Source of the DNA: an uncultured Thermogutta sp.
GTDB taxonomy: Bacteria; Planctomycetota; Planctomycetia; Pirellulales; Thermoguttaceae
Length of the DNA stretch: 64,000 bases
Direction of reading: 5' to 3'
Assembly: GCA_937128505.1 (NCBI GenBank)
Contig: CAKZMM010000187.1
Location: 1 to 64,000 of the forward strand
The notes beneath the pieces were generated by a model. The model ran no database searches and was not told where the DNA came from. It saw only the letters and a list, made by a program, of their open reading frames with translations. Positions 1-64,000 of the stretch are shown one piece after another (positions within the stretch are counted from its first letter, which is position 1; each line of letters starts with the position of its first letter). A program made the translations under genes and the position numbers.

Positions 1-13
1 TCTTCGACTTGAT

Positions 14-2329
14 TTACTTCGATTTTCTTCGCAGCTCCTGGTTTTCTCCGATTAACTTTTGATCCTGGCTTTTCTTAACACCATTGATTTGCCTCGCTAA
101 AGCTCCGTAAGCTGCGAGAAACACCGTACCCACCAAGCATACGCCGGCTGGCCAATCGCCGTACAGAAGGTACGGGCTGATCCGGCCGTCCGGGACCACT
201 TCGGCCAAAAGGACGTCACAAGCCCGGCGGAGACCCTGGGCCAGGACTCGGCCGGAACCATCAATCCATGCGGAAAAGCCGGTATTCGCGGCGATCAACA
301 TCACCTTCCTGCATTCCACTGCCCGGAAGATCCCGCAGATCAGATGCAAATCTAGCTCGCTCGATCCCCAAAACCATCCGTCGTTCGTAAGGTTTACCAA
401 CACATCGGGTTCGCTGCCCGCCCGTTTTAGCTCCAGCACTTGGCGATGAATAAGATGCGGAATGATTGTCTCGAAGCAAATGTTGGGCGAGAACTTCAGG
501 TGCCGTAGCGAAAAGCTTTTTGCCGCTCGACCCGGTTGAGTGGCTACTTGAAGGGTACTGAGCGGCGTAAGCCGAATGAGCCACTCCAACTGATCGGCGA
601 ATGGCACATACTCCCCAAACATGACCAGGTGCATTTTGTCATAGACTTCGATCGGGTACAAATCCGGCTCTAATGAGCCAACCGGCCGAATAACCGACGA
701 ATCAACACCCGGCGAATCGTGCTTGGAAGCCGAATTGAGTGGGCCGAGCCCCGGGCCATGCGGTGTTTCGGCACCCGCGAAGGCCTCCGAGGCTTCGGCA
801 CCCGATGGTGTACTAAAGATCACATGACTTTCTATGTTCACCTCTGATCTTGTAAGCAATCTGCTTTCATTCCGGGTGACCGGCTCGGGCCTCCCGCCCG
901 CATCCGGAGCAAGCGGATTCGCTCCGGCGGAGACAAGTGGAACAAATGCCGCCGAATTGTAGTACAGGGATTTATCCCCCGTAAAATGCACCCGGGTTAT
1001 ACCCACCAGCATGGAACTTCCGAGCAACCGAGCTGATTGCCAAAGCCGATAGCGGCTCTGCCGTTCCAGGGCCGCCAGCCTCTCAAGGTAGGAATCGCGG
1101 CTTCCTTGCCAATCGGCCGGCGGAGTTGCGTCCGGGGAAAAACCGATGAGAAATCCCGCGAAAACCGTCTCGGGCCAGATAATCAGATCAACCTTGCCAA
1201 AACGCCGTACCGCTTCCTGCGACAATTCCCAGTACTGTTGATGCATCTTTTCGGTGGTGCCCGGCGGCGGATTGAGCACAATGTCGATGGAACCCTGAAT
1301 CAGAGCGATTCTCAAAGGTTCAACCGCTGGTGGTTGGTGGGTCACAAGCCGCCATTGACCGTAGCCCAAAGCCGCACCCAAAACGAGCCCGGCCAAGATC
1401 ACAGGGCCGATGCGGATCCGCACCCTCCAGAAGCCTGCTACGCCAACGATCCTAGTACGCGTGATCCCCAACAAGTTGCGAAGCCGCAGGACAGGCGTGT
1501 GGATCCGCGAAGAGCTTGCGCCCTCATCTTCCTTGTCGCCGGAAGGTAGAAAGGAGTACGCCTGAGCCAGGCATGCAGACACAAACATCATGAGGCAACC
1601 GACCAGGTAGCACCCTCCCAAATCGCTGAGCTGGATCAGCGTAATCCAGCGGTACTGCGTGTGTGCCAGACTGGCCATGGTGAAGCCTGTCAGAAGATGC
1701 CCCCGGGCAAACTCGAGACCCGTCCATACCATCGGGGCTGCCAAGATGACGGATAGCCTCAGCCCATGAACCGCCACCCGCGTTAACCCCACGAAGACCG
1801 GTAAGTAAAAGGCCAGATAAAACGACAAAGCGACCCAGCCAATTGAAGTAAGCGGATGAGGGTATCGCAACCAGTGTAAAACCGCTAACCAGAATCCAAA
1901 GCCGACCAACCATAGTTGCACAAAAGGCCGGGTAAAAAAGCGGATTCTCCCGCCGGCTGCCCGAACTGCTGCATCTTCCGCCCTTCGAGTCTCCGGTACT
2001 TGAGCTGCGACATCCGGGCTACGAGATCGTTTCCGAGATGAAAAGAACTTCCAAGGAAAGACCTGCCAATTTCTTTTGCGTGCAGCAACTGGGTTTGGAT
2101 TTTTGTGGCGGCCTTTATGCCGCGTAGCCAAGTCTTGACGAGGACTGAAGCTCTCCGTGGGAGGCAGGCTTTTTCGAAGGATGAGCTTAATCCACGGAAT
2201 GGGGGCAAACCATGCTAACACCCAAAACCCTAGATTTCCTAACGGTGGTAGCGATATCCAGAGCAAAAGGGCGCCCAGTCCCGCTTGGCACAGAATCGAC
2301 CGAAAAAAGGGCCGCAATCGCGCAAACAT
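14..2329 (-). CDS. lnt: Apolipoprotein N-acyltransferase with large insertions
   Basis: Inner-membrane enzyme that adds the third acyl chain to the N-terminal cysteine of lipoproteins, the last step of lipoprotein maturation. The N-terminal half has several hydrophobic segments and the C-terminal half is a nitrilase fold. All three catalytic-triad positions of the family are visible: Glu in IIWPE (about residue 386), Lys in YDKMHL (about 563) and Cys in ICFE (about 617). At 771 residues it is much longer than the usual 500 or so. The excess lies in three polar, repeat-poor insertions: a basic stretch at about residues 60-130, a shorter one near 265-300, and about 90 residues inside the nitrilase domain just before the catalytic Lys. 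The stop at 14-16 falls inside the window, so the gene is complete. No operon partner is visible. The family call is firm; whether the insertions are folded is unknown. Confidence 0.93.
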   Translation of the reverse strand: MFARLRPFFRSILCQAGLGALLLWISLPPLGNLGFWVLAWFAPIPWIKLILRKSLPPTESFSPRQDLATRHKGRHKNPNPVAARKRNWQVFPWKFFSSRKRSRSPDVAAQVPETRRAEDAAVRAAGGRIRFFTRPFVQLWLVGFGFWLAVLHWLRYPHPLTSIGWVALSFYLAFYLPVFVGLTRVAVHGLRLSVILAAPMVWTGLEFARGHLLTGFTMASLAHTQYRWITLIQLSDLGGCYLVGCLMMFVSACLAQAYSFLPSGDKEDEGASSSRIHTPVLRLRNLLGITRTRIVGVAGFWRVRIRIGPVILAGLVLGAALGYGQWRLVTHQPPAVEPLRIALIQGSIDIVLNPPPGTTEKMHQQYWELSQEAVRRFGKVDLIIWPETVFAGFLIGFSPDATPPADWQGSRDSYLERLAALERQSRYRLWQSARLLGSSMLVGITRVHFTGDKSLYYNSAAFVPLVSAGANPLAPDAGGRPEPVTRNESRLLTRSEVNIESHVIFSTPSGAEASEAFAGAETPHGPGLGPLNSASKHDSPGVDSSVIRPVGSLEPDLYPIEVYDKMHLVMFGEYVPFADQLEWLIRLTPLSTLQVATQPGRAAKSFSLRHLKFSPNICFETIIPHLIHRQVLELKRAGSEPDVLVNLTNDGWFWGSSELDLHLICGIFRAVECRKVMLIAANTGFSAWIDGSGRVLAQGLRRACDVLLAEVVPDGRISPYLLYGDWPAGVCLVGTVFLAAYGALARQINGVKKSQDQKLIGENQELRRKSK

Positions 2330-2788
2330 TTCAGCTAAACAAACGTCTCGGCGTTTGGAAAAAAGCGGGAGGAACTTTGCATTTATCCAGAAGAATGCAT
2401 CAATACACCGGTAAAAAAGCGGCTTGATTGCCGCTTATTGTACCTTCAAACATTAGATGGCGGAGCGCCGAGCTACCCGGGGGGACAAGTCGACGAAAGC
2501 CGCAATAGATCGATGCGTCGAAAACCCGCCGCCGACTTTCATCCCTGTCGGGTCGGCCGACACAACAGTTCGGAGTTGTCGCTAACGTCTCTGCGATTGA
2601 ATACGGCTTTCAGCTTCGCGGTTAGCATCAATCCGTGGCTTCGTGGCAACCGGCCATGTGAGGCCTGCGTGATATTGCCCCGTATTAAACTTAGATTCCC
2701 CCGGTATTATAAGCGATTCCCCCTCTGCGAATTTCCGGGGGATTTACGATTCAACTCGATTTGATCCACTCTAGCACGCAAGCCGCGA
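2330..2788. other. Spacer between lnt and the glutaminase gene
   Basis: Both flanking genes read on the minus strand, so this is upstream of lnt and downstream of the glutaminase stop. Short open frames here have no recognisable product. I see no RNA gene or clear terminator. Confidence 0.4.
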
Positions 2789-3388
2789 TCAAGTTATCCC
2801 GGGGCTGGAGACGGCGAGAAAACGACGCAGCAATTCGTGTCCAACTTCAGTTAAGAAACTCTCGGGGTGAAACTGCATTCCGAAGACCGCGTATTTCTTG
2901 TGGCGGATCCCCATGATTACCCCCGGATCCTCGGGTGCCTCGCTCCACGCGCAAATCTCAAAATCATCCGAAAGCGTTTCCCGCTGAATGATGAGGCTAT
3001 GATAGCGGGTCGCACAAAACGGATTGTCTAGCCCCGCATAAAAGTCGCAATTTCCGTGATAAATCCAATCGGTCTTTCCATGCATAATCACTCGGGCCCG
3101 GACAATCGCGGCACCAAATGCCTCGCCGATTGCCTGATGTCCGAGGCAGACTCCCAAGATGGGGATTTTGCCGGCGAAACGTCGGATACAGTCGACGGAG
3201 ATTCCCGCCTCTTTCGGGGTACAGGGGCCCGGCGAAATAATCACGTGGCTCGGGCCCATGGCCTCGATTTCGTCGAGCGATATTTTGTCGTTTCGGTGGA
3301 CCTCGATCTCGAGCGCCGGATCGATCTCACCAAGGCGATGAACCAAGTTGTACGTGAAGGAGTCGTAGTTATCGATTACCAGAATCAT
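2789..3388 (-). CDS. pabA: Glutamine amidotransferase subunit (PabA/TrpG type)
   Basis: Class I glutamine amidotransferase that supplies ammonia to a chorismate-using partner, giving 4-amino-4-deoxychorismate (folate branch) or anthranilate (tryptophan branch). The 199-residue length is normal. Visible motifs are the N-terminal VIDNYDSFTYNLV, the oxyanion segment SPGPCTP, the nucleophile Cys81 in GVCLGHQ, RYHSL, and the catalytic His174 and Glu176 in FHPES. No large chorismate-binding subunit lies beside it, so sequence alone cannot decide between PabA, TrpG and a dual-use subunit; the gene symbol is provisional. The ribosome binding site before the ATG is weak, but the start matches the family N-terminus. 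Confidence 0.93.
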   Translation of the reverse strand: MILVIDNYDSFTYNLVHRLGEIDPALEIEVHRNDKISLDEIEAMGPSHVIISPGPCTPKEAGISVDCIRRFAGKIPILGVCLGHQAIGEAFGAAIVRARVIMHGKTDWIYHGNCDFYAGLDNPFCATRYHSLIIQRETLSDDFEICAWSEAPEDPGVIMGIRHKKYAVFGMQFHPESFLTEVGHELLRRFLAVSSPGIT

Positions 3389-4068
3389 GTGTCTTTAGTC
3401 TTATCACAGGTATTTCGCGGCACATTCGGGCCTTCATGTCACCCAAAAATTGCCGGCGCGATTCCGCTTGGTATCTTCGGGGATCCTCGCCCGGCTTCCG
3501 GCCCTCATCAGGTCAACTCGGCAAATGTTCACAACCCAAGAATTAAGGTTTACGGCCCGCACCGTTTGATGCATCCCACGATTCGCTCAACGTGAGCAAA
3601 CGCAATTTGTTCGAACCTAGCCTATCTTGTTCTCAACGTTTCCAACACCACAAAGAATCCGCCATAAAAAACAACTACTAAGATCAAAAGAACAACCGAA
3701 AGGCGAAAGAATACTGAATAATGATTTAGGCTCGCGGCCGCTTCACCGATTGGTTCCTGTCTTAATTCCTGCGTTTCGCCCGCTCAAAATCCGCCGAAGT
3801 CGTTTTCGACACTAACCCTCCTAAACTCAAGAATTATAGCCTTCTGCTTGCCAAAGAGGACCTGACCGTGACGGAAGAAGTTTGCCCCGGTATTCTTCGC
3901 ATAGTTACGAAGGAGCCCCTACGGCCCGTGGGTTGGCGATTGCCACGTTGTTCTCGGTGTCGGAATTTTCATTGACACCTTGACGCCCGGTGCTGGCAAG
4001 CGAAAGCTCAGTGCTGTTTTTGGGAGCATCTCCCCAGAGGAAAAGGCGGCGCCCGCACACTCTACCAC
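3389..4068. other. Spacer with a small inverted repeat
   Basis: 680 bases between two minus-strand genes. The only structure I see is a 6-base inverted repeat, GGTGTC and GACACC, around 3956-3980, lacking the T-run expected of a terminator. Open frames here are short and unrecognised. Confidence 0.35.
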
Positions 4069-5139
4069 TTACCGAGAGACATTCGCGGTGGCCGGCTTCA
4101 CGGACTGAGACGCTTCTGTATTGGCCGGGTGACTGCCGGCTTTCGGCCGCAGCGACTTGAGCCGCTCCGGAGGCGGAACCATCGAGGTGATTCTTAAACC
4201 GAACTTATCGCCGACTTTTACCGCTTCTCCCAAAGCGATGACGCGGCCGGCAACTTCCAGTTCCAAAGCCTCCTCACAAGATTTTTCAAATTGCAGGATA
4301 GCACCGGAGCTAATCCTCAGCACCGTTCCCAGCGGCTGCCGCCGCCGTGCCAACATCACGGTTACCGGAAGTTCAATGTGAAGTAAATTCTTCGCGTAAG
4401 CGGGCAGATCCGCGGGGGTTATTCTCCTCGATGTCGAGCCTTTTGCGGAGCGCAAATCGGCCGAGGGTACCGGAGTAGGAGCGTCGGTAGAAGTTCGAGT
4501 TTCCCCCGAGTCAAAGCCGCGAACCGAGTCGGCAATTCCCGCCGCACCTTGTTGGCGGCTTGCGGGCTCAAGCGACTCCCTGGCAAAAGTTGCACTTTGA
4601 TCTAACCCGGCAACCGCGGACTTCTCGCCTCTTGGAGGCGTTCCTTCGAGGGGTTTGTTCGCGAAAGGTCCGAGGAGGAAGAATTCCCCGGGGGGACTGC
4701 CTCCCCAATCAACGGCGAAGCGCAGGAACTTCGATTGCTCGTTACGGAGAGCTCCTGACAAAAGCTCGGCAAGTTTATCTGCGGTTTGGTAGGTGCATTT
4801 TTCTGGGTCACATGTATCCGGAAACAAGATCATCCCTAATTCGACCGCTAAAGTAGACAGCTTCGAGCGGCTGGTGGGATCGGTGTTTTTGTACCATGAT
4901 CCAATCCACGGGCATTCCGGAAATGCCACTAAAACGATCGAATCGGGCAACTCGATTTTCGCGATGAATCCGGGGGTTAGTAAGCGCGGGTCGTCGATTT
5001 TGTCTGAAAGCGGAGATACCCTTTCCGGGGTCAAAGCCCTCAAGGGAAAAACGCGTCCGATCGCCTCGCTAAGCTCCGGCAAGGTTAGGGCGAGACTTTC
5101 CAAAAGTTCATCCAGACCGGACACACCGCTGGCACTCAT
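4069..5139 (-). CDS. SpoA-domain protein (FliM/FliN family)
   Basis: The C-terminal part, about residues 247-325, matches the SpoA (surface presentation of antigens) domain of FliN/FliM and type III secretion C-ring proteins: a short beta-rich unit beginning AKNLLHIELPVTVML and continuing through LGTVLRISSGAILQF and EALELEVAGRVIA to VGDKFGLRIT. The N-terminal 165 residues are unassigned. A Ser/Pro/Gly-rich linker of about 75 residues joins the halves, and a short polar tail follows. FliN itself is usually about 100-140 residues, so this is an extended member. No flagellar or secretion genes are adjacent, so assignment to the flagellar switch is inference. No clear ribosome binding site precedes the ATG. 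Confidence 0.75.
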   Translation of the reverse strand: MSASGVSGLDELLESLALTLPELSEAIGRVFPLRALTPERVSPLSDKIDDPRLLTPGFIAKIELPDSIVLVAFPECPWIGSWYKNTDPTSRSKLSTLAVELGMILFPDTCDPEKCTYQTADKLAELLSGALRNEQSKFLRFAVDWGGSPPGEFFLLGPFANKPLEGTPPRGEKSAVAGLDQSATFARESLEPASRQQGAAGIADSVRGFDSGETRTSTDAPTPVPSADLRSAKGSTSRRITPADLPAYAKNLLHIELPVTVMLARRRQPLGTVLRISSGAILQFEKSCEEALELEVAGRVIALGEAVKVGDKFGLRITSMVPPPERLKSLRPKAGSHPANTEASQSVKPATANVSR

Positions 5140-5145
5140 GGGACG

Positions 5146-5193
5146 ACTAGTTCATGTATCCGATTCACTATTAGTTGATGTGCCCGATTTACT
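5146..5193. repeat. 24-base tandem duplication, two copies
   Basis: Two adjacent imperfect 24-base units at 5146-5169 and 5170-5193, each running (A/T)(C/T)TAGTT, then ATGT, then CCGATT. They lie immediately upstream of the SpoA gene start. Confidence 0.75.
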
Positions 5194-5920
5194 AACCCAG
5201 GGAATCGTTCCCGGAACACGTTGCGAAGAGCCTTCTAACGGAAAATTAGATTGCCAGATTGCAGCACGGCTTAAATACTCTGCACCACTGCCGCACTTCG
5301 AATCCCAATTAATATCATGCTTTTGATGGCTTATATGACATTAAGGGCGCGGACCTTGGGCTTTTCATCGGATTATCGGGTTTGACGCACATTAAACTTT
5401 GCACCAACGGAAAAATTTTCCGGGTCATAAAAGCCAGTTTAATCAACCAACACGGACCATCCGCATTTTGCGGGTCATTAGGACGAAGTTCTTGTCATTC
5501 TGGGGTAAACCTTCTCCCTAAGGCGTTGATACATTAGCAAGTTTGTCAATGTGATCTTGTCGGAAATCGCGGAGATCTTTTCCCAAGCCCGATTACTCTC
5601 CCTGAGTACCATTTTCGTGGAGTGACTCGCCCCAAAACACTACGCCTTCATTACGCCTTGACAAGGGAATGACAAAGCAAAGACAACCGAACAGGGGTCG
5701 ACGGCTCCCCCGGGGGACCACCCCCCGGGTACCGAAGAATCAGAAGGCGAAAAGAACCGAGCAGGGGTCGACCCACCCGGGAAATCGCGTCCTCCACGAA
5801 CCGTCTTCCGTCACCTACTGCGGATTGATACCTAAAAAAGCTTTTTAAATCTCTTAGGCATTCGGCTTGCGGAAACCCCGCGAGCCGGCGGTGCTGCTAT
5901 CCAGCCCTCAACTACGGGTT
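5194..5920. other. Spacer with a GC-rich repeated motif
   Basis: A motif close to GA(A/G)CAGGGGTCGAC occurs twice, around 5689-5702 and 5759-5772, each followed by a C/G-rich palindromic segment including CCCCCGGGGG. Function unknown; this could be a dispersed genomic repeat. No gene recognised. Confidence 0.4.
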
Positions 5921-6958
5921 TCAGACCACATAACTCCTCAGAGCAAGTTCCTTGGGGTGGGGGTTGAGATAGGTCTGGTCGCGGAGGTAATCCACGGAAA
6001 ATAACCTGACATAATGTCGAACCAACACCAACGGGACCACGAGCGGCACCAAACCGCGGCGGAAGTCCTGAATTTCTCCCAGTAATTCTTGCCGCGAAGC
6101 CTTATCGAGCTTATCGCTGAAATACCCGAGCATATGGTGGAGCACATTACAGTGTTTATTCCGCGTAGCCATCGTCGATAGTGCTTTCATAAAAGCCGCT
6201 TCATATCGCTCGCGAAGTTCTTGTCGATTGATCTGCTTCGCATGTGCCACCAGTCTTCCCAACTCCTCGTAGAGTTTGGGCGAATGCGCTAGAAGCAAGA
6301 ACTTGTGCCGGGTATGAAACTCGACCAATTTCCCGATGGTCCACCTTGATCGCCAAAGCTGCTTAAGCCGGTGATAACCGAAAACTTGTTCGATCCAATT
6401 CTCGCGCAACTGGGGATCGTGAAGACGCCCTTCTTCAATGACCGGAAGATGAGGCATCGCCTCCATCAAAGCGGCCGCGAAACGTCCAAGTGCCCAAGGG
6501 GCCATACGCCCGTCCGAATAAAAAGTCCGAACTCGCAGACCACAACTCGGACTATTCTTCTTTAAAACGTAACCGCATAGGTCCAATTCGCGGAGGGCGT
6601 GTATTCGAGTTTTCGCCCAACGGGCCATCTTTTCGGTGTAATCCTCCCCTGTCTGCGGCATGATTAGCCGCACATTTTCAGAACTGTGAAATTGGAGGCG
6701 TAAGGTCGGCCGCGGTACGCCCAGTCCAACTTCCACCTCCGGACAAACCGGGACATACTCAAAGTACTGCCCCAAGGTCTCCGTCAGGTAGCGGTCACGT
6801 TTGTGCCCGCCGTTGAAACGAACGGCTTCTCCAAGCAGACAACTGGAAATGCCGATTCGGATAGGCAACAATTCAGCGGCACTAGGGTCTGAATTGCCCA
6901 GGGAGGACGCTTCGTTTGCCGCCGGCATATCGGGAGTCTTTTCCTCTTGATTCATCAT
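5921..6958 (-). CDS. DUF523 and DUF1722 two-domain protein
   Basis: Two-domain protein of unknown biochemical function. The N-terminal DUF523 domain shows IGISSCLLGEAVRFNGGHK, PVCPEVEVGLGVPR and the paired-Cys region NSPSCGLRV. The C-terminal DUF1722 (YbgA-type) domain shows LVEFHTRHKFLLLAHSP followed by a helical stretch. The frame stays open to 7129, but I place the start at the ATG at 6958. It has an AAAGGA ribosome binding site about 10 bases upstream, and the additional 57 codons overlap a near-tandem DNA repeat and look non-coding. This gives about 345 residues, consistent with a DUF523-DUF1722 fusion. Conserved cysteines suggest metal or thiol chemistry, but that is only inference. Confidence 0.9.
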   Translation of the reverse strand: MMNQEEKTPDMPAANEASSLGNSDPSAAELLPIRIGISSCLLGEAVRFNGGHKRDRYLTETLGQYFEYVPVCPEVEVGLGVPRPTLRLQFHSSENVRLIMPQTGEDYTEKMARWAKTRIHALRELDLCGYVLKKNSPSCGLRVRTFYSDGRMAPWALGRFAAALMEAMPHLPVIEEGRLHDPQLRENWIEQVFGYHRLKQLWRSRWTIGKLVEFHTRHKFLLLAHSPKLYEELGRLVAHAKQINRQELRERYEAAFMKALSTMATRNKHCNVLHHMLGYFSDKLDKASRQELLGEIQDFRRGLVPLVVPLVLVRHYVRLFSVDYLRDQTYLNPHPKELALRSYVV

Positions 6959-7013
6959 ATTCGGATAGTTTCCTTTCTCTTTTGGTTTCATTTCTCTGTT
7001 GATTGACAATCTC

Positions 7014-7072
7014 CAATTTCTCTTTCCGCAGACAATCTCGAATTGTAAGTAGCCGCCAATCTCGGATTGTAA
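7014..7072. repeat. Degenerate short repeat upstream of the DUF523 gene
   Basis: Three related units of about 16-19 bases with core CAATCTC(C/G)(A/G)ATT, at about 7014, 7031 and 7053. Their presence inside the N-terminal extension of the longest DUF523 frame argues that this part is not translated. Confidence 0.6.
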
Positions 7073-7943
7073 GAGTGATACTCCCCATTCTAGCAATTTT
7101 ATCCGTGAGCCTCTTTGCCTAGGGTTCAATGAACGGCGGTTTGGTCACAGCAAAATCTCTCTGCGTTCATGAAAAGGGGTTCCGCCGCTTAGGGCGCAAC
7201 CTTCTTACCAAATTTATCGCTCATGTAAATTCATCACCTACCGTCGTGGGAATACGAGGCTATTTCCGTATCTACCGCCACTCCATTTTTTGAGTGCTTT
7301 TCACATAGAGGTTAAGAACCATGAGCCCTTAAAACGAAGCGTGGAATGGCTAAGGGCCTCAAATTAGAATAGATCGCGGCATTTACGGTGATGACGGATC
7401 GAACCCTAATTGTTGGCGCAAGAATCCGGTTGCAAGCGGCGGGATTCATGCCTTCCTTGTTGCCCCCGGAAAACTACTTTGAGGACCTTCCCGCAAACCG
7501 CTTTGATGAGCTTTCGGCAAACCACTTTGATGAGCTTTCGGGAAACCGCCTTAAGAAGCTCGAGACGAAGACGAACCTTGAGACAGAGACGATAAGAGAA
7601 AGAGAGTGAGACACAGGCAAAATGACACAATTCCGGCTGGTGTTTCGGCAAATGATCCTGGGCAGGATTGCGTTTAATGATTAAAGGCGAAAGGTTGTCC
7701 TTCGCCATCAAAAGTTGCACTCTACAAGTAGCAGTAGGAGCGGTTTGGTTTCGTAATCGCGCGGCGTAGAAATCTTGCACCACAAAATGCTCAAGGCAGG
7801 TGGAGCCCTTTACGCCTTGTGCCTTTGAATCGAAGGCTGCATGACCGCATAACAAATCGCATGTTCCGGCCTCTTAACGGCGTACAAGGTAGGATCAAAA
7901 AGGCATCGTATCTTTTGGAGGATGAAGAAAAAGGAGCTCGCAC
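7073..7943. other. Spacer between divergent genes, with a tandem repeat
   Basis: Intergenic region between divergent genes, so it should carry promoters for both, although I find no convincing pair of promoter boxes. It contains the 24-base tandem repeat listed separately. A plus-strand frame at 7388-7609 (73 codons) crosses that repeat, lacks a ribosome binding site and is not recognised; I do not call it a gene. Confidence 0.35.
7471..7566 (+). repeat. 24-base tandem repeat, four copies
   Basis: Four adjacent units of exactly 24 bases at 7471-7494, 7495-7518, 7519-7542 and 7543-7566. The middle two are nearly identical and the outer two more diverged. Because 24 is a multiple of 3, the plus-strand frame stays open and would give an 8-residue repeat of the type N-x-F-D-E-L-S-x. 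Confidence 0.85.
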
Positions 7944-9551
7944 ATGTCACTCCACCGTAAGCTAATCCGACTATGGGGGGGATTTGGTTTTGCCCTGGTT
8001 GGGTGCGCCCTTTTGGGAATGTCTGCCCCCTGCGACCAGATCCTATCCAACCTAAGCGTTCTTGCTGCCGAAGAAGTGGAGCCCCCTTCACTGAACTTGT
8101 TTGCCCGCAAACGGATAAAGACGTCGGAGGAAGGGGAGTACCAGGTGGTCTATGAGGTCTTGAATTGGCCGGCGCGAAAAACGGCTGCTATTGTCTGTGA
8201 TATGTGGGATAATCATCACTGCCCTTCAGCCGCCCGCCGCGTCAACGAGATGGCTCCCCGAATGAATAACCTGCTAAAAGCCCTGCGAAAGCAAGGGGTT
8301 TTGATCATTCATTGCCCGAGCGGGACGATGAAATATTACGAAGGCACATCGGGCCGGCTGCTTGCTTTGCAAGCGCCGAAGGTCGAAACAGCTGTCCCGC
8401 TTCAAGGGTGGTGCAAGTTGGACCCGACCTGCGAGGGGCCTTTACCTATCGACGATAGCGACGGCGGCTGCGAAGATCCCGGCAGTAAACCCGCTGCGGT
8501 TTGGACCCGGCAAAACGACCTGATCGAGATCGAGTCCGGCGATGCGATCGGTGACAATGTCGAAGTGATTTACTTGCTGAAGCAGCGGCAGATCGAGAAT
8601 GTGATCATCATGGGTGTACATGTGAACATGTGTGTGCTCGGTCGGCCGTTCGGGATCCGCCAACTCGTTCGCCAGGGTTTCAACGTGGTTTTGGTCCGGG
8701 ACATGACCGACAGTATGTACAACCCGGCTCGGCCGCCGTACGTGAGCCATGTTCGCGGCACAGAGCTCGTCGTGGAACATATCGAGAAGTTTTGGTGTCC
8801 GACCATTACCTCCGGCGATATCCTCGGGGGGCCAGCTTTCCGGTTTGCAGAAGATCGCCGGCCCCATGTCGCCTTTTTGGTGAGCGACGATCATTACCAG
8901 GCGGACAAGCTGTTGCCGCAGTTCGCCCAGTGGCTTACCGAGAAGTACGACTGCTATACTTCGGTCATGCATGGTCTGGGTAAACAGTACATCCATGGAA
9001 TCGACGAACTTGAGGCTGCCGATTGCCTTGTGCTGTATATCCGCCGCTTGGCTTTGCCGGATTTCCAATTGGAAAAGGTGAAGCGATATCTGTCTTCCGG
9101 AAAACCGTTAGTCGCTTTGCGGACTGCAAGCCACGCCTTTGCTTTGCGGGGAAATACTCAGCCACCGGCGGGACACGCCCAGTGGCCGGAATTCGATCAC
9201 GAAGTTTTGGGTGGAAACTACCGAAACCACACCGCGAAACCGGGGACGGAAATCGAGGTTTTGCCCGAAGCCCAGGCACATCCGATTGTCGCAGGCTTGC
9301 CGGTAAAAACCTGGGTAAGTGAAGGCACACTATATCTTGTATCGCCTCTCCGCGAGGATGCGCAGGTGCTCATGCTGGGTCGACAGGGGACAATCAGCGA
9401 ACCAGTGACTTGGGTTCGACAATACCAAGGTGGGCGGATCTTCTACACCTCTTTAGGGCATCCTTCCGATTTTCAGCAGCCGATGTTTCGGCAACTATTG
9501 GTGAATGCCATTTTCTGGTCCATAAATCGTCCGATTCCGGAACCGCGGTAG
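7944..9551 (+). CDS. Isochorismatase-like hydrolase fused to a ThuA-like domain, exported
   Basis: Two catalytic-type domains in one exported protein. Residues 1-43 form a signal peptide with a hydrophobic core (WGGFGFALVGCALLGM). Residues about 75-290 are an isochorismatase-like cysteine hydrolase: Asp86 in IVCDMWDNHH sits at the usual catalytic Asp position, and Cys230 in HVNMCVLGR after the strand VIIMG is the usual nucleophile. Residues about 305-530 resemble the ThuA (trehalose-utilisation, class I amidotransferase-like) fold: VAFLVSDDHY, ADCLVLYIRR, LRTASHAF, and a C-terminal FYTSLGHPSDF. The ATG at 7944 is preceded by AAGGAG with good spacing. The substrate is unknown. Family knowledge suggests hydrolysis of a C-N or ester bond in the first domain and binding of a carbohydrate-like ligand in the second; that is inference. 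Confidence 0.9.
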   Translation: MSLHRKLIRLWGGFGFALVGCALLGMSAPCDQILSNLSVLAAEEVEPPSLNLFARKRIKTSEEGEYQVVYEVLNWPARKTAAIVCDMWDNHHCPSAARRVNEMAPRMNNLLKALRKQGVLIIHCPSGTMKYYEGTSGRLLALQAPKVETAVPLQGWCKLDPTCEGPLPIDDSDGGCEDPGSKPAAVWTRQNDLIEIESGDAIGDNVEVIYLLKQRQIENVIIMGVHVNMCVLGRPFGIRQLVRQGFNVVLVRDMTDSMYNPARPPYVSHVRGTELVVEHIEKFWCPTITSGDILGGPAFRFAEDRRPHVAFLVSDDHYQADKLLPQFAQWLTEKYDCYTSVMHGLGKQYIHGIDELEAADCLVLYIRRLALPDFQLEKVKRYLSSGKPLVALRTASHAFALRGNTQPPAGHAQWPEFDHEVLGGNYRNHTAKPGTEIEVLPEAQAHPIVAGLPVKTWVSEGTLYLVSPLREDAQVLMLGRQGTISEPVTWVRQYQGGRIFYTSLGHPSDFQQPMFRQLLVNAIFWSINRPIPEPR

Positions 9552-9857
9552 TGACTCAGGCGATCGCCCGGTGCGCTTACTTTCCCGGCGGTCACGAAAA
9601 ACAACTATCCCTGGTACACAAGGGGCGGATACGAAAATCAGGAACTTGCCGTTAACTCTCGACAAGCATATCCCTTACACCACTTTAGCTCGAACGCGGA
9701 ATGGCTGTATTCTCGGTCGACCGGGGGGATTTGCGGGGAAGAATCGACGGCTTCGAGACTATCTGCGCAAAAGAGGCTATTAATCCTGAAAGAAAATGGG
9801 TGCTGAGCTAAGCACTCGACGTTTGGGAAATGAATCGAAGCGAAGGGCGAAATCTCG
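9552..9857. other. Spacer upstream of the uracil-DNA glycosylase gene
   Basis: 306 bases between two co-directional genes. No gene, clear terminator or promoter pair recognised. Confidence 0.3.
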
Positions 9858-10763
9858 ATGGGAAAAATTGCGAGATTACTTCGGGGCAAGCTGGAAGATC
9901 TGATCTTAGCCGGTGTGACGGCGATACCGCGAGCTGTGTCCAAGTTGTCGTCGGACCAATCAAGCGAGGGGCCGGTAAGCTTGAATGATGCCGCTTCCCC
10001 GGCGGTAAGCACCGCCGCCAGGAGCGCATCCGATACGACGGAACTAAAACCCAAACAGGAGGGTCGTTTGGCTGGGGGCGTTTCCGGCGCACAAGTTGTC
10101 AGCGATTTATTTAGCCTTTCGCAGCACCCAACCGGTGATCGAACCACCCCAATGCCGTGCACCCCTGGTGACCGCATCAAAGCCCTTCAACAGTTGGCGG
10201 AGCGCGTGGCCCAATGCACCCGCTGCCGCGAGCTGGTCATGAATCGCACGCAAACGGTTTTTGGTGTGGGAAATCCTCACTCTACCCTCGTATTTGTGGG
10301 CGAGGCGCCGGGGGCCGACGAAGACCGCCAAGGCTTCCCCTTTGTTGGTCGGGCAGGTCAGCTCCTGACGGACATTATCGTCAAAGGAATGGGAATGCGT
10401 CGTGAGGACGTTTACATTTGCAATGTCATCAAGTGTCGACCTCCCGGTAATCGAACCCCTCAACCTTCCGAGGTTGCAGCCTGTGCCGAATATTTGGATG
10501 AGCAACTTCGCTTGATCGCCCCACAATTTATCTGCTGCCTTGGAAGCGTGGCCGCTCAGCGGATCCTCGATTCCAAACTGCCGATGAGTCGGTTACGCGG
10601 CAAGGTTTACGAGAAGCTTTTCCACTGGGGTGCCGCTAAGGTGATCTGTACATTTCATCCGGCTTACTTGCTGCGAAATCCGGAGGCGAAGCGAGACACT
10701 TGGGAAGATATCAAGCTGCTCTTGCGCGAAATGGGTCGTGAACCGCCCAGTCAAAAACGTTGA
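9858..10763 (+). CDS. Family 4 uracil-DNA glycosylase
   Basis: Iron-sulfur uracil-DNA glycosylase that removes uracil from DNA to start base-excision repair. The catalytic core spans about residues 110-295. The four expected 4Fe-4S cysteines are present: Cys120 and Cys123 (CTRC), Cys193 (KCRPPGNR) and Cys209, with the 16-residue spacing of the last pair typical of the family. Motif 1 is GEAPGADEDRQGFPFVG from Gly148, and the distal motif is HPAYLLRNP from His267. The first 105 residues are a Ser/Ala-rich, probably flexible extension not found in the roughly 200-residue family members. The start ATG has a purine-rich upstream AAGGGCGAAA. No repair-gene neighbour is apparent. Confidence 0.94.
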   Translation: MGKIARLLRGKLEDLILAGVTAIPRAVSKLSSDQSSEGPVSLNDAASPAVSTAARSASDTTELKPKQEGRLAGGVSGAQVVSDLFSLSQHPTGDRTTPMPCTPGDRIKALQQLAERVAQCTRCRELVMNRTQTVFGVGNPHSTLVFVGEAPGADEDRQGFPFVGRAGQLLTDIIVKGMGMRREDVYICNVIKCRPPGNRTPQPSEVAACAEYLDEQLRLIAPQFICCLGSVAAQRILDSKLPMSRLRGKVYEKLFHWGAAKVICTFHPAYLLRNPEAKRDTWEDIKLLLREMGREPPSQKR

Positions 10764-11188
10764 AGGGTGCCGATGGAAGAAGCCGCTGGTATCTGCTCGC
10801 CGATAAGGGAGGTCATCCTGCGGAAATCCGCTTCCAGCGAGTTGCCCACCATTTGAAATCTTTCGCCGTTAAAGGCTGCCGAAATCGATGAGGTTTCTAG
10901 AGCTTTCCGCACATGCCGTAACTTTCGGCAGAGGTCAAATTCCGGCAGACAAATTGTGGCAGACAAATTTCAGCAGACAAATTCCGGCCGAACCCCACAA
11001 ACGATTATCCGGCAGCCGTCTTAAGTGATTGAACCGCCGTCGAAATCTTCGGGAATCATCGGTGAATGTCGGAAGGTTGCCTCCGGCGACTGTGAGCATG
11101 TCGGCCACTAGCCGGCAGATCATCGGCGGTACCTCGATCGGTCTGTGACGGCATGTAATCTTCCGGCGATGCGGCGACGCCGGTAGCA
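10764..11188. other. Spacer between convergent genes
   Basis: 425 bases between the stops of two convergent genes, containing the 14-base tandem repeat listed separately. No strong terminator hairpin seen. Confidence 0.35.
10944..10985. repeat. 14-base tandem repeat, three copies
   Basis: Three adjacent 14-base units with consensus GGCAGACAAATTNN at 10944-10957, 10958-10971 and 10972-10985. Only the first and the last two bases vary. Confidence 0.9.
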
Positions 11189-12520
11189 CTACAGGGTCCA
11201 GCCCTCGCGATAAGGCGGATTTAGCAGCGCATTGGCTTCGTCGGAATTGGTAAACCGCAAGTTTACCGGGTCCCAATACAGTTTCTTTTGCACGCCAATG
11301 GCGATATTACCCATGAGTACCACGGCGGCCAAGTGCGCCGCATGATCGACGAAGTTGCTTCCGGGCGGCGGACCACCCTTGCAAGCCTGTACCCACTCGA
11401 CATAGTGGCCCGGCGAACGCGGCAACACTTGAGGTGGCTTGCCCACTTCCTTGGCCCGAGATTCCGGTAGGAGGGTTGAACCGAGAAGCATCCCTTCATC
11501 ACCCACGATCAACGTCCCATCTCCTTCGAAGATATTTCGATCGCCAAAGATCTTGGGTAGTGGAGGCATCATCCCCCCGTCATACCAGCGGATAACGATT
11601 TCCGGTCGGTCTCCCTGTGCCGGAAATCGGTAGGTTACGATCGAGGCGAGGGGAGCCGTCTCGTTCTTGATTTCAGGGGGGGCATTCCAGTGCGTGGAGC
11701 AAGCCTCGACCGACTCAGGCCAGCCCAACTTGAGCGCTTTAAAGGCGGCCGAAAGGTTGTGGCAGCCGATGTCGCCGAGAACCCCAGTGCCAAAATCCCA
11801 CCAACCCCGCCAAGCGAACGGGTGATAGCACGGATGGTAAGGCCGCTCCGGAGCTGGTCCTAACCAAAGATCCCAATTCAGGTGCGATGGGACGGGCGGA
11901 GTCTCCTTTGGTCGGGGAATCTGCCGGGGCGAGATATCGGGACGGCGATTGGACCATGAATGAATTTCTCGAACCTTCCCCAGGGCACCGGCCCAAATAT
12001 ATTCGCAGATTAACCGCGCACCTTCGCTGGCTTGCCCCTGATTACCCATTTGAGTGGCGACCTTGGCCTCTGCTGCGGCCTGCTTGACTTTAAGAGCCTC
12101 GTAAACACTGTGGGTCAGCGGCTTTTGGCAAAAAACGTGTTTCCCTTTTTTCAAAGCCGCCACGGTGATCACCGCGTGAGTATGGTCCGGGGTGGCTACC
12201 ATGACCGCGTCCAAATCCTTTTCCTGCTCGAGCATTTCCCGATAGTCCGCGTAGATTCGGGCCCCGGGATACCGTGCCGCGACCCGGCGGGCTGCTTCCG
12301 CATCCACGTCGCATATCGCCACGACGTTCTCCGTCTTGGCAACCTCGCCTATATCCGCGCTTCCCATTCCAAGGACGCCCACCGCAGCGACATTGAGCTT
12401 ATTGTTGGCCGACGGCTGGAGCGCCGTACCGAGGACATGCCGAGGGATGATGGTGGCCAAAGCCGCGGCTCCACCGGCGGCCACAAACGAGCGACGAGGA
12501 TGGCGTAACGGAGTATTCAT
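11189..12520 (-). CDS. Gfo/Idh/MocA-family oxidoreductase with Tat signal
   Basis: Exported NAD(P)-dependent oxidoreductase family member, probably acting on a sugar or sugar derivative. The ATG at 12520 has a strong AAAGGAGGA site 7 bases upstream. The longer frame to 12667 would hide the twin-arginine signal HPRRSFVAAGG followed by an Ala-rich hydrophobic segment. The Rossmann region begins KLNVAAVGVLGMGSAD. The usual EKP motif reads QKPLTH, so the Glu is replaced by Gln, a variation I recall from other planctomycete paralogues. GWWDFGTGVLGDIGCH and the C-terminal NPPYREGWTL are typical of the large planctomycete Tat-exported group. About 443 residues. Substrate not predictable. Confidence 0.92.
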   Translation of the reverse strand: MNTPLRHPRRSFVAAGGAAALATIIPRHVLGTALQPSANNKLNVAAVGVLGMGSADIGEVAKTENVVAICDVDAEAARRVAARYPGARIYADYREMLEQEKDLDAVMVATPDHTHAVITVAALKKGKHVFCQKPLTHSVYEALKVKQAAAEAKVATQMGNQGQASEGARLICEYIWAGALGKVREIHSWSNRRPDISPRQIPRPKETPPVPSHLNWDLWLGPAPERPYHPCYHPFAWRGWWDFGTGVLGDIGCHNLSAAFKALKLGWPESVEACSTHWNAPPEIKNETAPLASIVTYRFPAQGDRPEIVIRWYDGGMMPPLPKIFGDRNIFEGDGTLIVGDEGMLLGSTLLPESRAKEVGKPPQVLPRSPGHYVEWVQACKGGPPPGSNFVDHAAHLAAVVLMGNIAIGVQKKLYWDPVNLRFTNSDEANALLNPPYREGWTL

Positions 12521-12863
12521 GGCAAATTCCTCCTTTACAACTGATTTGAGACTTACCCGGCGTAAATAGGCCCTTGGTGCGATAAACCGAAGGGCCTTTG
12601 CCAATCCACGGGCAGTCGCTTGGACTATTCCGAAGCCCAGCATAAACCCGGCCCCCGGCGAAAGCAAGGGCTTACCCCTACTACGGGAGAACGCACGCTA
12701 GAGCATTTGAGAGCGTTTTTCCTTCGGCTGTCCCACAAAAGTCGTGGGGGCGATTCGGTGTTGCCGTCTCGGCCGGCATCACGTGTGCGTTCGGCAATCT
12801 ACTTACCGCCCTCCATGCGAAGCGCTAAGGTGCTACCGGCTTGCGTCGTGTCATCCAGCAGCA

Positions 12864-12950
12864 AGTTGCTCCGTATTACCCAGGAGGAGGTCGCTTACTC
12901 GCGTGGTGTTTGCCAATGCCAATAGTTGCTCTGTATTACCCAGGGGGAAC
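12864..12950. repeat. 27-base direct repeat with 60-base period
   Basis: Two copies of AGTTGCTC(C/T)GTATTACCCAGG plus a short purine tail, starting at 12864 and 12924. Confidence 0.75.
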
Positions 12951-13160
12951 TCTTTATTTGGCGTTGGCTTTTTAAACAGCTTCGAAAGACCGCCCTATCC
13001 GCGGCCTTTAAAGGCTGTGATGGCCTGGTGCCCCGGGGATGCATCACGTACCGGTTTCAAAATCATGTACCGTTTTTGAATTGCGAGGTTTGATAGCGGT
13101 CGAAAATCTAGGTCATACAGGCAAATCGCGTGAGTGGGAAACGATCATGCTCTTTGCGTT

Positions 13161-13189
13161 TTGAAGGTCAATTCGGCTATCGATATAAT
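13161..13189 (+). promoter_or_regulatory. Sigma-70-type promoter upstream of the ParA-like operon
   Basis: TTGAAG at 13161-13166, exactly 17 bases, then TATAAT at 13184-13189. A second TATAAT follows at 13193-13198. The first ATG downstream on this strand that opens a long gene is at 13350, giving an untranslated leader of roughly 150 bases. The -10 box is a perfect match to the bacterial consensus; use by this organism is inferred. Confidence 0.55.
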
Positions 13190-13194
13190 CGATA
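13178..13194. promoter_or_regulatory. Palindromic operator candidate overlapping the -10 box
   Basis: TATCGAT, 3 bases, ATCGATA: a perfect 7-base inverted repeat covering the -10 element of the promoter upstream of the ParA-like gene. A dimeric repressor bound here would block that promoter. ParA proteins of some plasmids autoregulate in this way; here it is inference. Confidence 0.4.
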
Positions 13195-13349
13195 TAATAG
13201 TCTGCGATTAAATGGTTGATTCAACGCACACTCGTACGATCTACCTGAAAGATGGGGGAAGGTAAGGTCGCATTTTAGGGTGGCGAGCATCGCAATTATC
13301 CCCACTGGGAAATTGCACCCTTTGCGAGGCAACCTTACGGAATCGAACC

Positions 13350-14771
13350 ATGGACCCCTTGGACGCGGTCCAAGTCGCGATCGAATTACTTCGGGGAAAT
13401 ACCGAGAACGCTATCTTTTTTGTTACCGGGGCCGCGACCGTCGTGAGTATCTGGCTTTTTGTGGCCCAGGTTTACCGCCGACGTGCCCGCAAAGGGAGCG
13501 AGTATTATAGGGCTCTATACGAGCAGTCTCTTACCTCGCTGGCCCCGCAGACCTTGGAGCTAGACGAGTTACACCGCAAGCAGGGGAAAGCTGAAAAGGA
13601 AAAAAACGCTCTTGAGGAAGCTTCTCAAACCGCGAATCAACATATTCACGAACGAGAGGAAGGACAAAGGGATTTGTTTCAACGTTATCCTTCAGTCTGG
13701 CAGGAGGGAGAATCAAAACTGGCTCAGTTGGCCCACCAGCGGGCGATCTCAAAGATCGAGAGTGATCGAGTGCAAAAAGTACCGGATCAATCGCCGGGCG
13801 AGATTGTCGGCACCTGGACGATCCCGAAAACACAAATGGAAATGTGGGGTCGGTCGGCAAAGCAACCGGCCCCTTTCATCCCCAAAAGCGAACGCACTTG
13901 TCGCATCATTTCCCTGGTTAACCTGAAGGGCGGCGTGGGCAAAACCACTTTGACGGCAAACCTCGGGGTAGCGCTGGGTTGTCGCGGACGTCGGGTTTTG
14001 CTGGTCGATTTGGATTATCAGGGGACATTAAGTGGGTTATGTCTTCCCCAATCCGATCGCATACATGTCACGAATTTTCGCCGAACTGTGGCGGAGCTTT
14101 TCCGCAGTGCGACACCTAACCTCGATGTGCTCAATAAACTGAAGGTATCCGTCGGATTTGCGCCACAGGAGGCTGCGGCACGCGGCTCCTTTTTTTTGCT
14201 GGCCGCGGACGAAAGCTTGGGAGAGGTGGAAGGGGAGGCCTATGCGCTGCTTCAGTGCGGCGAAAGGGACCCCCGTTACTGCTTTCGCCAAGTTTTTCAT
14301 CATTCGGATTTCAGCAATCACTTCGATCATGTCTTGATCGACTGTCCTCCACGTTGGACTGCACCGGCCGTAGCGGCTTTAGCAGCCAGCGACTACGTGC
14401 TGATTCCGGTCATTCCCGATCCGCCTTCGGCTGAAGCGGTTCCTCGTCTCCTCCAGTGGCTGAGCAAATTCAAGGTAAGCGCACAGATTTGCCCCCAGAT
14501 CGAGTTGCTCGGCGTGGTCGCCAATAAAGTGAGTATGTACGGCCGGGATTTGATCATCAGTCAACGGAATGTTCTCGAGGAATTGGAGGCCCAATGTAGG
14601 GATCGCTGGGGAGGACCGGTGTACTTTTTCCGGTCGAAAATTAAATTAAGCAACGAGTTTGGTCGGATTGCACGGCGGCCAGGTTTCGCCGCATTATCCG
14701 GAAAGCTCCAAATGACTTTTCGCGACTTGGCGGCGGAGTTCGAAGCGAAAATCAAGGGTCATAACCCGTGA
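13350..14771 (+). CDS. Membrane-anchored ParA/MinD-like ATPase
   Basis: P-loop ATPase of the ParA/MinD (SIMIBI) type with an unusual N-terminus. Residues 20-42 form one hydrophobic membrane segment (AIFFVTGAATVVSIWLFVAQV) followed by RRRARK. Residues about 55-130 are charged and probably coiled coil (KAEKEKNALEEASQTANQ). The ATPase begins near 185. The deviant Walker A is K193-GGVG-K198-TT with the signature Lys. The A-prime motif is LLVDLDYQG, and Walker B is VLIDCPP around Asp331. ParA proteins are usually about 200-300 residues and soluble, so the anchor and stalk are additions. The stop overlaps the next start by 4 bases (GTGA), indicating translational coupling. No ParB gene or parS-like site array is near, so ordinary chromosome segregation is not supported. 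The start codon has only a weak ribosome binding site. Confidence 0.85.
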   Translation: MDPLDAVQVAIELLRGNTENAIFFVTGAATVVSIWLFVAQVYRRRARKGSEYYRALYEQSLTSLAPQTLELDELHRKQGKAEKEKNALEEASQTANQHIHEREEGQRDLFQRYPSVWQEGESKLAQLAHQRAISKIESDRVQKVPDQSPGEIVGTWTIPKTQMEMWGRSAKQPAPFIPKSERTCRIISLVNLKGGVGKTTLTANLGVALGCRGRRVLLVDLDYQGTLSGLCLPQSDRIHVTNFRRTVAELFRSATPNLDVLNKLKVSVGFAPQEAAARGSFFLLAADESLGEVEGEAYALLQCGERDPRYCFRQVFHHSDFSNHFDHVLIDCPPRWTAPAVAALAASDYVLIPVIPDPPSAEAVPRLLQWLSKFKVSAQICPQIELLGVVANKVSMYGRDLIISQRNVLEELEAQCRDRWGGPVYFFRSKIKLSNEFGRIARRPGFAALSGKLQMTFRDLAAEFEAKIKGHNP

Positions 14772-15247
14772 AAATCGGCGAACTTTGTGCATTCCTAGTG
14801 AAAGTGAGCGACTTGGTCGACTTGGTGGGAAAGAAGTCGGCTGCCGACGGATTGCGGCAATTCGTCGCCGGTTTGGAGCCGTTTCAGGCGTGGGATGTCT
14901 CCAGATTGATGACCTTTCTCCATCAGTGCGACGAATACCAACGAACCGGGCAGGTTTCAGCCGGTCGCAGGGGGACCGGCAAGGCGAAAGTGCGACAGGA
15001 GGTGGTTGATCGCTGGAAAAATCGTTTGGAGGCTTTTTACGAACGAGTGATTCAGCCAGAGGTCACCTACGAGAGTATCGAGGCGGAGTTGGAACGCCTC
15101 AATAAGGAGTGCAACAAGGAGGAAGCGTTAGCCATTGCTCAAGCTTTGAATATTGCCACAAGTTCCAAGACCAAAAAGGGAATTGTTGAGGTATTGCGTC
15201 AGCGTTTTGCAGCGCGCAAGTCAAGCTACGAGCGAACCGATTTCTGA
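14768..15247 (+). CDS. Unrecognised partner of the ParA-like ATPase
   Basis: 159-residue protein of no family I recognise, starting at a GTG that overlaps the stop of the ATPase gene by 4 bases. It is mostly helical and charged. Residues about 60-80 are basic (RRGTGKAKVRQEV), the centre is acidic and may be coiled coil (YESIEAELERLNKECNKEE), and the C-terminal EEALAIAQALNIATSS-KTKKGIVEVLRQRF resembles a SAP or HeH helix-loop-helix nucleic-acid-binding motif. The tight overlap suggests that it works with the ATPase, perhaps as an adaptor that binds DNA or RNA. Domain assignment is by eye and uncertain; that it is a gene is well supported by the overlap and by codon use like its neighbour. Confidence 0.75.
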   Translation: MKIGELCAFLVKVSDLVDLVGKKSAADGLRQFVAGLEPFQAWDVSRLMTFLHQCDEYQRTGQVSAGRRGTGKAKVRQEVVDRWKNRLEAFYERVIQPEVTYESIEAELERLNKECNKEEALAIAQALNIATSSKTKKGIVEVLRQRFAARKSSYERTDF

Positions 15248-15336
15248 ATGAACCTTTTTCGTGCCCAAACCTCTCCTGGGTTCCGATCGTTCGAGGCTTG
15301 CTCGAAGCCGTAAGTTTTCGTAGAAATTTAACCACC

Positions 15337-15353
15337 GGCGATTGATAATCGCC
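15337..15353. other. Perfect short hairpin after the ParA-like operon
   Basis: GGCGATT, 3 bases, AATCGCC: a 7-base perfect stem 90 bases after the partner gene. No T-run follows, so terminator function is doubtful. Confidence 0.35.
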
Positions 15354-15480
15354 TTAGGGTGTAGGGTTGGGTGAAGTAATTGACCCACTAGGGTAGGAAG
15401 GACTCCACGGACTTTCTTCTGGCGTCGATCCGATGTAAAAATTTTCGACAGCGAATCTAACTCGAAGAGGGGAAACGCAC

Positions 15481-16590
15481 ATGCAATACGAAGCTCGCAG
15501 TCGCGGTGATTTGATTTCCGCGTCGCACTCTGGGTGCCTTCAAAGCGGAGCTGCTCAAGGGACGGTTTCGCGGCGCGGCATTCTGAAAAGTTTGTCGGTA
15601 GCAGGGATGGGCATGGGTTTGGGAATCTCTACTGGCACAGTTACTTTGGGATCGGCTGGCGAGGCGACCTTTGAAGCGGGCAGCTCCTTGCCCACGCTTC
15701 CTACTTCCGCTGCTATTTTCGCAGATAGCTCCGGCTCTAACCCCGCGGAGCCTTTCGGGTATTCTCTCAACACCGCGACGATCATGGGTTTTAAGCTGCC
15801 TGTGCCGGAGCAGATTTCAATTGCCGCGAAAGCGGGCTATCAAGGAATTGAGCTTTGGATTCGCGACATCGAACAATTCGTTTCGTCTGGAAAATCGCTT
15901 AAGGAGATCCGCAAGCAGATTGAAGATAGCGGGCTCCAGGTTACGGGTGCGATCGGCTTCTGCGCCTGGGCTGCCGAGGACGACTCGCAGCGGGCAAAAG
16001 CCCTCGAGCAACTTCGTCGCGAGATGGATTGGGTCTCGCAAGTGGGGGGTAAGACAATCGCCGCGCCGCCAGCCGGCATCAATCAAATCCCTAATATCGA
16101 TCTTCGCCGCATCGCCGAGCGGTATCGCACAATCCTCGAGCTCGGCGAGTTGCTCGGCGTTGTCCCGCAACTAGAAATTTGGGGAGCCTCGCTCAATCTA
16201 AGCCGCGTGAGCGAGGCCCTTTTTGTGGCAATTGAATGTGGGCATCCTCGCGCCACCGTCCTTTTGGATGCCTACCACATGTATCGGGGCGGATCGAGCT
16301 TCGAATCGCTTCGTCTGGTCAACGGTGCGGCCATGACCCTCTTTCATCTGAACGATTATCCGGCCGATCCCCCTCGCGAGAAGATCACCGACGCCTATCG
16401 AGTCTTTCCCGGCGACGGTGTGGCTCCGCTTTCCCAATTGCTTCGCCTCCTTCACGAGACCGGTTTTCGCGGCATGCTTTCGCTGGAACTTTTCAATCGC
16501 CAATATTGGCAAGGCGATCCCCTGGAGGTGGCCAAATTGGGTCTCGCCAAGATGAAAACTTCCGTCCGCAACGCGCTGGAAGCAACTTGA
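15481..16590 (+). CDS. Exported TIM-barrel sugar isomerase/epimerase-like protein
   Basis: Xylose isomerase-like TIM-barrel (AP endonuclease family 2 fold) with a Tat-type signal: RRGILKSLSVAGMGMGLG at about residues 31-48. The barrel begins near residue 95 (FGYSLNTATIMG). Likely metal ligands at conserved strand ends are Glu in PQLEIWG, Asp in LLDAYHMY, His in LFHLNDYP and Glu in LSLELFN. FPGDGV before the last strands is typical of the sugar phosphate isomerase/epimerase group. An AGAGGGG ribosome binding site precedes the ATG. The substrate is unknown; an exported location suggests a free sugar or oligosaccharide rather than a sugar phosphate. Confidence 0.9.
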   Translation: MQYEARSRGDLISASHSGCLQSGAAQGTVSRRGILKSLSVAGMGMGLGISTGTVTLGSAGEATFEAGSSLPTLPTSAAIFADSSGSNPAEPFGYSLNTATIMGFKLPVPEQISIAAKAGYQGIELWIRDIEQFVSSGKSLKEIRKQIEDSGLQVTGAIGFCAWAAEDDSQRAKALEQLRREMDWVSQVGGKTIAAPPAGINQIPNIDLRRIAERYRTILELGELLGVVPQLEIWGASLNLSRVSEALFVAIECGHPRATVLLDAYHMYRGGSSFESLRLVNGAAMTLFHLNDYPADPPREKITDAYRVFPGDGVAPLSQLLRLLHETGFRGMLSLELFNRQYWQGDPLEVAKLGLAKMKTSVRNALEAT

Positions 16591-16998
16591 TCGGCTCGAA
16601 TCGCCCCCGGCAAACTCGAGCTGAGGAACTCGCCGCCACGAAACGCCCAGCGCTGTGCTTCTTGCGGCTTGGCGTCCGGCGGCAGTGGCAAACGCCGCGC
16701 AGCTATACAATAGAGCGAGAGTATCAATTTCAGTATACGTCAAGTTCAAAAAGGGCTAACCGCAGCGCTAGGCCCGGCAGCGTGGGAGATTTCTCGGTTC
16801 GCTTTGTGCTTCGTTTATTAGTCGGTGATTGGTTTTGTATTACTCAAACTGTAAACGGAAAGGCAGGATCTGTAAATTAACCTCTTTTCGGACAATCAGT
16901 TAAGTGTATTCAAGAAATGGGTGTGTTCTTTGCATTCGCCGCTGGTCTAGCAGGCCGTTCTCGCTCCCTCCAGGCGATGCCATTTACAGTTTGAGGTA
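16591..16998. other. Spacer between convergent genes, with a long-range inverted repeat
   Basis: About 400 bases between convergent stops. Apart from the inverted repeat at 16843-16995, listed separately, nothing is recognised. Confidence 0.35.
16843..16995. repeat. 13-base perfect inverted repeat enclosing about 127 bases
   Basis: CTCAAACTGTAAA at 16843-16855 and its exact reverse complement TTTACAGTTTGAG at 16983-16995, the latter ending 3 bases before the GDYXXLXY gene stop. The layout is like a miniature inverted-repeat element, but I see no target-site duplication. Confidence 0.55.
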
Positions 16999-19269
16999 CT
17001 AGTCGTTCATTGGTCCTGGCAGCCGGGGGCGAGGTGGCAAATCCGGGGAAGAAACGAAAGGAGTCAGTGGACTGCCACTGTTCACCTCTTGGAGCTCGGC
17101 CACCCACGCCGACCCGTCTGCCGCGATTAGCACTTTGGCCCAGACCTTCTCGGAACCGATTTTATCTTGCCATATTGGGGCGCTTCCTTCGGGAACGAAA
17201 ATGCTTTCGATGCCGAAAGCTAAAAAGGCTACGACGCTCGGCGATCCGGCCCGATGATAGACATATAAGCAGCTTAAAATACGACCCTTCAAAAACGGTC
17301 CTGGCTCTGGTTTTTCCAAGACAGGGCGACCCAACCTGTATTGCTGGCCGCCGGGTAACTCCTCCAAAGGTAGGAAGAGCGTACGGCCGCGCAGCATCTC
17401 GGAAACTCGATCTTCTCTTAAAGTGCCTCGCTCCTCAGGAGATGAAGGACCGGGCTGCCGGCCGGGTGACGAACTGGCGAGTTTCTCCTGAACCAAATCC
17501 GTCACATCGAGCTCAGAAATATCGTAGCGGAGACTCAAATACCGTCCCCCCGGCGACCATCCATTACTAACACGCAACGATACGGTTAAAGGTTCCGCCA
17601 CCCAGAAAGGCCAAACACGCAAAACAATAACCGAGGCTAAGATGGCGATTTGGACGGCAAAACCAACGCCCAAGCACAAGCTTTTTCGCTGCTCGAACCA
17701 AGAGAAAACTCGGCCCTTGAGCCCAGAACCCTCCAGGATCGCTTCTTCAAGAGAAAGCTCTGCGTCGGCTCCCTCTCGGGTAATTCTCTGGCTGATCCAA
17801 CCCCACCATCGCACCAATGCGAAAAGGGCCACTCCGGCTATGGCAAAGAAACCGGCAGCCGCCAACATATCCAACCCAAATAAATCTGCATAACGCCAGA
17901 TGGCCCAAACAAATAAGTAGACAGTCCCGGCTGCAAATAGTGGGGGTGTGGCCTCCTTGAACCCGCGCCACATCAGCCAGAGGGACAATCCCAGCATCGC
18001 GCCATTGCTGAGAATGACCCCACCTTCCTCGACCCATTCCGTCGGCATTTCCCGAATGATCCAAGCGGCGCCGTCCGGTCCAATTCCCAAGCGCGCTGCG
18101 GGAATCCACGCCGCCCGGAAGGCTTCAAGTCCGGCGAAAAACGTCGCGAGCAATAGGAAGACCGCCGGGCCCGATAACCGGCGAACCACTCGTCGCCCTC
18201 CTGCCCCGGTGAGCCACTGCCCGCTCCGCAAGTTCACCGTTAAACGAACCCCAAGCAGACCGAGTACAAGAACCGAGCAGCTTGCGACTAACCAAAAAAC
18301 CCTCGCTGCCGCAAGATCCACGTGTGAATAAACCGTGAAAGCCTTTGATGCAGAAATCGTTTCGGCGCTGTAAAAACCCAGGGCAATACACAGCAGCACC
18401 ACACCGCACCACCAAAAGGCCCGACCGAGCTGGTTCTTCCAGCTCAAAAGCTCCCCGCCTAACCAAAGCAAAGATCCCCAAAAAACCGCCCAAGGGACTA
18501 AGACCTCACCTCGAACGTTTAGGACTTCTGCGGCCACCTCGTGAACCCATAAGAACAGGACCAAGCAGCAAAATACCGCTGCGATAGTCGAGCGGCCGCG
18601 CGCTGCTAATCCGAACCCCCAAAGCAGTAATACAATCGCCCAGATGTATTGGGAATTGAATCCTGCTGAATATGCCGGACCCGATACCCACCACGGCACC
18701 AACGTTCCCCCGAGGGCCCAACCGAATAGTAGGACGGGATAAGCCAACGCGGAGAAAAAATTCGGGTACGCAGCCACGGGCCAGGCAATCCCCAGGACCC
18801 ACCAGAGGAAAAGTCCCCTCCAGGGTGCCGTGACCTGTAGGGCCTGTCCAGCTTGAAAAATAGCGATGCCGAAAAGAACCGTCACAGCGGTAAGTCCCAC
18901 TTCCGTCCAAAGACGTGATGGGAGCTTCCGGAGCATGATCCCCACGGCAATCTGAGCCAACGCAAGGACGATGGTAACAATCGCGATCTTGGCCGCCGGG
19001 GAAATCACATCCCAATTGAATAACACCACAAGGTATACCGCCAACCCAAGAAACAAGGTGGCAACGGCAGCCAAGAGTTGGAGCAAAATCTGCCGCCACC
19101 GTCGCTGCTGCGCAACTTCGGGATAGAGATTGAGGATTTCACTCCGCTGCTCGCTGCTAATGAGTCCCTGAGCCTCCCAGTGCGATAATTCCGATTCAAG
19201 CCAACGGCGCTGACGGAGCGATAAGTTTCGGGTCGCCGACGCTTTTTCTTGGAAATTTTCTGCTGGCAC
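16999..19269 (-). CDS. DUF2157 - polytopic membrane - GDYXXLXY fusion protein
   Basis: Large inner-membrane protein that joins two families commonly encoded separately. The N-terminus is DUF2157-like (WLESELSHWEAQGLISSEQRSEIL followed by transmembrane helices). The middle consists of many hydrophobic segments, probably 14 or more. The C-terminus, from about residue 535, is a GDYXXLXY domain: a last membrane helix, then GRYLSLRYDISEL in place of GDYxxLxY and the later signature GIESIFVPEG. The initiation codon is GTG at 19269. The first position after Gly is Arg rather than Asp. Function of both families is unknown; they are usually associated with the cell envelope. The two-domain reading is by motif and fairly secure. 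Confidence 0.85.
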   Translation of the reverse strand: MPAENFQEKASATRNLSLRQRRWLESELSHWEAQGLISSEQRSEILNLYPEVAQQRRWRQILLQLLAAVATLFLGLAVYLVVLFNWDVISPAAKIAIVTIVLALAQIAVGIMLRKLPSRLWTEVGLTAVTVLFGIAIFQAGQALQVTAPWRGLFLWWVLGIAWPVAAYPNFFSALAYPVLLFGWALGGTLVPWWVSGPAYSAGFNSQYIWAIVLLLWGFGLAARGRSTIAAVFCCLVLFLWVHEVAAEVLNVRGEVLVPWAVFWGSLLWLGGELLSWKNQLGRAFWWCGVVLLCIALGFYSAETISASKAFTVYSHVDLAAARVFWLVASCSVLVLGLLGVRLTVNLRSGQWLTGAGGRRVVRRLSGPAVFLLLATFFAGLEAFRAAWIPAARLGIGPDGAAWIIREMPTEWVEEGGVILSNGAMLGLSLWLMWRGFKEATPPLFAAGTVYLFVWAIWRYADLFGLDMLAAAGFFAIAGVALFALVRWWGWISQRITREGADAELSLEEAILEGSGLKGRVFSWFEQRKSLCLGVGFAVQIAILASVIVLRVWPFWVAEPLTVSLRVSNGWSPGGRYLSLRYDISELDVTDLVQEKLASSSPGRQPGPSSPEERGTLREDRVSEMLRGRTLFLPLEELPGGQQYRLGRPVLEKPEPGPFLKGRILSCLYVYHRAGSPSVVAFLAFGIESIFVPEGSAPIWQDKIGSEKVWAKVLIAADGSAWVAELQEVNSGSPLTPFVSSPDLPPRPRLPGPMND

Positions 19270-19592
19270 TGGCGGAGACCTCAGATAGACTCATCCCAGG
19301 AAAAAAGCCCAATCCCGATCATCCCCATTCGTAAGAAGGAGCCAGGCGGATCCTCGCGCTTTGCTGCGGATTCTAAGACCGAACGAACTTCCGTTCAACC
19401 TCGCGGGGCACAGCACCTTCCCCGGGCACAAACTCGCCCATCGCCGAAGTGAGACTGAATCTTTGCCCCTCCTTTGTCGTCGCGAGCACCAGGGCAAGCA
19501 CCGCGAACCTGTGTTGGCTGCCGCACTAGACCGTAATGGCGACTAATGGCAAGCTGCTCCCCCGCTGTGTTTCTCACCTGAGCTACGACCGG
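19270..19592. other. Spacer
   Basis: 323 bases between two minus-strand genes. No gene or clear signal seen. Confidence 0.3.
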
Positions 19593-21008
19593 TTACATGT
19601 TCGTCAAGTCATCGTCACGTTCGCCGGCGATCATGCTATCGAGAATGCGTGCCAATAAGGCACGGTGCTCCGTTGTGCGTGCGTAAACCCGACAGATGCG
19701 ATAACTCAGCGGAATTTGCCGGAAAAGCTCGCGGTCCTCAAGCCGCCGGGTCTCGCCCGTGGCGGCATCAAAAAGGAAGTTTTGGCCGGCGGTGGGCATT
19801 TGCGACCCAGGTCGATACACATGCCGAGCAGGATCAAAACGAAGCGGCAGATCCCGTAGCTCCTGCCGCAATCGAGCCCGAAATGCCCTTTCGAAAAGCT
19901 CCTCGTCACTAAAGACACTGGCTTGCTCGGATTGCCCCGGCTCAAAAACAATGATCCTCTCACAAGCAAGTTTCCACGGAATTTCTCGTCGCAAAAACGA
20001 TCGCCACTTCTCCCCCAATTCCCTCAACTTCGCATTCGGATGCTTCACCCATCGGGCCACCTCCGTAAATACCCACCAGTCCGTGAAAAGTAAGTACTCG
20101 TCGAGGTGATCGAGGGGACTGCCGGGAAACAAATACGATTTACTCTCCAGAAAAAGATCTCTGAGCGTTAGATCGATCGCCCTCACGGTACGGTGGTAAT
20201 ACACGGAACTGAAGAGCTCGGCCCGGACTGAAAGAAACCGGACCAGTGCACTAAGGCCCCGTTCGTGAATGGTCAACCCCCGCTCGGTAAAGGCCGAGTA
20301 ATGGAGAAGTCGCTCAAGGTCGAAAGCCCGAGTGTTGTACCCCGTCATATAGGCATCGCGAAGAACAAAATCCATGTTGTCCAGCGTATAAAGGCCGCAA
20401 AATAAGCTGCGCAAAAAAACCAACCACCGTGGCAAGGTGTGAGGAAGATCCGGTCGAGGACGCACCACGAGGATAGCAACTTGCTCAGGATCGAGCCTTT
20501 CGCCCGGTTCCAAAGCTGAGAAGGGATTGCGCCGAAGCCCGCGGATCAAATCCGCAAAAAAGTGGTGAATGATCTCCGCTCCGAGGCTTTCGTGGGTCAA
20601 CCCGAAATCGGCCAGGAAATATTGATCCAAAAAATGCCCGAAGGGGCCGTGACCCACATCGTGCAGAAGCGCTGCCACCCGCAATAGGCTTTCCACATAA
20701 CCCCGGCTCGGTACATCGGGGCAAACGGCTCGGAGACTTGGATACAATCGCTCGGCGGCACGCGATGCCAGGTGCATTGCACCCAAAACGTGTTGAAATC
20801 GTGTGTGTTGAGCCGCCGGAAAAACCCACCATGCGCATTGCAGTTGGTGGATTTGTCGCAATCTTTGAATCCAAGGGTTATCGACCAAATCCCTTTCCGA
20901 AACTTCTCCCGGCGGAAGCCCATCCCGTGCGGTAAAGGGAATGTAGCCATGAATCGGATCATGGCTCAGGGTTTGATAAGCGAATGGTTCCGATCCAAGC
21001 GGAGTCAT
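19593..21008 (-). CDS. HD-domain phosphohydrolase (SAMHD1/YdhJ-like)
   Basis: HD-superfamily metal-dependent phosphohydrolase of the COG1078 group, related to dGTP triphosphohydrolases and SAMHD1. The N-terminus has the family signature DPIHGYIPF. Metal-site motifs are HTRFQHVLG (His near 71), LLHDVGHGPFGHF (His-Asp near 116) and HESLGAEII. Downstream sequence LYTLDNMDFVLRDAYMTG (Asp ligand) also fits. Likely activity is on a deoxynucleoside triphosphate or similar phosphoester, in the cytoplasm. Length 471 residues is normal for the group. Genetic context does not narrow the substrate. Confidence 0.92.
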   Translation of the reverse strand: MTPLGSEPFAYQTLSHDPIHGYIPFTARDGLPPGEVSERDLVDNPWIQRLRQIHQLQCAWWVFPAAQHTRFQHVLGAMHLASRAAERLYPSLRAVCPDVPSRGYVESLLRVAALLHDVGHGPFGHFLDQYFLADFGLTHESLGAEIIHHFFADLIRGLRRNPFSALEPGERLDPEQVAILVVRPRPDLPHTLPRWLVFLRSLFCGLYTLDNMDFVLRDAYMTGYNTRAFDLERLLHYSAFTERGLTIHERGLSALVRFLSVRAELFSSVYYHRTVRAIDLTLRDLFLESKSYLFPGSPLDHLDEYLLFTDWWVFTEVARWVKHPNAKLRELGEKWRSFLRREIPWKLACERIIVFEPGQSEQASVFSDEELFERAFRARLRQELRDLPLRFDPARHVYRPGSQMPTAGQNFLFDAATGETRRLEDRELFRQIPLSYRICRVYARTTEHRALLARILDSMIAGERDDDLTNM

Positions 21009-21169
21009 GATTCATCCTGCCTTTCCGCCGTTTGTCCCAAGGTTTGGCAACCAACGTCCGTGAATCTTACAAGATTTTTGTTGGATCGATTGATCGATCA
21101 ATTTAGGCCGAAGCCTCCGGATATATTGCGGCGCAACCTTGTGGCTGTGATTCGTTAACCCCCTGCTTC

Positions 21170-21217
21170 GCGTATCCTGAAAGCTGCGTATCCTGAGATC
21201 TGCGTATCCTGAGACTG
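21170..21217. repeat. 16-base tandem repeat, three copies
   Basis: Three adjacent 16-base units starting GCGTATCCTGA at 21170, 21186 and 21202, followed by AAGCT, GATCT and GACTG respectively. Confidence 0.9.
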
Positions 21218-22147
21218 GAGGATGGTGCTCCAACGCATATCGAATTTGCCCTCCGGCTTAGCCGGAAAGCTAAGCGGTTTCCGGCCGGAGGTCACAACGA
21301 CGTTTAAGATCCCCGTTTAGGGCAGAAGACTCGATTCCAAGGCAGCGTGGGGCTCCACTTTGCTCTACCCACGTCCGGAGTACCCTCCAAGGAGCGAACG
21401 GATGTTCGAACAAACGGAGGCTTACGCCCTACAGCTACCATCACGCGATGCTGTGCAAAGGGATTGTTGCGATTTCATGAATACTTTCCCATGCTCTTCA
21501 TCCAGTCTATTCCAGACAGTTTTCCAATTTTGCAAAATCCGGAAGATTCCTGGTAAATCCCTCACTTTTACAGTTTTTGGGTATTTTTCGGCAGAGAGCC
21601 CTCTTTTGTGTCAGCCGTCTGTTGTCCCCGAGGACCTCGCTTCGTTCAAAAGGTGTCCGATGTTACCGTTCCCATTCAACGAGGGATGCTGCTAAGTGTT
21701 TTGAAGGAGTTTTCGAGCCGTCTTTTGAGGCAAACAAAACCTCATTAATCTTCTCTTCTATGGCAAATTTAAATACGCCGGTTTTGAAGTCATTTTAAGG
21801 ACGCTAGCATTCTGCATTACCTTCGAAAGACTTGCTTTACGGCGCGATGCCGCCCGTTGCTACCGCAATTCCCGCATCAAATAGTTGCACCCGATCCAGA
21901 AATTTCCCAAAACTCTCAAAATCTAAACACCTACCATATCTTCCATTCATCCGTGCCTATGTATTCATTCTGTACTAAGCATAACCGTCAGACTTTCTAT
22001 CTTATCAAGTGCAGAACTATTGATCTGGCAATAGAACGATTGAAACGGTATGAATTCCGCCCGATCGAGGGGATCTTGTGTCAAGCCTACGACCCGTTGG
22101 CGTCCTCAGACTCCATCTGGAAGGCTCGATCTTCTGCCGCACCCACT

Positions 22148-22191
22148 AGTGCAACATGGAGGGAACAGCAGTGCAACATAGAGGGAACGGG
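22148..22191. repeat. 22-base tandem duplication
   Basis: Two adjacent units AGTGCAACAT(G/A)GAGGGAAC plus four bases at 22148-22169 and 22170-22191. More diverged ACAT(A/G) GAAG fragments continue to about 22230. Confidence 0.8.
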
Positions 22192-22582
22192 AGAAACATA
22201 GAAGAAAAACATGAAGGAACAACATAGAAGAGAAATCCGGGTAGGAAATTGGAGCACGCGAGAAATCCAAATCCGAATGTAGAACCTGGCGAAACACCGA
22301 CCTGCGAGCGTCCTGGGAACCAACAAAAAAGTTTGGATTGTGGAAAGAATAACTCTGTTTCCGCGAGGTTAAAACTTCGCAACTCGGATGATCGATCGAC
22401 GGTTTTGGCTTTCTGACGACAGGGGGAGTTTCCTGGGGGCGTATCCCGATATCGGGCTTAAATGGGCGCATAAGATCGCATTCGGAGGAAACCCCTCTGC
22501 TTCGCGATTGAAGGGCGTGGCCAATCACACTCCATGGCTTCGGGATAGGCAAAACCAAGTTTTTGCAAGATAGAGCCACACT

Positions 22583-25500
22583 ATGATCGGCGGGGATTCA
22601 CACGACTTACGGGCCGAAAACAATTTTGAGGACACGCAACATTTTGAGGCTTCTCGTCTCGAGGGTCCTCACGAGGCCCACTCCCGGGCCGAGGAACCCG
22701 GGCCGGAGAAGCTTCGGCCCGATGCGACTTCAAGCTGCTGTTCGCGCGAAAGCCATGAACATCTCACAGACGAATCGAGCCTCCAGCCGGAGCTTCGCGA
22801 TGCAGATCGCACGCCGGATTCGGCCGCACCAAGCGCGGAGCAATCAAATGACGACCTTTTTCTCGCCGAAAAACTGTCCCGGCACCGTCGATTTGTCCGA
22901 ATGGGCACTGTTGGCGCGATATGTGTCGCGGTGGTACTCGTCGGGATCGGCGCGATCGGTTACCTAATGGATTTTTCTGCGAACTCGCCGAAGACCGGTT
23001 CCTCCCCCGACGGAGACACAATTGCGCGTGCGGCTCCGAATAATCTAAGTCATTCTCTCAGAAGCTTTGGCGAACTGCCGGGCGGTCAGACCTCTATTCT
23101 TCGTACACCGGAGCATCAGGGGCTTGCCACACTAGGGGATCAGGGCAGTGGACATTCGGCCGTTCACCATCCGGGTCGTGATTCTGAGCGATGGCAGACG
23201 GCAAGACTCGATGTTGCCACCGGCCGCCACCAAGAGGCTATGCCGGCGGCGGGCTTCTCGGCAACTGCGGCCGGTTCAACGCGGGGGGCTACTAGAACCG
23301 ATTTACGAAGCCAGTCGGTAGCAAGCAATGCGGTCTTCCGCAGCCCGGATGGCAATTTAGAGCCGACGGCCGAGGGAAATCTTTCAGCACGGCCCCCGAT
23401 CGCCGGAGGCCAAACCGCCGAGGTATTACTCGCTGCGCAGGCCACCGGTTCAAGCAGCCCCACAACCGAACTCGGTGACGCTCGAACTTCCAACGTCCCG
23501 GAAGGATCCCTGAGGCCCACTTCGGGAGATACGGGGCTTGTTCCTGTGGAAGGTGGAGATGAGGCGTCGCCGAGGGATCCTTCGGCTGAAGCACCCACGG
23601 CGGTTTCCTTTGAAACTCCGGAGACTTCTCAAAATCCTCTTCGCTCGGGGAATCCTCTTCGCACAGCTGTTTACACTGAAGAGATGCAGGGTGAACCTGC
23701 CGCGCGGCCGGCAAGCCCCGATCAAGCCCTTCCGTTTAACCTACCGCCAATTGGTGTGCTGGAGCTGCCCGCACGACAACCCCAAGAAGTCGCCGCTATG
23801 GGACCCGAAACCGCCGGATTGACGAGGCCGCGCTCGGGCGCAACAGCCCCGGTGATGCAGCCGGAGAGCACCGGAGCTCCTGATACCAAAATTACCGGTA
23901 ATCCCACCGGCTCTTTGCCGCCGGATTTCGCCCCTTTCGGCAGGCGAGGACAGGCCGATGCCAGCGCGGCTCTGCCGAGTCCTCAAGCCACAGGCAATCC
24001 CCGGTCATTGTCGGCATCGGCTAACCCTGGCCATGCTGAGCCTTTGCCCTTCGATCCACCTGGTCCAAGCGCCGGCGGGTTAACGCGATTGCCGTCCAGG
24101 GCCGCCGAAGCTTTTCCCCCTCCTAAGCCGGCAGGAAACCCGGCAAGCGATACGCCCTTTAACGCCGGCGGCTTGGCTATCCTTGGTTCGGGGCTTCCGG
24201 GCGATATTTCCCTGGAAGGACCGCAAACGCCGCGGTTACTCATTGAAAAACTTGCTCCGGAGGAGGTCCAGGTAAATGAACCTGCGGTGTTCAAAATTCG
24301 GGTGATGAATCAGGGTCAGACAACCGCTCGCTCGATTGAAATTCGCGATACGCTTCCCAGGGGAATGGAGCTACTGAAAACTCATCCGCCTGCAATCACC
24401 AACGATCAGGGGGAGTTGCTCTGGCGTTTGGGGCCGCTTCAGGCCGGCCAACAACTTACCGTAGAAGTCCATGCCTTAGCCCGGCAGGAGGGGGTTTTGG
24501 GTTCAGTCGCTAGCGTGCAAATCGTAGCGGAGGCAGCGGCAAAGACCCGCGCAACTAAACCCGAGCTGGAACTAGAGGTTTCTGCACCGGAGCAGGTGTT
24601 GATCGGGGCCGAAGTCCCCTTCCATTTGACGGTGAGCAATCCTGGCAGCGGAGTTGCCGAGGGTGTTGTGGTGGAGGCCCATCTAGGTCCCGAGTTGGAC
24701 CACCCCGCCGGTTCGGCAATCATGTATGAGGTTGGCTCACTCCGCCCCGGCGAAACGCGCGAGCTGGAGCTACGTGTGCTGGCCAAAAAACCAGGCCCCT
24801 GCACCACAAGCGTGTTGGTCATGGGCCAAAAGAATTTGCAGGTGGAAGCCGATATCGCTCTACAAATTGTTTCTCCGCAGCTTCAGTTGGCCATCAACGG
24901 CCCCAAACGCCGCTTTTTGGACTGGCCTTCGGCTTTCGAACTGCTGGTGCAAAATGTCGGCACGGCCGCGGCCGAGAATGTACAACTGTTGTTGGCTGTA
25001 CCGCCCGGTTTCGAGTTTGTTTCGGCCAATAACTCCGGACAATATGATGGCACGACCCGGCAGGTCCTTTGGTTGCTGGAGGAGTTGCCCATCGGGGAAA
25101 GCGGTTCGGTTCGCGTAACCTTGCTTCCTCGCCAATTGGGTACATTCGACCTGCGACTGAGGGCGGAAGCCGATTTGGGCGCTCAAGCCGAAATAAAGTT
25201 GCCGGTCGAGGTCGCCGGAATTGCGGCCCTCCAGTTCGAAGTGAGCGATCAAAATGACCCGGTCGCCTTGGGAGGTGAAGCCGCGTACGAAATCCGGGTG
25301 GTCAATCAGGGTTCTCAAGCGGCTAGCAATGTACAGGTAAGCGTGACCTTACCCTCGGGCCTAACGCCCATCAGTGCCGAGGGGCCAGTTCGCCATGCCA
25401 TGGAACTCAATCGGCTGGTGTTCGATGTTTTGCCGCAGCTTGCCCCCAAAGCCGAAGCCGTCTTTCGGCTGCGCGCTCAGGCGGTGGAACCTGGGGATAA

Positions 25501-25585
25501 ACGCTTCCGCGTTCAGCTTACAAGTGACGACCTGCAAACTCCGATCCTGAAGGAGGAAAGTACCCGCGTGTTTGCGGAGGAATAG
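22583..25585 (+). CDS. DUF11-repeat single-pass membrane protein
   Basis: 1000-residue envelope protein. Residues 1-105 are a polar, acidic probable cytoplasmic part. One membrane segment spans about 107-130 (GAICVAVVLVGIGAIGYLM). Next comes about 420 residues of Ser/Pro/Gly/Ala-rich sequence, probably an extended stalk. From about 550 to the end lie four immunoglobulin-like DUF11-type units, each with a core such as VFKIRVMNQGQTTARSIEI or AAYEIRVVNQGSQAASNVQV and a closing line like LPRGMELL or LPSGLTPI. DUF11 units act as beta-sandwich spacers or adhesive domains in cell-surface proteins. The N-in, C-out orientation is inferred from the positive charge (RHRRFVR) before the membrane helix. 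Only a weak ribosome binding site precedes the ATG. Confidence 0.87.
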   Translation: MIGGDSHDLRAENNFEDTQHFEASRLEGPHEAHSRAEEPGPEKLRPDATSSCCSRESHEHLTDESSLQPELRDADRTPDSAAPSAEQSNDDLFLAEKLSRHRRFVRMGTVGAICVAVVLVGIGAIGYLMDFSANSPKTGSSPDGDTIARAAPNNLSHSLRSFGELPGGQTSILRTPEHQGLATLGDQGSGHSAVHHPGRDSERWQTARLDVATGRHQEAMPAAGFSATAAGSTRGATRTDLRSQSVASNAVFRSPDGNLEPTAEGNLSARPPIAGGQTAEVLLAAQATGSSSPTTELGDARTSNVPEGSLRPTSGDTGLVPVEGGDEASPRDPSAEAPTAVSFETPETSQNPLRSGNPLRTAVYTEEMQGEPAARPASPDQALPFNLPPIGVLELPARQPQEVAAMGPETAGLTRPRSGATAPVMQPESTGAPDTKITGNPTGSLPPDFAPFGRRGQADASAALPSPQATGNPRSLSASANPGHAEPLPFDPPGPSAGGLTRLPSRAAEAFPPPKPAGNPASDTPFNAGGLAILGSGLPGDISLEGPQTPRLLIEKLAPEEVQVNEPAVFKIRVMNQGQTTARSIEIRDTLPRGMELLKTHPPAITNDQGELLWRLGPLQAGQQLTVEVHALARQEGVLGSVASVQIVAEAAAKTRATKPELELEVSAPEQVLIGAEVPFHLTVSNPGSGVAEGVVVEAHLGPELDHPAGSAIMYEVGSLRPGETRELELRVLAKKPGPCTTSVLVMGQKNLQVEADIALQIVSPQLQLAINGPKRRFLDWPSAFELLVQNVGTAAAENVQLLLAVPPGFEFVSANNSGQYDGTTRQVLWLLEELPIGESGSVRVTLLPRQLGTFDLRLRAEADLGAQAEIKLPVEVAGIAALQFEVSDQNDPVALGGEAAYEIRVVNQGSQAASNVQVSVTLPSGLTPISAEGPVRHAMELNRLVFDVLPQLAPKAEAVFRLRAQAVEPGDKRFRVQLTSDDLQTPILKEESTRVFAEE
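23633..23662 (+). repeat. In-frame short duplication in the DUF11 protein stalk
   Basis: AATCCTCTTCGC occurs at 23633 and again at 23651, an 18-base period that yields NPLRSG-NPLR in the stalk. Confidence 0.7.
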
Positions 25586-25643
25586 GCTGATATCCTTTGA
25601 GGCTGGTTGCTCGGGGTATCGAGGCATCATGGGCCGCCACGCA

Positions 25644-27026
25644 TCAGGGTGGCAGAGGGGTGCTTGCCTCGGGGGCGAGGATGTTGTCGCTGATGCGACA
25701 ATCGCTTGCTCCTTCTAGGGCAATGGCCCCGGTGGGCTGTGGGGCACGGCGATTCACATCGCGGATAATATTCCCCGTCACGCAGATTCGCGCTGCCCCG
25801 GATGTTGCGGCAACGGCCGGCCCATCTAAGCCACTAAACTGATTTCCGCAGATCACCACATCGCACGCATCTTGGACTTGAATGCCGCCGGCAAAATTTT
25901 GGTCTCCCGAGCGGCGGGTAGTCTCCCCGATAAAGCTATCGCAGAAATGGTTGCCGGTGATGGTCAGCCGACCACTACTGGGGCCGACGAATAGGCCGTC
26001 TTGTCCGTTGAGGGTAAAGGTATTGGCCGATATGGCACAACCCCAAGCATCCAGCAGCTTGACCCCGCCACCAAAATTGTGGGCCAGGACGTTGGCACTC
26101 ACCGTGATGCCGTAGCAATCGCGATCCAAGATCACTGCCGCCCCCTGACATTCCTCGATCATATTGCCCGTGAGGACCGAGCCGTAGGTATTTTCGATGA
26201 TCACCCCGTCCCCTAGATGATCGTCGATATTATTCCCCGTCATGCACAGGTTGAAGCTATCGACGCAGCGGATGGCCAGTTGATTCTCTTCAAATTGATT
26301 ACTACTGACAACGATATCGTGACCACCTTCAATGTTGAGTCCCGCCTTGCGGTTGTAGGTGAGGATGCAATTGATAATCCGCGGATCCTCGTAGCAATTA
26401 ATCAGGTTGATCCCATTACCACCGTGATGATCAATCCCCACGGCTTCGATTAAAATCTCGTTGATGTTCTGGGCCAAGATACCATCGCCACTAACCGACT
26501 CGCTCCCCTTGCCATCCACCGCCTGAGGATCGCCTTGAAGCCGCAAGTGAGCGATCTCCACCCGCCAGAGGTGGACCCTCGGGTTTTGCTCGAGATTAGC
26601 AGGCCGGACGATCAACGTGGGCTGCCCACCGGTCATGCAATTGATCAAACACGTAGCAGGCCCCGAACCTTGCAGCCGGGTGTTGCCCCGCGAGAGAACT
26701 AGCGGCTTCTCGAGCCTGAATACCCCGGGTGGCAGGTGCACTACACCGCCGGTTTCCGGGAGGGCATCCAATGCGGCTTGGAGCGTGGGATATCGCGCGG
26801 CATCGATGATCGCCGGAGGTGGAGGGCCCGGAACCTCGGCCCGAGCGGTTTGCTCGGCCACCGCCGGCCCTTTGCCTCGGTTTACCATGGGAATACCCAC
26901 CACGATAGCCAGAATGGTGAGGAGGCACATCCATCTGGCGACGATGATTCTTGCACGATTCGGCAGGGTAGCATCGGAAGGATTCTTCGCCGAACTTGCT
27001 CCAACCTGGCAAAAGATGAGTAACAT
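25644..27026 (-). CDS. Right-handed parallel beta-helix protein, exported
   Basis: Secreted or surface protein with a pectate-lyase-like beta-helix. An N-terminal hydrophobic segment (WMCLLTILAIVVGIPMV, about residues 32-48) is a signal peptide or anchor. The beta-helix starts ARYPTLQAALDALPETGGVVHLPPGVF, the usual first coil, and continues with repeated coils such as GNNIDDHLGDGVIIENTYGSVLTGN and GNQFSGLDGPAVAAT rich in Asn ladders. Many such proteins are polysaccharide lyases or hydrolases, but no catalytic residues can be identified here with certainty. The ATG has a good GGGAGGT ribosome binding site 8 bases upstream. Converges with the DUF11 gene, whose stop is 58 bases away. Confidence 0.88.
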   Translation of the reverse strand: MLLIFCQVGASSAKNPSDATLPNRARIIVARWMCLLTILAIVVGIPMVNRGKGPAVAEQTARAEVPGPPPPAIIDAARYPTLQAALDALPETGGVVHLPPGVFRLEKPLVLSRGNTRLQGSGPATCLINCMTGGQPTLIVRPANLEQNPRVHLWRVEIAHLRLQGDPQAVDGKGSESVSGDGILAQNINEILIEAVGIDHHGGNGINLINCYEDPRIINCILTYNRKAGLNIEGGHDIVVSSNQFEENQLAIRCVDSFNLCMTGNNIDDHLGDGVIIENTYGSVLTGNMIEECQGAAVILDRDCYGITVSANVLAHNFGGGVKLLDAWGCAISANTFTLNGQDGLFVGPSSGRLTITGNHFCDSFIGETTRRSGDQNFAGGIQVQDACDVVICGNQFSGLDGPAVAATSGAARICVTGNIIRDVNRRAPQPTGAIALEGASDCRISDNILAPEASTPLPP

Positions 27027-28036
27027 CCCAATGACCTCCCTAAAACTTAACCAAGCCTAAGGGCAGTTTCGCGGACCTTCTTCGTGGGGCCAAATTAGGC
27101 AGAATGCAAGGAGGCTCGACGAAGTTCTGCTCGCATGGGAGCCCCAATTCCAAACCGATTGAAAAAGCCCCAATTCTAACCGATTGAAAACAGGCAGTAC
27201 CTGAAGGAAAAACCCCTGATTATGTTCGACGGTTCAAGGGTCGACCTGAAGTCTTCTCGAACCGAACTTGCCAGTGAGGTTTTGCTTGGTGAAATCAATG
27301 TGCTAATTGGGCGACTACTTGAGAAAATACCAAGCATCATTTAATCAGCAGGGTTGGTTGCCTTGCACTAGGAAGCTGGAGCGCCGAAAGGCTCAGCCGT
27401 CTCCGAAATTTTCGTCATGCGGTCTAATACCGGGCTATTCGAACTGCATTCTGCTTACGGCAGGCTCCTTTGTCAATCAACCCGGTGATCTCCGAGTTCC
27501 ACGGTTTGAAAAGCCGTTTGACGAGCCTTCATTTTGCCTTCTCTCAGCGAAGCGGAAATTAAGAAGCGGAAATCGAGTGGAAAGGTTTGCCTGGATTTTG
27601 CCCCGCGATTGCTTTATTTTGAGAAAACGCTTCAATAATAGATCCCAGCACCGTTATCGGTTTGCATCGATACCGGGAAAGAATATCTCGGGTAAACCGG
27701 GGTTGGTAAAAACTCAGTCGTCTTCGGCTCATTTGGGGAAAAGATCCGCCTGAATAGCTCGCCCTGCTACCGCATGATCCTTTCCCACCAATGCGGGGAA
27801 AAGGTTATGATGAAGAACGTCGCCCCGATTAAGAGAGTCTCTTTCCATCGATGACGGCAAAGATGTCAAGACAGGATGTCGGCTCTACAAATGTTGAGCC
27901 GCTTTCCCTCCATGGCGATGGATATTTCGTGGAAAACGCGGGCTGAAGTGCACGTGAGCCATTTCCCCTCGGAAGGAGGGAATCGTGAGCCGTTGACAGA
28001 TCGCTCCTAACTGACCGAGCACCGGCGAGACATCAC
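27027..28036. other. Long spacer between divergent genes
   Basis: About 1 kb between the beta-helix gene and the UroD-family gene. A purine-rich GGAAGGAGGG at 27971-27980 looks like a strong ribosome binding site but leads only to GTG AGC CGT TGA, a 3-codon frame. Other frames here are unrecognised. Confidence 0.35.
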
Positions 28037-28996
28037 ATGGATTTTTACCCATCGGTTTACGAACACGCGGCTTTTTTGATCGGACGCACGCCCTGGGAGG
28101 TATCGCGGAATTCTGAGCTGCTCTACCAGGCCCACCGAGCTGCGTATTTGCTGTATCGGCACAGCCCGATTGTTGTCGGCATCGACATCTACAACTTGGA
28201 GGCGGAAGCCTACGGGGCACGGGTGCAACGCCCTTCCGGTACCGGAGTACCGGGCATTGTGGAACCGGCTTTCGAGCGCGTGGACCAACTTCAGGGTCTA
28301 CCCTTTTTGCGGGGAACTGAAGGGCGGATCCCTATGGTCCTCGAAGTGGCCCAGCGGCTGGCTGCCGAATTCCCGGAGGCCGACGTTCGCATCCCCTTGA
28401 GCGGTCCGTTCTCGATTGCCAGCAACCTGCTCACGGTGGAGCGACTGTTGGTCGAAGTGGCTGACCGTCCAACGAAGGTGATGGAAGCCCTTTTCCACCT
28501 GGCGGAGGCTCAGGCGGCGTTTTGCCGGCTGATCCATGAGCGCGGCTTGGATGTGGCTTTTTTCGAATCAGCGGCCGCTCCGCCCCTGCTATCGCCCAAG
28601 CAGTTTCGAGATCTCGAACTCCCGGCGCTCAAAGCCACGATGCGAGCCGTCGAAGCCATTCTTCAGCATCCCGTTCCGTGTATCATCGGGGGGAACACGG
28701 CCCCGATCGTGGAGGCACTGCTCGAAACGGGTACGCAGTATTTGGTCTGCCCTATCGAAACGAATCAGGAAGCCTTCATGCAGAAAGTTTGGCACCGAAC
28801 CGATGTGCGAATTCGCATCAACACCTCTTCGGAGGTCATGGTGCGTGGAGATCGGCAAATGCTGCAACAAGAGGCCGAGCGGATTGCTCGACTTGCGGCG
28901 GGCCGACCCAATGTCTGCATGGGCACCGGGGCACTTCCGTACGAAACACCGCCGGAAAACGTTCTTTTCCTCAAAAGCTATTGCGAAAAGTTATAA
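28037..28996 (+). CDS. Uroporphyrinogen decarboxylase-family (MtaA/CmuA-like) protein
   Basis: TIM-barrel protein of the UroD superfamily, 319 residues. Features are the N-terminal FYPSVYEHAAFLIGR with the region VVGIDIYNLEAEAYG, the strand VRIPLSGPFSIASNLL, the ESAAAPPLLSP segment matching the DPxxSxxxxSP-like position, and the C-terminal NVCMGTGALPYETPPENV. True haem-pathway UroD proteins have different substrate-binding motifs, so a methyltransferase-type or uncharacterised role is more likely. No corrinoid-protein gene is beside it. ATG 28037 is the only in-frame start after a stop at 27986-27988, and it lacks a clear ribosome binding site. Confidence 0.82.
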   Translation: MDFYPSVYEHAAFLIGRTPWEVSRNSELLYQAHRAAYLLYRHSPIVVGIDIYNLEAEAYGARVQRPSGTGVPGIVEPAFERVDQLQGLPFLRGTEGRIPMVLEVAQRLAAEFPEADVRIPLSGPFSIASNLLTVERLLVEVADRPTKVMEALFHLAEAQAAFCRLIHERGLDVAFFESAAAPPLLSPKQFRDLELPALKATMRAVEAILQHPVPCIIGGNTAPIVEALLETGTQYLVCPIETNQEAFMQKVWHRTDVRIRINTSSEVMVRGDRQMLQQEAERIARLAAGRPNVCMGTGALPYETPPENVLFLKSYCEKL

Positions 28997-29047
28997 GGAG
29001 GCTTGCCGGCGGGGCGAAAATCGCGACGAATCATCAATGACAACGAC

Positions 29048-30130
29048 TCAGTAATACAGGCTGGCGCGGATGAGAGCTGTATCGCTGGGACGAATCCCTG
29101 GTGACTGACTTTCATAGCTCAGTTTCCGCCCGAACACGTATCCGCCTTCCACTCGCCAACTTAAGGCACGAAGAACCTTGTTTTCGATTCCGAGCATCAA
29201 TCGAAAGTCGCGATAGGTGGCGATATCCTCCAGACCCGAGGCCCGGGTAATGGCCCAGCTTCCGCCCCCAAATTCGCCGGCTAGATACAGCCATTTTTCC
29301 GCCCCTTCTCTTTGGAGGACTGGCCAATCGACCCGGCGTGCAATCCGCGGACGTGGTGGCAAGAGTTCGAACAGCCAATCGTCGGAGGGTCTCCAGATCA
29401 AACCGGCCACCGGTATCAAGGAGATATCCTCTCGGTCCAAATAAGCAGCTCCGAGGATCAACTTCAGCTCAGGTCTAAAGGTGATCACACCGGCTGCATA
29501 TCCGGGGATACGGAGGGCTTCCGATTGCCAGTGATCGAAATCGCTATAGGCTCCTACACCGACGCTTGCATCCAACGTCAGCCACGACAAAGCCGGCCAA
29601 AGGCACCGAAGTTGCAAATATGCGTCGTAAACCCGGGGCGGTAAATCGGTTACCTCCGGACCATCCAAAAAATACATCGAGAAGCCTGGAGTGATGAGTA
29701 AGGGCGCTTGCCGAATGGGCGTGGGAAGTGCCCAAACCGACTTCGCCTCCCATTGATAAATCCCCAAGTCATCCCCCCCTCCCGGAGCAAGCCAAGTGTT
29801 ATGAAGGATAAGTTTCTGGAAAAAACCTTCCCGAGCGTCGGGCGGGCGGCCCGGGCCCATCGACCCGCGGAGCTCGGGGCCGGTTCGCGGCGTTTGCTGG
29901 GCATAAGGGCTGCCCGATGGATCATCCCAATCCCCGGTGAGCTCCGGTCCAGCCGGTGTCAGCGACTGCGGTGCCAGCGACGGTAAGGGCACACTGGGAC
30001 CGAGATCAATTCTCAGAGGTTCGGAGGCGGGCATCTGCTGAGGTGGGATCAGATTTCCACCCGTGGCTCCCGCCTGAGCGACGATCCACCAACTGATGCT
30101 GCTGGCCAATGGAATAATGAAAAGGTTCAT
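29048..30130 (-). CDS. Outer-membrane beta-barrel-type protein, paralogue A
   Basis: Exported protein of about 360 residues, probably an outer-membrane barrel. I choose the ATG at 30130 because it begins with a hydrophobic signal-like stretch (MNLFIIPLASSISWWIVAQAG); the frame stays open to 30241 but the extra 37 residues are basic and would bury that signal. No strong ribosome binding site supports either choice. After a Pro-rich linker, the barrel-like region starts with LILHNTWLAP and has alternating amphipathic strands, ending in an aromatic residue (LIRASLYY), as outer-membrane proteins do. It aligns by eye along its whole C-terminal half with the next gene upstream (LLITPGF, LPPRxxxAYLQ, AYSDF/VYSDL, YLDRxD). 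Confidence 0.75.
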   Translation of the reverse strand: MNLFIIPLASSISWWIVAQAGATGGNLIPPQQMPASEPLRIDLGPSVPLPSLAPQSLTPAGPELTGDWDDPSGSPYAQQTPRTGPELRGSMGPGRPPDAREGFFQKLILHNTWLAPGGGDDLGIYQWEAKSVWALPTPIRQAPLLITPGFSMYFLDGPEVTDLPPRVYDAYLQLRCLWPALSWLTLDASVGVGAYSDFDHWQSEALRIPGYAAGVITFRPELKLILGAAYLDREDISLIPVAGLIWRPSDDWLFELLPPRPRIARRVDWPVLQREGAEKWLYLAGEFGGGSWAITRASGLEDIATYRDFRLMLGIENKVLRALSWRVEGGYVFGRKLSYESQSPGIRPSDTALIRASLYY

Positions 30131-30497
30131 CGAGTTTTGGGCGACCGCAGACGCAACACAAGCGCCTACGCCTCTCCGGATTTCAATAAAAGTCTCGCTT
30201 TTGTGTCTGCACCTTCTGCCTTCGAGGCCACCCGGCCGCAAGAGGCAAGCGACTCATACTTTGTCACAAATCCGACTTTGTCACAAATCCGATTTTTTCG
30301 CCGGCACTCGGCCCCTGGCGTACTCATCAAAAGCGCGTGGCTCGCGCCTTGGGGGGCCAACGCTCGGAATCGCTAATGAAACCGAATTTCCTAGGTTCGA
30401 TCTTTGGACTTCCTTGCAAGGATAACTTGGACCTCCAACCAAAAATAATTCGACGGCGAGCTCCCAAAGCTTTGTGCACGTCGAAAAGCCGGTGGTG
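30131..30497. other. Spacer between the paralogous barrel genes
   Basis: 367 bases; contains the 17-base perfect tandem duplication listed separately. No gene recognised. Confidence 0.35.
30258..30291. repeat. 17-base perfect tandem duplication
   Basis: ACTTTGTCACAAATCCG occurs twice without mismatch at 30258-30274 and 30275-30291. Confidence 0.95.
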
Positions 30498-31880
30498 TTA
30501 ATACGCCAATCCGCCCCGAATGTACACGACGGGATCGGGACGAAACGGCGGGATGGGAGCCTGACCAATCGGCTCGAAATAGAGCAATTCGCGCCCAAAG
30601 GCTCCGCCGACTTCAACCAGTCCGCTGAACCCGCGGACCGTCTTGAATTCCACCCCCAGTCCCAACCGCAGATCGTTATAGTCTACCTCGTACGGATGAG
30701 GGGTATGGCCTGGAGCATCGAGCTCCGCTGTCCAGGAATCGCCCCCGTACTCACCTCGCAAGTAAATCCACCAGTCCGTGCTCCGGTAGCCTGGGAAACG
30801 AATGGCCAGGCGAGGATTGGGGAAGACCGCATCGAGTTGGATATCGGCCGACGGTGTCCAGACGAGCCCCCCGGCCGGCAGCATTTTCACATCATTTCGA
30901 TCCAAGTACCAAACCCCTAATTTCAGGCGGATTCCCGGCGATAGGGCGATCACCCCGAGTCCGCGCCCATGGATGCGGATACTTTCTTCAACCACGGCAC
31001 TCAAGTCGGAATAAACGCCGATCCGAACCGCCAGTTCCGCACCCACAATCTCCGTCACTTGGGGGAGCCAAGCCCCCTGCAAATATGCCTCGAAGGTACG
31101 TGGGGGCAGCTCTTGCGGCGGTCCTTCCGGCCCGGTCCAAAATTGTGCGGCAAAGCCGGGGGTAATCAACAGAGGATGTTCAATATCCCAACCAAGCGGA
31201 ATGGCGAAAGTCGCACTCAGCTCAGTGTCGTTCAAACCCAATTCCGACGCAGAATCCCCGGGCATCCACACATTATCCAGGCGAATTTCTTGCAGAAAAC
31301 GCTGCACACTAGACCAACTCTCGCGGGAAACCCCGGGAACAAGAGGATCCTTCGGAAGCAAGGTTGGCGGCGGGTCAGCTCCGGCAGGTCCGAAGGGATC
31401 CCAATTTGGCGGGAGCGTGCTCTGTCCTGCCCCCTGCGGCAACCCAATCCCGGGTGGTCCGCCGGGAGATGAAGGCGGGAAAGGTGCCCCCAAATTCGGC
31501 GAGTTCCCCAATCCGCTTGAAACCGTGCCGCCAAAAGCACCGGGTGATGAACCGGGAGCCGGAGCCGGATTGGCCAACGTCCCAACTCCCCCCGATGCTC
31601 GCGACGTTGCCCCGTTCGGGGGGGGTACTATTCCCGCCCTACCCGCTTGCGCCGAACCGGGCTCAGCTCTCACACCGGCAGTAACGCCTCGTGAGGCTGC
31701 CGCCGGATCATTTACCGACAATGGGGTTTCCGGAATTCGCGAGGGGAATCGAATGCGTTGTCCCCACGACCGTCCCTCGAGGATTCCCCCCGATAAAAGC
31801 AAAAAAAAGCAAAGGCGGATCAAAACCGCCCCTATGGGGCCGTTTCGGGAACGAGGTGGAGACTTTGCGCCGTTTTTCAC
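30498..31880 (-). CDS. Outer-membrane beta-barrel-type protein, paralogue B
   Basis: 460-residue exported protein with a signal peptide (GAVLIRLCFFLLLSGGILEG) and a GTG start at 31880. Residues about 60-190 are a long Gly/Pro/Ala-rich, probably disordered linker. The C-terminal 270 residues form a probable barrel that matches paralogue A: LLITPGFAAQFWTGP, ELPPRTFEAYLQ, VYSDL, WYLDRNDVKMLPAGGLVWTPS, YLRGEYGGDSW and a terminal YIRGGLAY. The last residue is Tyr preceded by alternating residues, consistent with a beta-signal. Cargo or function is unknown. It and paralogue A probably arose by tandem duplication followed by strong divergence. Confidence 0.8.
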   Translation of the reverse strand: MKNGAKSPPRSRNGPIGAVLIRLCFFLLLSGGILEGRSWGQRIRFPSRIPETPLSVNDPAAASRGVTAGVRAEPGSAQAGRAGIVPPPNGATSRASGGVGTLANPAPAPGSSPGAFGGTVSSGLGNSPNLGAPFPPSSPGGPPGIGLPQGAGQSTLPPNWDPFGPAGADPPPTLLPKDPLVPGVSRESWSSVQRFLQEIRLDNVWMPGDSASELGLNDTELSATFAIPLGWDIEHPLLITPGFAAQFWTGPEGPPQELPPRTFEAYLQGAWLPQVTEIVGAELAVRIGVYSDLSAVVEESIRIHGRGLGVIALSPGIRLKLGVWYLDRNDVKMLPAGGLVWTPSADIQLDAVFPNPRLAIRFPGYRSTDWWIYLRGEYGGDSWTAELDAPGHTPHPYEVDYNDLRLGLGVEFKTVRGFSGLVEVGGAFGRELLYFEPIGQAPIPPFRPDPVVYIRGGLAY

Positions 31881-32100
31881 CCCAATGCCCTCGATCGGAA
31901 TTCCTTGCGATAAGGCTGGAGTCTGGAAAAGCGAATATCCGGAAAAGCTCGGCTACATTCCATGTAGCGTTGCTAGCGCAACTTTCTTCGAATTTCTTCG
32001 AAACAATTGATTGCCGTTTGGGGCCCGGCTCACTTCATGAGGAACTGACGTTGCTTACTTCGCCGCGGAGAAATTCCGTACCGCCGATTCGTACGCCATC

Positions 32101-32216
32101 TTAGTAAACGTTAGTTCCGGTTAGTAGACGTTAGTTCCTGCTGGGAAAATAGACATTAGTTCCTGCTGGAGTTCCTGCTAGGAAAATAGACATTAGTTCC
32201 CGACGGGGAAAAAAGA
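32101..32216. repeat. Degenerate tandem repeat with core GTTAGTTCC/ATTAGTTCC
   Basis: At least four related units of about 19-28 bases built from (C/A)(G/A)TTAGTTCCTGCTGG followed by GAAAAT. Some units are truncated. Confidence 0.8.
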
Positions 32217-32220
32217 CAAG

Positions 32221-32264
32221 TAGACTCGCCCCGCGTTCTTTCCCGGGCGCGCAAAGCGAGTCTA
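32221..32264 (-). terminator. Intrinsic terminator candidate for the giant gene
   Basis: TAGACTCGC at 32221-32229 and GCGAGTCTA at 32256-32264 form a perfect 9-base stem with a GC-rich loop. Read on the minus strand, the stem is followed by CTTGTCTTTTTT, as expected of a Rho-independent terminator about 200 bases after the stop at 32462. Confidence 0.5.
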
Positions 32265-32461
32265 TTCTGTGTACCGACAAAACTTTAGACAAATCTTCCT
32301 GCGGTTTGTACCCAAGATCGATCTCTCGGTCAAGGCGGAACCAGAAAAGGAAAGCTGGGGTCTATGGGTGGATAAAACATCATGCAAAGCTTGAGCAAAC
32401 GAGCAAAAAAGGGCTGTTTAGCGAAATAAGTGGCAATTAAGAGGAAAAAGCCCTTCGGAGA

Positions 32462-35400
32462 TCATTTCTGCGACGGCGGTCCTAACATCCGATCAATAAA
32501 CCGATAAGCTGCCTCCCGCACGTCTTGGGGGAAGTCGTGCCCCGTCTCAGGGTAAAGAGCCACCAGTCGATCCAGGACCCGAAATTTTTGGTATAAGGGT
32601 TGCGCGGCGGCAACGCAGTCCTTGACTCCGGAGACGTCGAAAATGTCATCACCCGTGGGCGCATTGATGAAAACTCCTCGCGGTGCGATGACCGCCAAGA
32701 CATCCGGAAAATCGAAGGGCATCTTTGCCGGATCTTTCCCATACACGGAGGCAATCCGCGGCATGTGCCCCCGGTGCGACCAACCCGTCAAATCTCCCTT
32801 GCGGTATTTCGGGAAAGAAGTGAAGCCACAACTGCTTACCGCCACTTCGATCCGAGTATCGAAAGCCGCGAGGAACAGCGAGTTATACCCGCCCAAGGAG
32901 TGGCCGATGACCCCAATCCGCCCCGGGTCCACAAACGGAAGCGTTTGAAGGAAGTCCACGGCCCGCATGTGGTTCCAAATACCTTTCATACTGCCGCTCA
33001 CGTAACCGAGCGCATACGGATCGGTGCGATACTCGCCGAAGCCCCCGCGCAGTCCTACCTCCGGAATATCTCCCCCGAGATAATCCGGGGCTAAAGTCAC
33101 ATAACCGCGCTGGGCCAACTCTTTTGCATAATGGAGATTGGGATTGCCGCCCAAACCGGCCGGCTCTGCTTTGCCCAGCGGTGTTGTTTGATGAAGGCAA
33201 AGCACGGCCGGCAGCTTGAGTCCCGGCTCCTTCAACGCCGATTGGGGAATGAGCAAGTAAGCCGGGACCCGATCCCCGGGTTCCGTGGCGTAAGTTATCT
33301 TTCGGAGCACATATTTGGCTAGAGCTACTTCCTCCAGAGTTTCCACGTCCAAAGCGACCTTTCGCTCTGGGCCCGGCAGCGGTCCCATAACCTGCTGCAT
33401 TCTCTGCAAAATCTCCTGCCGATAGCTTTCGTGCTTTTGAAGTTGATGGGCAAGATCGTCGGCACGCTCCGCTTTTTGTTGATTATCCCCGGCGGCTTGT
33501 TGATGATCTCCAACGGCTTGTTGCCTTAATTCTGTCGGCCTATTTTCAGTACGAATTCTCTGACCGCTTTCAGGATGTATTCTTTGACTGCGAGATTCAG
33601 TAACCCCAGCAGCTTCACCACTTCCATTAGCTCCTTCACCGCCGGTTCCCTCTTTTTTGGAAGCAGTCTGGGAATAGGAGTTGCCCCGGAGCGGCGCCGC
33701 CGACTCCGTTTCAGCCGGCACCAGCCGAATCCAGTCAATTTCGACCACAACGTCCTTCGCGGAGCACGGATCCAGCCGCAGGGATCGAATCACCCCCCGC
33801 CAAAAAGGATGGTTTTTTGTTTCAAGCCGATAGATTCGCATCTGCCCGTCCGCTAGGAGGGGGATACGCAAGCTGGTTTTTTCGGTCATCCGGGCAAATG
33901 CTGTTGACCAGAACAGTTGCAACAGGTCCTGCGGCCGGGGACCTCGGGCTGCCATGCGGATTTCAATGGCCGGATACCTTTCTGCCCGAAAAGAAACCAC
34001 CGTGGTGAGGGCCGGATCGTCCGTTCGGCTTCGTAGCCGCAATAGCCCTCGTTCAACCTCTGCTGAGGCAATTGCCCCCGAGGTCGACCACCCTTCCAGA
34101 TTGCCCGGTTCATCAAAGGTCCATTCCGCGGCGAATTTCGGCGTTGGAGCCTCGCGAAGGGGCAAACCCACATCTTGCGGTCCAAAGTCCACATGCTCAG
34201 CGGCATCCGGACAGAATACGCGGCGGATCGCCTCCAGATGGCCGAAGCCAAATTCCTTATGCGGCTCGCAATACGAGCCTTCTCCCCACTCATTCCAAGC
34301 TTCGATAAACACGACCTTCGGCTGCTTGGTTTCGTCGATAAACCGCTTGGCCCACCGCAAATGTTCTTCGAAGGCCTCCGGGGTTCGATCTAGCTGAACA
34401 AACGCCTTGTCCCCATGCCAAGGTCTTGCGTCCCAACCCGGGGATGTCGGGACGAAAACCGGCATCAAACCCGCCTCAGCCATGGGCATCCACCAATACG
34501 CAAATTGGTTCCGTGCCACTTCGATATAAGGGACCCAGTTTCGGCCTGCTACCCCGCAATAAGGCCAGTTATAGCCGGTGACCGCGTCGAAACCCATTTC
34601 CTTCATCTTGGCAAGCATCTCCGGTCGACCACACCCGGCCACTAACACCTCGCCTACGCCCGCTTCCCGGGTCAGCTTGTGCCATAGCTCGATAGCCTGA
34701 CGTGTTCCTTCGATTCCCAGATCGCGTTCCATCGAATAAACCGAGAATATCACCACGACCGGACGCCCCTCCACTTTGAAATATTCCGGACGGCGGAAGT
34801 ACTCCTCGATCCAATAGCGGCAGACGCGTTCATTGTCAGCCGGTGAATGCTCCCCCCGGCCGAAATGGTTGGCCCAAAGCAGACAGAACTTTATTAACGA
34901 TCGATACCGGGCGTGGAAAAAGCCCTCGTGGATTGCGTGTTCGTGGTGACGGCTCCCTTGAATCCAATACCAGTCATAACAGAAAAACGTTATTCCGTGC
35001 TCCACGGCCCATTTGATGTGCCAATCCGCCACCTCCGGAGAGCCTTCCGCGTACCAGCCGAGCACCGGGCGCCGCTCCGGGAAGTACCGAATCGGTTCCC
35101 ACCGCGAGGAATCCTTCCAGCCTGGGTAGTAATAAACGCCTACCTCGTAGGGACCGCGGACCGGCTTTGGCTCCGGTACATAGGAAGCCGCAGGCAGGTT
35201 CAACGCCGGAAGGAATGTCTCCGTAATTTCCGACCGGATTTGATGGGTCAAAGAAGCTTCCTGCCAACTTGCCACCACGGCGATGGATTTCGGCCCCGGC
35301 TCGCGACTGGTAAGCTCCCACGAGACGGACTGCGGCTCATAAAAGTCCACCCACTCGATGGTTTGTACCGGTTTACTTTCGGCGACTAACTCGACCCCGT

Positions 35401-36496
35401 CCGGTACTTTCAATTCGATGGCCACATGTCGCGCCGGTTGTCCCCCGCGGTTTCCCACCGTCACAACAAATCGCGAGGCACGCCCCACCCGCGGCAGAGC
35501 ATCCTCTAAACCAATCGCACGGATTTCCGGCTCGGCAGCTCCCTGGGGCTCGGAAGCGAACTCAACGCCTTTTAACCATAGTTGAACCGGCTCAGGGCTT
35601 TTGACCCGCAAAGCTAGAAAAACTACCGGCGATTGCCAATTCGGATCCACCCCCAGGGGCACGTTAAACCCGTGGAACTGCCCATCTCCTGCAATCCTGA
35701 GTGCATAGCTGTGTTCGCCGTGGGTTTTTCCCGTGGCCCATTGAATTTCAAGCTCGGTACCCCGGTTGCTCGCCAGCACAAGGTGCAAAAAGGGTTTCTC
35801 ATCCACTTCGACCTTTAGCGGCGGGGCGATCAGGGCCGATTGCCCGCTCAGCTCCGCAGTCAGATAACCCTCGGCAAAACGGACACTCCCGGTTCCTTCA
35901 ATCTGCCAGCCTTCAGCCAGATCGATGCGATCTCCTGCCAGCGGTGCCAAACCGGTTGGCGGAGCCAGCTCGATAATTCGGATATAGTCGATTTCAAATT
36001 TGCGGCTTTCACCGACCGACATCGGCGGCAAATCGAACCGCAGTTTTATGATCTTTCCCTCTGCCTGCCAGAAAGGGCGTACACGATAGACCTTCCACCC
36101 CGGTTGAACGTCAAAAGGGGTTTCCTTCCCAGGGGAAAATCCTCCGTATTGAGTGTGCAAAGTATTGGTCCAGAAGAATTCGGCCGTACCCACTATCGGG
36201 CTAAAAAGGCGAATTTCAATCACTTGAAAAGGGCTGGCTGAAAGCGGCTCCGCAAATCCGTCGTGGACCAAGATCGGATCCGCGCCCACCGCGGTAGCCT
36301 TCAGCGTGCCACCGCTTACCACCAGATCGCGAAGATGACGACCCCCATGCCATCCCTGGGTATCACCGTCGTTATTAAACTCCCAAGCGACGAGAACCTC
36401 TTCGCCATGAACCTGCCGCACATGAGCAGTGGTGGCGACCGGTCCACAAAGCAGTACACCCACCCAGAAAACTTGCCACAGAAGCCTCGTCTGCAT
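32462..36496 (-). CDS. WbsX/GH99-like domain fused to an alpha/beta-hydrolase esterase, secreted
   Basis: Exported multidomain protein of about 1344 residues. The ATG at 36496 has GGAG 8 bases upstream and starts directly at the signal peptide (MQTRLLWQVFWVGVLLCG). Order by eye: beta-sandwich-like units to about 350; a CARDB/NEW3-like unit about 355-440; a WbsX/GH99-like TIM-barrel about 450-775, with VGVYYYPGWKD and FIEAWNEWGEGSYCEP; another beta-sandwich unit about 789-930; a Gln/Glu-rich linker; and a dienelactone-hydrolase/acetyl-xylan-esterase-like domain from about 1045. The esterase has the nucleophile elbow GHSLGG (about 1197), an Asp in GDDIFD and His in TGHDFP (about 1319). This suggests combined glycan cleavage and deacylation of one substrate. 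No polysaccharide locus surrounds it. Substrate unknown. Confidence 0.87.
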   Translation of the reverse strand: MQTRLLWQVFWVGVLLCGPVATTAHVRQVHGEEVLVAWEFNNDGDTQGWHGGRHLRDLVVSGGTLKATAVGADPILVHDGFAEPLSASPFQVIEIRLFSPIVGTAEFFWTNTLHTQYGGFSPGKETPFDVQPGWKVYRVRPFWQAEGKIIKLRFDLPPMSVGESRKFEIDYIRIIELAPPTGLAPLAGDRIDLAEGWQIEGTGSVRFAEGYLTAELSGQSALIAPPLKVEVDEKPFLHLVLASNRGTELEIQWATGKTHGEHSYALRIAGDGQFHGFNVPLGVDPNWQSPVVFLALRVKSPEPVQLWLKGVEFASEPQGAAEPEIRAIGLEDALPRVGRASRFVVTVGNRGGQPARHVAIELKVPDGVELVAESKPVQTIEWVDFYEPQSVSWELTSREPGPKSIAVVASWQEASLTHQIRSEITETFLPALNLPAASYVPEPKPVRGPYEVGVYYYPGWKDSSRWEPIRYFPERRPVLGWYAEGSPEVADWHIKWAVEHGITFFCYDWYWIQGSRHHEHAIHEGFFHARYRSLIKFCLLWANHFGRGEHSPADNERVCRYWIEEYFRRPEYFKVEGRPVVVIFSVYSMERDLGIEGTRQAIELWHKLTREAGVGEVLVAGCGRPEMLAKMKEMGFDAVTGYNWPYCGVAGRNWVPYIEVARNQFAYWWMPMAEAGLMPVFVPTSPGWDARPWHGDKAFVQLDRTPEAFEEHLRWAKRFIDETKQPKVVFIEAWNEWGEGSYCEPHKEFGFGHLEAIRRVFCPDAAEHVDFGPQDVGLPLREAPTPKFAAEWTFDEPGNLEGWSTSGAIASAEVERGLLRLRSRTDDPALTTVVSFRAERYPAIEIRMAARGPRPQDLLQLFWSTAFARMTEKTSLRIPLLADGQMRIYRLETKNHPFWRGVIRSLRLDPCSAKDVVVEIDWIRLVPAETESAAPLRGNSYSQTASKKEGTGGEGANGSGEAAGVTESRSQRIHPESGQRIRTENRPTELRQQAVGDHQQAAGDNQQKAERADDLAHQLQKHESYRQEILQRMQQVMGPLPGPERKVALDVETLEEVALAKYVLRKITYATEPGDRVPAYLLIPQSALKEPGLKLPAVLCLHQTTPLGKAEPAGLGGNPNLHYAKELAQRGYVTLAPDYLGGDIPEVGLRGGFGEYRTDPYALGYVSGSMKGIWNHMRAVDFLQTLPFVDPGRIGVIGHSLGGYNSLFLAAFDTRIEVAVSSCGFTSFPKYRKGDLTGWSHRGHMPRIASVYGKDPAKMPFDFPDVLAVIAPRGVFINAPTGDDIFDVSGVKDCVAAAQPLYQKFRVLDRLVALYPETGHDFPQDVREAAYRFIDRMLGPPSQK
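33476..33517 (-). repeat. In-frame 21-base duplication in the interdomain linker
   Basis: Two 21-base units beginning TTGTTGAT at 33476 and 33497, plus the start of a third. On the coding strand they give AVGDHQQ-AAGDNQQ. Confidence 0.85.
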
Positions 36497-36647
36497 GCTT
36501 AGATCTCCGAAAGATTCTGCGGAATCGCGATCTCTATACTTTCGTAACACGCCTAGTATTCTTCTGGCCGAATAATCAACGAAATGAACTTCGCGTTGAA
36601 TGCTGGAATGCTAAGACAAAACACCGCAGATGGTGAGGTAGGAGACA

Positions 36648-36695
36648 AAGCTAGAAAAACCTACCACAAAAAAGCTGGAAAAACCTACAACAAAA
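36648..36695. repeat. 24-base tandem duplication
   Basis: Adjacent units AAGCT(A/G)GAAAAACCTAC(C/A)ACAAAA at 36648-36671 and 36672-36695, differing at two positions. Confidence 0.92.
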
Positions 36696-36834
36696 ATGTA
36701 GCACAACTCCGAACCTAAAAAAGAAAAAACTGACGATGAAATAATTGCAGAGACAAAAAGGTAGATATTTGAGGGTCTTGTGGCGGGCAGAAAGATCCAA
36801 ATCGGCAGGCTGAATATGCTTATGCCTCAGGCTG

Positions 36835-36876
36835 AAAATCTTTATCCGTGTCCCCAAAAATCTTTATCCGTGCGGA
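36835..36876. repeat. Short direct repeat with 22-base period
   Basis: AAAATCTTTATCCGTG occurs at 36835 and again at 36857. Confidence 0.85.
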
Positions 36877-37039
36877 CATTGAGCTCCTTTTTTGCCCTTT
36901 CTTACACGTTTTGCCCTTTCATGCACGGGAGAACCAATCGCATCAACGGAATCGTCCCCTTCGCCGCAGCGGCCGCACTGGGTTCTGGATACACCAGAGT
37001 CACTCGGGAGTTTGACGATATCCAGAATGCAATCGGGGC

Positions 37040-38122
37040 TTAAGTCCGGCATGCCGAGGAAGGCACGCTGCCAGGTTCGCTCCGAGATTTTAAGGGGCGG
37101 ATCGGCCCCGGTGCAATATCCAGATCTAACGTCTCGAATAGTCCTGCGCGATAGCGTTCCCACGCGATGGCCCCCATGACGGCATTATCCGTGCAAAGTT
37201 TCAAGGGGGCGATGAACAGTCGGATCCCGGCGCGGTCCGCTTCGGCCTGCAATCGCTCCCGAAACCGTCGATTGGCCGCCACACCGCCGCCGACACATAG
37301 CGTTCGCAGGCCCGTCATCTCTAGCGCCAGAAGTGCCTTTCCCACCAAACAATCAACCACGGCCTCCTGAAAGCTGGCCGCCAAATCCGCCACCTGCTTC
37401 GGCGATAGCGGTACGGATCCGAAGTCGAACTTCCCGGGCCCGGTAATGGCATAGCGCACGGCCGTTTTCAACCCACTGAAACTAAAATCCAATCGCGTTC
37501 GATCCTCAAGCATAGAACGTGGAAAATCATACGCTTTGGGATCACCCTGCAACGCCGCCTTCTCCACCACTGGCCCGCCGGGAAAGCCCAACCCCAGCAT
37601 GCTCGCGACCTTATCAAACGCCTCGCCGGCTGCATCATCGATGGTGTTACCCAGCAGACGAAATTCAAGCGGACTGGGGCAATGATACAGACTGGTGTGC
37701 CCGCCGCTGACGACAAGTCCAACACAAGGAAAGACTTCTTCCCCACTTGAAAGCCGACAAGCATACACATGGGCCTGAAGATGGTTCACGGCAATCAGCG
37801 GCACTTCCAGTACTAACGCGAAAGTTTTGGCCGCCATTAACCCCACCATGAGCGAGCCGGCAAGTCCTGGGGTATGAGCCACGGCCACGGCTTTCAGATC
37901 TTCCAGCCGAACCCCTGCACGCCGAATTGCCTCGTCAATCACCGGCACAATCCGCTCCACCTGAGCGCGGGAAGCGATCTCTGGCACCACCCCGCCGAAG
38001 CGCTCGTGGAGCCGGTCCTGCGAAGCAACCACGGAGCTTAGCACCGAAAGGTCCTCGCCAATCACTGCCGCGGCCGTTTCGTCGCAAGTGGTTTCAATGC
38101 TCAGTAAGTATTTCATTCGCAC
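37040..38122 (-). CDS. tsaD: tRNA N6-threonylcarbamoyladenosine transferase TsaD
   Basis: Cytoplasmic ASKHA-fold enzyme that transfers the threonylcarbamoyl group to A37 of tRNAs reading ANN codons, working with TsaB and TsaE, which are not in this window. Length 360 residues is normal. The N-terminal LLSIETTCDETAAAV, the metal-binding His114 and His118 in NHLQAHVYA, VSGGHTSLY, GNTIDDAAGEAFDKVA, CVGGGVAANRRFRERL and the late Asp in CTDNAVMGA are all in place. The frame starts MRMKYLLSIET; either Met is possible. Confidence 0.97.
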   Translation of the reverse strand: MRMKYLLSIETTCDETAAAVIGEDLSVLSSVVASQDRLHERFGGVVPEIASRAQVERIVPVIDEAIRRAGVRLEDLKAVAVAHTPGLAGSLMVGLMAAKTFALVLEVPLIAVNHLQAHVYACRLSSGEEVFPCVGLVVSGGHTSLYHCPSPLEFRLLGNTIDDAAGEAFDKVASMLGLGFPGGPVVEKAALQGDPKAYDFPRSMLEDRTRLDFSFSGLKTAVRYAITGPGKFDFGSVPLSPKQVADLAASFQEAVVDCLVGKALLALEMTGLRTLCVGGGVAANRRFRERLQAEADRAGIRLFIAPLKLCTDNAVMGAIAWERYRAGLFETLDLDIAPGPIRPLKSRSEPGSVPSSACRT

Positions 38123-38558
38123 GATAATTCCCTTATTCTCTCGAAATCTGTCCGAAGTCGCCTCCTTACCCCCCGTAATACCTCTAGCACCTAAACCGAG
38201 GTCATATCACTAACACCCGAAGCCCCGCAATCTCGCCACCATGCAAAAATGAACCTCGTCGAAGCGTTCCCCGCCTTTACTCGGCTTATACTCGACTTGC
38301 CAAACTGAAGGTTCCTTTTTTTTGAAGCCTCCTCGGGGATCAACACTTCCCTCAGATCCAACCCAAACGATGCGAGCTAACTAATTTCTCCCTCAAGACT
38401 CCACGAATCCCTACGTTAAGCACTTCAGAAGAAACCCGCCCGCTTGCCAGCAAATCGTTTCCTTTCCCGCGAACTCGCTTTTTTGCGGAACGAAAAGCCC
38501 TTTGGATATTCACTTGGCCGCGAAAGCCTTGCTCTTGCGCGGTTGACCGGGCTGATGA
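38123..38558. other. Spacer
   Basis: 436 bases between two minus-strand genes (upstream of tsaD, downstream of the protease). Nothing recognised; open frames are short. Confidence 0.3.
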
Positions 38559-40271
38559 TCAAGGCTCGGGCTGATGAGCTCCCGCAAGTTCCCGGGATTC
38601 GGACTTTCTTCCAATTTTCGTCCGCAGATACTCTAGCGCCAGTCGGAGCTGTGGGTCACTGGCCAGGGCCGAATCCAAATCGAATTCCACCGACCCCTCA
38701 GAGTCCTTTTCCCGCGGCATTTCCCGCTCCGGGTCGGCTGTATTCGTCCCGGAACTCGGCGAGGAATCCTCGCCTGCTGAAGGAGCGGAGCCGTTATCGG
38801 AGCTGTCGGCCTGGTTCTCCGGCTCCGTGTCTGGCTGAGGCGGTTGCCCGGACTGTGTTCCCGTGCTTCCACCGTTTGCCTCCGGAGCCTGGGGCCGATC
38901 GCTTTGCTGTTGGGTTTCCCCGGAGGTACTAACCTCACGCCGCTGACGGATTTCGCGAAGCCGCTGCTCCTGGATCAATTCGGCCATCTGCTCCATGGTC
39001 AAACGGAGCTCTAAACCCGGATCGGGTACCACACCCCAGTCATCGGCATCAGAATCGACTGGTAGCCGATGAATTTTTTTGCCACTTGGCCGGTAGTAAC
39101 TGGCGGTGGTTAGCTTCAAGGCGCTTTTTGCCCCCTCCAAGGGGATCACATTTTGAACGCTCCCCTTGCCCCAGGTGCGCTCGCCGGCAATCGCAGCGCG
39201 TTGATGGTCCTGAAGGGCACCGGCAACAATTTCGCTGCCGCTTGCACTGAAGCGATTGACCAACACCACCATCGGGAAGCCGGGAAAGCTCTCCTCCGGG
39301 TGAGCTTCCCAAGCTCGTTCCGCCAAGTTACGGCCCGCGATTTTGACGATCATCCCCTCGGTGAGAAAAAGATCCGCCGTCCGAATGGCCGCACCGAGAA
39401 TTCCGCCCGGATTAAACCGCAAATCCAAAATCAATCCCGCGATGCCGTCTTTGGAAAGCTCCTGGAGCACCTGCTTGAGTTCCTCGGCGGTTTCCCGACC
39501 GAAAACCGTCACACGCACATAGGCGATACGGGCTGATGGGTCCACCCAAAATTCCCAACTGTGATTGCCTCGGCGATGGAACCCCAAAACTGTGGGTACG
39601 TGGATGAGCTCTCGTACCAGGGTCAATTCCTCCGTTTGTCGCGAGGCGGAACGCTGGATTTTGACTCGCACCGATGTCCCCGGCTCACCTTTCAACAATC
39701 GGACTACTTGCTCCAGAGTCATGCCCGCCGTGGATTTGCCTTCAACTTCAAGAATCACGTCCCCGGCCATGATGCCCGCTCGATAGGCCGGTGTCCCCGG
39801 GAGGGGGCTAATCACCTGCAAGCGGCCTTTTTCCATTCCCACTTGCAGACCCACTCCGCCGAATTGCCCCTCCAAAGATCCGCGAAATTCGTCCAGCTCT
39901 TCCGGCGGTATGTAGGACGAATAGGGATCCAATTCTTGAAGGATCCCCCGAATGGCCGCCTCAACGAGTTTCCGGCGGTCGATCTTCGTCACATAATTCC
40001 GCTCCACCTGATCGATCGTGTCGACAAGCAGTTTCTGAAGGTCGTAGAGTTCGCGAATTTCTTCTTCGCTAATGGCTGCGGGATGGGGACCGGTTGCTTG
40101 GGACAAATCCGCCGGGCCTGTCGCACCCTCCTGGCCCCACGCGCCCGAGCCCAAAGCAAAGGCCCATATCGTTAGCGCGATCAAGCCGTAAAAGCAATAG
40201 ATGGTACGTGAGAGAACCACTCCATGCCGGCAACGGCGCGACCTTAGTGAAGAAATAAGACAATGATACAT
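38559..40271 (-). CDS. C-terminal processing peptidase (S41 family)
   Basis: Periplasmic Ser/Lys-dyad protease of the Prc/CtpA family that trims or degrades envelope proteins from their C-termini. The ATG at 40271 is preferred over a GTG at 40301 because AGAAGGA lies about 10 bases upstream. A signal anchor occupies residues 21-46 (IYCFYGLIALTIWAFALGSGAWG). A PDZ domain is at about 137-206 (GGVGLQVGMEKGRLQV). The peptidase core has LDLRFNPGG, VNRFSASGSEI with Ser344, and WGKGSVQ with Lys369; the 25-residue spacing matches the dyad of the family. The C-terminal 110 residues are Ser/Gly/Glu-rich and probably disordered. About 570 residues. Confidence 0.95.
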   Translation of the reverse strand: MYHCLISSLRSRRCRHGVVLSRTIYCFYGLIALTIWAFALGSGAWGQEGATGPADLSQATGPHPAAISEEEIRELYDLQKLLVDTIDQVERNYVTKIDRRKLVEAAIRGILQELDPYSSYIPPEELDEFRGSLEGQFGGVGLQVGMEKGRLQVISPLPGTPAYRAGIMAGDVILEVEGKSTAGMTLEQVVRLLKGEPGTSVRVKIQRSASRQTEELTLVRELIHVPTVLGFHRRGNHSWEFWVDPSARIAYVRVTVFGRETAEELKQVLQELSKDGIAGLILDLRFNPGGILGAAIRTADLFLTEGMIVKIAGRNLAERAWEAHPEESFPGFPMVVLVNRFSASGSEIVAGALQDHQRAAIAGERTWGKGSVQNVIPLEGAKSALKLTTASYYRPSGKKIHRLPVDSDADDWGVVPDPGLELRLTMEQMAELIQEQRLREIRQRREVSTSGETQQQSDRPQAPEANGGSTGTQSGQPPQPDTEPENQADSSDNGSAPSAGEDSSPSSGTNTADPEREMPREKDSEGSVEFDLDSALASDPQLRLALEYLRTKIGRKSESRELAGAHQPEP

Positions 40272-40586
40272 TTTAGTGGATTCCTTCTGCGAAACGCTCA
40301 CGCCGCCAAACCAATTTCACCCCCCCAAGCCTACGATTGAGCTTACCGAGGCCCACCCCCTTTTCCAAACATTTTAGGCACAGGCGGCTCAAATAAAGAA
40401 TTCCCCTTTCGCGAATCGATGAAATGAGGGGAACACAGCCGCAACCATTTCGCCGTGAGTTTGTCCCCCCAAATCGCAACCGTTTTCCGGGCTTTCCCCG
40501 GCAAGACCGTCACGAATAACCCTGCTTGTCGCGGTCTGTTGGCCGATAATCCACTCTCGAAACCCTTTAGGCCGATAATCCACTCT
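40272..40586. other. Spacer between the HAD gene and the protease
   Basis: 315 bases on the minus-strand transcript path. It contains most of the 29-base-period repeat at 40541-40587. No gene recognised. Confidence 0.35.
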
Positions 40587-40587
40587 C
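40541..40587. repeat. 18-base direct repeat reaching the HAD stop codon
   Basis: GGCCGATAATCCACTCTC occurs without mismatch at 40541-40558 and 40570-40587. Confidence 0.93.
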
Positions 40588-41312
40588 TAAAGATTGATGT
40601 GGATTCCCCGCTTTTCTAACTCCTCCGCAAGCGCCTTTGGCCCCTGAAAAGTTACAGCATCCCAACCACAGGCCCGAGCCCCCTCCACATTCGCCGCGTT
40701 ATCATCCACGAAGAAGATTTTCTCCGGAGGAAGCCCGGCAGATTTCGTCGCAGCCTCAAAAATGGCAGCATTGGGTTTCATGGCGTGAACCTCGAAGCTC
40801 AAAACCCAGACCGGAAAAAGTTCGATGATGCCTCGGAACCGCGTTCCGATGAATTCCCAATGATTGATGCAGGTATTGGAAAGTAATCCGATTCGATAGC
40901 CCGCATGGGCAACCTGGGCAACCAGAGGCACCACATCGACATTGAGGCTAAAAATATCATTGGCAGCCGCAAGTAAAGCCGCGAAATCCGGCCGTTTCCC
41001 GATACGGTTACAGAACTCCTCGTAAAAGCCCTCTAAATCGAGAAGCCCTAACTCTAATCGCCGCTGAAGCCCGTTTGAATAAATGACCCGGTAAACCTGC
41101 TCAGTGCTGAGGCCGGCAACCTCGCCCATCTGCCGGCACATCCGGGTAACATCAAAATCCACCAAAACCTTGCCCAGATCGAAATAAAGGAATCTTTCGT
41201 TTCTGATCATCAGTTTCCCCAGGAGCATATGAGGATTTGCCCGCAATTCCTCCCGTACCTGTAAAATCACTGGAATCAGCTCCAAGACCGTACGATCTTC
41301 CGGCGATTGCAT
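40587..41312 (-). CDS. HAD-superfamily hydrolase (YihX-like)
   Basis: Haloacid dehalogenase-like hydrolase, probably a small-molecule phosphatase. Motif I is YFDLGKVLVDFD, in which the second acidic position is Gly as in the YihX-type DLGN group. Motif II is LLSNTCINHWEF, motif III the Lys in AMKPNAAIF, and motif IV FVDDNAANVEGA. It follows the MnmE-like gene by 6 bases and is probably co-transcribed. The first 35 residues precede the usual family start; an internal Met (MIRNERFLYFD) with GGGGAAA upstream may be the true beginning. Substrate unknown. Confidence 0.88.
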   Translation of the reverse strand: MQSPEDRTVLELIPVILQVREELRANPHMLLGKLMIRNERFLYFDLGKVLVDFDVTRMCRQMGEVAGLSTEQVYRVIYSNGLQRRLELGLLDLEGFYEEFCNRIGKRPDFAALLAAANDIFSLNVDVVPLVAQVAHAGYRIGLLSNTCINHWEFIGTRFRGIIELFPVWVLSFEVHAMKPNAAIFEAATKSAGLPPEKIFFVDDNAANVEGARACGWDAVTFQGPKALAEELEKRGIHINL

Positions 41313-41318
41313 TTCGGA

Positions 41319-42515
41319 TCATTCTGGGATCGTGTTTTCGCAACCGAGCCTCTTCAATGCATTGCATGACGCCGCGGGATCCCTCCCCTGGACGGCTTGT
41401 CTTAGGCTTTCGAGCCATCCGTGTTGCCGGCTTGTAAAAGGCACGGGCTCATCGCTAGCGAGTTCCCCGGGGACCAATCGCCGGACGATTGCCGCGACAA
41501 GCTCTGCAATCCCCTCACCGGTTTTGGCACTTACTAAATAAAAGCCTGTCTGGCAAGATTCGGAGCCGGACGGTTGCCCCGCCGAGTGTGTTGATAGTAG
41601 GTCAATTTTATTAAAAACCGTCAGGATGCGGTCCGGCGGCAGGATCGTTTCTTCCAACAACGCGGCCCGGTTCTGCGTCACGTCGAGCACGAAGAGTCCG
41701 AGATCCAGTTCCGTGAATGTATTACGGGCTCGAGCCATTGCCGCCTTTTCCAGGGGGTCGTCGGTGGGGCCGTAGCCCGGTGTATCGATGAGGGTCACCG
41801 GCCAACCATCCAAAGAAATCGTGGCCCGGAGTAAGTCGCGAGTGGTTCCGGCGGTTGGGTGGACGATCGCTCGGTCCTCGGCCAAAAGGCGATTAAAAAG
41901 GCTGCTTTTTCCGGCGTTTGGGGGGCCCACCAGGGCCACGACCCACCCGTCGACCATTCGCCCGCCAATGGCCCATCGAGCCACCAATCGATCAACCCGC
42001 TCCAAAGCAGTATCCCAAGCTTGGGAGAGGATGTGTTCGCGAATGGTTCGGATCTCCCTGTCCCAGTTTTCCGCCGTCTGAGCTGAGAGAATGGATGCAA
42101 CCCTTCGCGTTTTGGCTTGGGTCAACGCCACGAGGGCCTCGGCCGTGATAAGCGATGGATGTGTGAGGCTCAACCAATCTTCCCATGAGATGACGGATGC
42201 ACCGTGCTGCTGCGCTGCTGTCAGAATGCGACTGACCGCGACCGGCCCACCGTGACAGTAGATTTCAAATTGATGAGGGCCGATTTGAGCCGCAATAACC
42301 TTCTCGGGCGGATACTGGGCAAATTGGAATTCACACAGCCGGACAGTGCCTAGTGTAAACGGCCGCAACGGCCGGCCCGAAATGCTGCGCAACAGTCGCG
42401 TGATTAGTCGCTCAGCCCCCAACCCGAGAATTCCTACGGAGGCGATGGCTCCTCGATTGGGGCTGGTCAACTGAGCCACGACGATGCGATCACAAAGCGT
42501 GGGCGGTACAGCCAT
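41319..42515 (-). CDS. MnmE/TrmE-like GTPase lacking the C-terminal Cys motif
   Basis: 398-residue GTPase of the MnmE type. The N-terminal domain matches the folate-binding part of MnmE (CDRIVVAQLTSPNRGAIASVGILG, then QFEIYCHGGPVAV near residue 83). The G domain has GPPNAGKS (197-204), TAGTTRD (221-227) with the potassium-loop TTRD, DTPG (244-247), NKID (302-305) and SAKT (329-332). MnmE of about 450 residues ends in a helical segment with a catalytic CIGK. Here only about 45 residues follow the G domain, ending GCENTIPE, so this segment is missing. Either the tRNA uridine C5 modification is done differently or the protein has another job. No MnmG gene is nearby. The ORF stop is directly followed by the HAD gene. 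Confidence 0.85.
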   Translation of the reverse strand: MAVPPTLCDRIVVAQLTSPNRGAIASVGILGLGAERLITRLLRSISGRPLRPFTLGTVRLCEFQFAQYPPEKVIAAQIGPHQFEIYCHGGPVAVSRILTAAQQHGASVISWEDWLSLTHPSLITAEALVALTQAKTRRVASILSAQTAENWDREIRTIREHILSQAWDTALERVDRLVARWAIGGRMVDGWVVALVGPPNAGKSSLFNRLLAEDRAIVHPTAGTTRDLLRATISLDGWPVTLIDTPGYGPTDDPLEKAAMARARNTFTELDLGLFVLDVTQNRAALLEETILPPDRILTVFNKIDLLSTHSAGQPSGSESCQTGFYLVSAKTGEGIAELVAAIVRRLVPGELASDEPVPFTSRQHGWLESLRQAVQGRDPAASCNALKRLGCENTIPE

Positions 42516-43793
42516 TGATCAAAAGCAGTAATGACACTTTTATTTTGCAAACTTGGTAATCTTTATAGCGCCTTCAGTTCATTCTTCCTGATTCAGCCTT
42601 TTGACAGCCTTTCCATTATTAGCTTTAGTAACTCTTGGTTATTACGTCCGATAACTCGATAACTTTGGCTTGACTGTGCATTGGATTACCAAGGTACATG
42701 CAGGGAAAAACTTTCATGAGCCCGGTGGACCATGGCGAAATCCCAAAGTTTATCCCCAAACTCCGAGTTTTTCCCAGAGTCTTACCGGGGTTAGGTCCTC
42801 CACGTTTCCCACGTCAAACTTCAGAAGCGCTTGTTTTTTGTTGAGTAAATTGCATTTCGAAATAATGTTTACTAACAGCAAATTTGATCACGAAATGTTG
42901 CTTTTTTCTTGCGCATTTTGATGTCGTCGGGTTATTCTTTGCTCCCATATCTTCTGGAAGATTAACTAGCCCGCTTATATTAACCGCATTTTGTGTTGCT
43001 AATGCTTGCGATTTCTGTGTTAATAGTGATAACCTACTTTGAATTACGACGTATTTTGTGCTGATAATGAATGCGTTCGGAGGAGGATAGAGCATCACCT
43101 TACCGACGAACGGTGTCTGCTCGCCAGGCTTGAGGTTACCAGCGGAGGGGACCAAACTTACCCCGCCATGTTACCGCAAACAGGTGTTGACATAAGGTAG
43201 GTAGGCCCAAATCGGAAAGCTCAAACTGGAGATTCGTAGTGAAGTTATGAGGAAATCCGCCCAACATAATGCTAAATACTAAGCAAGGTTATAGTAAGAA
43301 TTGCTTACAGCTGATCCCTCCCGGGCGATTGGGCCCGAATCCTCTTCCTAGATAGTTAAAACAGTTTTTCTGAAGGTTGCTCCAGTTAAAGAGAAAAAAC
43401 GTTTTCATCAGCCGTGAACTGAAATGTTGTCATCAGCCATGAAGTTAGTAGACAATGTGCGTTATTCTAGGTTTCGAATTTTTATGGTCGTCTTTGCCGA
43501 TGTGTCGTCTCCCCGAGCATGTGAATCCTTCAAAATCCTCAACGCCATTTCTTGATGTCGATAGTTCCTCCGGGGTCGATGAGATCCCCGATTCTCATTT
43601 CCAAAGAACTGAAGCAATTCAAAGCAGGTCAGGTGGCCCCATATTGTCTCCGGCCTCGATCTGATTTAGTTTAGTAGGGTTAGGGTGCGTCGAGGAAAAA
43701 GAAGATTAGGGTTTGATATTCCAAAACACTCTTAGTGCGGGGTGGCTCGGGGTGCGGGGGAATTCATGAATCGTGAGTGAGGAGACGTTTGTG
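42516..43793. other. Long AT-rich spacer
   Basis: 1.28 kb between divergent genes (MnmE-like minus, receiver plus), markedly richer in A and T than the coding sequence. A TTGACA at 42601 with TTTAGT 17 bases on resembles a plus-strand promoter, but no plus-strand gene starts within the next kilobase. Nothing else is recognised. Confidence 0.4.
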
Positions 43794-44219
43794 ATGGCGG
43801 AAAAGAAAGCGTCAGCGGTCTCCAGCAAGACCGAAGGCGACGGGACGCAGGAAAGACCCCGAAATCGCATCCTTTTGGTGGATGATGACGCCGATATTGT
43901 AGAGTCGATCCGGGCGGCTTTGGAGGCAAACGGCTATCAAGTCTTCGTCGCCAAGGACGGCAATCAAGGCCTTGTCATGGCCGAAAAAGAAGACCCGGAC
44001 CTCATCATCTTGGATATGATGATGCCCAAGCGAAGCGGCTTTCTGGTCCTCGAACGCCTTCGCCGTACCCGTCGCGTTCCGGTGCGCATTATCATGATCA
44101 CCGCCAACGAAGGGAGCCGCCACAAAGCTTATGCCGAAATGCTGGGCGTAGACGACTACATTCGCAAGCCCTTTGCGATGGATCGCTTGCTTGAGAGTGT
44201 ACACCGGCTCTTGGCATGA
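43794..44219 (+). CDS. Single-domain response regulator
   Basis: CheY-like receiver without an output domain, 141 residues. Phosphorylation-site elements are Asp30-Asp31-Asp32 (LLVDDDAD), the phospho-acceptor Asp74 in ILDMMMP, Thr103 in IMITANEG and Lys125 in RKPFAMD. The first 23 residues are a polar extension. I choose the ATG at 43794 because GAGGAG lies 9 bases upstream; an in-frame GTG at 43773 is possible. No histidine kinase is adjacent, so its partner is elsewhere. Confidence 0.95.
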   Translation: MAEKKASAVSSKTEGDGTQERPRNRILLVDDDADIVESIRAALEANGYQVFVAKDGNQGLVMAEKEDPDLIILDMMMPKRSGFLVLERLRRTRRVPVRIIMITANEGSRHKAYAEMLGVDDYIRKPFAMDRLLESVHRLLA

Positions 44220-44593
44220 TCCGGAAGGATTTCTTATCGCTCCATCCTCCCCGTGGCCCAGCGGCGGACGGTTACCGTCATGGGGGGACCCATCTGCAAG
44301 TTATTTTTGCAAAAAATCCGTAAAATCTCCCGTTTGAAGCTGTTGTTTAGGGCAGGGTGTTCCCGGTCCCCCAGTAGAAGGCGCGTCTTAGGCGATCGGT
44401 GCGATTTTCGGTAGCCTATCGCGTGACCTCAAAACCCCTTCGGTGCTACCCCCACCAGGCGAGGTTTTACCTCGGTCTATTGAAGCGGGTCAAAATCCCG
44501 CCGCCTGCATTTTTGTTGACTCAATCTGATAAAATTTTGGAAAGATTGGGTAATCTCGCTGGCAAGATACATCGTGATGGAGCTAAGGCACGC
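44220..44593. other. Spacer upstream of hemQ
   Basis: 374 bases between two co-directional genes. The hemQ frame is open back to 44399, but this part is not needed for the fold and lacks a ribosome binding site. No terminator or promoter pair is clear. Confidence 0.35.
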
Positions 44594-45472
44594 ATGCAGA
44601 ATGTAAAATCGCACCCACACCCCGAAGTCGCGCAGATGGCCGAAACGCCGTCGTTAATCCCGCTCAGCGGATGGCACTGTCGGCACTATCTTTATCGTTT
44701 TAATCGCGATGTTCTTCAGACGCTCTCCAAAGACGATCTTGCGTTGGGGATTCAGCAGTTTATCGCGGCTTTCGACCCGCAAAGTATGGACAGCCCGGCG
44801 CAGCTACAAGTTTTGCTTATCGGCGGTCACAAAGCCGATTTCGGCTATATTGCCTTAGATGCGGACCCTTGTCGTGTCGACGGCATTCATTATCGACTCC
44901 TTTCCGGCCGGCTTGGGCCTGCTTTGCAACCGGCGTACTCTTTTGTATCGCTGACGGAAGTATCCGAGTATCTTCCCACGCCAGCTCAATATGCCGAAAG
45001 ACTTCGGGCCGAAGGTTGGGATCCGGAAAGCGAGGAGTTCAAAAAGCAGCTCCGGCAATTCGAGAAGCGGTTGGAGGTGATGTATCGACGGCGTCTTACC
45101 CCGGATCTGCCGATGTGGCCTGCGGTTTCTTTCTACCCCATGAATAAACGACGCACGGCTGATGCCAATTGGTTTTTACTCCCTTTTGAAGAGCGCGAGA
45201 GATTGATGCACGAGCACGGCGAAACGGGAATGAAATTCGCCGGAAAGGTGGTGCAGATGGTAACCGCGGGCATCGGCTTGGAAGATTGGGAGTGGGGGGT
45301 AACGCTCTGGGCCACCAACCCCCAGTATTTAAAGGACATCGTTTACCGGATGCGGTTTGATCAGGTCAGTGCGCGCTACGCAGAATTTGGGCCCTTCTAT
45401 TTCGGTTGGTTGGCCGACCCGAAGGAGGTCTTGCGCTTTTGCCGCGTCGGGCTTTCCGAAGTGCCACAGTAG
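44594..45472 (+). CDS. hemQ: Coproheme decarboxylase HemQ (chlorite dismutase family)
   Basis: Cytoplasmic ferredoxin-like-fold haem protein that oxidatively decarboxylates coproheme III to haem b, the last step of the coproporphyrin-dependent pathway. From the chosen start, family motifs are SFVSLTEVSEY (116-126), the active-site loop YPMNKRR with Tyr181 and Lys185, NWFLLPFEER, MHEHGETGMKFAGKV with two His near the proximal position (206, 208), GLEDWEWGVTLWA and SARYAEFGPFYFG. Start choice: ATG 44594 has TAAGG 6 bases upstream and gives 292 residues. The frame is open to 44399, but the extra sequence shows no family similarity. No other haem genes are adjacent. Confidence 0.94.
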   Translation: MQNVKSHPHPEVAQMAETPSLIPLSGWHCRHYLYRFNRDVLQTLSKDDLALGIQQFIAAFDPQSMDSPAQLQVLLIGGHKADFGYIALDADPCRVDGIHYRLLSGRLGPALQPAYSFVSLTEVSEYLPTPAQYAERLRAEGWDPESEEFKKQLRQFEKRLEVMYRRRLTPDLPMWPAVSFYPMNKRRTADANWFLLPFEERERLMHEHGETGMKFAGKVVQMVTAGIGLEDWEWGVTLWATNPQYLKDIVYRMRFDQVSARYAEFGPFYFGWLADPKEVLRFCRVGLSEVPQ

Positions 45473-45615
45473 CCGGGGGTCATCCCGAAGCCTTTGAATT
45501 GCGGAAGGCGATTGGGGAGTTTACTCTCGAGCTTACCAGCGCGCTAGTTTGACAGACGGTTTTGGTTCGGGGATTAGCCGCGCTTCAGGCCTTCCCATCA
45601 ATCACGGAGTTGGCG

Positions 45616-47109
45616 TTACCGTGCCGCTTCCGGCTTCGGCTTGAGGACAAGTGTAACCGTTGTGCCGATCGGCGGAATCCGCTCCTCATAGCAGCGGAAA
45701 AGCAGCGCGGCATTGGCCGCCGTGCTTTCGATAGGTACATCCAAAACAGCGGCGGGAAAATTCGAGACACAAATGAGTTCGCCCTCCTGATCGGCCAAAT
45801 AAACTTGTCGGCCCGTCCGCTCGTCCCGTACAAACGCGCTGCCTGCAAACACCCACGGAAGCCGCATGGGTTGCCAAGCTTCCCAGCCATCCTTCGGATC
45901 CAGTTCGTCATCCCAAGAATTGGCGGAGACCCCGTCAAAGAGCCGAAACATCAGCGACAGATCCTGAATCCAATCCTGGCCGGCTGCTGACCGGCGGTTG
46001 CCTTGCTCGTCAATCCAGCGGACTTCCACCGCAATTTCGCTTCCACTAGGGGGACGAAATTCGGGAGCAAACTGCACGGGCGATCCCTCTCTCGCCCCCA
46101 GCGCTAGAAGTCCGGCGTGGACCACGTAAGCCGGGCATCCCACGCTTAGGATTGATTCATGCTCCTTTGAGCCGCGGACACACGCGAAGAGCTCCAGGGG
46201 AACCTGGTTCTGGCAAACCTGCGCGATCAGCACTAATTCCCGAGTCACGGGATCCACCCACGCCGGATAACTGGGGTGTAATCGTTGAAGACGATCCGGA
46301 GCCGCCACCAACGGCACCGGCTCAGTATCCGCCGGTTTTGATGCCGGACGGTTTTCATCTGCTTTTGAGCGATCCGGTTGTAAGCCCCGGCTGTCCGAGC
46401 TTCCAAGTCCAGCGCTCCTCGGAAGCCCATCGGGGCTGACCGCGAGGGTGTTTTTCTCTTGCTGCCTGGCTGAGCCGGTTACCCCCGCCAAAGGACCTTG
46501 CCGAACCTCCGGTTTGGAGCTCACTTCCGGTGTTGTGGCATCTTCTGAGGCCGTGGCAGGGAGCCCTCTGCTTTCGGCCAAAACATCAGTTGAAGCCGGT
46601 GATTGAACCGCGCTAGTCGAATCCTCCGTGGGAAGGGCCGCTCTAGCGGAATCCTCGCCAGGAATTCGCAACTCCCCTCTACCCCCGCCAAGATCAACCG
46701 AGGAAGGGCCGGGTAGACCCTCTTTTCGAGCAAGTTGCCAGGGTTCGCCTCCGTGATCCTGAGATGCCGCTCCATCGATCGGCTCCCCCCTAAGACGTTG
46801 CCGCAGCTCTGCCGTGCCGACGCTTTCCGAGGATTCCCTCGGAAGAACTTTCCCCGACATTTGATCAGAGACTGCGGGCCACTGATCAGAGACTTCAGGC
46901 CGTTGCCCCCCGGGGGGTCGGATGGCATCATCCCTGCCTGGCTCGCCCGATCCACACCCCGCCAAGACCATCACACATCCTATCGAGACCAACCATAGCG
47001 AAAGCGTGCAAAAAACGGGCGTTTCGCCCGCGAAGCCCCCGCGAGGAGTGCCGGTACCTGAAGTTTCGCGGACCCATGACGGAAAGCGTCGGATTAACCT
47101 GGGGGACAT
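45616..47109 (-). CDS. YdjY-domain lipoprotein
   Basis: 497-residue probable lipoprotein. A lipobox VLAGC with Cys52 follows a hydrophobic segment (CTLSLWLVSIGCVMV), though the preceding n-region is unusually long. A low-complexity region rich in Ser, Glu and Pro spans about residues 60-280. The C-terminal domain, about 285-490, matches the YdjY-type domain common in planctomycetes: LVLIAQVCQNQVPLELFACVRGSKEHESIL, YVVHAGLLALGAREG, PWVFAGSAFV and ELICVSNFPAAVLDVPIES. Function unknown. ATG 47109 has a strong GGAGGGAGGA site. The stop lies about 140 bases from the hemQ stop (convergent). Confidence 0.85.
   Translation of the reverse strand: MSPRLIRRFPSWVRETSGTGTPRGGFAGETPVFCTLSLWLVSIGCVMVLAGCGSGEPGRDDAIRPPGGQRPEVSDQWPAVSDQMSGKVLPRESSESVGTAELRQRLRGEPIDGAASQDHGGEPWQLARKEGLPGPSSVDLGGGRGELRIPGEDSARAALPTEDSTSAVQSPASTDVLAESRGLPATASEDATTPEVSSKPEVRQGPLAGVTGSARQQEKNTLAVSPDGLPRSAGLGSSDSRGLQPDRSKADENRPASKPADTEPVPLVAAPDRLQRLHPSYPAWVDPVTRELVLIAQVCQNQVPLELFACVRGSKEHESILSVGCPAYVVHAGLLALGAREGSPVQFAPEFRPPSGSEIAVEVRWIDEQGNRRSAAGQDWIQDLSLMFRLFDGVSANSWDDELDPKDGWEAWQPMRLPWVFAGSAFVRDERTGRQVYLADQEGELICVSNFPAAVLDVPIESTAANAALLFRCYEERIPPIGTTVTLVLKPKPEAAR
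46863..46904 (-). repeat. In-frame 21-base duplication in the YdjY lipoprotein
   Basis: Two adjacent 21-base units starting GATCAGAGACT at 46863 and 46884; on the coding strand they give a repeated VSDQ. Confidence 0.85.
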
Positions 47110-47565
47110 TATTCCTCCCTCCGGAAGCGGTTAACATTCACCTCGTTCTTGCCGGTTCCATGATATTTTACTCCCAAAGGTGCTTTTTCGGGAAAAGCTC
47201 CGCCAGCAAATCCACCGGGGAAAGCTTCGGCAGCAAATCCCGACTGCGCCCGACGGTTATGAGACCACTGCGATTCTCCTCGAGAGGAAGCGATACGCCC
47301 GGCGGGGGACCGAGTCTCCACGAAGTGACTCAAGATTTGACACGATGGAGGAAGCCATGCGGATATGGAGATGGAAAAAGGGCTTAGCCTCGAATCGGCC
47401 TCGGCTAAGCCAAAGGGTCAATCTATCGGGCGGTTTTCGAACCCGACAAGCGAACGGCATCGGTGCATTGCCTCGAAGGGCCTCCCCTCTATAGGATTGT
47501 TAACCGCTCCGCCGAATTTACTTCTGATGGGATAAAGCTGCTACTAAAGTAGCTTCGGCTTTGCC
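47110..47565. other. Spacer between divergent genes
   Basis: 456 bases between the YdjY gene and the hypothetical gene. A small imperfect repeat, AAAGCT(C/T)(C/G) then CAGCAAATCC, occurs near 47195 and 47222. Nothing else recognised. Confidence 0.35.
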
Positions 47566-48486
47566 ATGGAAAAGTTTCAAAAGCTCGAGCACCTGGACCA
47601 AGAAGCGATGCCCGCCCGCCGGGCGAGGACGTACATCTTGCATGTCGGCCCATTGCCGGACGCTCGTCAATCGGCAGCGGAAAGCGATTTGCAGAAACGG
47701 CCGGAAATCCGCTTAATCGTTCGCGGCAATACGGTTCAAATCGTAATGCGCGTGCAGGAACAGCTAATTCTTCAGGGGCTTTGGCCCGTGAAGTTACGGT
47801 GGAATGACCCCTCGCTAGCTTCTGAGTCAGAATGGGAACTCTTGGGGCGTTGCCGCCGGCCCGAGGCGCAATACCTCGAAATCGAGCAAAAGCTGCCCCC
47901 GTTCGGGCGAGTGAATCGGCAGATAATTTTCGTGCCGCGCGATCAATTGGTCCTGATTACCGAGGCTATCTACCGCGATCATGGAGATTCCGCTTGGGCA
48001 GAACCTCTGGAGCACTCCGTAAGCTTACCGTTGGCCGGCGGCGTCCGATGGGAAGGTAACGGTGAGCCGGCGGAAGGATTTTTGGTTTCCGGCAGGCGGC
48101 TAGCACGCGTGGCAGCGCTAAGCGTCCCGGAGTGGTGTCCGCGGGGCTTTTCCGGACCATTTGCGGCCGAACCAGGCTGGCTTCGACACGATTGCCAAAG
48201 CCGATCACCGCGATGGCAGCTATCGTTTGTTTTCGACTTGTCTCCCCGGCGCTGGCGATTCCCGTGCGTGTGCCGCCGGCTGACGGTCACCGAGCAAAAG
48301 GTTGTTCAACCCCCGGAGGCTGCGGTGGCTTATCGGTGGCAAATCGGGCGAGCGCAATGGGTCTATTACCGATCTCTGGCAAAGCCGGCCGGGCGAGCTT
48401 TCTTTGGGCAGCACCTAAGAAGCGAAACGTTCTTGGGCCGCGTGGACTACGACAAAGGGTGTCAACTGATATTAGAGGTCACATGA
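47566..48486 (+). CDS. Conserved hypothetical protein
   Basis: 306-residue protein with no domain that I can name. Codon use resembles that of neighbouring genes, which supports it as real. No signal peptide or membrane segment. Notable parts are the beta-rich region RLIVRGNTVQIVMRVQEQLIL, RQIIFVPRDQLVLITEAIYRD, and a C-terminal RRWRFPCVCRRLTVTEQ followed by VAYRWQIGRAQWVYYRSL. The pattern recalls uncharacterised planctomycete proteins. The start is uncertain: ATG 47566 and ATG 47608 are both possible, neither with a good ribosome binding site. Its last 25 bases overlap the end of the convergent HD-GYP gene. Confidence 0.65.
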   Translation: MEKFQKLEHLDQEAMPARRARTYILHVGPLPDARQSAAESDLQKRPEIRLIVRGNTVQIVMRVQEQLILQGLWPVKLRWNDPSLASESEWELLGRCRRPEAQYLEIEQKLPPFGRVNRQIIFVPRDQLVLITEAIYRDHGDSAWAEPLEHSVSLPLAGGVRWEGNGEPAEGFLVSGRRLARVAALSVPEWCPRGFSGPFAAEPGWLRHDCQSRSPRWQLSFVFDLSPRRWRFPCVCRRLTVTEQKVVQPPEAAVAYRWQIGRAQWVYYRSLAKPAGRAFFGQHLRSETFLGRVDYDKGCQLILEVT

Positions 48487-50153
48487 GCGGGCGGCATGAC
48501 CGCTGGCCCGCTGGAAATAGCCAGCGGCACCGCCACGCGATTTTCGCTGACAATCTGCCGCAAATCGTCCCGAATCCGGAGGACAATATCGATGACTTCC
48601 GGGTCCCATTGCTCTCCGGCCCCTGATTTAAGAATGGCGTCGATCTTTTCATCCGGTAACCGGGGACGGTAAGGCCGATCGCTGGCCATCGCATCGAAGG
48701 CATCCGCCACCGCGACAATGCGGGCCGCGATGGGAATATCTTGACCCGCCAAGTTCTGAGGATAGCCGCGTCCGTTCCAAGCTTCGTGATGATGCAACAC
48801 CACAGGAAGCACGCCATCTAGCTTCTTCAGGTCCATGAGGATCCGATAGCCGATCGTGACGTGCTGCTTGATGTACTCGTATTCTTCGGGGGTGAGCTTC
48901 CCGGGTTTGCGGAGGACACTGTCGTCGATGCCGATCTTGCCGATATCGTGCAGAAGTCCCGCGAGATATATGCTTTGAAGCTCACTGCTATCCCGGCCCA
49001 TTTCTTGGGCAATACGGACGGCAATTCGAGCGACCCGGTCGCTGTGACCGCAGGTATATTCATCCTTGGCATCGATCGCGGAGATCAGAGCCCGCAGCAC
49101 TCCCGCCATGAGTTCTGCCTGCTCGCGATACAGATCGCGGTTGGCCCGGTGAATGGCCAAAAGGGTGGCGATCGAGCTGAGGAGGCTTGCTTCGATGGTT
49201 CCAAATTCCTTGCCCTGAGTGTGGTTGACGGCGGCTAAGAAGCCGTAGGAATGCTCGCCCAGGGCAATTTGCGTAATGACTAGTTGACGTACTTGGGGAA
49301 AGGGCCATTCTTCCGCCTGCCCAACCAAACGATTCAGGACGACAGGTCGAGCGACGCCCTTTAGCCCGAGGCGGCAGATCAAGTGGCTGAAATCCTCGGC
49401 CTCTAATAGATGCTTTCCACGTGTTAAGAATAATCCTTCTGAATCGGAGGAAACCCCGGCTCCAGAGGCCTGCGAGCCGACAAGCTGAAGGACCACCGCC
49501 TCGGCAACAATCACCTCCTGAAGACGATCCAAAACCAGCTCGGCAAGATCTCGATCGGTAGCCGAAAGCCGTAAATTCTCCGCCACCCGGTGAAGAAGTG
49601 TGATTTCCTCGTAAGTGGCGGCCAGATCGACGGAGAGGTTTTGCGTCTCCGTTTCAAGCTCGTCCACCCGCTTTTCCGTGAGGAAGTATCGCAGCGTCAA
49701 CCCCGCGGTTCGCTTGAGGTGAGAAAGCGGCCAGGGAGTCTGCTGGCAGAGCCCCTCGTAAAGCTCCGCCTGATCGATTCCCATTAAGTTCAACGCAAGC
49801 CGCACCTCATGGGGCGAAGCCCCAGGGTATGTCACGAATATCCCGACCGCAGCCAGATTTTTCCCCTCGATATTTGGCAGCGGAATAGCCAGGAGGAGCA
49901 GCGGCGTTTCCTCTAGCAAAATCTGAGCGCCTCGGCCTAAGGTGAATCCTTGCAGAGGGCCGGAGCAGAGCTCCTTGATTTCGGAGGGATGGATCGGCGC
50001 AAGATGCCAAATTTCAGCCCCGGGAGCCTCGAGGACCGAAAACTCGACTCCAAACACGTGGCGTAGTTGCCCCAGCCGATCTTGGAGCTTCGCGGGAAGC
50101 CGCTTATTGGGAGTCGATTGACAAGCCGATCGCTTTGACTGGGTTAAGGACAT
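48462..50153 (-). CDS. GAF-like and HD-GYP domain protein
   Basis: Probable cyclic-di-GMP phosphodiesterase or signalling protein of about 563 residues. The N-terminal 180 residues are a sensory-type region. A GAF-like domain covers about 195-345 after a helical linker (VDELETETQNLSVDLAATYEEITLLHRVAENL). The HD-GYP domain starts near 355: CGHSDRVARIA, LLHDIGKIGI (His-Asp near 400), KQHVTIGYRIL, HHHEAWNGRGYP (about 453-463) and ARIVAVADAFDAMASDRPYR, all matching active members. The ATG at 50153 has GAGG 6 bases upstream; the frame is open to 50192. The lone receiver at 43.8 kb is not close enough to claim a pathway. Confidence 0.93.
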   Translation of the reverse strand: MSLTQSKRSACQSTPNKRLPAKLQDRLGQLRHVFGVEFSVLEAPGAEIWHLAPIHPSEIKELCSGPLQGFTLGRGAQILLEETPLLLLAIPLPNIEGKNLAAVGIFVTYPGASPHEVRLALNLMGIDQAELYEGLCQQTPWPLSHLKRTAGLTLRYFLTEKRVDELETETQNLSVDLAATYEEITLLHRVAENLRLSATDRDLAELVLDRLQEVIVAEAVVLQLVGSQASGAGVSSDSEGLFLTRGKHLLEAEDFSHLICRLGLKGVARPVVLNRLVGQAEEWPFPQVRQLVITQIALGEHSYGFLAAVNHTQGKEFGTIEASLLSSIATLLAIHRANRDLYREQAELMAGVLRALISAIDAKDEYTCGHSDRVARIAVRIAQEMGRDSSELQSIYLAGLLHDIGKIGIDDSVLRKPGKLTPEEYEYIKQHVTIGYRILMDLKKLDGVLPVVLHHHEAWNGRGYPQNLAGQDIPIAARIVAVADAFDAMASDRPYRPRLPDEKIDAILKSGAGEQWDPEVIDIVLRIRDDLRQIVSENRVAVPLAISSGPAVMPPAHVTSNIS

Positions 50154-51565
50154 TGATACCTCGGTTCTTGTTTTCCTATCGCACCGCTGCAAGCCACCTC
50201 GCTACCGTTCGTGAAGCCGAATCTTGAAGCCGAAGGAGTCCTGGCAAAACCCTCCGAATCCCTGATTTGCCTTCGTTTGGTGGTGCCAAAAGCTTCGATT
50301 TTGGGTTTCAAAAAAAAACTTTTCTTAATGGCAACAACCGCCTACATTGCGCAGATCGCCTTCGCCGCTTTGAACTAGACAGTGCCGTGATTACCAGGCC
50401 GTGGGACAAATGTTCCTCCGTTCCTCGGCTCCGAGTCTCGACCACATTTCGTCGGATTCGAACCTCAACCACTTCCACTTGCCGCAGCTTCCAGCCAAGA
50501 ACGATTGGGTCTTGTGGCGTGGGATTTTTTAAATCGTGCCAAAAAAAGAATCTTTAAATCGTGCCAAAATAACTCGGAAACCGCCCCGATTAAACCCGCC
50601 CCAATTTAACCTAGAATCGTGGTCAACTTAGAATCGTCGTCCGATGGTGCAAATGCCACACGCAGTTTCAGCAGTCAAAATTTCAGGATGGCATCCTACC
50701 AAAAGTCTAGGTTACTTTTCCGAGAGGAAGAAAAAACTTCTAGAGTTTTACCCCCAATGTGACGATTGATAAGTTCACCTGTGTCACAGAACTTTTTTGA
50801 GGAAGCTTCGGGTCTTCGTCGCGCAGGGTCTTCTCGGATCTTCTTTCCGCCACACTCGACTTGCCTTCAGAATGTGACGAGTTGCCAGACGAGGGAGATA
50901 AACCGTTTTCTTTTGACGTTGGTCTTTTCCGAACGGTAGCTCCTCCACGCGAAAATTCGAGAGGAAGCCCCCTCGCCGTGTGGCCATAAGGCAACGGTGC
51001 GGAAAACCACCGGTTACATTCGACTACGGCCGGAATGCGAAAAACAAAGTTTTTGAAGATTCCGATAGTAACGAATGGCTCAATACTAGCGCAGCCGTGG
51101 TGGGGGCTAGTTCCCGCATAATCGCTACTTTCCTTCGATTTAGGCACGCCGGTTTAAGCATGACGCTTGCCTTGCGCATGCTGCGTTGATCTGGGCAGGG
51201 GGTCCGTCCGAAATCGCGATTTAGCCGGCGATCGACTCTTCCCGGTCCCACCGAAAATTCCTTGATTCCTCCGAAATTCCTCCAAAGAGCACACAGGCGG
51301 CATTTGCGGCGAGGCGGCTAGGATTGGGTACCACGCCATCAAAAGCCTTCCGATTCCTCGCGAAAACCGAAAAATTTTTCCTGGAATGGGAATCGCACGC
51401 CTTCTCAATCGCGTGATCCGAAGCCAGACTAATGGGCCCGAACCGATGGGGCGGAACACTCGGAGCGCCGAAAATGTTTCAATGTTTCGTACTCGGGTTT
51501 CTTGAGCGACGGAAACAAAAGAAGGAAACAAAAGAAAAAAAGACGGAGAAAAAAGGATTTAGCCT
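50154..51565. other. Long spacer between divergent genes
   Basis: About 1.4 kb. Contains a 25-base-period repeat, listed separately, and a strongly A-rich segment just before the Nudix gene (about 51520-51556). Frames of up to 135 codons here (for example 50740-51147 minus) show no recognisable product. Confidence 0.35.
50528..50569. repeat. 17-base direct repeat with 25-base period
   Basis: TTTAAATCGTGCCAAAA occurs without mismatch at 50528-50544 and 50553-50569. Confidence 0.93.
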
Positions 51566-52096
51566 GTGGATCAACAGCTTCAAGAAAAGGTGGTTTTTCG
51601 GGGCAATGTGTTCGATGTCGTCATCCGCGGGTTCCAAACCCTGCGCGGTGTCGCCCAGCAACCGATCGTGCGTCACCCCGGTTCCGTTGCCATTTTGCCC
51701 CTGCTGGATGAATCTCATGTGGTCCTCATCCGGCAATTTCGGCCGGCAGTAGCCCGGGAAATGCTGGAGATACCGGCCGGCACATTGAAGGCTGGCGAAT
51801 CCCCGGACGAGGCGGCCAAGCGCGAACTTCAAGAAGAAACCGGTTACCAGGCGGACTCTTGGCATTTATTAACCACTGTATTTCCCTCGCCCGGCACCTT
51901 AACGGAGCAAATGCATCTATTCTTGGCGGAAAAGCTTCAAGCCGGTCGGGCCCATCCCGATCCCGACGAAAGTATCGAAACAGTGGTCACCTCGCTGGCG
52001 GAAAGTATCCGACTCATTCGACTTGGACAGATTATCGACGCCAAGACGATTATTGCCATCCTGTGGTATACGCAGTTTGGGACCTCCCTCACATGA
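51566..52096 (+). CDS. Nudix hydrolase (ADP-ribose pyrophosphatase type)
   Basis: Hydrolyses a nucleoside diphosphate linked to another moiety, probably ADP-ribose or a sugar nucleotide. The full Nudix box is at residues 72-94, GTLKAGESPDEAAKRELQEE followed by TGY, with Glu78, Arg86, Glu87, Glu90 and Glu91 in the expected spacing. Preceding VVLIRQFRPAVAREMLEIPAG and following PSPGTLTEQMHLFLAEKL are typical of the ADP-ribose pyrophosphatase subgroup. 176 residues is normal. The start is GTG at 51566, with AAAGGA about 8 bases upstream in a very A-rich leader. Confidence 0.94.
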   Translation: MDQQLQEKVVFRGNVFDVVIRGFQTLRGVAQQPIVRHPGSVAILPLLDESHVVLIRQFRPAVAREMLEIPAGTLKAGESPDEAAKRELQEETGYQADSWHLLTTVFPSPGTLTEQMHLFLAEKLQAGRAHPDPDESIETVVTSLAESIRLIRLGQIIDAKTIIAILWYTQFGTSLT

Positions 52097-52189
52097 TGAG
52101 ACGCGCAGCAACGGCGTTCAAATGACGATCGATTCTGCCTGGGAACTACGTCACACGATGAGACGTGAAGGAACGACGTTGAAATGGCG
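52091..52189 (+). repeat. 37-base imperfect direct repeat
   Basis: Units at 52091-52127 and 52153-52189 share ACA(T/C)GATGAGACG and AACG(G/A)CGTT(C/G)AAATG(A/G)CG. The first copy contains the Nudix stop codon. Confidence 0.85.
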
Positions 52190-52386
52190 CCCGGTTCCGT
52201 GGCGGAGTCCCTCCAATGGGGGCTCAAACCGGGGCATCGCCTCTACCAAGCAAAAAGAGGATACTCTCATCCCAACGAGATTCCGTGACTTTCCCGGGTG
52301 ATTACCCCCAAACTCTCACCGCCCGAAAAAACTTACATTAAAGTTAAGACCAACACCAAAGACAAGAAAATGCTATCCGCCTGCCC

Positions 52387-52575
52387 CTAAGCGGGAAAAA
52401 ACTGGAGGATGGTGCGCACCGAGTTTTGCCAAAGTGCGAGAACATTCGTGCCAAGGAGCACCACCGCGCCAAATACGAGGGCGATCATGGCCCCGAGGAC
52501 GACGGCGTATTCGACTGAGGTGACCGCATCCTCTTGCTTTAAAAATGCAGATAGTTTAGATAGGCGAGTGCTCAT
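52387..52575 (-). CDS. Flp-type pilin
   Basis: 62-residue subunit of the Flp/Fap type IVb pilin family. The short charged leader and hydrophobic helix are typical: KQEDAVTSVEYAVVLGAMIALVFGAVVLLG, including the conserved Glu-Tyr pair (VEYA) near the start of the helix. Prepilin processing would occur before the helix. Pilins of this family are normally followed by tad/cpa secretion genes; none is present here, so this is an isolated copy or depends on a distant tad locus. The start codon is ATG with a modest GGGGA ribosome binding site. Confidence 0.9.
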   Translation of the reverse strand: MSTRLSKLSAFLKQEDAVTSVEYAVVLGAMIALVFGAVVLLGTNVLALWQNSVRTILQFFPA

Positions 52576-54105
52576 GCCAAATCGTTCCCCAAGCTGGACG
52601 CCGAGTCCTCAGGCGTTGTTGCTATGGTGATTGATCCTTTCGCGATTGTCTGTTTCGTCCGATTTTTTCTTTTGTTCTCCCGCCGATCGTATCTCGATCC
52701 GTGATTTCCATTTCTCCGCTTTATAGTCGATTTCCATTTCTCCAGCCTGCGAGTTCCACTTGTCCACTTTATACGCGTTTTCCTTTTCTTCAGCTTGCAT
52801 TTGCTCGTCGCTCTCCGGCTTTGTTCACCCCTTAAGTGGGTTGTGTGCCGAAAGGATCGTTGCGCTTTCGAGATAAATTCGCACGACACATTCTTTTTGA
52901 CACACAGCTCGTGGATGCAGCCGATGGCTGATTTTTCCTTGCTTCCGGTTCAAGGCTACGCATTTCGGTCTAAAGCCGCAGTAGCGCGTTGCGGTTTCGC
53001 CCGCGACCCCTTCTCGCGCTTAACCCCGGTCATGATCCTCTGATACCGGCGGTCGCGCTATTAAGGTGTCTTTTGCCGACAAACCTTCCGGTTTGTTTAT
53101 AGCCAATCTCCCGCAGGGTCTTGTTATGATCCGTTTGGTTTGGAGCTAATCTCCCACAAGGCTTTCTTACGATCCGAAGGGGCTTTAGATCAAAAATCCG
53201 TCAATTGCCCCTTGCAAGGACCTCCCGATTTTTGATTCCTGGCAGCGAAGCCACCTACCTACCTTCTTGCTTCCCGAAAGATGTCGCCACCTTGCTTAAA
53301 GGCAATTCGGGAAAGCTGAAACCCCCTTACCTACCCGATCATACAATTCAGAAATAGATAATAGATCAAGACTGCGACGAGGAAGTTGCGATCCCCCTCT
53401 CATTAAACCATAGTTCACCTGCACAAGTTGTCAAAAAGCGAATTGCTTGAAAAAGGCTTTGTCAGATCGGCTTGCGGGGCGATTGATCGGGACGACGCCT
53501 CGTAATCGAGACGATACCTCGCGAAGCCTCGCGGGCAAGGTTTGAGCGTGGAGCACCGGCCTGCAAAGGTAAGGCTTCGAGCGAAAGCCTTCCAGTACTC
53601 CGAACGATTTAAGCGAGCGATCCTTCGGTCGAAAAAAGAGGCATTTCCCCCTGCAGAGTATAACCGCAGATAACAGGCTAATAGACACAAAGTGAATGGT
53701 CGCACCACCTACTCCATCAGATGGTTTCCACCGCGTGTTTCGCTTTGACAACATAAGGATGTTATTCAAAACATGAGTCTGTCGACTTTGGGTTACTCGT
53801 CGCGCGGCAGGTGCGAAAGTCATGGTATGAGTATGCGGCAGTACGATTGAAACTAGAAAGGGTCGGGCGTCCGCCATGGCGTCAAAGTGGCGGTTTGATT
53901 ATACGGCAGTAGGAAGCCTCAAAAAGCAGCGTAAAATTGGTCAACATGGCCTGATTGTTCCCCCGCAGATCGCGGAAAAGGACGGCAGTTCGCTTCCGAT
54001 TGACCATCGCCAGTGAGGGAACATCGTCAGCCGCTCCGCTGCTTGCTCATTCGGCAAAAAATTAGGATTGCTCGCGCAGTCTTTCGCAGTTGAGATATTC
54101 CGCGT
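52576..54105. other. Long spacer between divergent genes
   Basis: About 1.53 kb between the pilin and photolyase genes. It holds an imperfect repeat at 53101-53176, listed separately, and a C/T-rich stretch near 52690-52790 with recurring ATTTCCATTTCTCC. Frames of up to 148 codons (53431-53877 minus) are not recognised. Confidence 0.35.
53101..53176. repeat. 33-base imperfect direct repeat
   Basis: AGC(C/T)AATCTCCC(G/A)CA then TATGATCCG or TACGATCCG, at 53101-53133 and 53144-53176, a 43-base period. Confidence 0.85.
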
Positions 54106-55656
54106 ATGGAGAGAATTTTCACGAGGTCAGAAGACGCATCGGCGAATTTCGAAGGTAGGATCGAGGACCTCAATCGCCTCGAGGTGCAATCGGATGGCGC
54201 CTTTGTCGTCTACTGGATGCACGCACAACGGCGTCTGCAATTCAATCACGCCTTGGAGCGGGCTGTAGCCTGGGCGACACAGTTGCAAAAGCCCCTGGTC
54301 ATCATCGAGACCTTGGGACTTAGCCGCTGGCCGAGCGAGCGGCATTACGCTTTCGTCCTCGACGGTATGGCCGAACATGCACAGGCCCTGGAAAAGTCGT
54401 CCGTACACTACTTGCCGTTTATAGAAACCCGCCATGGAGAGGTAGTGGAGCGGATCTGTCGGCTCGGCGAACTTGCAGCAGTAATCGTCGCGGATGATTT
54501 CCCGATCCGCGACATGCGGGAACCTCTTTTCAAGGTCGCTCGGCAAAACACCACGAAATTCGAGGCGGTAGATTCCAACGGTCTTCTTCCTTTGCGCCAA
54601 GCCCCGAAGGTGTTTCTAACGGCAGCCAGTTTCCGGCGATTTATGCAGAAGAATTTACCCCGGCTTCTCGGCCGATTTCCTAAGCCGCAACCGCTTGCCG
54701 CACCTTTGCCCCGCTTGGGCAGGACGCGGAATGCGTTGAAATCGCTGGACTCGCTCCGAGAGTTATTCCCTCGGATGAAGCAGGAATCCGCTCGGGGCCG
54801 AGATGCAATTTTAGCTTCCCTCTCGCTCGACCACCGGGCAACAAAGGTCGATTTGAAGGGGGGCACCGCTAGAGCAATTCAACTATGGCGAACATTTCTG
54901 GAACATAAGCTGGAGGATTACCACCGCAATCGCAATCACCCAGACCTCGATGCCACCAGCGGGCTTGCGCCCTATCTGCATCACGGTTATATTTCTACCT
55001 ATCAAATCTTTTGCGAGCTTATCGAAGCATTCTCGGCCGAGACGCCACGGACCGGTAGTCAACTTGAATTTGCATTCGAAGATAAGTCAACGAAAAATAA
55101 GTCAACTAGAGTTAGCGGAGATCGGTGGTTGAAACTTCCGGAGGCGGCCTCCGCGTTTCTCGACCAGGTAATCACGTGGCGTGAACTCGGTTTCAATTGC
55201 TGCCATTGCCGGCATGATTACGACCAGTACGACTCCCTGCCCGCTTGGGCCAAAAATACCCTGGAGACGCACAAGAAGGACCGCAGGCCGTGGCTTTACT
55301 CGCCAGAGGAGTTCGAGGCGGCCCGCACGCACGATCCGCTGTGGAATGCAGCCCAGCGGCAGCTAGTCACCGAGGGTAAACTGCATAATTATGCGCGGAT
55401 GCTTTGGGGAAAGAAGATTCTGGAGTGGTCTTCCTCCCCAGAGGAGGCCCTGCAAACGATGATTGATTTGAATAACCGCTACGGTCTCGATGGAAACGAC
55501 CCCAACTCCTACACGGGTATTTTTTGGATTTTGGGGCGTTACGATCGACCCTGGGGACCCGAGCGGCCCATTTTCGGCACCATCCGCTACATGAGTTCAG
55601 AAAGTGCCCGGCGGAAGTTGAAGGTCAAGAACTATCTTGCCCGGTATAGCGATTGA
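54106..55656 (+). CDS. Class II CPD photolyase
   Basis: Flavin-dependent enzyme that repairs cyclobutane pyrimidine dimers in DNA using blue light. The N-terminal Rossmann-like part begins YWMHAQRRLQFNHALERAV, a class II signature in which the protein states its two-residue QR. The C-terminal FAD domain has SGLAPYLHHGYIST, ITWRELGFNCC, LWNAAQRQLVTEGKLHNYARMLWGKKILEWS and LNNRYGLDGNDPNSYTGIFW, all diagnostic of class II rather than class I. 516 residues, slightly over the usual 450-480 through N-terminal and small linker extensions. No SOS-type box identified upstream. Confidence 0.95.
   Translation: MERIFTRSEDASANFEGRIEDLNRLEVQSDGAFVVYWMHAQRRLQFNHALERAVAWATQLQKPLVIIETLGLSRWPSERHYAFVLDGMAEHAQALEKSSVHYLPFIETRHGEVVERICRLGELAAVIVADDFPIRDMREPLFKVARQNTTKFEAVDSNGLLPLRQAPKVFLTAASFRRFMQKNLPRLLGRFPKPQPLAAPLPRLGRTRNALKSLDSLRELFPRMKQESARGRDAILASLSLDHRATKVDLKGGTARAIQLWRTFLEHKLEDYHRNRNHPDLDATSGLAPYLHHGYISTYQIFCELIEAFSAETPRTGSQLEFAFEDKSTKNKSTRVSGDRWLKLPEAASAFLDQVITWRELGFNCCHCRHDYDQYDSLPAWAKNTLETHKKDRRPWLYSPEEFEAARTHDPLWNAAQRQLVTEGKLHNYARMLWGKKILEWSSSPEEALQTMIDLNNRYGLDGNDPNSYTGIFWILGRYDRPWGPERPIFGTIRYMSSESARRKLKVKNYLARYSD
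55082..55106 (+). repeat. In-frame 15-base duplication in the photolyase
   Basis: ATAAGTCAAC at 55082 and again at 55097, giving repeated KST in a surface linker of the photolyase (DKSTKNKST). Confidence 0.75.
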
Positions 55657-56091
55657 ACCGACCACAAAACGCGCAGTTCACTCGAATCCATGCTTCGTTT
55701 CAATTGGAACCCGTATATTCCGGAGAAGATTCCGATTCTTGTATATTCCGGGGAAAATTCCGCTTCTTCAAAGCCGCGGTTTTTCGGCGTATCCTGCCTC
55801 CTCCATAACTTTCGGCAACTTTCCCCAAGGCAGCAGACCGAGCAATCCGCATCCGCGGCAAGCGTCGCCGTCCAAAAGGGCAAGCCCACCTGTTTTTAGA
55901 AAGAGGTTTGCTACCGGGTAATCCGCGCAAGGTTCGCTTGATAATCCCGCAGGATCAGGCTTAAGAAGATCCTGCTTTGGCAACGTTCTTCTAATTTTTG
56001 GGCCTGTTAATCCGCTTGTTTTAGGCCCCTTAACTTCGGCTCGGTTCTTTGATCCCCTCCTCCGATTGAACCGAGTTTGGGGTGCAGATGA
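55657..56091. other. Spacer between convergent genes
   Basis: 435 bases between the photolyase stop and the giant protein stop, with the 28-base tandem duplication listed separately. No terminator is clear. Confidence 0.35.
55713..55768. repeat. 28-base tandem duplication
   Basis: Adjacent units GTATATTCCGG(A/G)GAA, (G/A)ATTCCG(A/C)TTCTT at 55713-55740 and 55741-55768, differing at only three positions. Confidence 0.95.
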
Positions 56092-59000
56092 TCACTTCAA
56101 GCCGGCCCGCAAATAATCGATCGCAAACTCCACATTCGCTCCGCCGGCGATGGGGTCGATCCGCAGGCTTGTGATTGTCTGTCCCTTCCAGGCGGAGTGC
56201 CCACCCAGTTCGAGACGATACTCGTGCCAATTCCCGTCACCATGAACCGGAAAACGGATCGATTTCGCCTCTGTAAAGTTCGGTTCTTCTGCCGTGGCCC
56301 AAAAGAGTTGACCACCCCCGAACTGGGAAACTTTCATCCGCAAATAAAGCACAGGTGCCGAATCCCCCGGAACTCTCATGAGCGGACGAATGAGATACGG
56401 ATCACCGCCGGTTGTGATACCCAGCAACTCGTCCTCGGAAGTGTGAAACTCGCTGATGTCATGGGCAGCGACCCAACCTTCGGTCGACCGCTCGAATTCG
56501 AACGCAATCTTTTGAGCGAGACTCGGCAGCCTTTCCAGGGCGGCGAACCGCGCAGGCTCCACCACAATTTCGATGGGTCCGGGGTTGGGAATTCGCATGG
56601 CCAGAAAATGGTAGCCGCGATCGAAGTACCAAGACGGTTCATCTAACACCTCTCCCGGTCTGCGCTCGGGCATTATTTGTCCGTTAACACCGACCGCGGT
56701 CGGACGATCAATGTTAGTGACAAGAATCAAGGCCGGTTCCCCCGGGGAAACCACGGCGGCCAGTTCTAGCCGACTTGCCTCCCAGCGTACATTCTGCAAG
56801 CGCACCGTCGAACTCAGGTGCAAACGGTTTCCATCACGAGAGAGGATTGTAGTTTGCGGCTCCGGGTCGCGATCCATCAGCTTTAGCAGGCAATCAATGA
56901 TTTGCCGCGGGGCGAAGACCCAGGGACATTTTTCCGCGTCAATCGCACTGATATTGTCGGGCCAAAGCGCGACATTTTCGCCGCCTTGATCTTGCTGGTG
57001 AATCGCACTGGTGACGATGAGTCGCGCGATTTCGTCCCACGGCAAGCGCCGATCGTACTTGACCAAAGCAAGGAGCGCTTCAGCGTATCGCAAACCATTC
57101 CACTGCACGGGTCGGCCAAACCAGGAGCCTTCATACCACGTGGCTCCAAAAACAGGAATGCTCGCCCCAAGCAAAAACGGTTTTTCCGCGTCTGCCCAAA
57201 GGTAGATAAACGGAAGCCCTCGCCGGGCCCAGAGCACCGCTTCCTCCAGCCAGCGTCGTTCTCCGCTGAACCGATAGGCCTCTAAGAATGCTTCGACAGC
57301 TTCGGCTGCCGCCAGCACATCCGGGGTATGAACCGGAACCTCCCAAACCTGCGCCGCGCGGGGAACCCGAAAACTCTGCATTCGTTCCAAAGTCGGTAGC
57401 ATCGCTTGATAGGCTTGCAGATCGCCCGCAATCCGGGCATATCGAAGCACAGCCGTCGCTTTGGCCGCACAAATGCCGATTTCCAACGCTTCATGCGGGC
57501 CGAGATCGCGGTAGTCTTTCCCGACAAAAGGACCGCTACCTTCGCGGTCCGCGTCGTAGCGCCAAGTTCCGTCGGGGGCACGACTCATCAGCAAATTGGC
57601 CACAAGAAGCGGGTTGGCCCAAGCAAGGTCAAATCGCGCACCGTATCGCAGCATATCTAGGCGTGGGGGCTGCTCGATCAATTTGCAGACCAATTCTGCC
57701 CGTTGGCGGCATGCGCGCTTCAGCTCCTCATCTTCCGTAAAGAGTTCCCCTAAGAGCAGGTCGGCACAGAATGCCGCTGGGCGAGCCTTCTGCGAGAGAA
57801 TCCCGCCATTTTTGCTGGTCCACCACTCCTGGGTTTGCGCATCCCAAAGCGACTCCAAATAAGCCTGCATTGAGAAGGCGATTTCCCCCGCATAATCCCC
57901 ATGCGGAAGACGGGCGGGATCCGGCAATCCGAATGTCCGCAAATACTCCTCAATGGCGGCCAATGAATCTTTTGCCATCCCATCGGCAAAGATTCTGGCC
58001 GAAAGCTCGAGCGTCTGCCCTACCTTCAACGGGTACCCTTTTTCTGCCCGGCGGGAATTGACCGGCGTAAATTCAGGCACCGAAGGCAGGAAAAGGCCCA
58101 TCAAATGCCCCCGTTGGTTATTGAAACGATCCGGCGATCCAAACACGAACGCCGGACGATCGCGATTGCCGTCCCATTTTTGATGAACATCCCACAGTAA
58201 GCCGACCGTTCCAAAGTTTCCATGCACCCCCACTGCTGGCACCGTGATCATGTTCGGATGGACCACGTAGCGTTGCTGATCGGGGTGTCCCTCGGCAATA
58301 TCCAGGCTATCACTTGAAAGTTCATCCTCAACCAGCCATTCCAGACCCGGGAAAACCGCTTCATCTCGGTCCAAGGCATAGAGCATCGGTCCGTCAAAGC
58401 CCAAGATTTCCAGCGGCTCTTCGCTGCGGAGGCGGTAGGAGGCTTCGACTTGATGGCTTTCCCGTGATAATGCGAACCGGATCTCAATCGAAATCGGCCC
58501 GATACCGTCCAGCAGCAGTTTGCACGGGAAAAACAACTCCGCTTTTGTGTCACTCAAATCGACTTGGGGTTCCGCCGAACAATGAACGACCACTTCCAGA
58601 GGTCTCCGCTCCCGGGCGCGAAATACAAGTTGCGACAGGTACGGCATCCACGCTGCTTGTCGCCAGGAGGACGCCCCCCGCGTTTCAATCAATGCCGGGC
58701 CGAATCCTGATTGCTCCCGCAACCAGATACATCGAAGAGATTCATTTTCCAGAACGGCCCATCCGCTTCCCACGGAGGCATTAAGCCGCCCGGCAGGCTT
58801 GCCCACACTTACGCGTGGTACTACCTTGAGGCTCGAGATTAGCGTTTGGGAAAGGACTTTTCCACGCGATTGTATTGAAACGGTAAGCGGAAAGGTCCCT
58901 ACCGCGGTCGGCCTCAATTCAAATTTCAAAATGGTCTTTTGCCGCGGTGGCAAGAAGGCAACCTTTTTCTGGATTTTAGCGTTGGGGCCCTCCAACTCGG

Positions 59001-60054
59001 CGATGATATCCTGATAAAAAACATCGCCGGTATTTTCCAGCTCGCACTCCACGCCGATTGCTTCTCCGAGGAATGTGACGGGACTCACCGGCCCAAAGCT
59101 TCTGATCCGCACCCCTTCACGCAGCCAAAAAGTTCTCTGCGCAGGCAGCACACCGCCGCTCGCGGACACTTGGATTTTGCCCGGCGTTATCCGCCGTCCG
59201 GAAAGGGTCCAGCGGATTACCCGCCTTTCACCGGGGCGAAATGTTCCCAGCGATTGTTCGGCCGGTACTGCGGTCAGTCCCTCGGGCACAATGAGCCGCA
59301 GTGTGGCATTTTCCGCCGGCTGATCGCCCGCATTAGTGGCTACGATGCGGACGCTGGCTTCTTCGCCGGGTTGTTGGGGATCTTCATCTAGGGTAATCGT
59401 CCCCAATTCAACGAGCGGGCCCACTTGCTCCAAATATTTGAAATCATCCAAAAGCAACTCCCCTGCCTGGCCGTAAATTCGTGCCGCAAAATGAACCCAT
59501 TTAACCTTCGGATTCTGTGTGAAATCGTACTTCAGAAGACCGCGATGCCACTTTCCGTCTCCTATATGCTCTTCCGGCACCTCAAAAGTGGCCCGCGGTG
59601 AACCCGTGCGCTCCACCGGTTCTTCGTCCATGGGAATGACCGTAACCACGAGCCGCGCATTTTCCGCAGAAATCGCTTTGTACCAAAACTCAACTCCCCC
59701 CCGCAGTTGAGTAATTAAAGCCGGACGATTTGCCCCCGGATCCCACCCGCGGTTCAATCCCGTCTCGGGGGTTCTTGCATCCGGTGTGCGAAGCAGGCGA
59801 AGACTAAACTTGCCGCTGTGGGCGTCCTCCCACAGCTGTACCGTCCGTCCCACCGGGCCCCAAAATTCAGGAAAACCGTTAGGGGTAAGCCGTTCAAATC
59901 CCCCGTTGGTGCAGGGATTCTCCTCGGCTACTGCCGCTGCACAAATCATCCATGCGAGAAAAGAAAATGCGAGAAAAGAAAATTCGAGAAAACAAAATAC
60001 GCTTAAGCCGCGCATGCCGGAGCGCAAGCGGTGCCCGAGTTGCCTTCGCATCAT
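56092..60054 (-). CDS. Giant secreted protein with glycan-active features
   Basis: About 1320 residues, exported. I place the start at ATG 60054, which has GGAAGG 8 bases upstream; an ATG at 60081 is also in frame. The signal peptide is unusual, with a repeated hydrophobic core (FLEFSFLAFSFLAW) encoded by a 15-base DNA tandem repeat. Order: an N-terminal carbohydrate-binding-like beta-sandwich (NPCTNGGFERLTPNGFPEFW, typical of such modules); CARDB/NEW3-like units about 205-410; a large beta-rich segment; then a helical region about 720-1080 resembling an alpha/alpha toroid of glycan lyases and hydrolases (LDMLRYGARFDLAWANPLLVAN, WYEGSWFGRPVQWNGLRYAEALLALVKYD); and a final beta-sandwich close to those in the WbsX/esterase fusion. 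No family or catalytic residue can be named with confidence. Confidence 0.8.
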   Translation of the reverse strand: MMRRQLGHRLRSGMRGLSVFCFLEFSFLAFSFLAWMICAAAVAEENPCTNGGFERLTPNGFPEFWGPVGRTVQLWEDAHSGKFSLRLLRTPDARTPETGLNRGWDPGANRPALITQLRGGVEFWYKAISAENARLVVTVIPMDEEPVERTGSPRATFEVPEEHIGDGKWHRGLLKYDFTQNPKVKWVHFAARIYGQAGELLLDDFKYLEQVGPLVELGTITLDEDPQQPGEEASVRIVATNAGDQPAENATLRLIVPEGLTAVPAEQSLGTFRPGERRVIRWTLSGRRITPGKIQVSASGGVLPAQRTFWLREGVRIRSFGPVSPVTFLGEAIGVECELENTGDVFYQDIIAELEGPNAKIQKKVAFLPPRQKTILKFELRPTAVGTFPLTVSIQSRGKVLSQTLISSLKVVPRVSVGKPAGRLNASVGSGWAVLENESLRCIWLREQSGFGPALIETRGASSWRQAAWMPYLSQLVFRARERRPLEVVVHCSAEPQVDLSDTKAELFFPCKLLLDGIGPISIEIRFALSRESHQVEASYRLRSEEPLEILGFDGPMLYALDRDEAVFPGLEWLVEDELSSDSLDIAEGHPDQQRYVVHPNMITVPAVGVHGNFGTVGLLWDVHQKWDGNRDRPAFVFGSPDRFNNQRGHLMGLFLPSVPEFTPVNSRRAEKGYPLKVGQTLELSARIFADGMAKDSLAAIEEYLRTFGLPDPARLPHGDYAGEIAFSMQAYLESLWDAQTQEWWTSKNGGILSQKARPAAFCADLLLGELFTEDEELKRACRQRAELVCKLIEQPPRLDMLRYGARFDLAWANPLLVANLLMSRAPDGTWRYDADREGSGPFVGKDYRDLGPHEALEIGICAAKATAVLRYARIAGDLQAYQAMLPTLERMQSFRVPRAAQVWEVPVHTPDVLAAAEAVEAFLEAYRFSGERRWLEEAVLWARRGLPFIYLWADAEKPFLLGASIPVFGATWYEGSWFGRPVQWNGLRYAEALLALVKYDRRLPWDEIARLIVTSAIHQQDQGGENVALWPDNISAIDAEKCPWVFAPRQIIDCLLKLMDRDPEPQTTILSRDGNRLHLSSTVRLQNVRWEASRLELAAVVSPGEPALILVTNIDRPTAVGVNGQIMPERRPGEVLDEPSWYFDRGYHFLAMRIPNPGPIEIVVEPARFAALERLPSLAQKIAFEFERSTEGWVAAHDISEFHTSEDELLGITTGGDPYLIRPLMRVPGDSAPVLYLRMKVSQFGGGQLFWATAEEPNFTEAKSIRFPVHGDGNWHEYRLELGGHSAWKGQTITSLRIDPIAGGANVEFAIDYLRAGLK
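59952..59996 (-). repeat. 15-base tandem repeat encoding part of the signal peptide
   Basis: Three in-frame units AT(G/T)CGAGAAAA(G/C)AAA at 59952, 59967 and 59982; on the coding strand each gives a five-residue hydrophobic unit FSFLA or FSFLE. Confidence 0.9.
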
Positions 60055-61116
60055 TGCATCGCCCTTCCGCTGAAAATGCATCGAAAGTAATTCCCACTAA
60101 ATTGCCGCAAGTGAAGCTGGAAAACCGCGAGTCAAACTGGAAATCAGTCTAGCTTAACTTACGCTAAAGTGTGACTTACAGCGTAGCGTAATTTGGCAGG
60201 GTACCCCTTGCGGGCCAACTTGCCCCACACTGTAAGCGCAAAAACTGTAAGCATAAAAAGGTGGCGTCCCGAGGAATCGCACCCCCTGTAAAAAGGGTGA
60301 ATCAATCCACCCCCGCGACGGCTTTAATCCCAGCAAGTACGTCGATTTACATCACGGTGTTACGCCACACGGACCCAAAACATACACCCTTTTTCACCGA
60401 AATGTTAGTAGTGCGATCCGATTTTAGATCCACGGCGCATTTGCAGTTGTGGGGTGGATCCAACGGCTGCAGCACGCGAATGAGTGGAGTCTATCAAGCG
60501 AGAATGCCCGGTCAATGGAGGCTGTATCCAATTACCCCCAAACTTGAGCCGGGGTTTTGACGGCACAGATTCGGTTGGGTTCCGTTGAGCGGTTATCACG
60601 CGGCCGGCGGCAGGCTCATCAGAGAACGAACGAGATTCGCAGCGGGTTTTTGGTCTCCGAGGCGTACGTTTTTGGGAGGAGAATGTGCTGAGTAAAGCCG
60701 GCCTTCACGGCAAGAAAAATCGCATGCTGGGCAACGCTAATAAGGCAATTTCCTGCAAGGAACGCGCTTGTGCCTCAGTGCTCAACGGAGTTTCTCGGCG
60801 GAACCAGTGGGAATGAGTCACGATCGGTGGAGCCGCGGGAAAACCTTTTCCCCCTGTGCCCCTGTCTACTCCTGGAAGCTGAACTTTGCCGAGCAATCCG
60901 CTGCACGCCTCGGGATAGAAACTTTTTTGCTGATTGGTAATTTCTTTCTTGTTCTTTCTTGTCGGGGGGCTTCGGCTTGGCTTCAAGCTAAATCGCCTAA
61001 TCTGGAAGAAAGGAGGAGAGAGAATCCTATATGGGGAGAAAGGAGGAAAAGGAACCAATTGTGATAGCCATCTTTATGCTGCAAGCGCTTTAGATGGCCG
61101 CAAAGCGAAGATCTTG
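60055..61116. other. Long spacer
   Basis: About 1.06 kb between two minus-strand genes. ACTGTAAGC(G/A)(C/T)AAAA is duplicated near 60230-60258. A minus-strand tRNA 3'-half-like sequence at 60262-60290 was rejected. A minus-strand GGGTG...CACCC stem followed by TTTTT near 60290-60310 is terminator-like but weak. No gene recognised. Confidence 0.35.
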
Positions 61117-64000
61117 TCATGTCCCATGAATCCACCGACCTTGCCGGCTTTGAGAGGGGAAAAACCGCGGCTCAACGAGGGCGATTCGGGGGTGTAGGGC
61201 GCCCCGAGGTATACCCCCAGCATTTCGCCCGGATTCAGGCTCCTGCAAAGTCGCGGCGACAAAATCGGGTGAATCCGCCGCGACAAATTCCGGTAAATCG
61301 AGGAAACCCTTGCGCGAGGTATCGTGCCGGATTCCTTGTTCGGAAAAAGCGGCGCGCCAAGAATGCGGCGTTTTGGGGGGCATCTGTAGTCCGAATGTCT
61401 GAATCAGTTCATTTTCCGCGGTGGGGCGATCCATGTCTGATGGCGGTGGTTCCACTGCGGGCAGTTCCTCCGGAACGAAAAGTTCCGGCGGAATCTCCAC
61501 GGCTGGTGGTAGCGACTCCGGTTCTGATGATTCGGCACGGCTTGCTGCTTGACCGCCTGTGATCGGGCCGGGGTCGACCCACATGCCGCTTTCATCCAGT
61601 TGCATGGTCCCCAGATTATAATCCAACACCATGCGTTGAATCTCGTACCGCACCCAACCATCGAGAAACTCGTTTTGTGCCCGAAGCAAGGCATCCAAAG
61701 CGGTGACGAGGTCGCGGGCGGTGGTCGGCCCCAAAGTGAATTCCTCTTGGCCCGGCCGCGGGGGCCGCATCAATTCTAGACGCTGCTGTTCCACCCGACC
61801 AATCGCCGTGACCACGTTCGCACGTTGCAACTCGAATTGCAGTTGACTTAACTGAATGGCTCGCAGATTTTCCCGGAGAATTTGGCTGACACGATCCTCG
61901 AACACGTAATAATCCCTCCGGGCTCGTTGGTATTGGATGAGTACTTGCCGGTATTGGTTTCGCTCCGCAAGCCGCGTCAGAGGGGCATCGAATTCAACCC
62001 CCACCCGAACACTTCCAGTGGTATTGTGAACCCGATCCAAGGTGCTGCTGGTTGTGGTCAAGTTCCCGTCGAAAACAAGGCTCAAATCGCTCTTCAGCCG
62101 ATTGGCGATGATTTCAACCTGCCGCCATTGATCCACCAGCGCCGCCCGCATATTCATCCAGTCCAAGCGGTGGGTCCGTGCGATCTCGAAAGCTTCCTCC
62201 GGGGATAGCTCCACCACAGTGAGGACCGGTACATCTAGCCGAACTCGCGCTTGGAGTAACGACAGACCGAGGAGTTTGCCGGCCAGTTCGTCCAGGTTGC
62301 GCTCCACCAGCGAAAGAAGCCGGTTCCATTGGGCCAAGTCCATTTCCGCGGTGCGGGTTAGCTGCGGGATATCCGCCAAAAATTTTTGGAGTTCCGCAAC
62401 CAAGTCGCGCAGCTCGTTCTGGGCGCCCGGCATTTCGCGAAGTCCTACGAACCACCGCCGGTCGGATTCATCCAGCAAAAATCTTTGCACAAGCTGCTCG
62501 ACGATCGGCGCATTCTTGCCAAAAAATTCGGCATGGAGTTCTACGACTCGCCGGCGAAAAGCTTGAGGGTCCACGACACGCGGATCCACATCGCCTTGTT
62601 GGAATTCCGGCCGCTCAGATAAACGTGCAAGCGACTCCTCCCGGCTTGCCGCCGCCTCCACAAGTCGCTGCAAATCCTCGGCAACCCCCTGTAAATGCGT
62701 CTCCACCTGCTCGAGTAAAGGGGGAAGTTTTTCGCCCGTAGCCTCTAGCACACCTGCTGCTTTCGGAATCACTTGGGCGCGGGAAGCCACTGCGGCTGTT
62801 TCCGCGTCCTCGACCAGTTGTTGAGCCTCATCCAGCAATTCGTTCAAAGCCTCCCCCCGCTGATCGGCAGGAAGTTTAGCGGCCTCAGCCGCACCGGCTC
62901 GAAGGCTTAAGCCCGACTCGGCAAGCTTTCCTTCTCGTAGCGCCAGAGCCAGGGTTAAAACCCTATCGCTCAACCGGTCCAAAGCGGTTGCCAAACTAGC
63001 GAGATCTTGAACGGTGACTGCTTGCGACACCTCTTGTCCGGCTGCTTGGATGCTTGCCAACGCCGCGTTTGCCTCCACAATATCTCGAAGCTCTGCCCAC
63101 ACCTCGCGTATCGGGTTGATAAGGGAGCTGATTTCGTCCTGAGTTGTGCTCAAATCCGGATCCAAAAGGTCGAAAGCTTGAAGTTGCGGATCCTGAATCC
63201 GCACCGGGATCCGCGGCGGCAAACCCAGCGTGATTTTGTAGGCATCGAGTTGATTCTGGTAGGTATTTTGCCGACTCAACAGTTGCAATTGTGACGTGTA
63301 AAGGCTTTGCCGGATTTCGTCGACCTGACGCCGGCTGATGCGACCGGCTGCATAAAAGGCATCGATTCTTTCCAAGCTATCCCGTAAGGAAACCACGTTG
63401 GCCCGCTGGTTGCGGATTTGAAGCTCTTGCTCTAAAAGCGATAAATATCCCCCGACACTGGCCGTTAGCCCCGGTGATGCAGCCCCCAAAGACCAGAGGC
63501 CACCTGTGGGTCCGAGACCGGCGCTGAGTCCCGCCACGACATTGAGGTAAAAACCCTGGCGAAATCGTTCCCATTGACGAATGTTGGCCAAAAGCGAGCG
63601 CTCTGCCCGCGTTAGCTCTTCGAGGATTACCGCGCGACCTGCACCGCGCAAAAGCGGTTGCAAAAACGAAATATTCACAGGCGTGATCGCACTGTAGCCA
63701 TCCCGTCCCGCAAACTGCCATGTGACCGAGTTTGCGACCTCGACGAGAAGCTGTGCCCCGGTGGCGAAGGCGCGTCGAGCACTAATGGGGCTTGAAGTCT
63801 GCAAAGTGCTCGAATTGCCCGCTCTGCCGCTAAGAGGTCCGCGCCGGGTAAAGAAGGTCGAATTGCCGCCGAAAAACTGCACGTCGAAGCGGAACCGCTC
63901 CAGGGTCACGGCCAAAGCCGATAGATAAAGATCTTCGAGCTCCTGCTGGTATTGAGGCGAATGGAGCAAGGCCAATTGGAAAGCTGTGCGTTGGTCGAGG
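61117..64000 (-). CDS. TolC-family outer-membrane efflux protein, partial at 5' end
   Basis: C-terminal 961 residues of an outer-membrane factor; the reading frame runs off the window, so start and signal peptide are missing. The visible N-terminal end AFQLALLHSPQYQQELEDLYLSALAV is the typical first TolC helix. A second family repeat appears near residues 600-870 (EAFEIARTHRLDWMNMRAALVDQWRQ, then LRAIQLSQLQFELQRANVVTA and LLRAQNEFLDGWVRYEIQRMVLDYNLGTM). Between them about 330 residues are almost wholly helical and coiled-coil-like, whereas TolC proteins are normally 430-500 residues overall. The C-terminal 130 residues are a Pro/Glu-rich tail. Partner inner-membrane pump components would lie outside this window. 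Confidence 0.88.
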   Translation of the reverse strand, partial: LDQRTAFQLALLHSPQYQQELEDLYLSALAVTLERFRFDVQFFGGNSTFFTRRGPLSGRAGNSSTLQTSSPISARRAFATGAQLLVEVANSVTWQFAGRDGYSAITPVNISFLQPLLRGAGRAVILEELTRAERSLLANIRQWERFRQGFYLNVVAGLSAGLGPTGGLWSLGAASPGLTASVGGYLSLLEQELQIRNQRANVVSLRDSLERIDAFYAAGRISRRQVDEIRQSLYTSQLQLLSRQNTYQNQLDAYKITLGLPPRIPVRIQDPQLQAFDLLDPDLSTTQDEISSLINPIREVWAELRDIVEANAALASIQAAGQEVSQAVTVQDLASLATALDRLSDRVLTLALALREGKLAESGLSLRAGAAEAAKLPADQRGEALNELLDEAQQLVEDAETAAVASRAQVIPKAAGVLEATGEKLPPLLEQVETHLQGVAEDLQRLVEAAASREESLARLSERPEFQQGDVDPRVVDPQAFRRRVVELHAEFFGKNAPIVEQLVQRFLLDESDRRWFVGLREMPGAQNELRDLVAELQKFLADIPQLTRTAEMDLAQWNRLLSLVERNLDELAGKLLGLSLLQARVRLDVPVLTVVELSPEEAFEIARTHRLDWMNMRAALVDQWRQVEIIANRLKSDLSLVFDGNLTTTSSTLDRVHNTTGSVRVGVEFDAPLTRLAERNQYRQVLIQYQRARRDYYVFEDRVSQILRENLRAIQLSQLQFELQRANVVTAIGRVEQQRLELMRPPRPGQEEFTLGPTTARDLVTALDALLRAQNEFLDGWVRYEIQRMVLDYNLGTMQLDESGMWVDPGPITGGQAASRAESSEPESLPPAVEIPPELFVPEELPAVEPPPSDMDRPTAENELIQTFGLQMPPKTPHSWRAAFSEQGIRHDTSRKGFLDLPEFVAADSPDFVAATLQEPESGRNAGGIPRGALHPRIALVEPRFFPSQSRQGRWIHGT

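Follow-up and report, generated by a model that had tools for sequence, protein, structure and literature searches.

What does a ParA/MinD-type ATPase do when it carries its own membrane helix and is followed by a small gene that is not parB? ATPases of this class organise bacterial cells through reversible binding to the nucleoid or the membrane, and the pair of genes examined here appears to be built differently. The first-pass annotation of this DNA had proposed an uncharacterised membrane-tethered module, and the proposal was followed up by computation. "The window" means the whole 64,000-nucleotide stretch that was analysed.

The gene pair in the window

The features of the locus, in window coordinates, are as follows.

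13161..13189, + strand: sigma-70-like promoter match TTGAAG-17-TATAAT, 10 of 12 consensus bases
13178..13194, + strand: perfect inverted repeat TATCGAT-ATA-ATCGATA, which covers the −10 element; unlikely to be a conserved operator
13350..14771, + strand: gene for a membrane-anchored ParA-type ATPase, 473 aa (open reading frame; Pfam AAA_31, 3.5e-25; AF2 pLDDT 86.0)
13410..13466, + strand: predicted membrane helix AIFFVTGAATVVSIWLFVA, residues 21-39, then RRRARK; C-terminus predicted cytoplasmic (hydropathy)
13467..13772, + strand: helical stalk, residues 40-141 (AF2 model, a single helix spanning residues 18-141)
13896..14759, + strand: Soj/ParA-fold ATPase domain, residues 183-470 (fold comparison with Soj 9a6n_A)
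14768..14771, + strand: GTGA stop/start overlap (open reading frame coordinates; translational coupling inferred)
14768..15247, + strand: partner gene, 159 aa, GTG start, all-helical product (open reading frame; AF2 pLDDT 90.8, pTM 0.52)
14774..14947, + strand: partner N-terminal three-helix domain, residues 3-60 (AF2), the best conserved region of the partner family
14948..14995, + strand: partner basic linker, residues 61-76, low confidence (AF2; charge in relatives)
14996..15241, + strand: partner C-terminal four-helix SAP/HeH-like domain, residues 77-158 (AF2; weak fold and Pfam matches)

The two reading frames share the GTGA at 14768-14771, confirming the overlapping pair described previously, and the overlap suggests that ATPase and partner are translationally coupled. 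No Rfam family was found in 12600-15600. No description of such a pair was recognised in the literature searched, which was mostly open-access and did not extend to bioRxiv, and the window pair is apparently one copy of an unnamed two-gene system.

The promoter and palindrome reported in the first-pass annotation are both present, but neither exceeds chance expectation. Three promoter-like sites were found in 12668-15480, compared with a mean of 1.8 (sd 1.4) in shuffled sequence, which is no excess. The motif TATCGAT-3-ATCGATA has its sole exact copy in the genome here and one further site with one mismatch, while the window contains six perfect inverted repeats of the 7-3-7 form, and 47 when any loop of 0-8 is counted, so that the importance given to the palindrome is unsupported. 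It arises from a 9-bp tandem duplication, falling within two head-to-tail copies of ATCGATATA. No such palindrome was present upstream of nine relatives; the perfect repeats seen in two of these were different ones, with arm lengths of 7 or more. A role as operator was rejected because of this absence and a frequency close to chance.

Both nucleotide-binding motifs of the window ATPase are intact, Walker A (NLKGGVGKTT) near 13926 and DCPP near 14340, and the Walker A residues are invariant columns in the family alignment. In the AF2 model (pTM 0.67) the ParA domain begins at about residue 183. Its closest fold was Soj 9a6n_A, with a Z score of 33.1 and an rmsd of 1.7 over 250 residues; McdA scored 29.9, and MinD, at about 25, was further away than Soj. 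The protein has the deviant Walker A, KGGxGK[ST], and the ParA fold by which ParA/MinD (A/D) ATPases are recognised.

The helix ahead of this domain has a mean hydropathy of 2.19, equalled in 1 of 200 shuffles, and the net charge around it is −1 before and +5 after. The N-terminal membrane helix and stalk of the earlier reading are supported by this hydropathy and by the AF2 helix. Throughout the family, a membrane helix was called where a 19-residue hydrophobic stretch with a mean hydropathy of at least 1.6 lay ahead of the ATPase domain. It was predicted in 29 of the 33 ATPase frames uncut by contig ends, and 25 of these 29 helices were equalled by fewer than 10 of 200 shuffles. Charge was greater after the helix than before it in 28 of the 29, which places the ATPase domain in the cytoplasm. 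Further ATPases from named records had a helix in 11 of 13 cases.

The four frames without a clear membrane helix were L041, L042, L095 and L107. Three planctomycete ATPases of the same family that lack the helix (L041, ending at 9528; L042, 8581-9825, reverse strand; L133, 5272-6537) are followed by longer, apparently related partner genes, and are possibly a soluble branch of the family.

Conservation and spread of the pair

The search for relatives used a profile of the partner only, built from three sequences, so that the ATPase was unable to bias the count of pairs. Among 397 genomes of the class, 34 matched, in 25 of 186 genera. There were 39 distinct partner places, of which 38 were examined; G043 was left out (E 6e-4, internal stop). 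At 33 of the 38 places an ATPase of the same type immediately preceded the partner, on its strand; the count was 31 of 36 when the two places used to build the profile were excluded. Conservation of the partner beside the ATPase in relatives, on which the first-pass annotation had staked its reading in advance, was therefore found. The partner start fell inside the ATPase frame at 32 of the 33 places, with an overlap of 1-68 bp when the start codon nearest to the model start was chosen. G063, from the same family as the window genome, also has the pair. A phylum-wide search with a 31-row profile, in which just nine of the first-look candidates were scored per listed genome, gave the window genome as its one match among 392, a count that is a lower bound.

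The distances between ATPases and between partners, compared over 30 pairs, were correlated (r 0.589; 0 of 5000 permutations, Mantel), a correlation that can partly reflect shared species history.

The partner occurred without the ATPase at five of the 38 places (L080, L082, L085, L090 and L092). The copies at L080 (1769-2272) and L082 (7512-8027, reverse strand) each directly follow an open reading frame that reads like an ATP sulfurylase. One of the 33 ATPases, at L091, is broken: its frame (ending at 3906, reverse strand) keeps the stalk and C-terminal part, lacks the Walker A region, and is followed by an intact partner.

Named genomes were also scanned for the motif DCPPRL[TS]T. This gave 25 loci, in Singulisphaera, Zavarzinella, Gemmataceae and other planctomycetes, in Achromatium, in a myxococcal genome, and in Hyphomicrobium, Rhodomicrobium and other Alphaproteobacteria. 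At all 25, an open reading frame of at least 80 codons started between 85 bases before and 52 bases after the ATPase stop. Compared with the planctomycete partner by hhalign, the downstream protein of Achromatium gave an E of 2e-22, a six-member alphaproteobacterial profile of the Hyphomicrobium/Rhodomicrobium group 2.5e-9, and the myxococcal protein 1.1e-5, whereas the best of 119 neighbour proteins used as controls reached 0.051. By this sequence comparison, the three are kin of the planctomycete partner. Matches were weak for the downstream proteins of L128, L129, L131, L132 and L133 (0.0019-0.0097, against the best control of 0.051), and the proteins beside the soluble ParAs of L127 and L130 gave 0.021 and 0.077, on either side of that control.

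The alphaproteobacterial partner profile, run for the partner alone, matched 28 of 103 genomes in the family to which Hyphomicrobium sp. LHD-15 belongs, in many cases only over its C-terminal half. In three Hyphomicrobiales loci (L127, 3753-8979; L130, 3809-7231; L121, 2266-5541) the pair lies within a recR region. L127 and L130 also have a soluble ParA, in each case accompanied by a small helical gene. A second, divergent ParA-like gene with a partner of 154-157 aa occurs at L127 and L121, and these partners matched that of planctomycetes at 1.2e-7 and 1.9e-7 (hhalign).

Gene neighbourhood and known ParA systems

No conserved third gene accompanies the pair, since no gene was common to more than six of 41 loci. 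Among the neighbour families met most often are dnaX, recR and fmt, and the neighbours look like ordinary chromosomal genes. Two genomes have the same neighbouring reading frames: in the sister species G001 they stand without the pair, neither gene being matched in any part of that genome at the thresholds applied, while in G002 they enclose it. Between the window and G002, identity was 37% for the ATPase core and 28% for the partner, compared with 54-60% for the next, sugar-isomerase-like gene. The module is therefore dispensable and fast-changing, and its patchy occurrence likewise indicates that it is not essential.

Patchiness, rapid change and dispensability would suit an anti-phage defence pair, and a defence-like role or a variable island had been suggested for this locus. 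Neither gained support. PADLOC has no model for the partner, and matched the ATPase only with PDC-M28B (2.8e-7, residues 166-223, the P-loop region); PADLOC core models were unmatched, and the neighbours are ordinary. In a PADLOC run on the 119 neighbours alone, the 25 listed of 66 matched models were mostly kinase models with one or two proteins each. We regard a defence function as very improbable.

The ParA fold would also suit partition genes left behind by a plasmid or phage that had integrated, and so would the solitary occurrence in the order of Achromatium (Achromatium only, 1 of 119 genomes), which suggests transfer. Against this, no partner match was found in 72,556 plasmid records, and the viral matches of the motif scan were ParA genes followed by ParB-like reading frames, a different kind from the pair. 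Moreover, at three alphaproteobacterial loci the pair sits in a chromosomal region containing recR, and def and fmt lie downstream at two of these. A plasmid or phage origin is thus unsupported, and we consider it extremely improbable. A phage lead from phrog_164 (8.8e-37) was also rejected as a generic ParA match, because this phage family hits ParA in 118 of the 119 genomes from the window's taxonomic family and in all 14 control genomes.

The pair is also separate from the chromosomal partition genes. In the window genome, contig C26 carries canonical parA and parB together, and the pair is on C187. ParB was present in all 22 genomes searched, on another contig than the pair or at least 73 kb away; the pair beside ParB, the other finding named beforehand as counting against a distinct module, was not seen in these genomes. 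The window had 0 matches, with up to three mismatches, to a 16-mer parS consensus, from which the planctomycete consensus may differ. None of the 25 most frequent neighbour families, beyond which lie 125 further families, was flagellar. In a tree of the ATPase domain, a fully supported long branch set apart the 14 generic ParAs, which were drawn from a single taxonomic family, that of the window genome; two soluble alphaproteobacterial ParAs fell on the side of the paired ATPases, on a long branch with weak support. Taken with the conservation of the pair and the predicted helix, these results support the earlier idea of an uncharacterised membrane-tethered ParA module that has a co-conserved partner and stands apart from parAB.

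The pair resembles Soj/ParA of ParABS in its ATPase fold, deviant Walker A and small downstream partner gene, but differs in its integral membrane helix and stalk, in a partner that is not ParB, in the separate presence of parAB, and in an ATPase on a branch distinct from the 14 ParAs sampled. Like MinD and FlhG, the window ATPase is predicted to work at the membrane. However, membrane-bound MinD-type ATPases use a reversible C-terminal targeting sequence, according to PMC10241942, whereas the helix here is N-terminal and permanent, and the fold score to MinD is below that to Soj.

Another reading is an ATPase switch without spatial positioning, which would control an envelope or transcription process as FleN/FlhG or BcsQ do. 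FleN, FlhG and BcsQ have the same fold as the window ATPase (Z 22.6-24.9), and a partner resembling nucleic-acid-binding proteins could act as a regulator. Such a switch seems unlikely to us, as no envelope or regulatory gene is conserved nearby and the ATPase fold is nearer to Soj/ParA.

Alternatively, a membrane-fixed ParA module might position or cluster a protein cargo, such as an envelope machine or organelle, with the partner as cargo adaptor in the manner of McdB for carboxysomes. ParA/MinD partners are described as extremely diverse and as usually connecting the ATPase to its cargo (PMC10241942), and with no conserved third gene the cargo could be encoded anywhere. McdA/McdB is similar in that a ParA-type ATPase adjoins a small non-ParB partner. 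It differs in that the window partner lacks a terminal tryptophan region of the kind named in the title of PMC11321042, and in that bacterial microcompartments (BMC) are not present in all pair-bearing genomes. No cargo was found, and BMC as universal cargo was rejected: PF00936 BMC shell proteins were absent from 7 of the 21 pair-bearing genomes searched, and, while the window genome has BMC genes, G001 has BMC and no pair. Positioning of a protein cargo is a real possibility and on balance a doubtful one.

The partner protein and a possible membrane-DNA tether

Compared with Pfam, NCBIfam and PADLOC, the window partner gave no match, for Pfam none above a family's cut-off; specifically, neither Pfam nor NCBIfam linked it to ParB, and Foldseek with its model returned nothing at E ≤ 0.001. 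In fold its C-terminal domain came closest to residues 103-157 of T4 endonuclease VII, with a Z of 6.4 and an rmsd of 1.8 over 54 residues, while DEK gave a Z of 5.2; both scores fall under the level that the tool itself sets as chance for helical proteins and bundles. Pfam SAP matched 3 of 31 partner relatives (best E 0.015) and Rho_N matched one of the 31 (8.7e-5). The SAP, Rho_N, T4 endonuclease VII C-terminal and DEK domains are nucleic-acid-binding folds of HeH type, and the partner domain weakly resembles them in its helical arrangement, from which DNA binding is a prediction only. Because of the sub-chance fold scores, we treat the likeness as a lead, and the SAP-like C-terminus of the first-pass annotation has weak support.

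Net charge of the linker was positive in 30 of 31 relatives, that of the C-terminal domain, with a low mean of +1.6, was above zero in 25 of the 31, and that of the N-terminal domain averaged −1.3 and was positive in 2 of 31. According to PMC10241942, other ParA/MinD partners work through a positively charged, disordered N-terminus. The window partner has no such N-terminus; its own is predicted to be folded (block pLDDT 96-97), and its basic, low-confidence part is the internal linker. Since the N-terminus is, by prediction, folded and slightly negative, any contact with the ATPase must differ from that made by other ParA/MinD partners.

Partner size varies among the loci. Longer partners of 259-322 aa are found at L112 (6515-7441), L118 (6482-7378), L085 (7575-8543), L090 (7511-8479) and L092 (7547-8326, reverse strand), each matching the partner profile two or three times, which looks like a repetition of the C-terminal domain. 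The myxococcal partner at L116 (6468-6752) is just 94 aa and is seemingly the C-terminal domain alone.

The reading that we tentatively favour, while holding it at less than even confidence, is a ParA-type switch that is anchored in the inner membrane and connected to DNA by its partner, giving an ATP-gated tether or positioner between membrane and nucleoid. It builds on what the computations gave directly: the coupled and co-conserved genes, the predicted anchor, the Soj/ParA fold with intact motifs, and the independence of parB. In outline, a single N-out/C-in helix and the helical stalk would hold the ParA domain in the cytoplasm. ATP would dimerise neighbouring ATPase domains, and the partner would bind the dimer and trigger hydrolysis, both by analogy with other ParA/MinD ATPases. 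The three-helix N-terminal domain of the partner would probably dock on the ATPase, while the basic linker and HeH/SAP-like domain would probably contact DNA and so complete the tether. ParABS would thereby be reversed, with DNA as the load that moves and the membrane as the matrix that stays in place.

A bolder version of this tether is an inverted ParA motor, in which the membrane-fixed ATPases form the track and the DNA-bound partners carry chromosomes, in budding cells into the bud. Many planctomycetes, as well as Hyphomicrobium and Rhodomicrobium, divide by budding; Achromatium and the myxococcal carrier are not known to bud. For Hyphomonas neptunium, what drives chromosomes into the bud is reported as unidentified, and ParA seems to be absent from the stalk (PMC6650430). 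We put the motor forward as a speculation that is very probably wrong.

The rule of reversible binding would be broken by a ParA/MinD family that has a membrane anchor built in and comes with a folded partner of its own. The pair is defined and can be cloned, and thus offers a way to study how DNA or cargo is held at the membrane or moved along it. Its carriers include planctomycetes and Hyphomicrobiales, groups whose chromosome handling is poorly understood, and if the inverted motor were true, it could be the missing machinery that moves chromosomes into buds.
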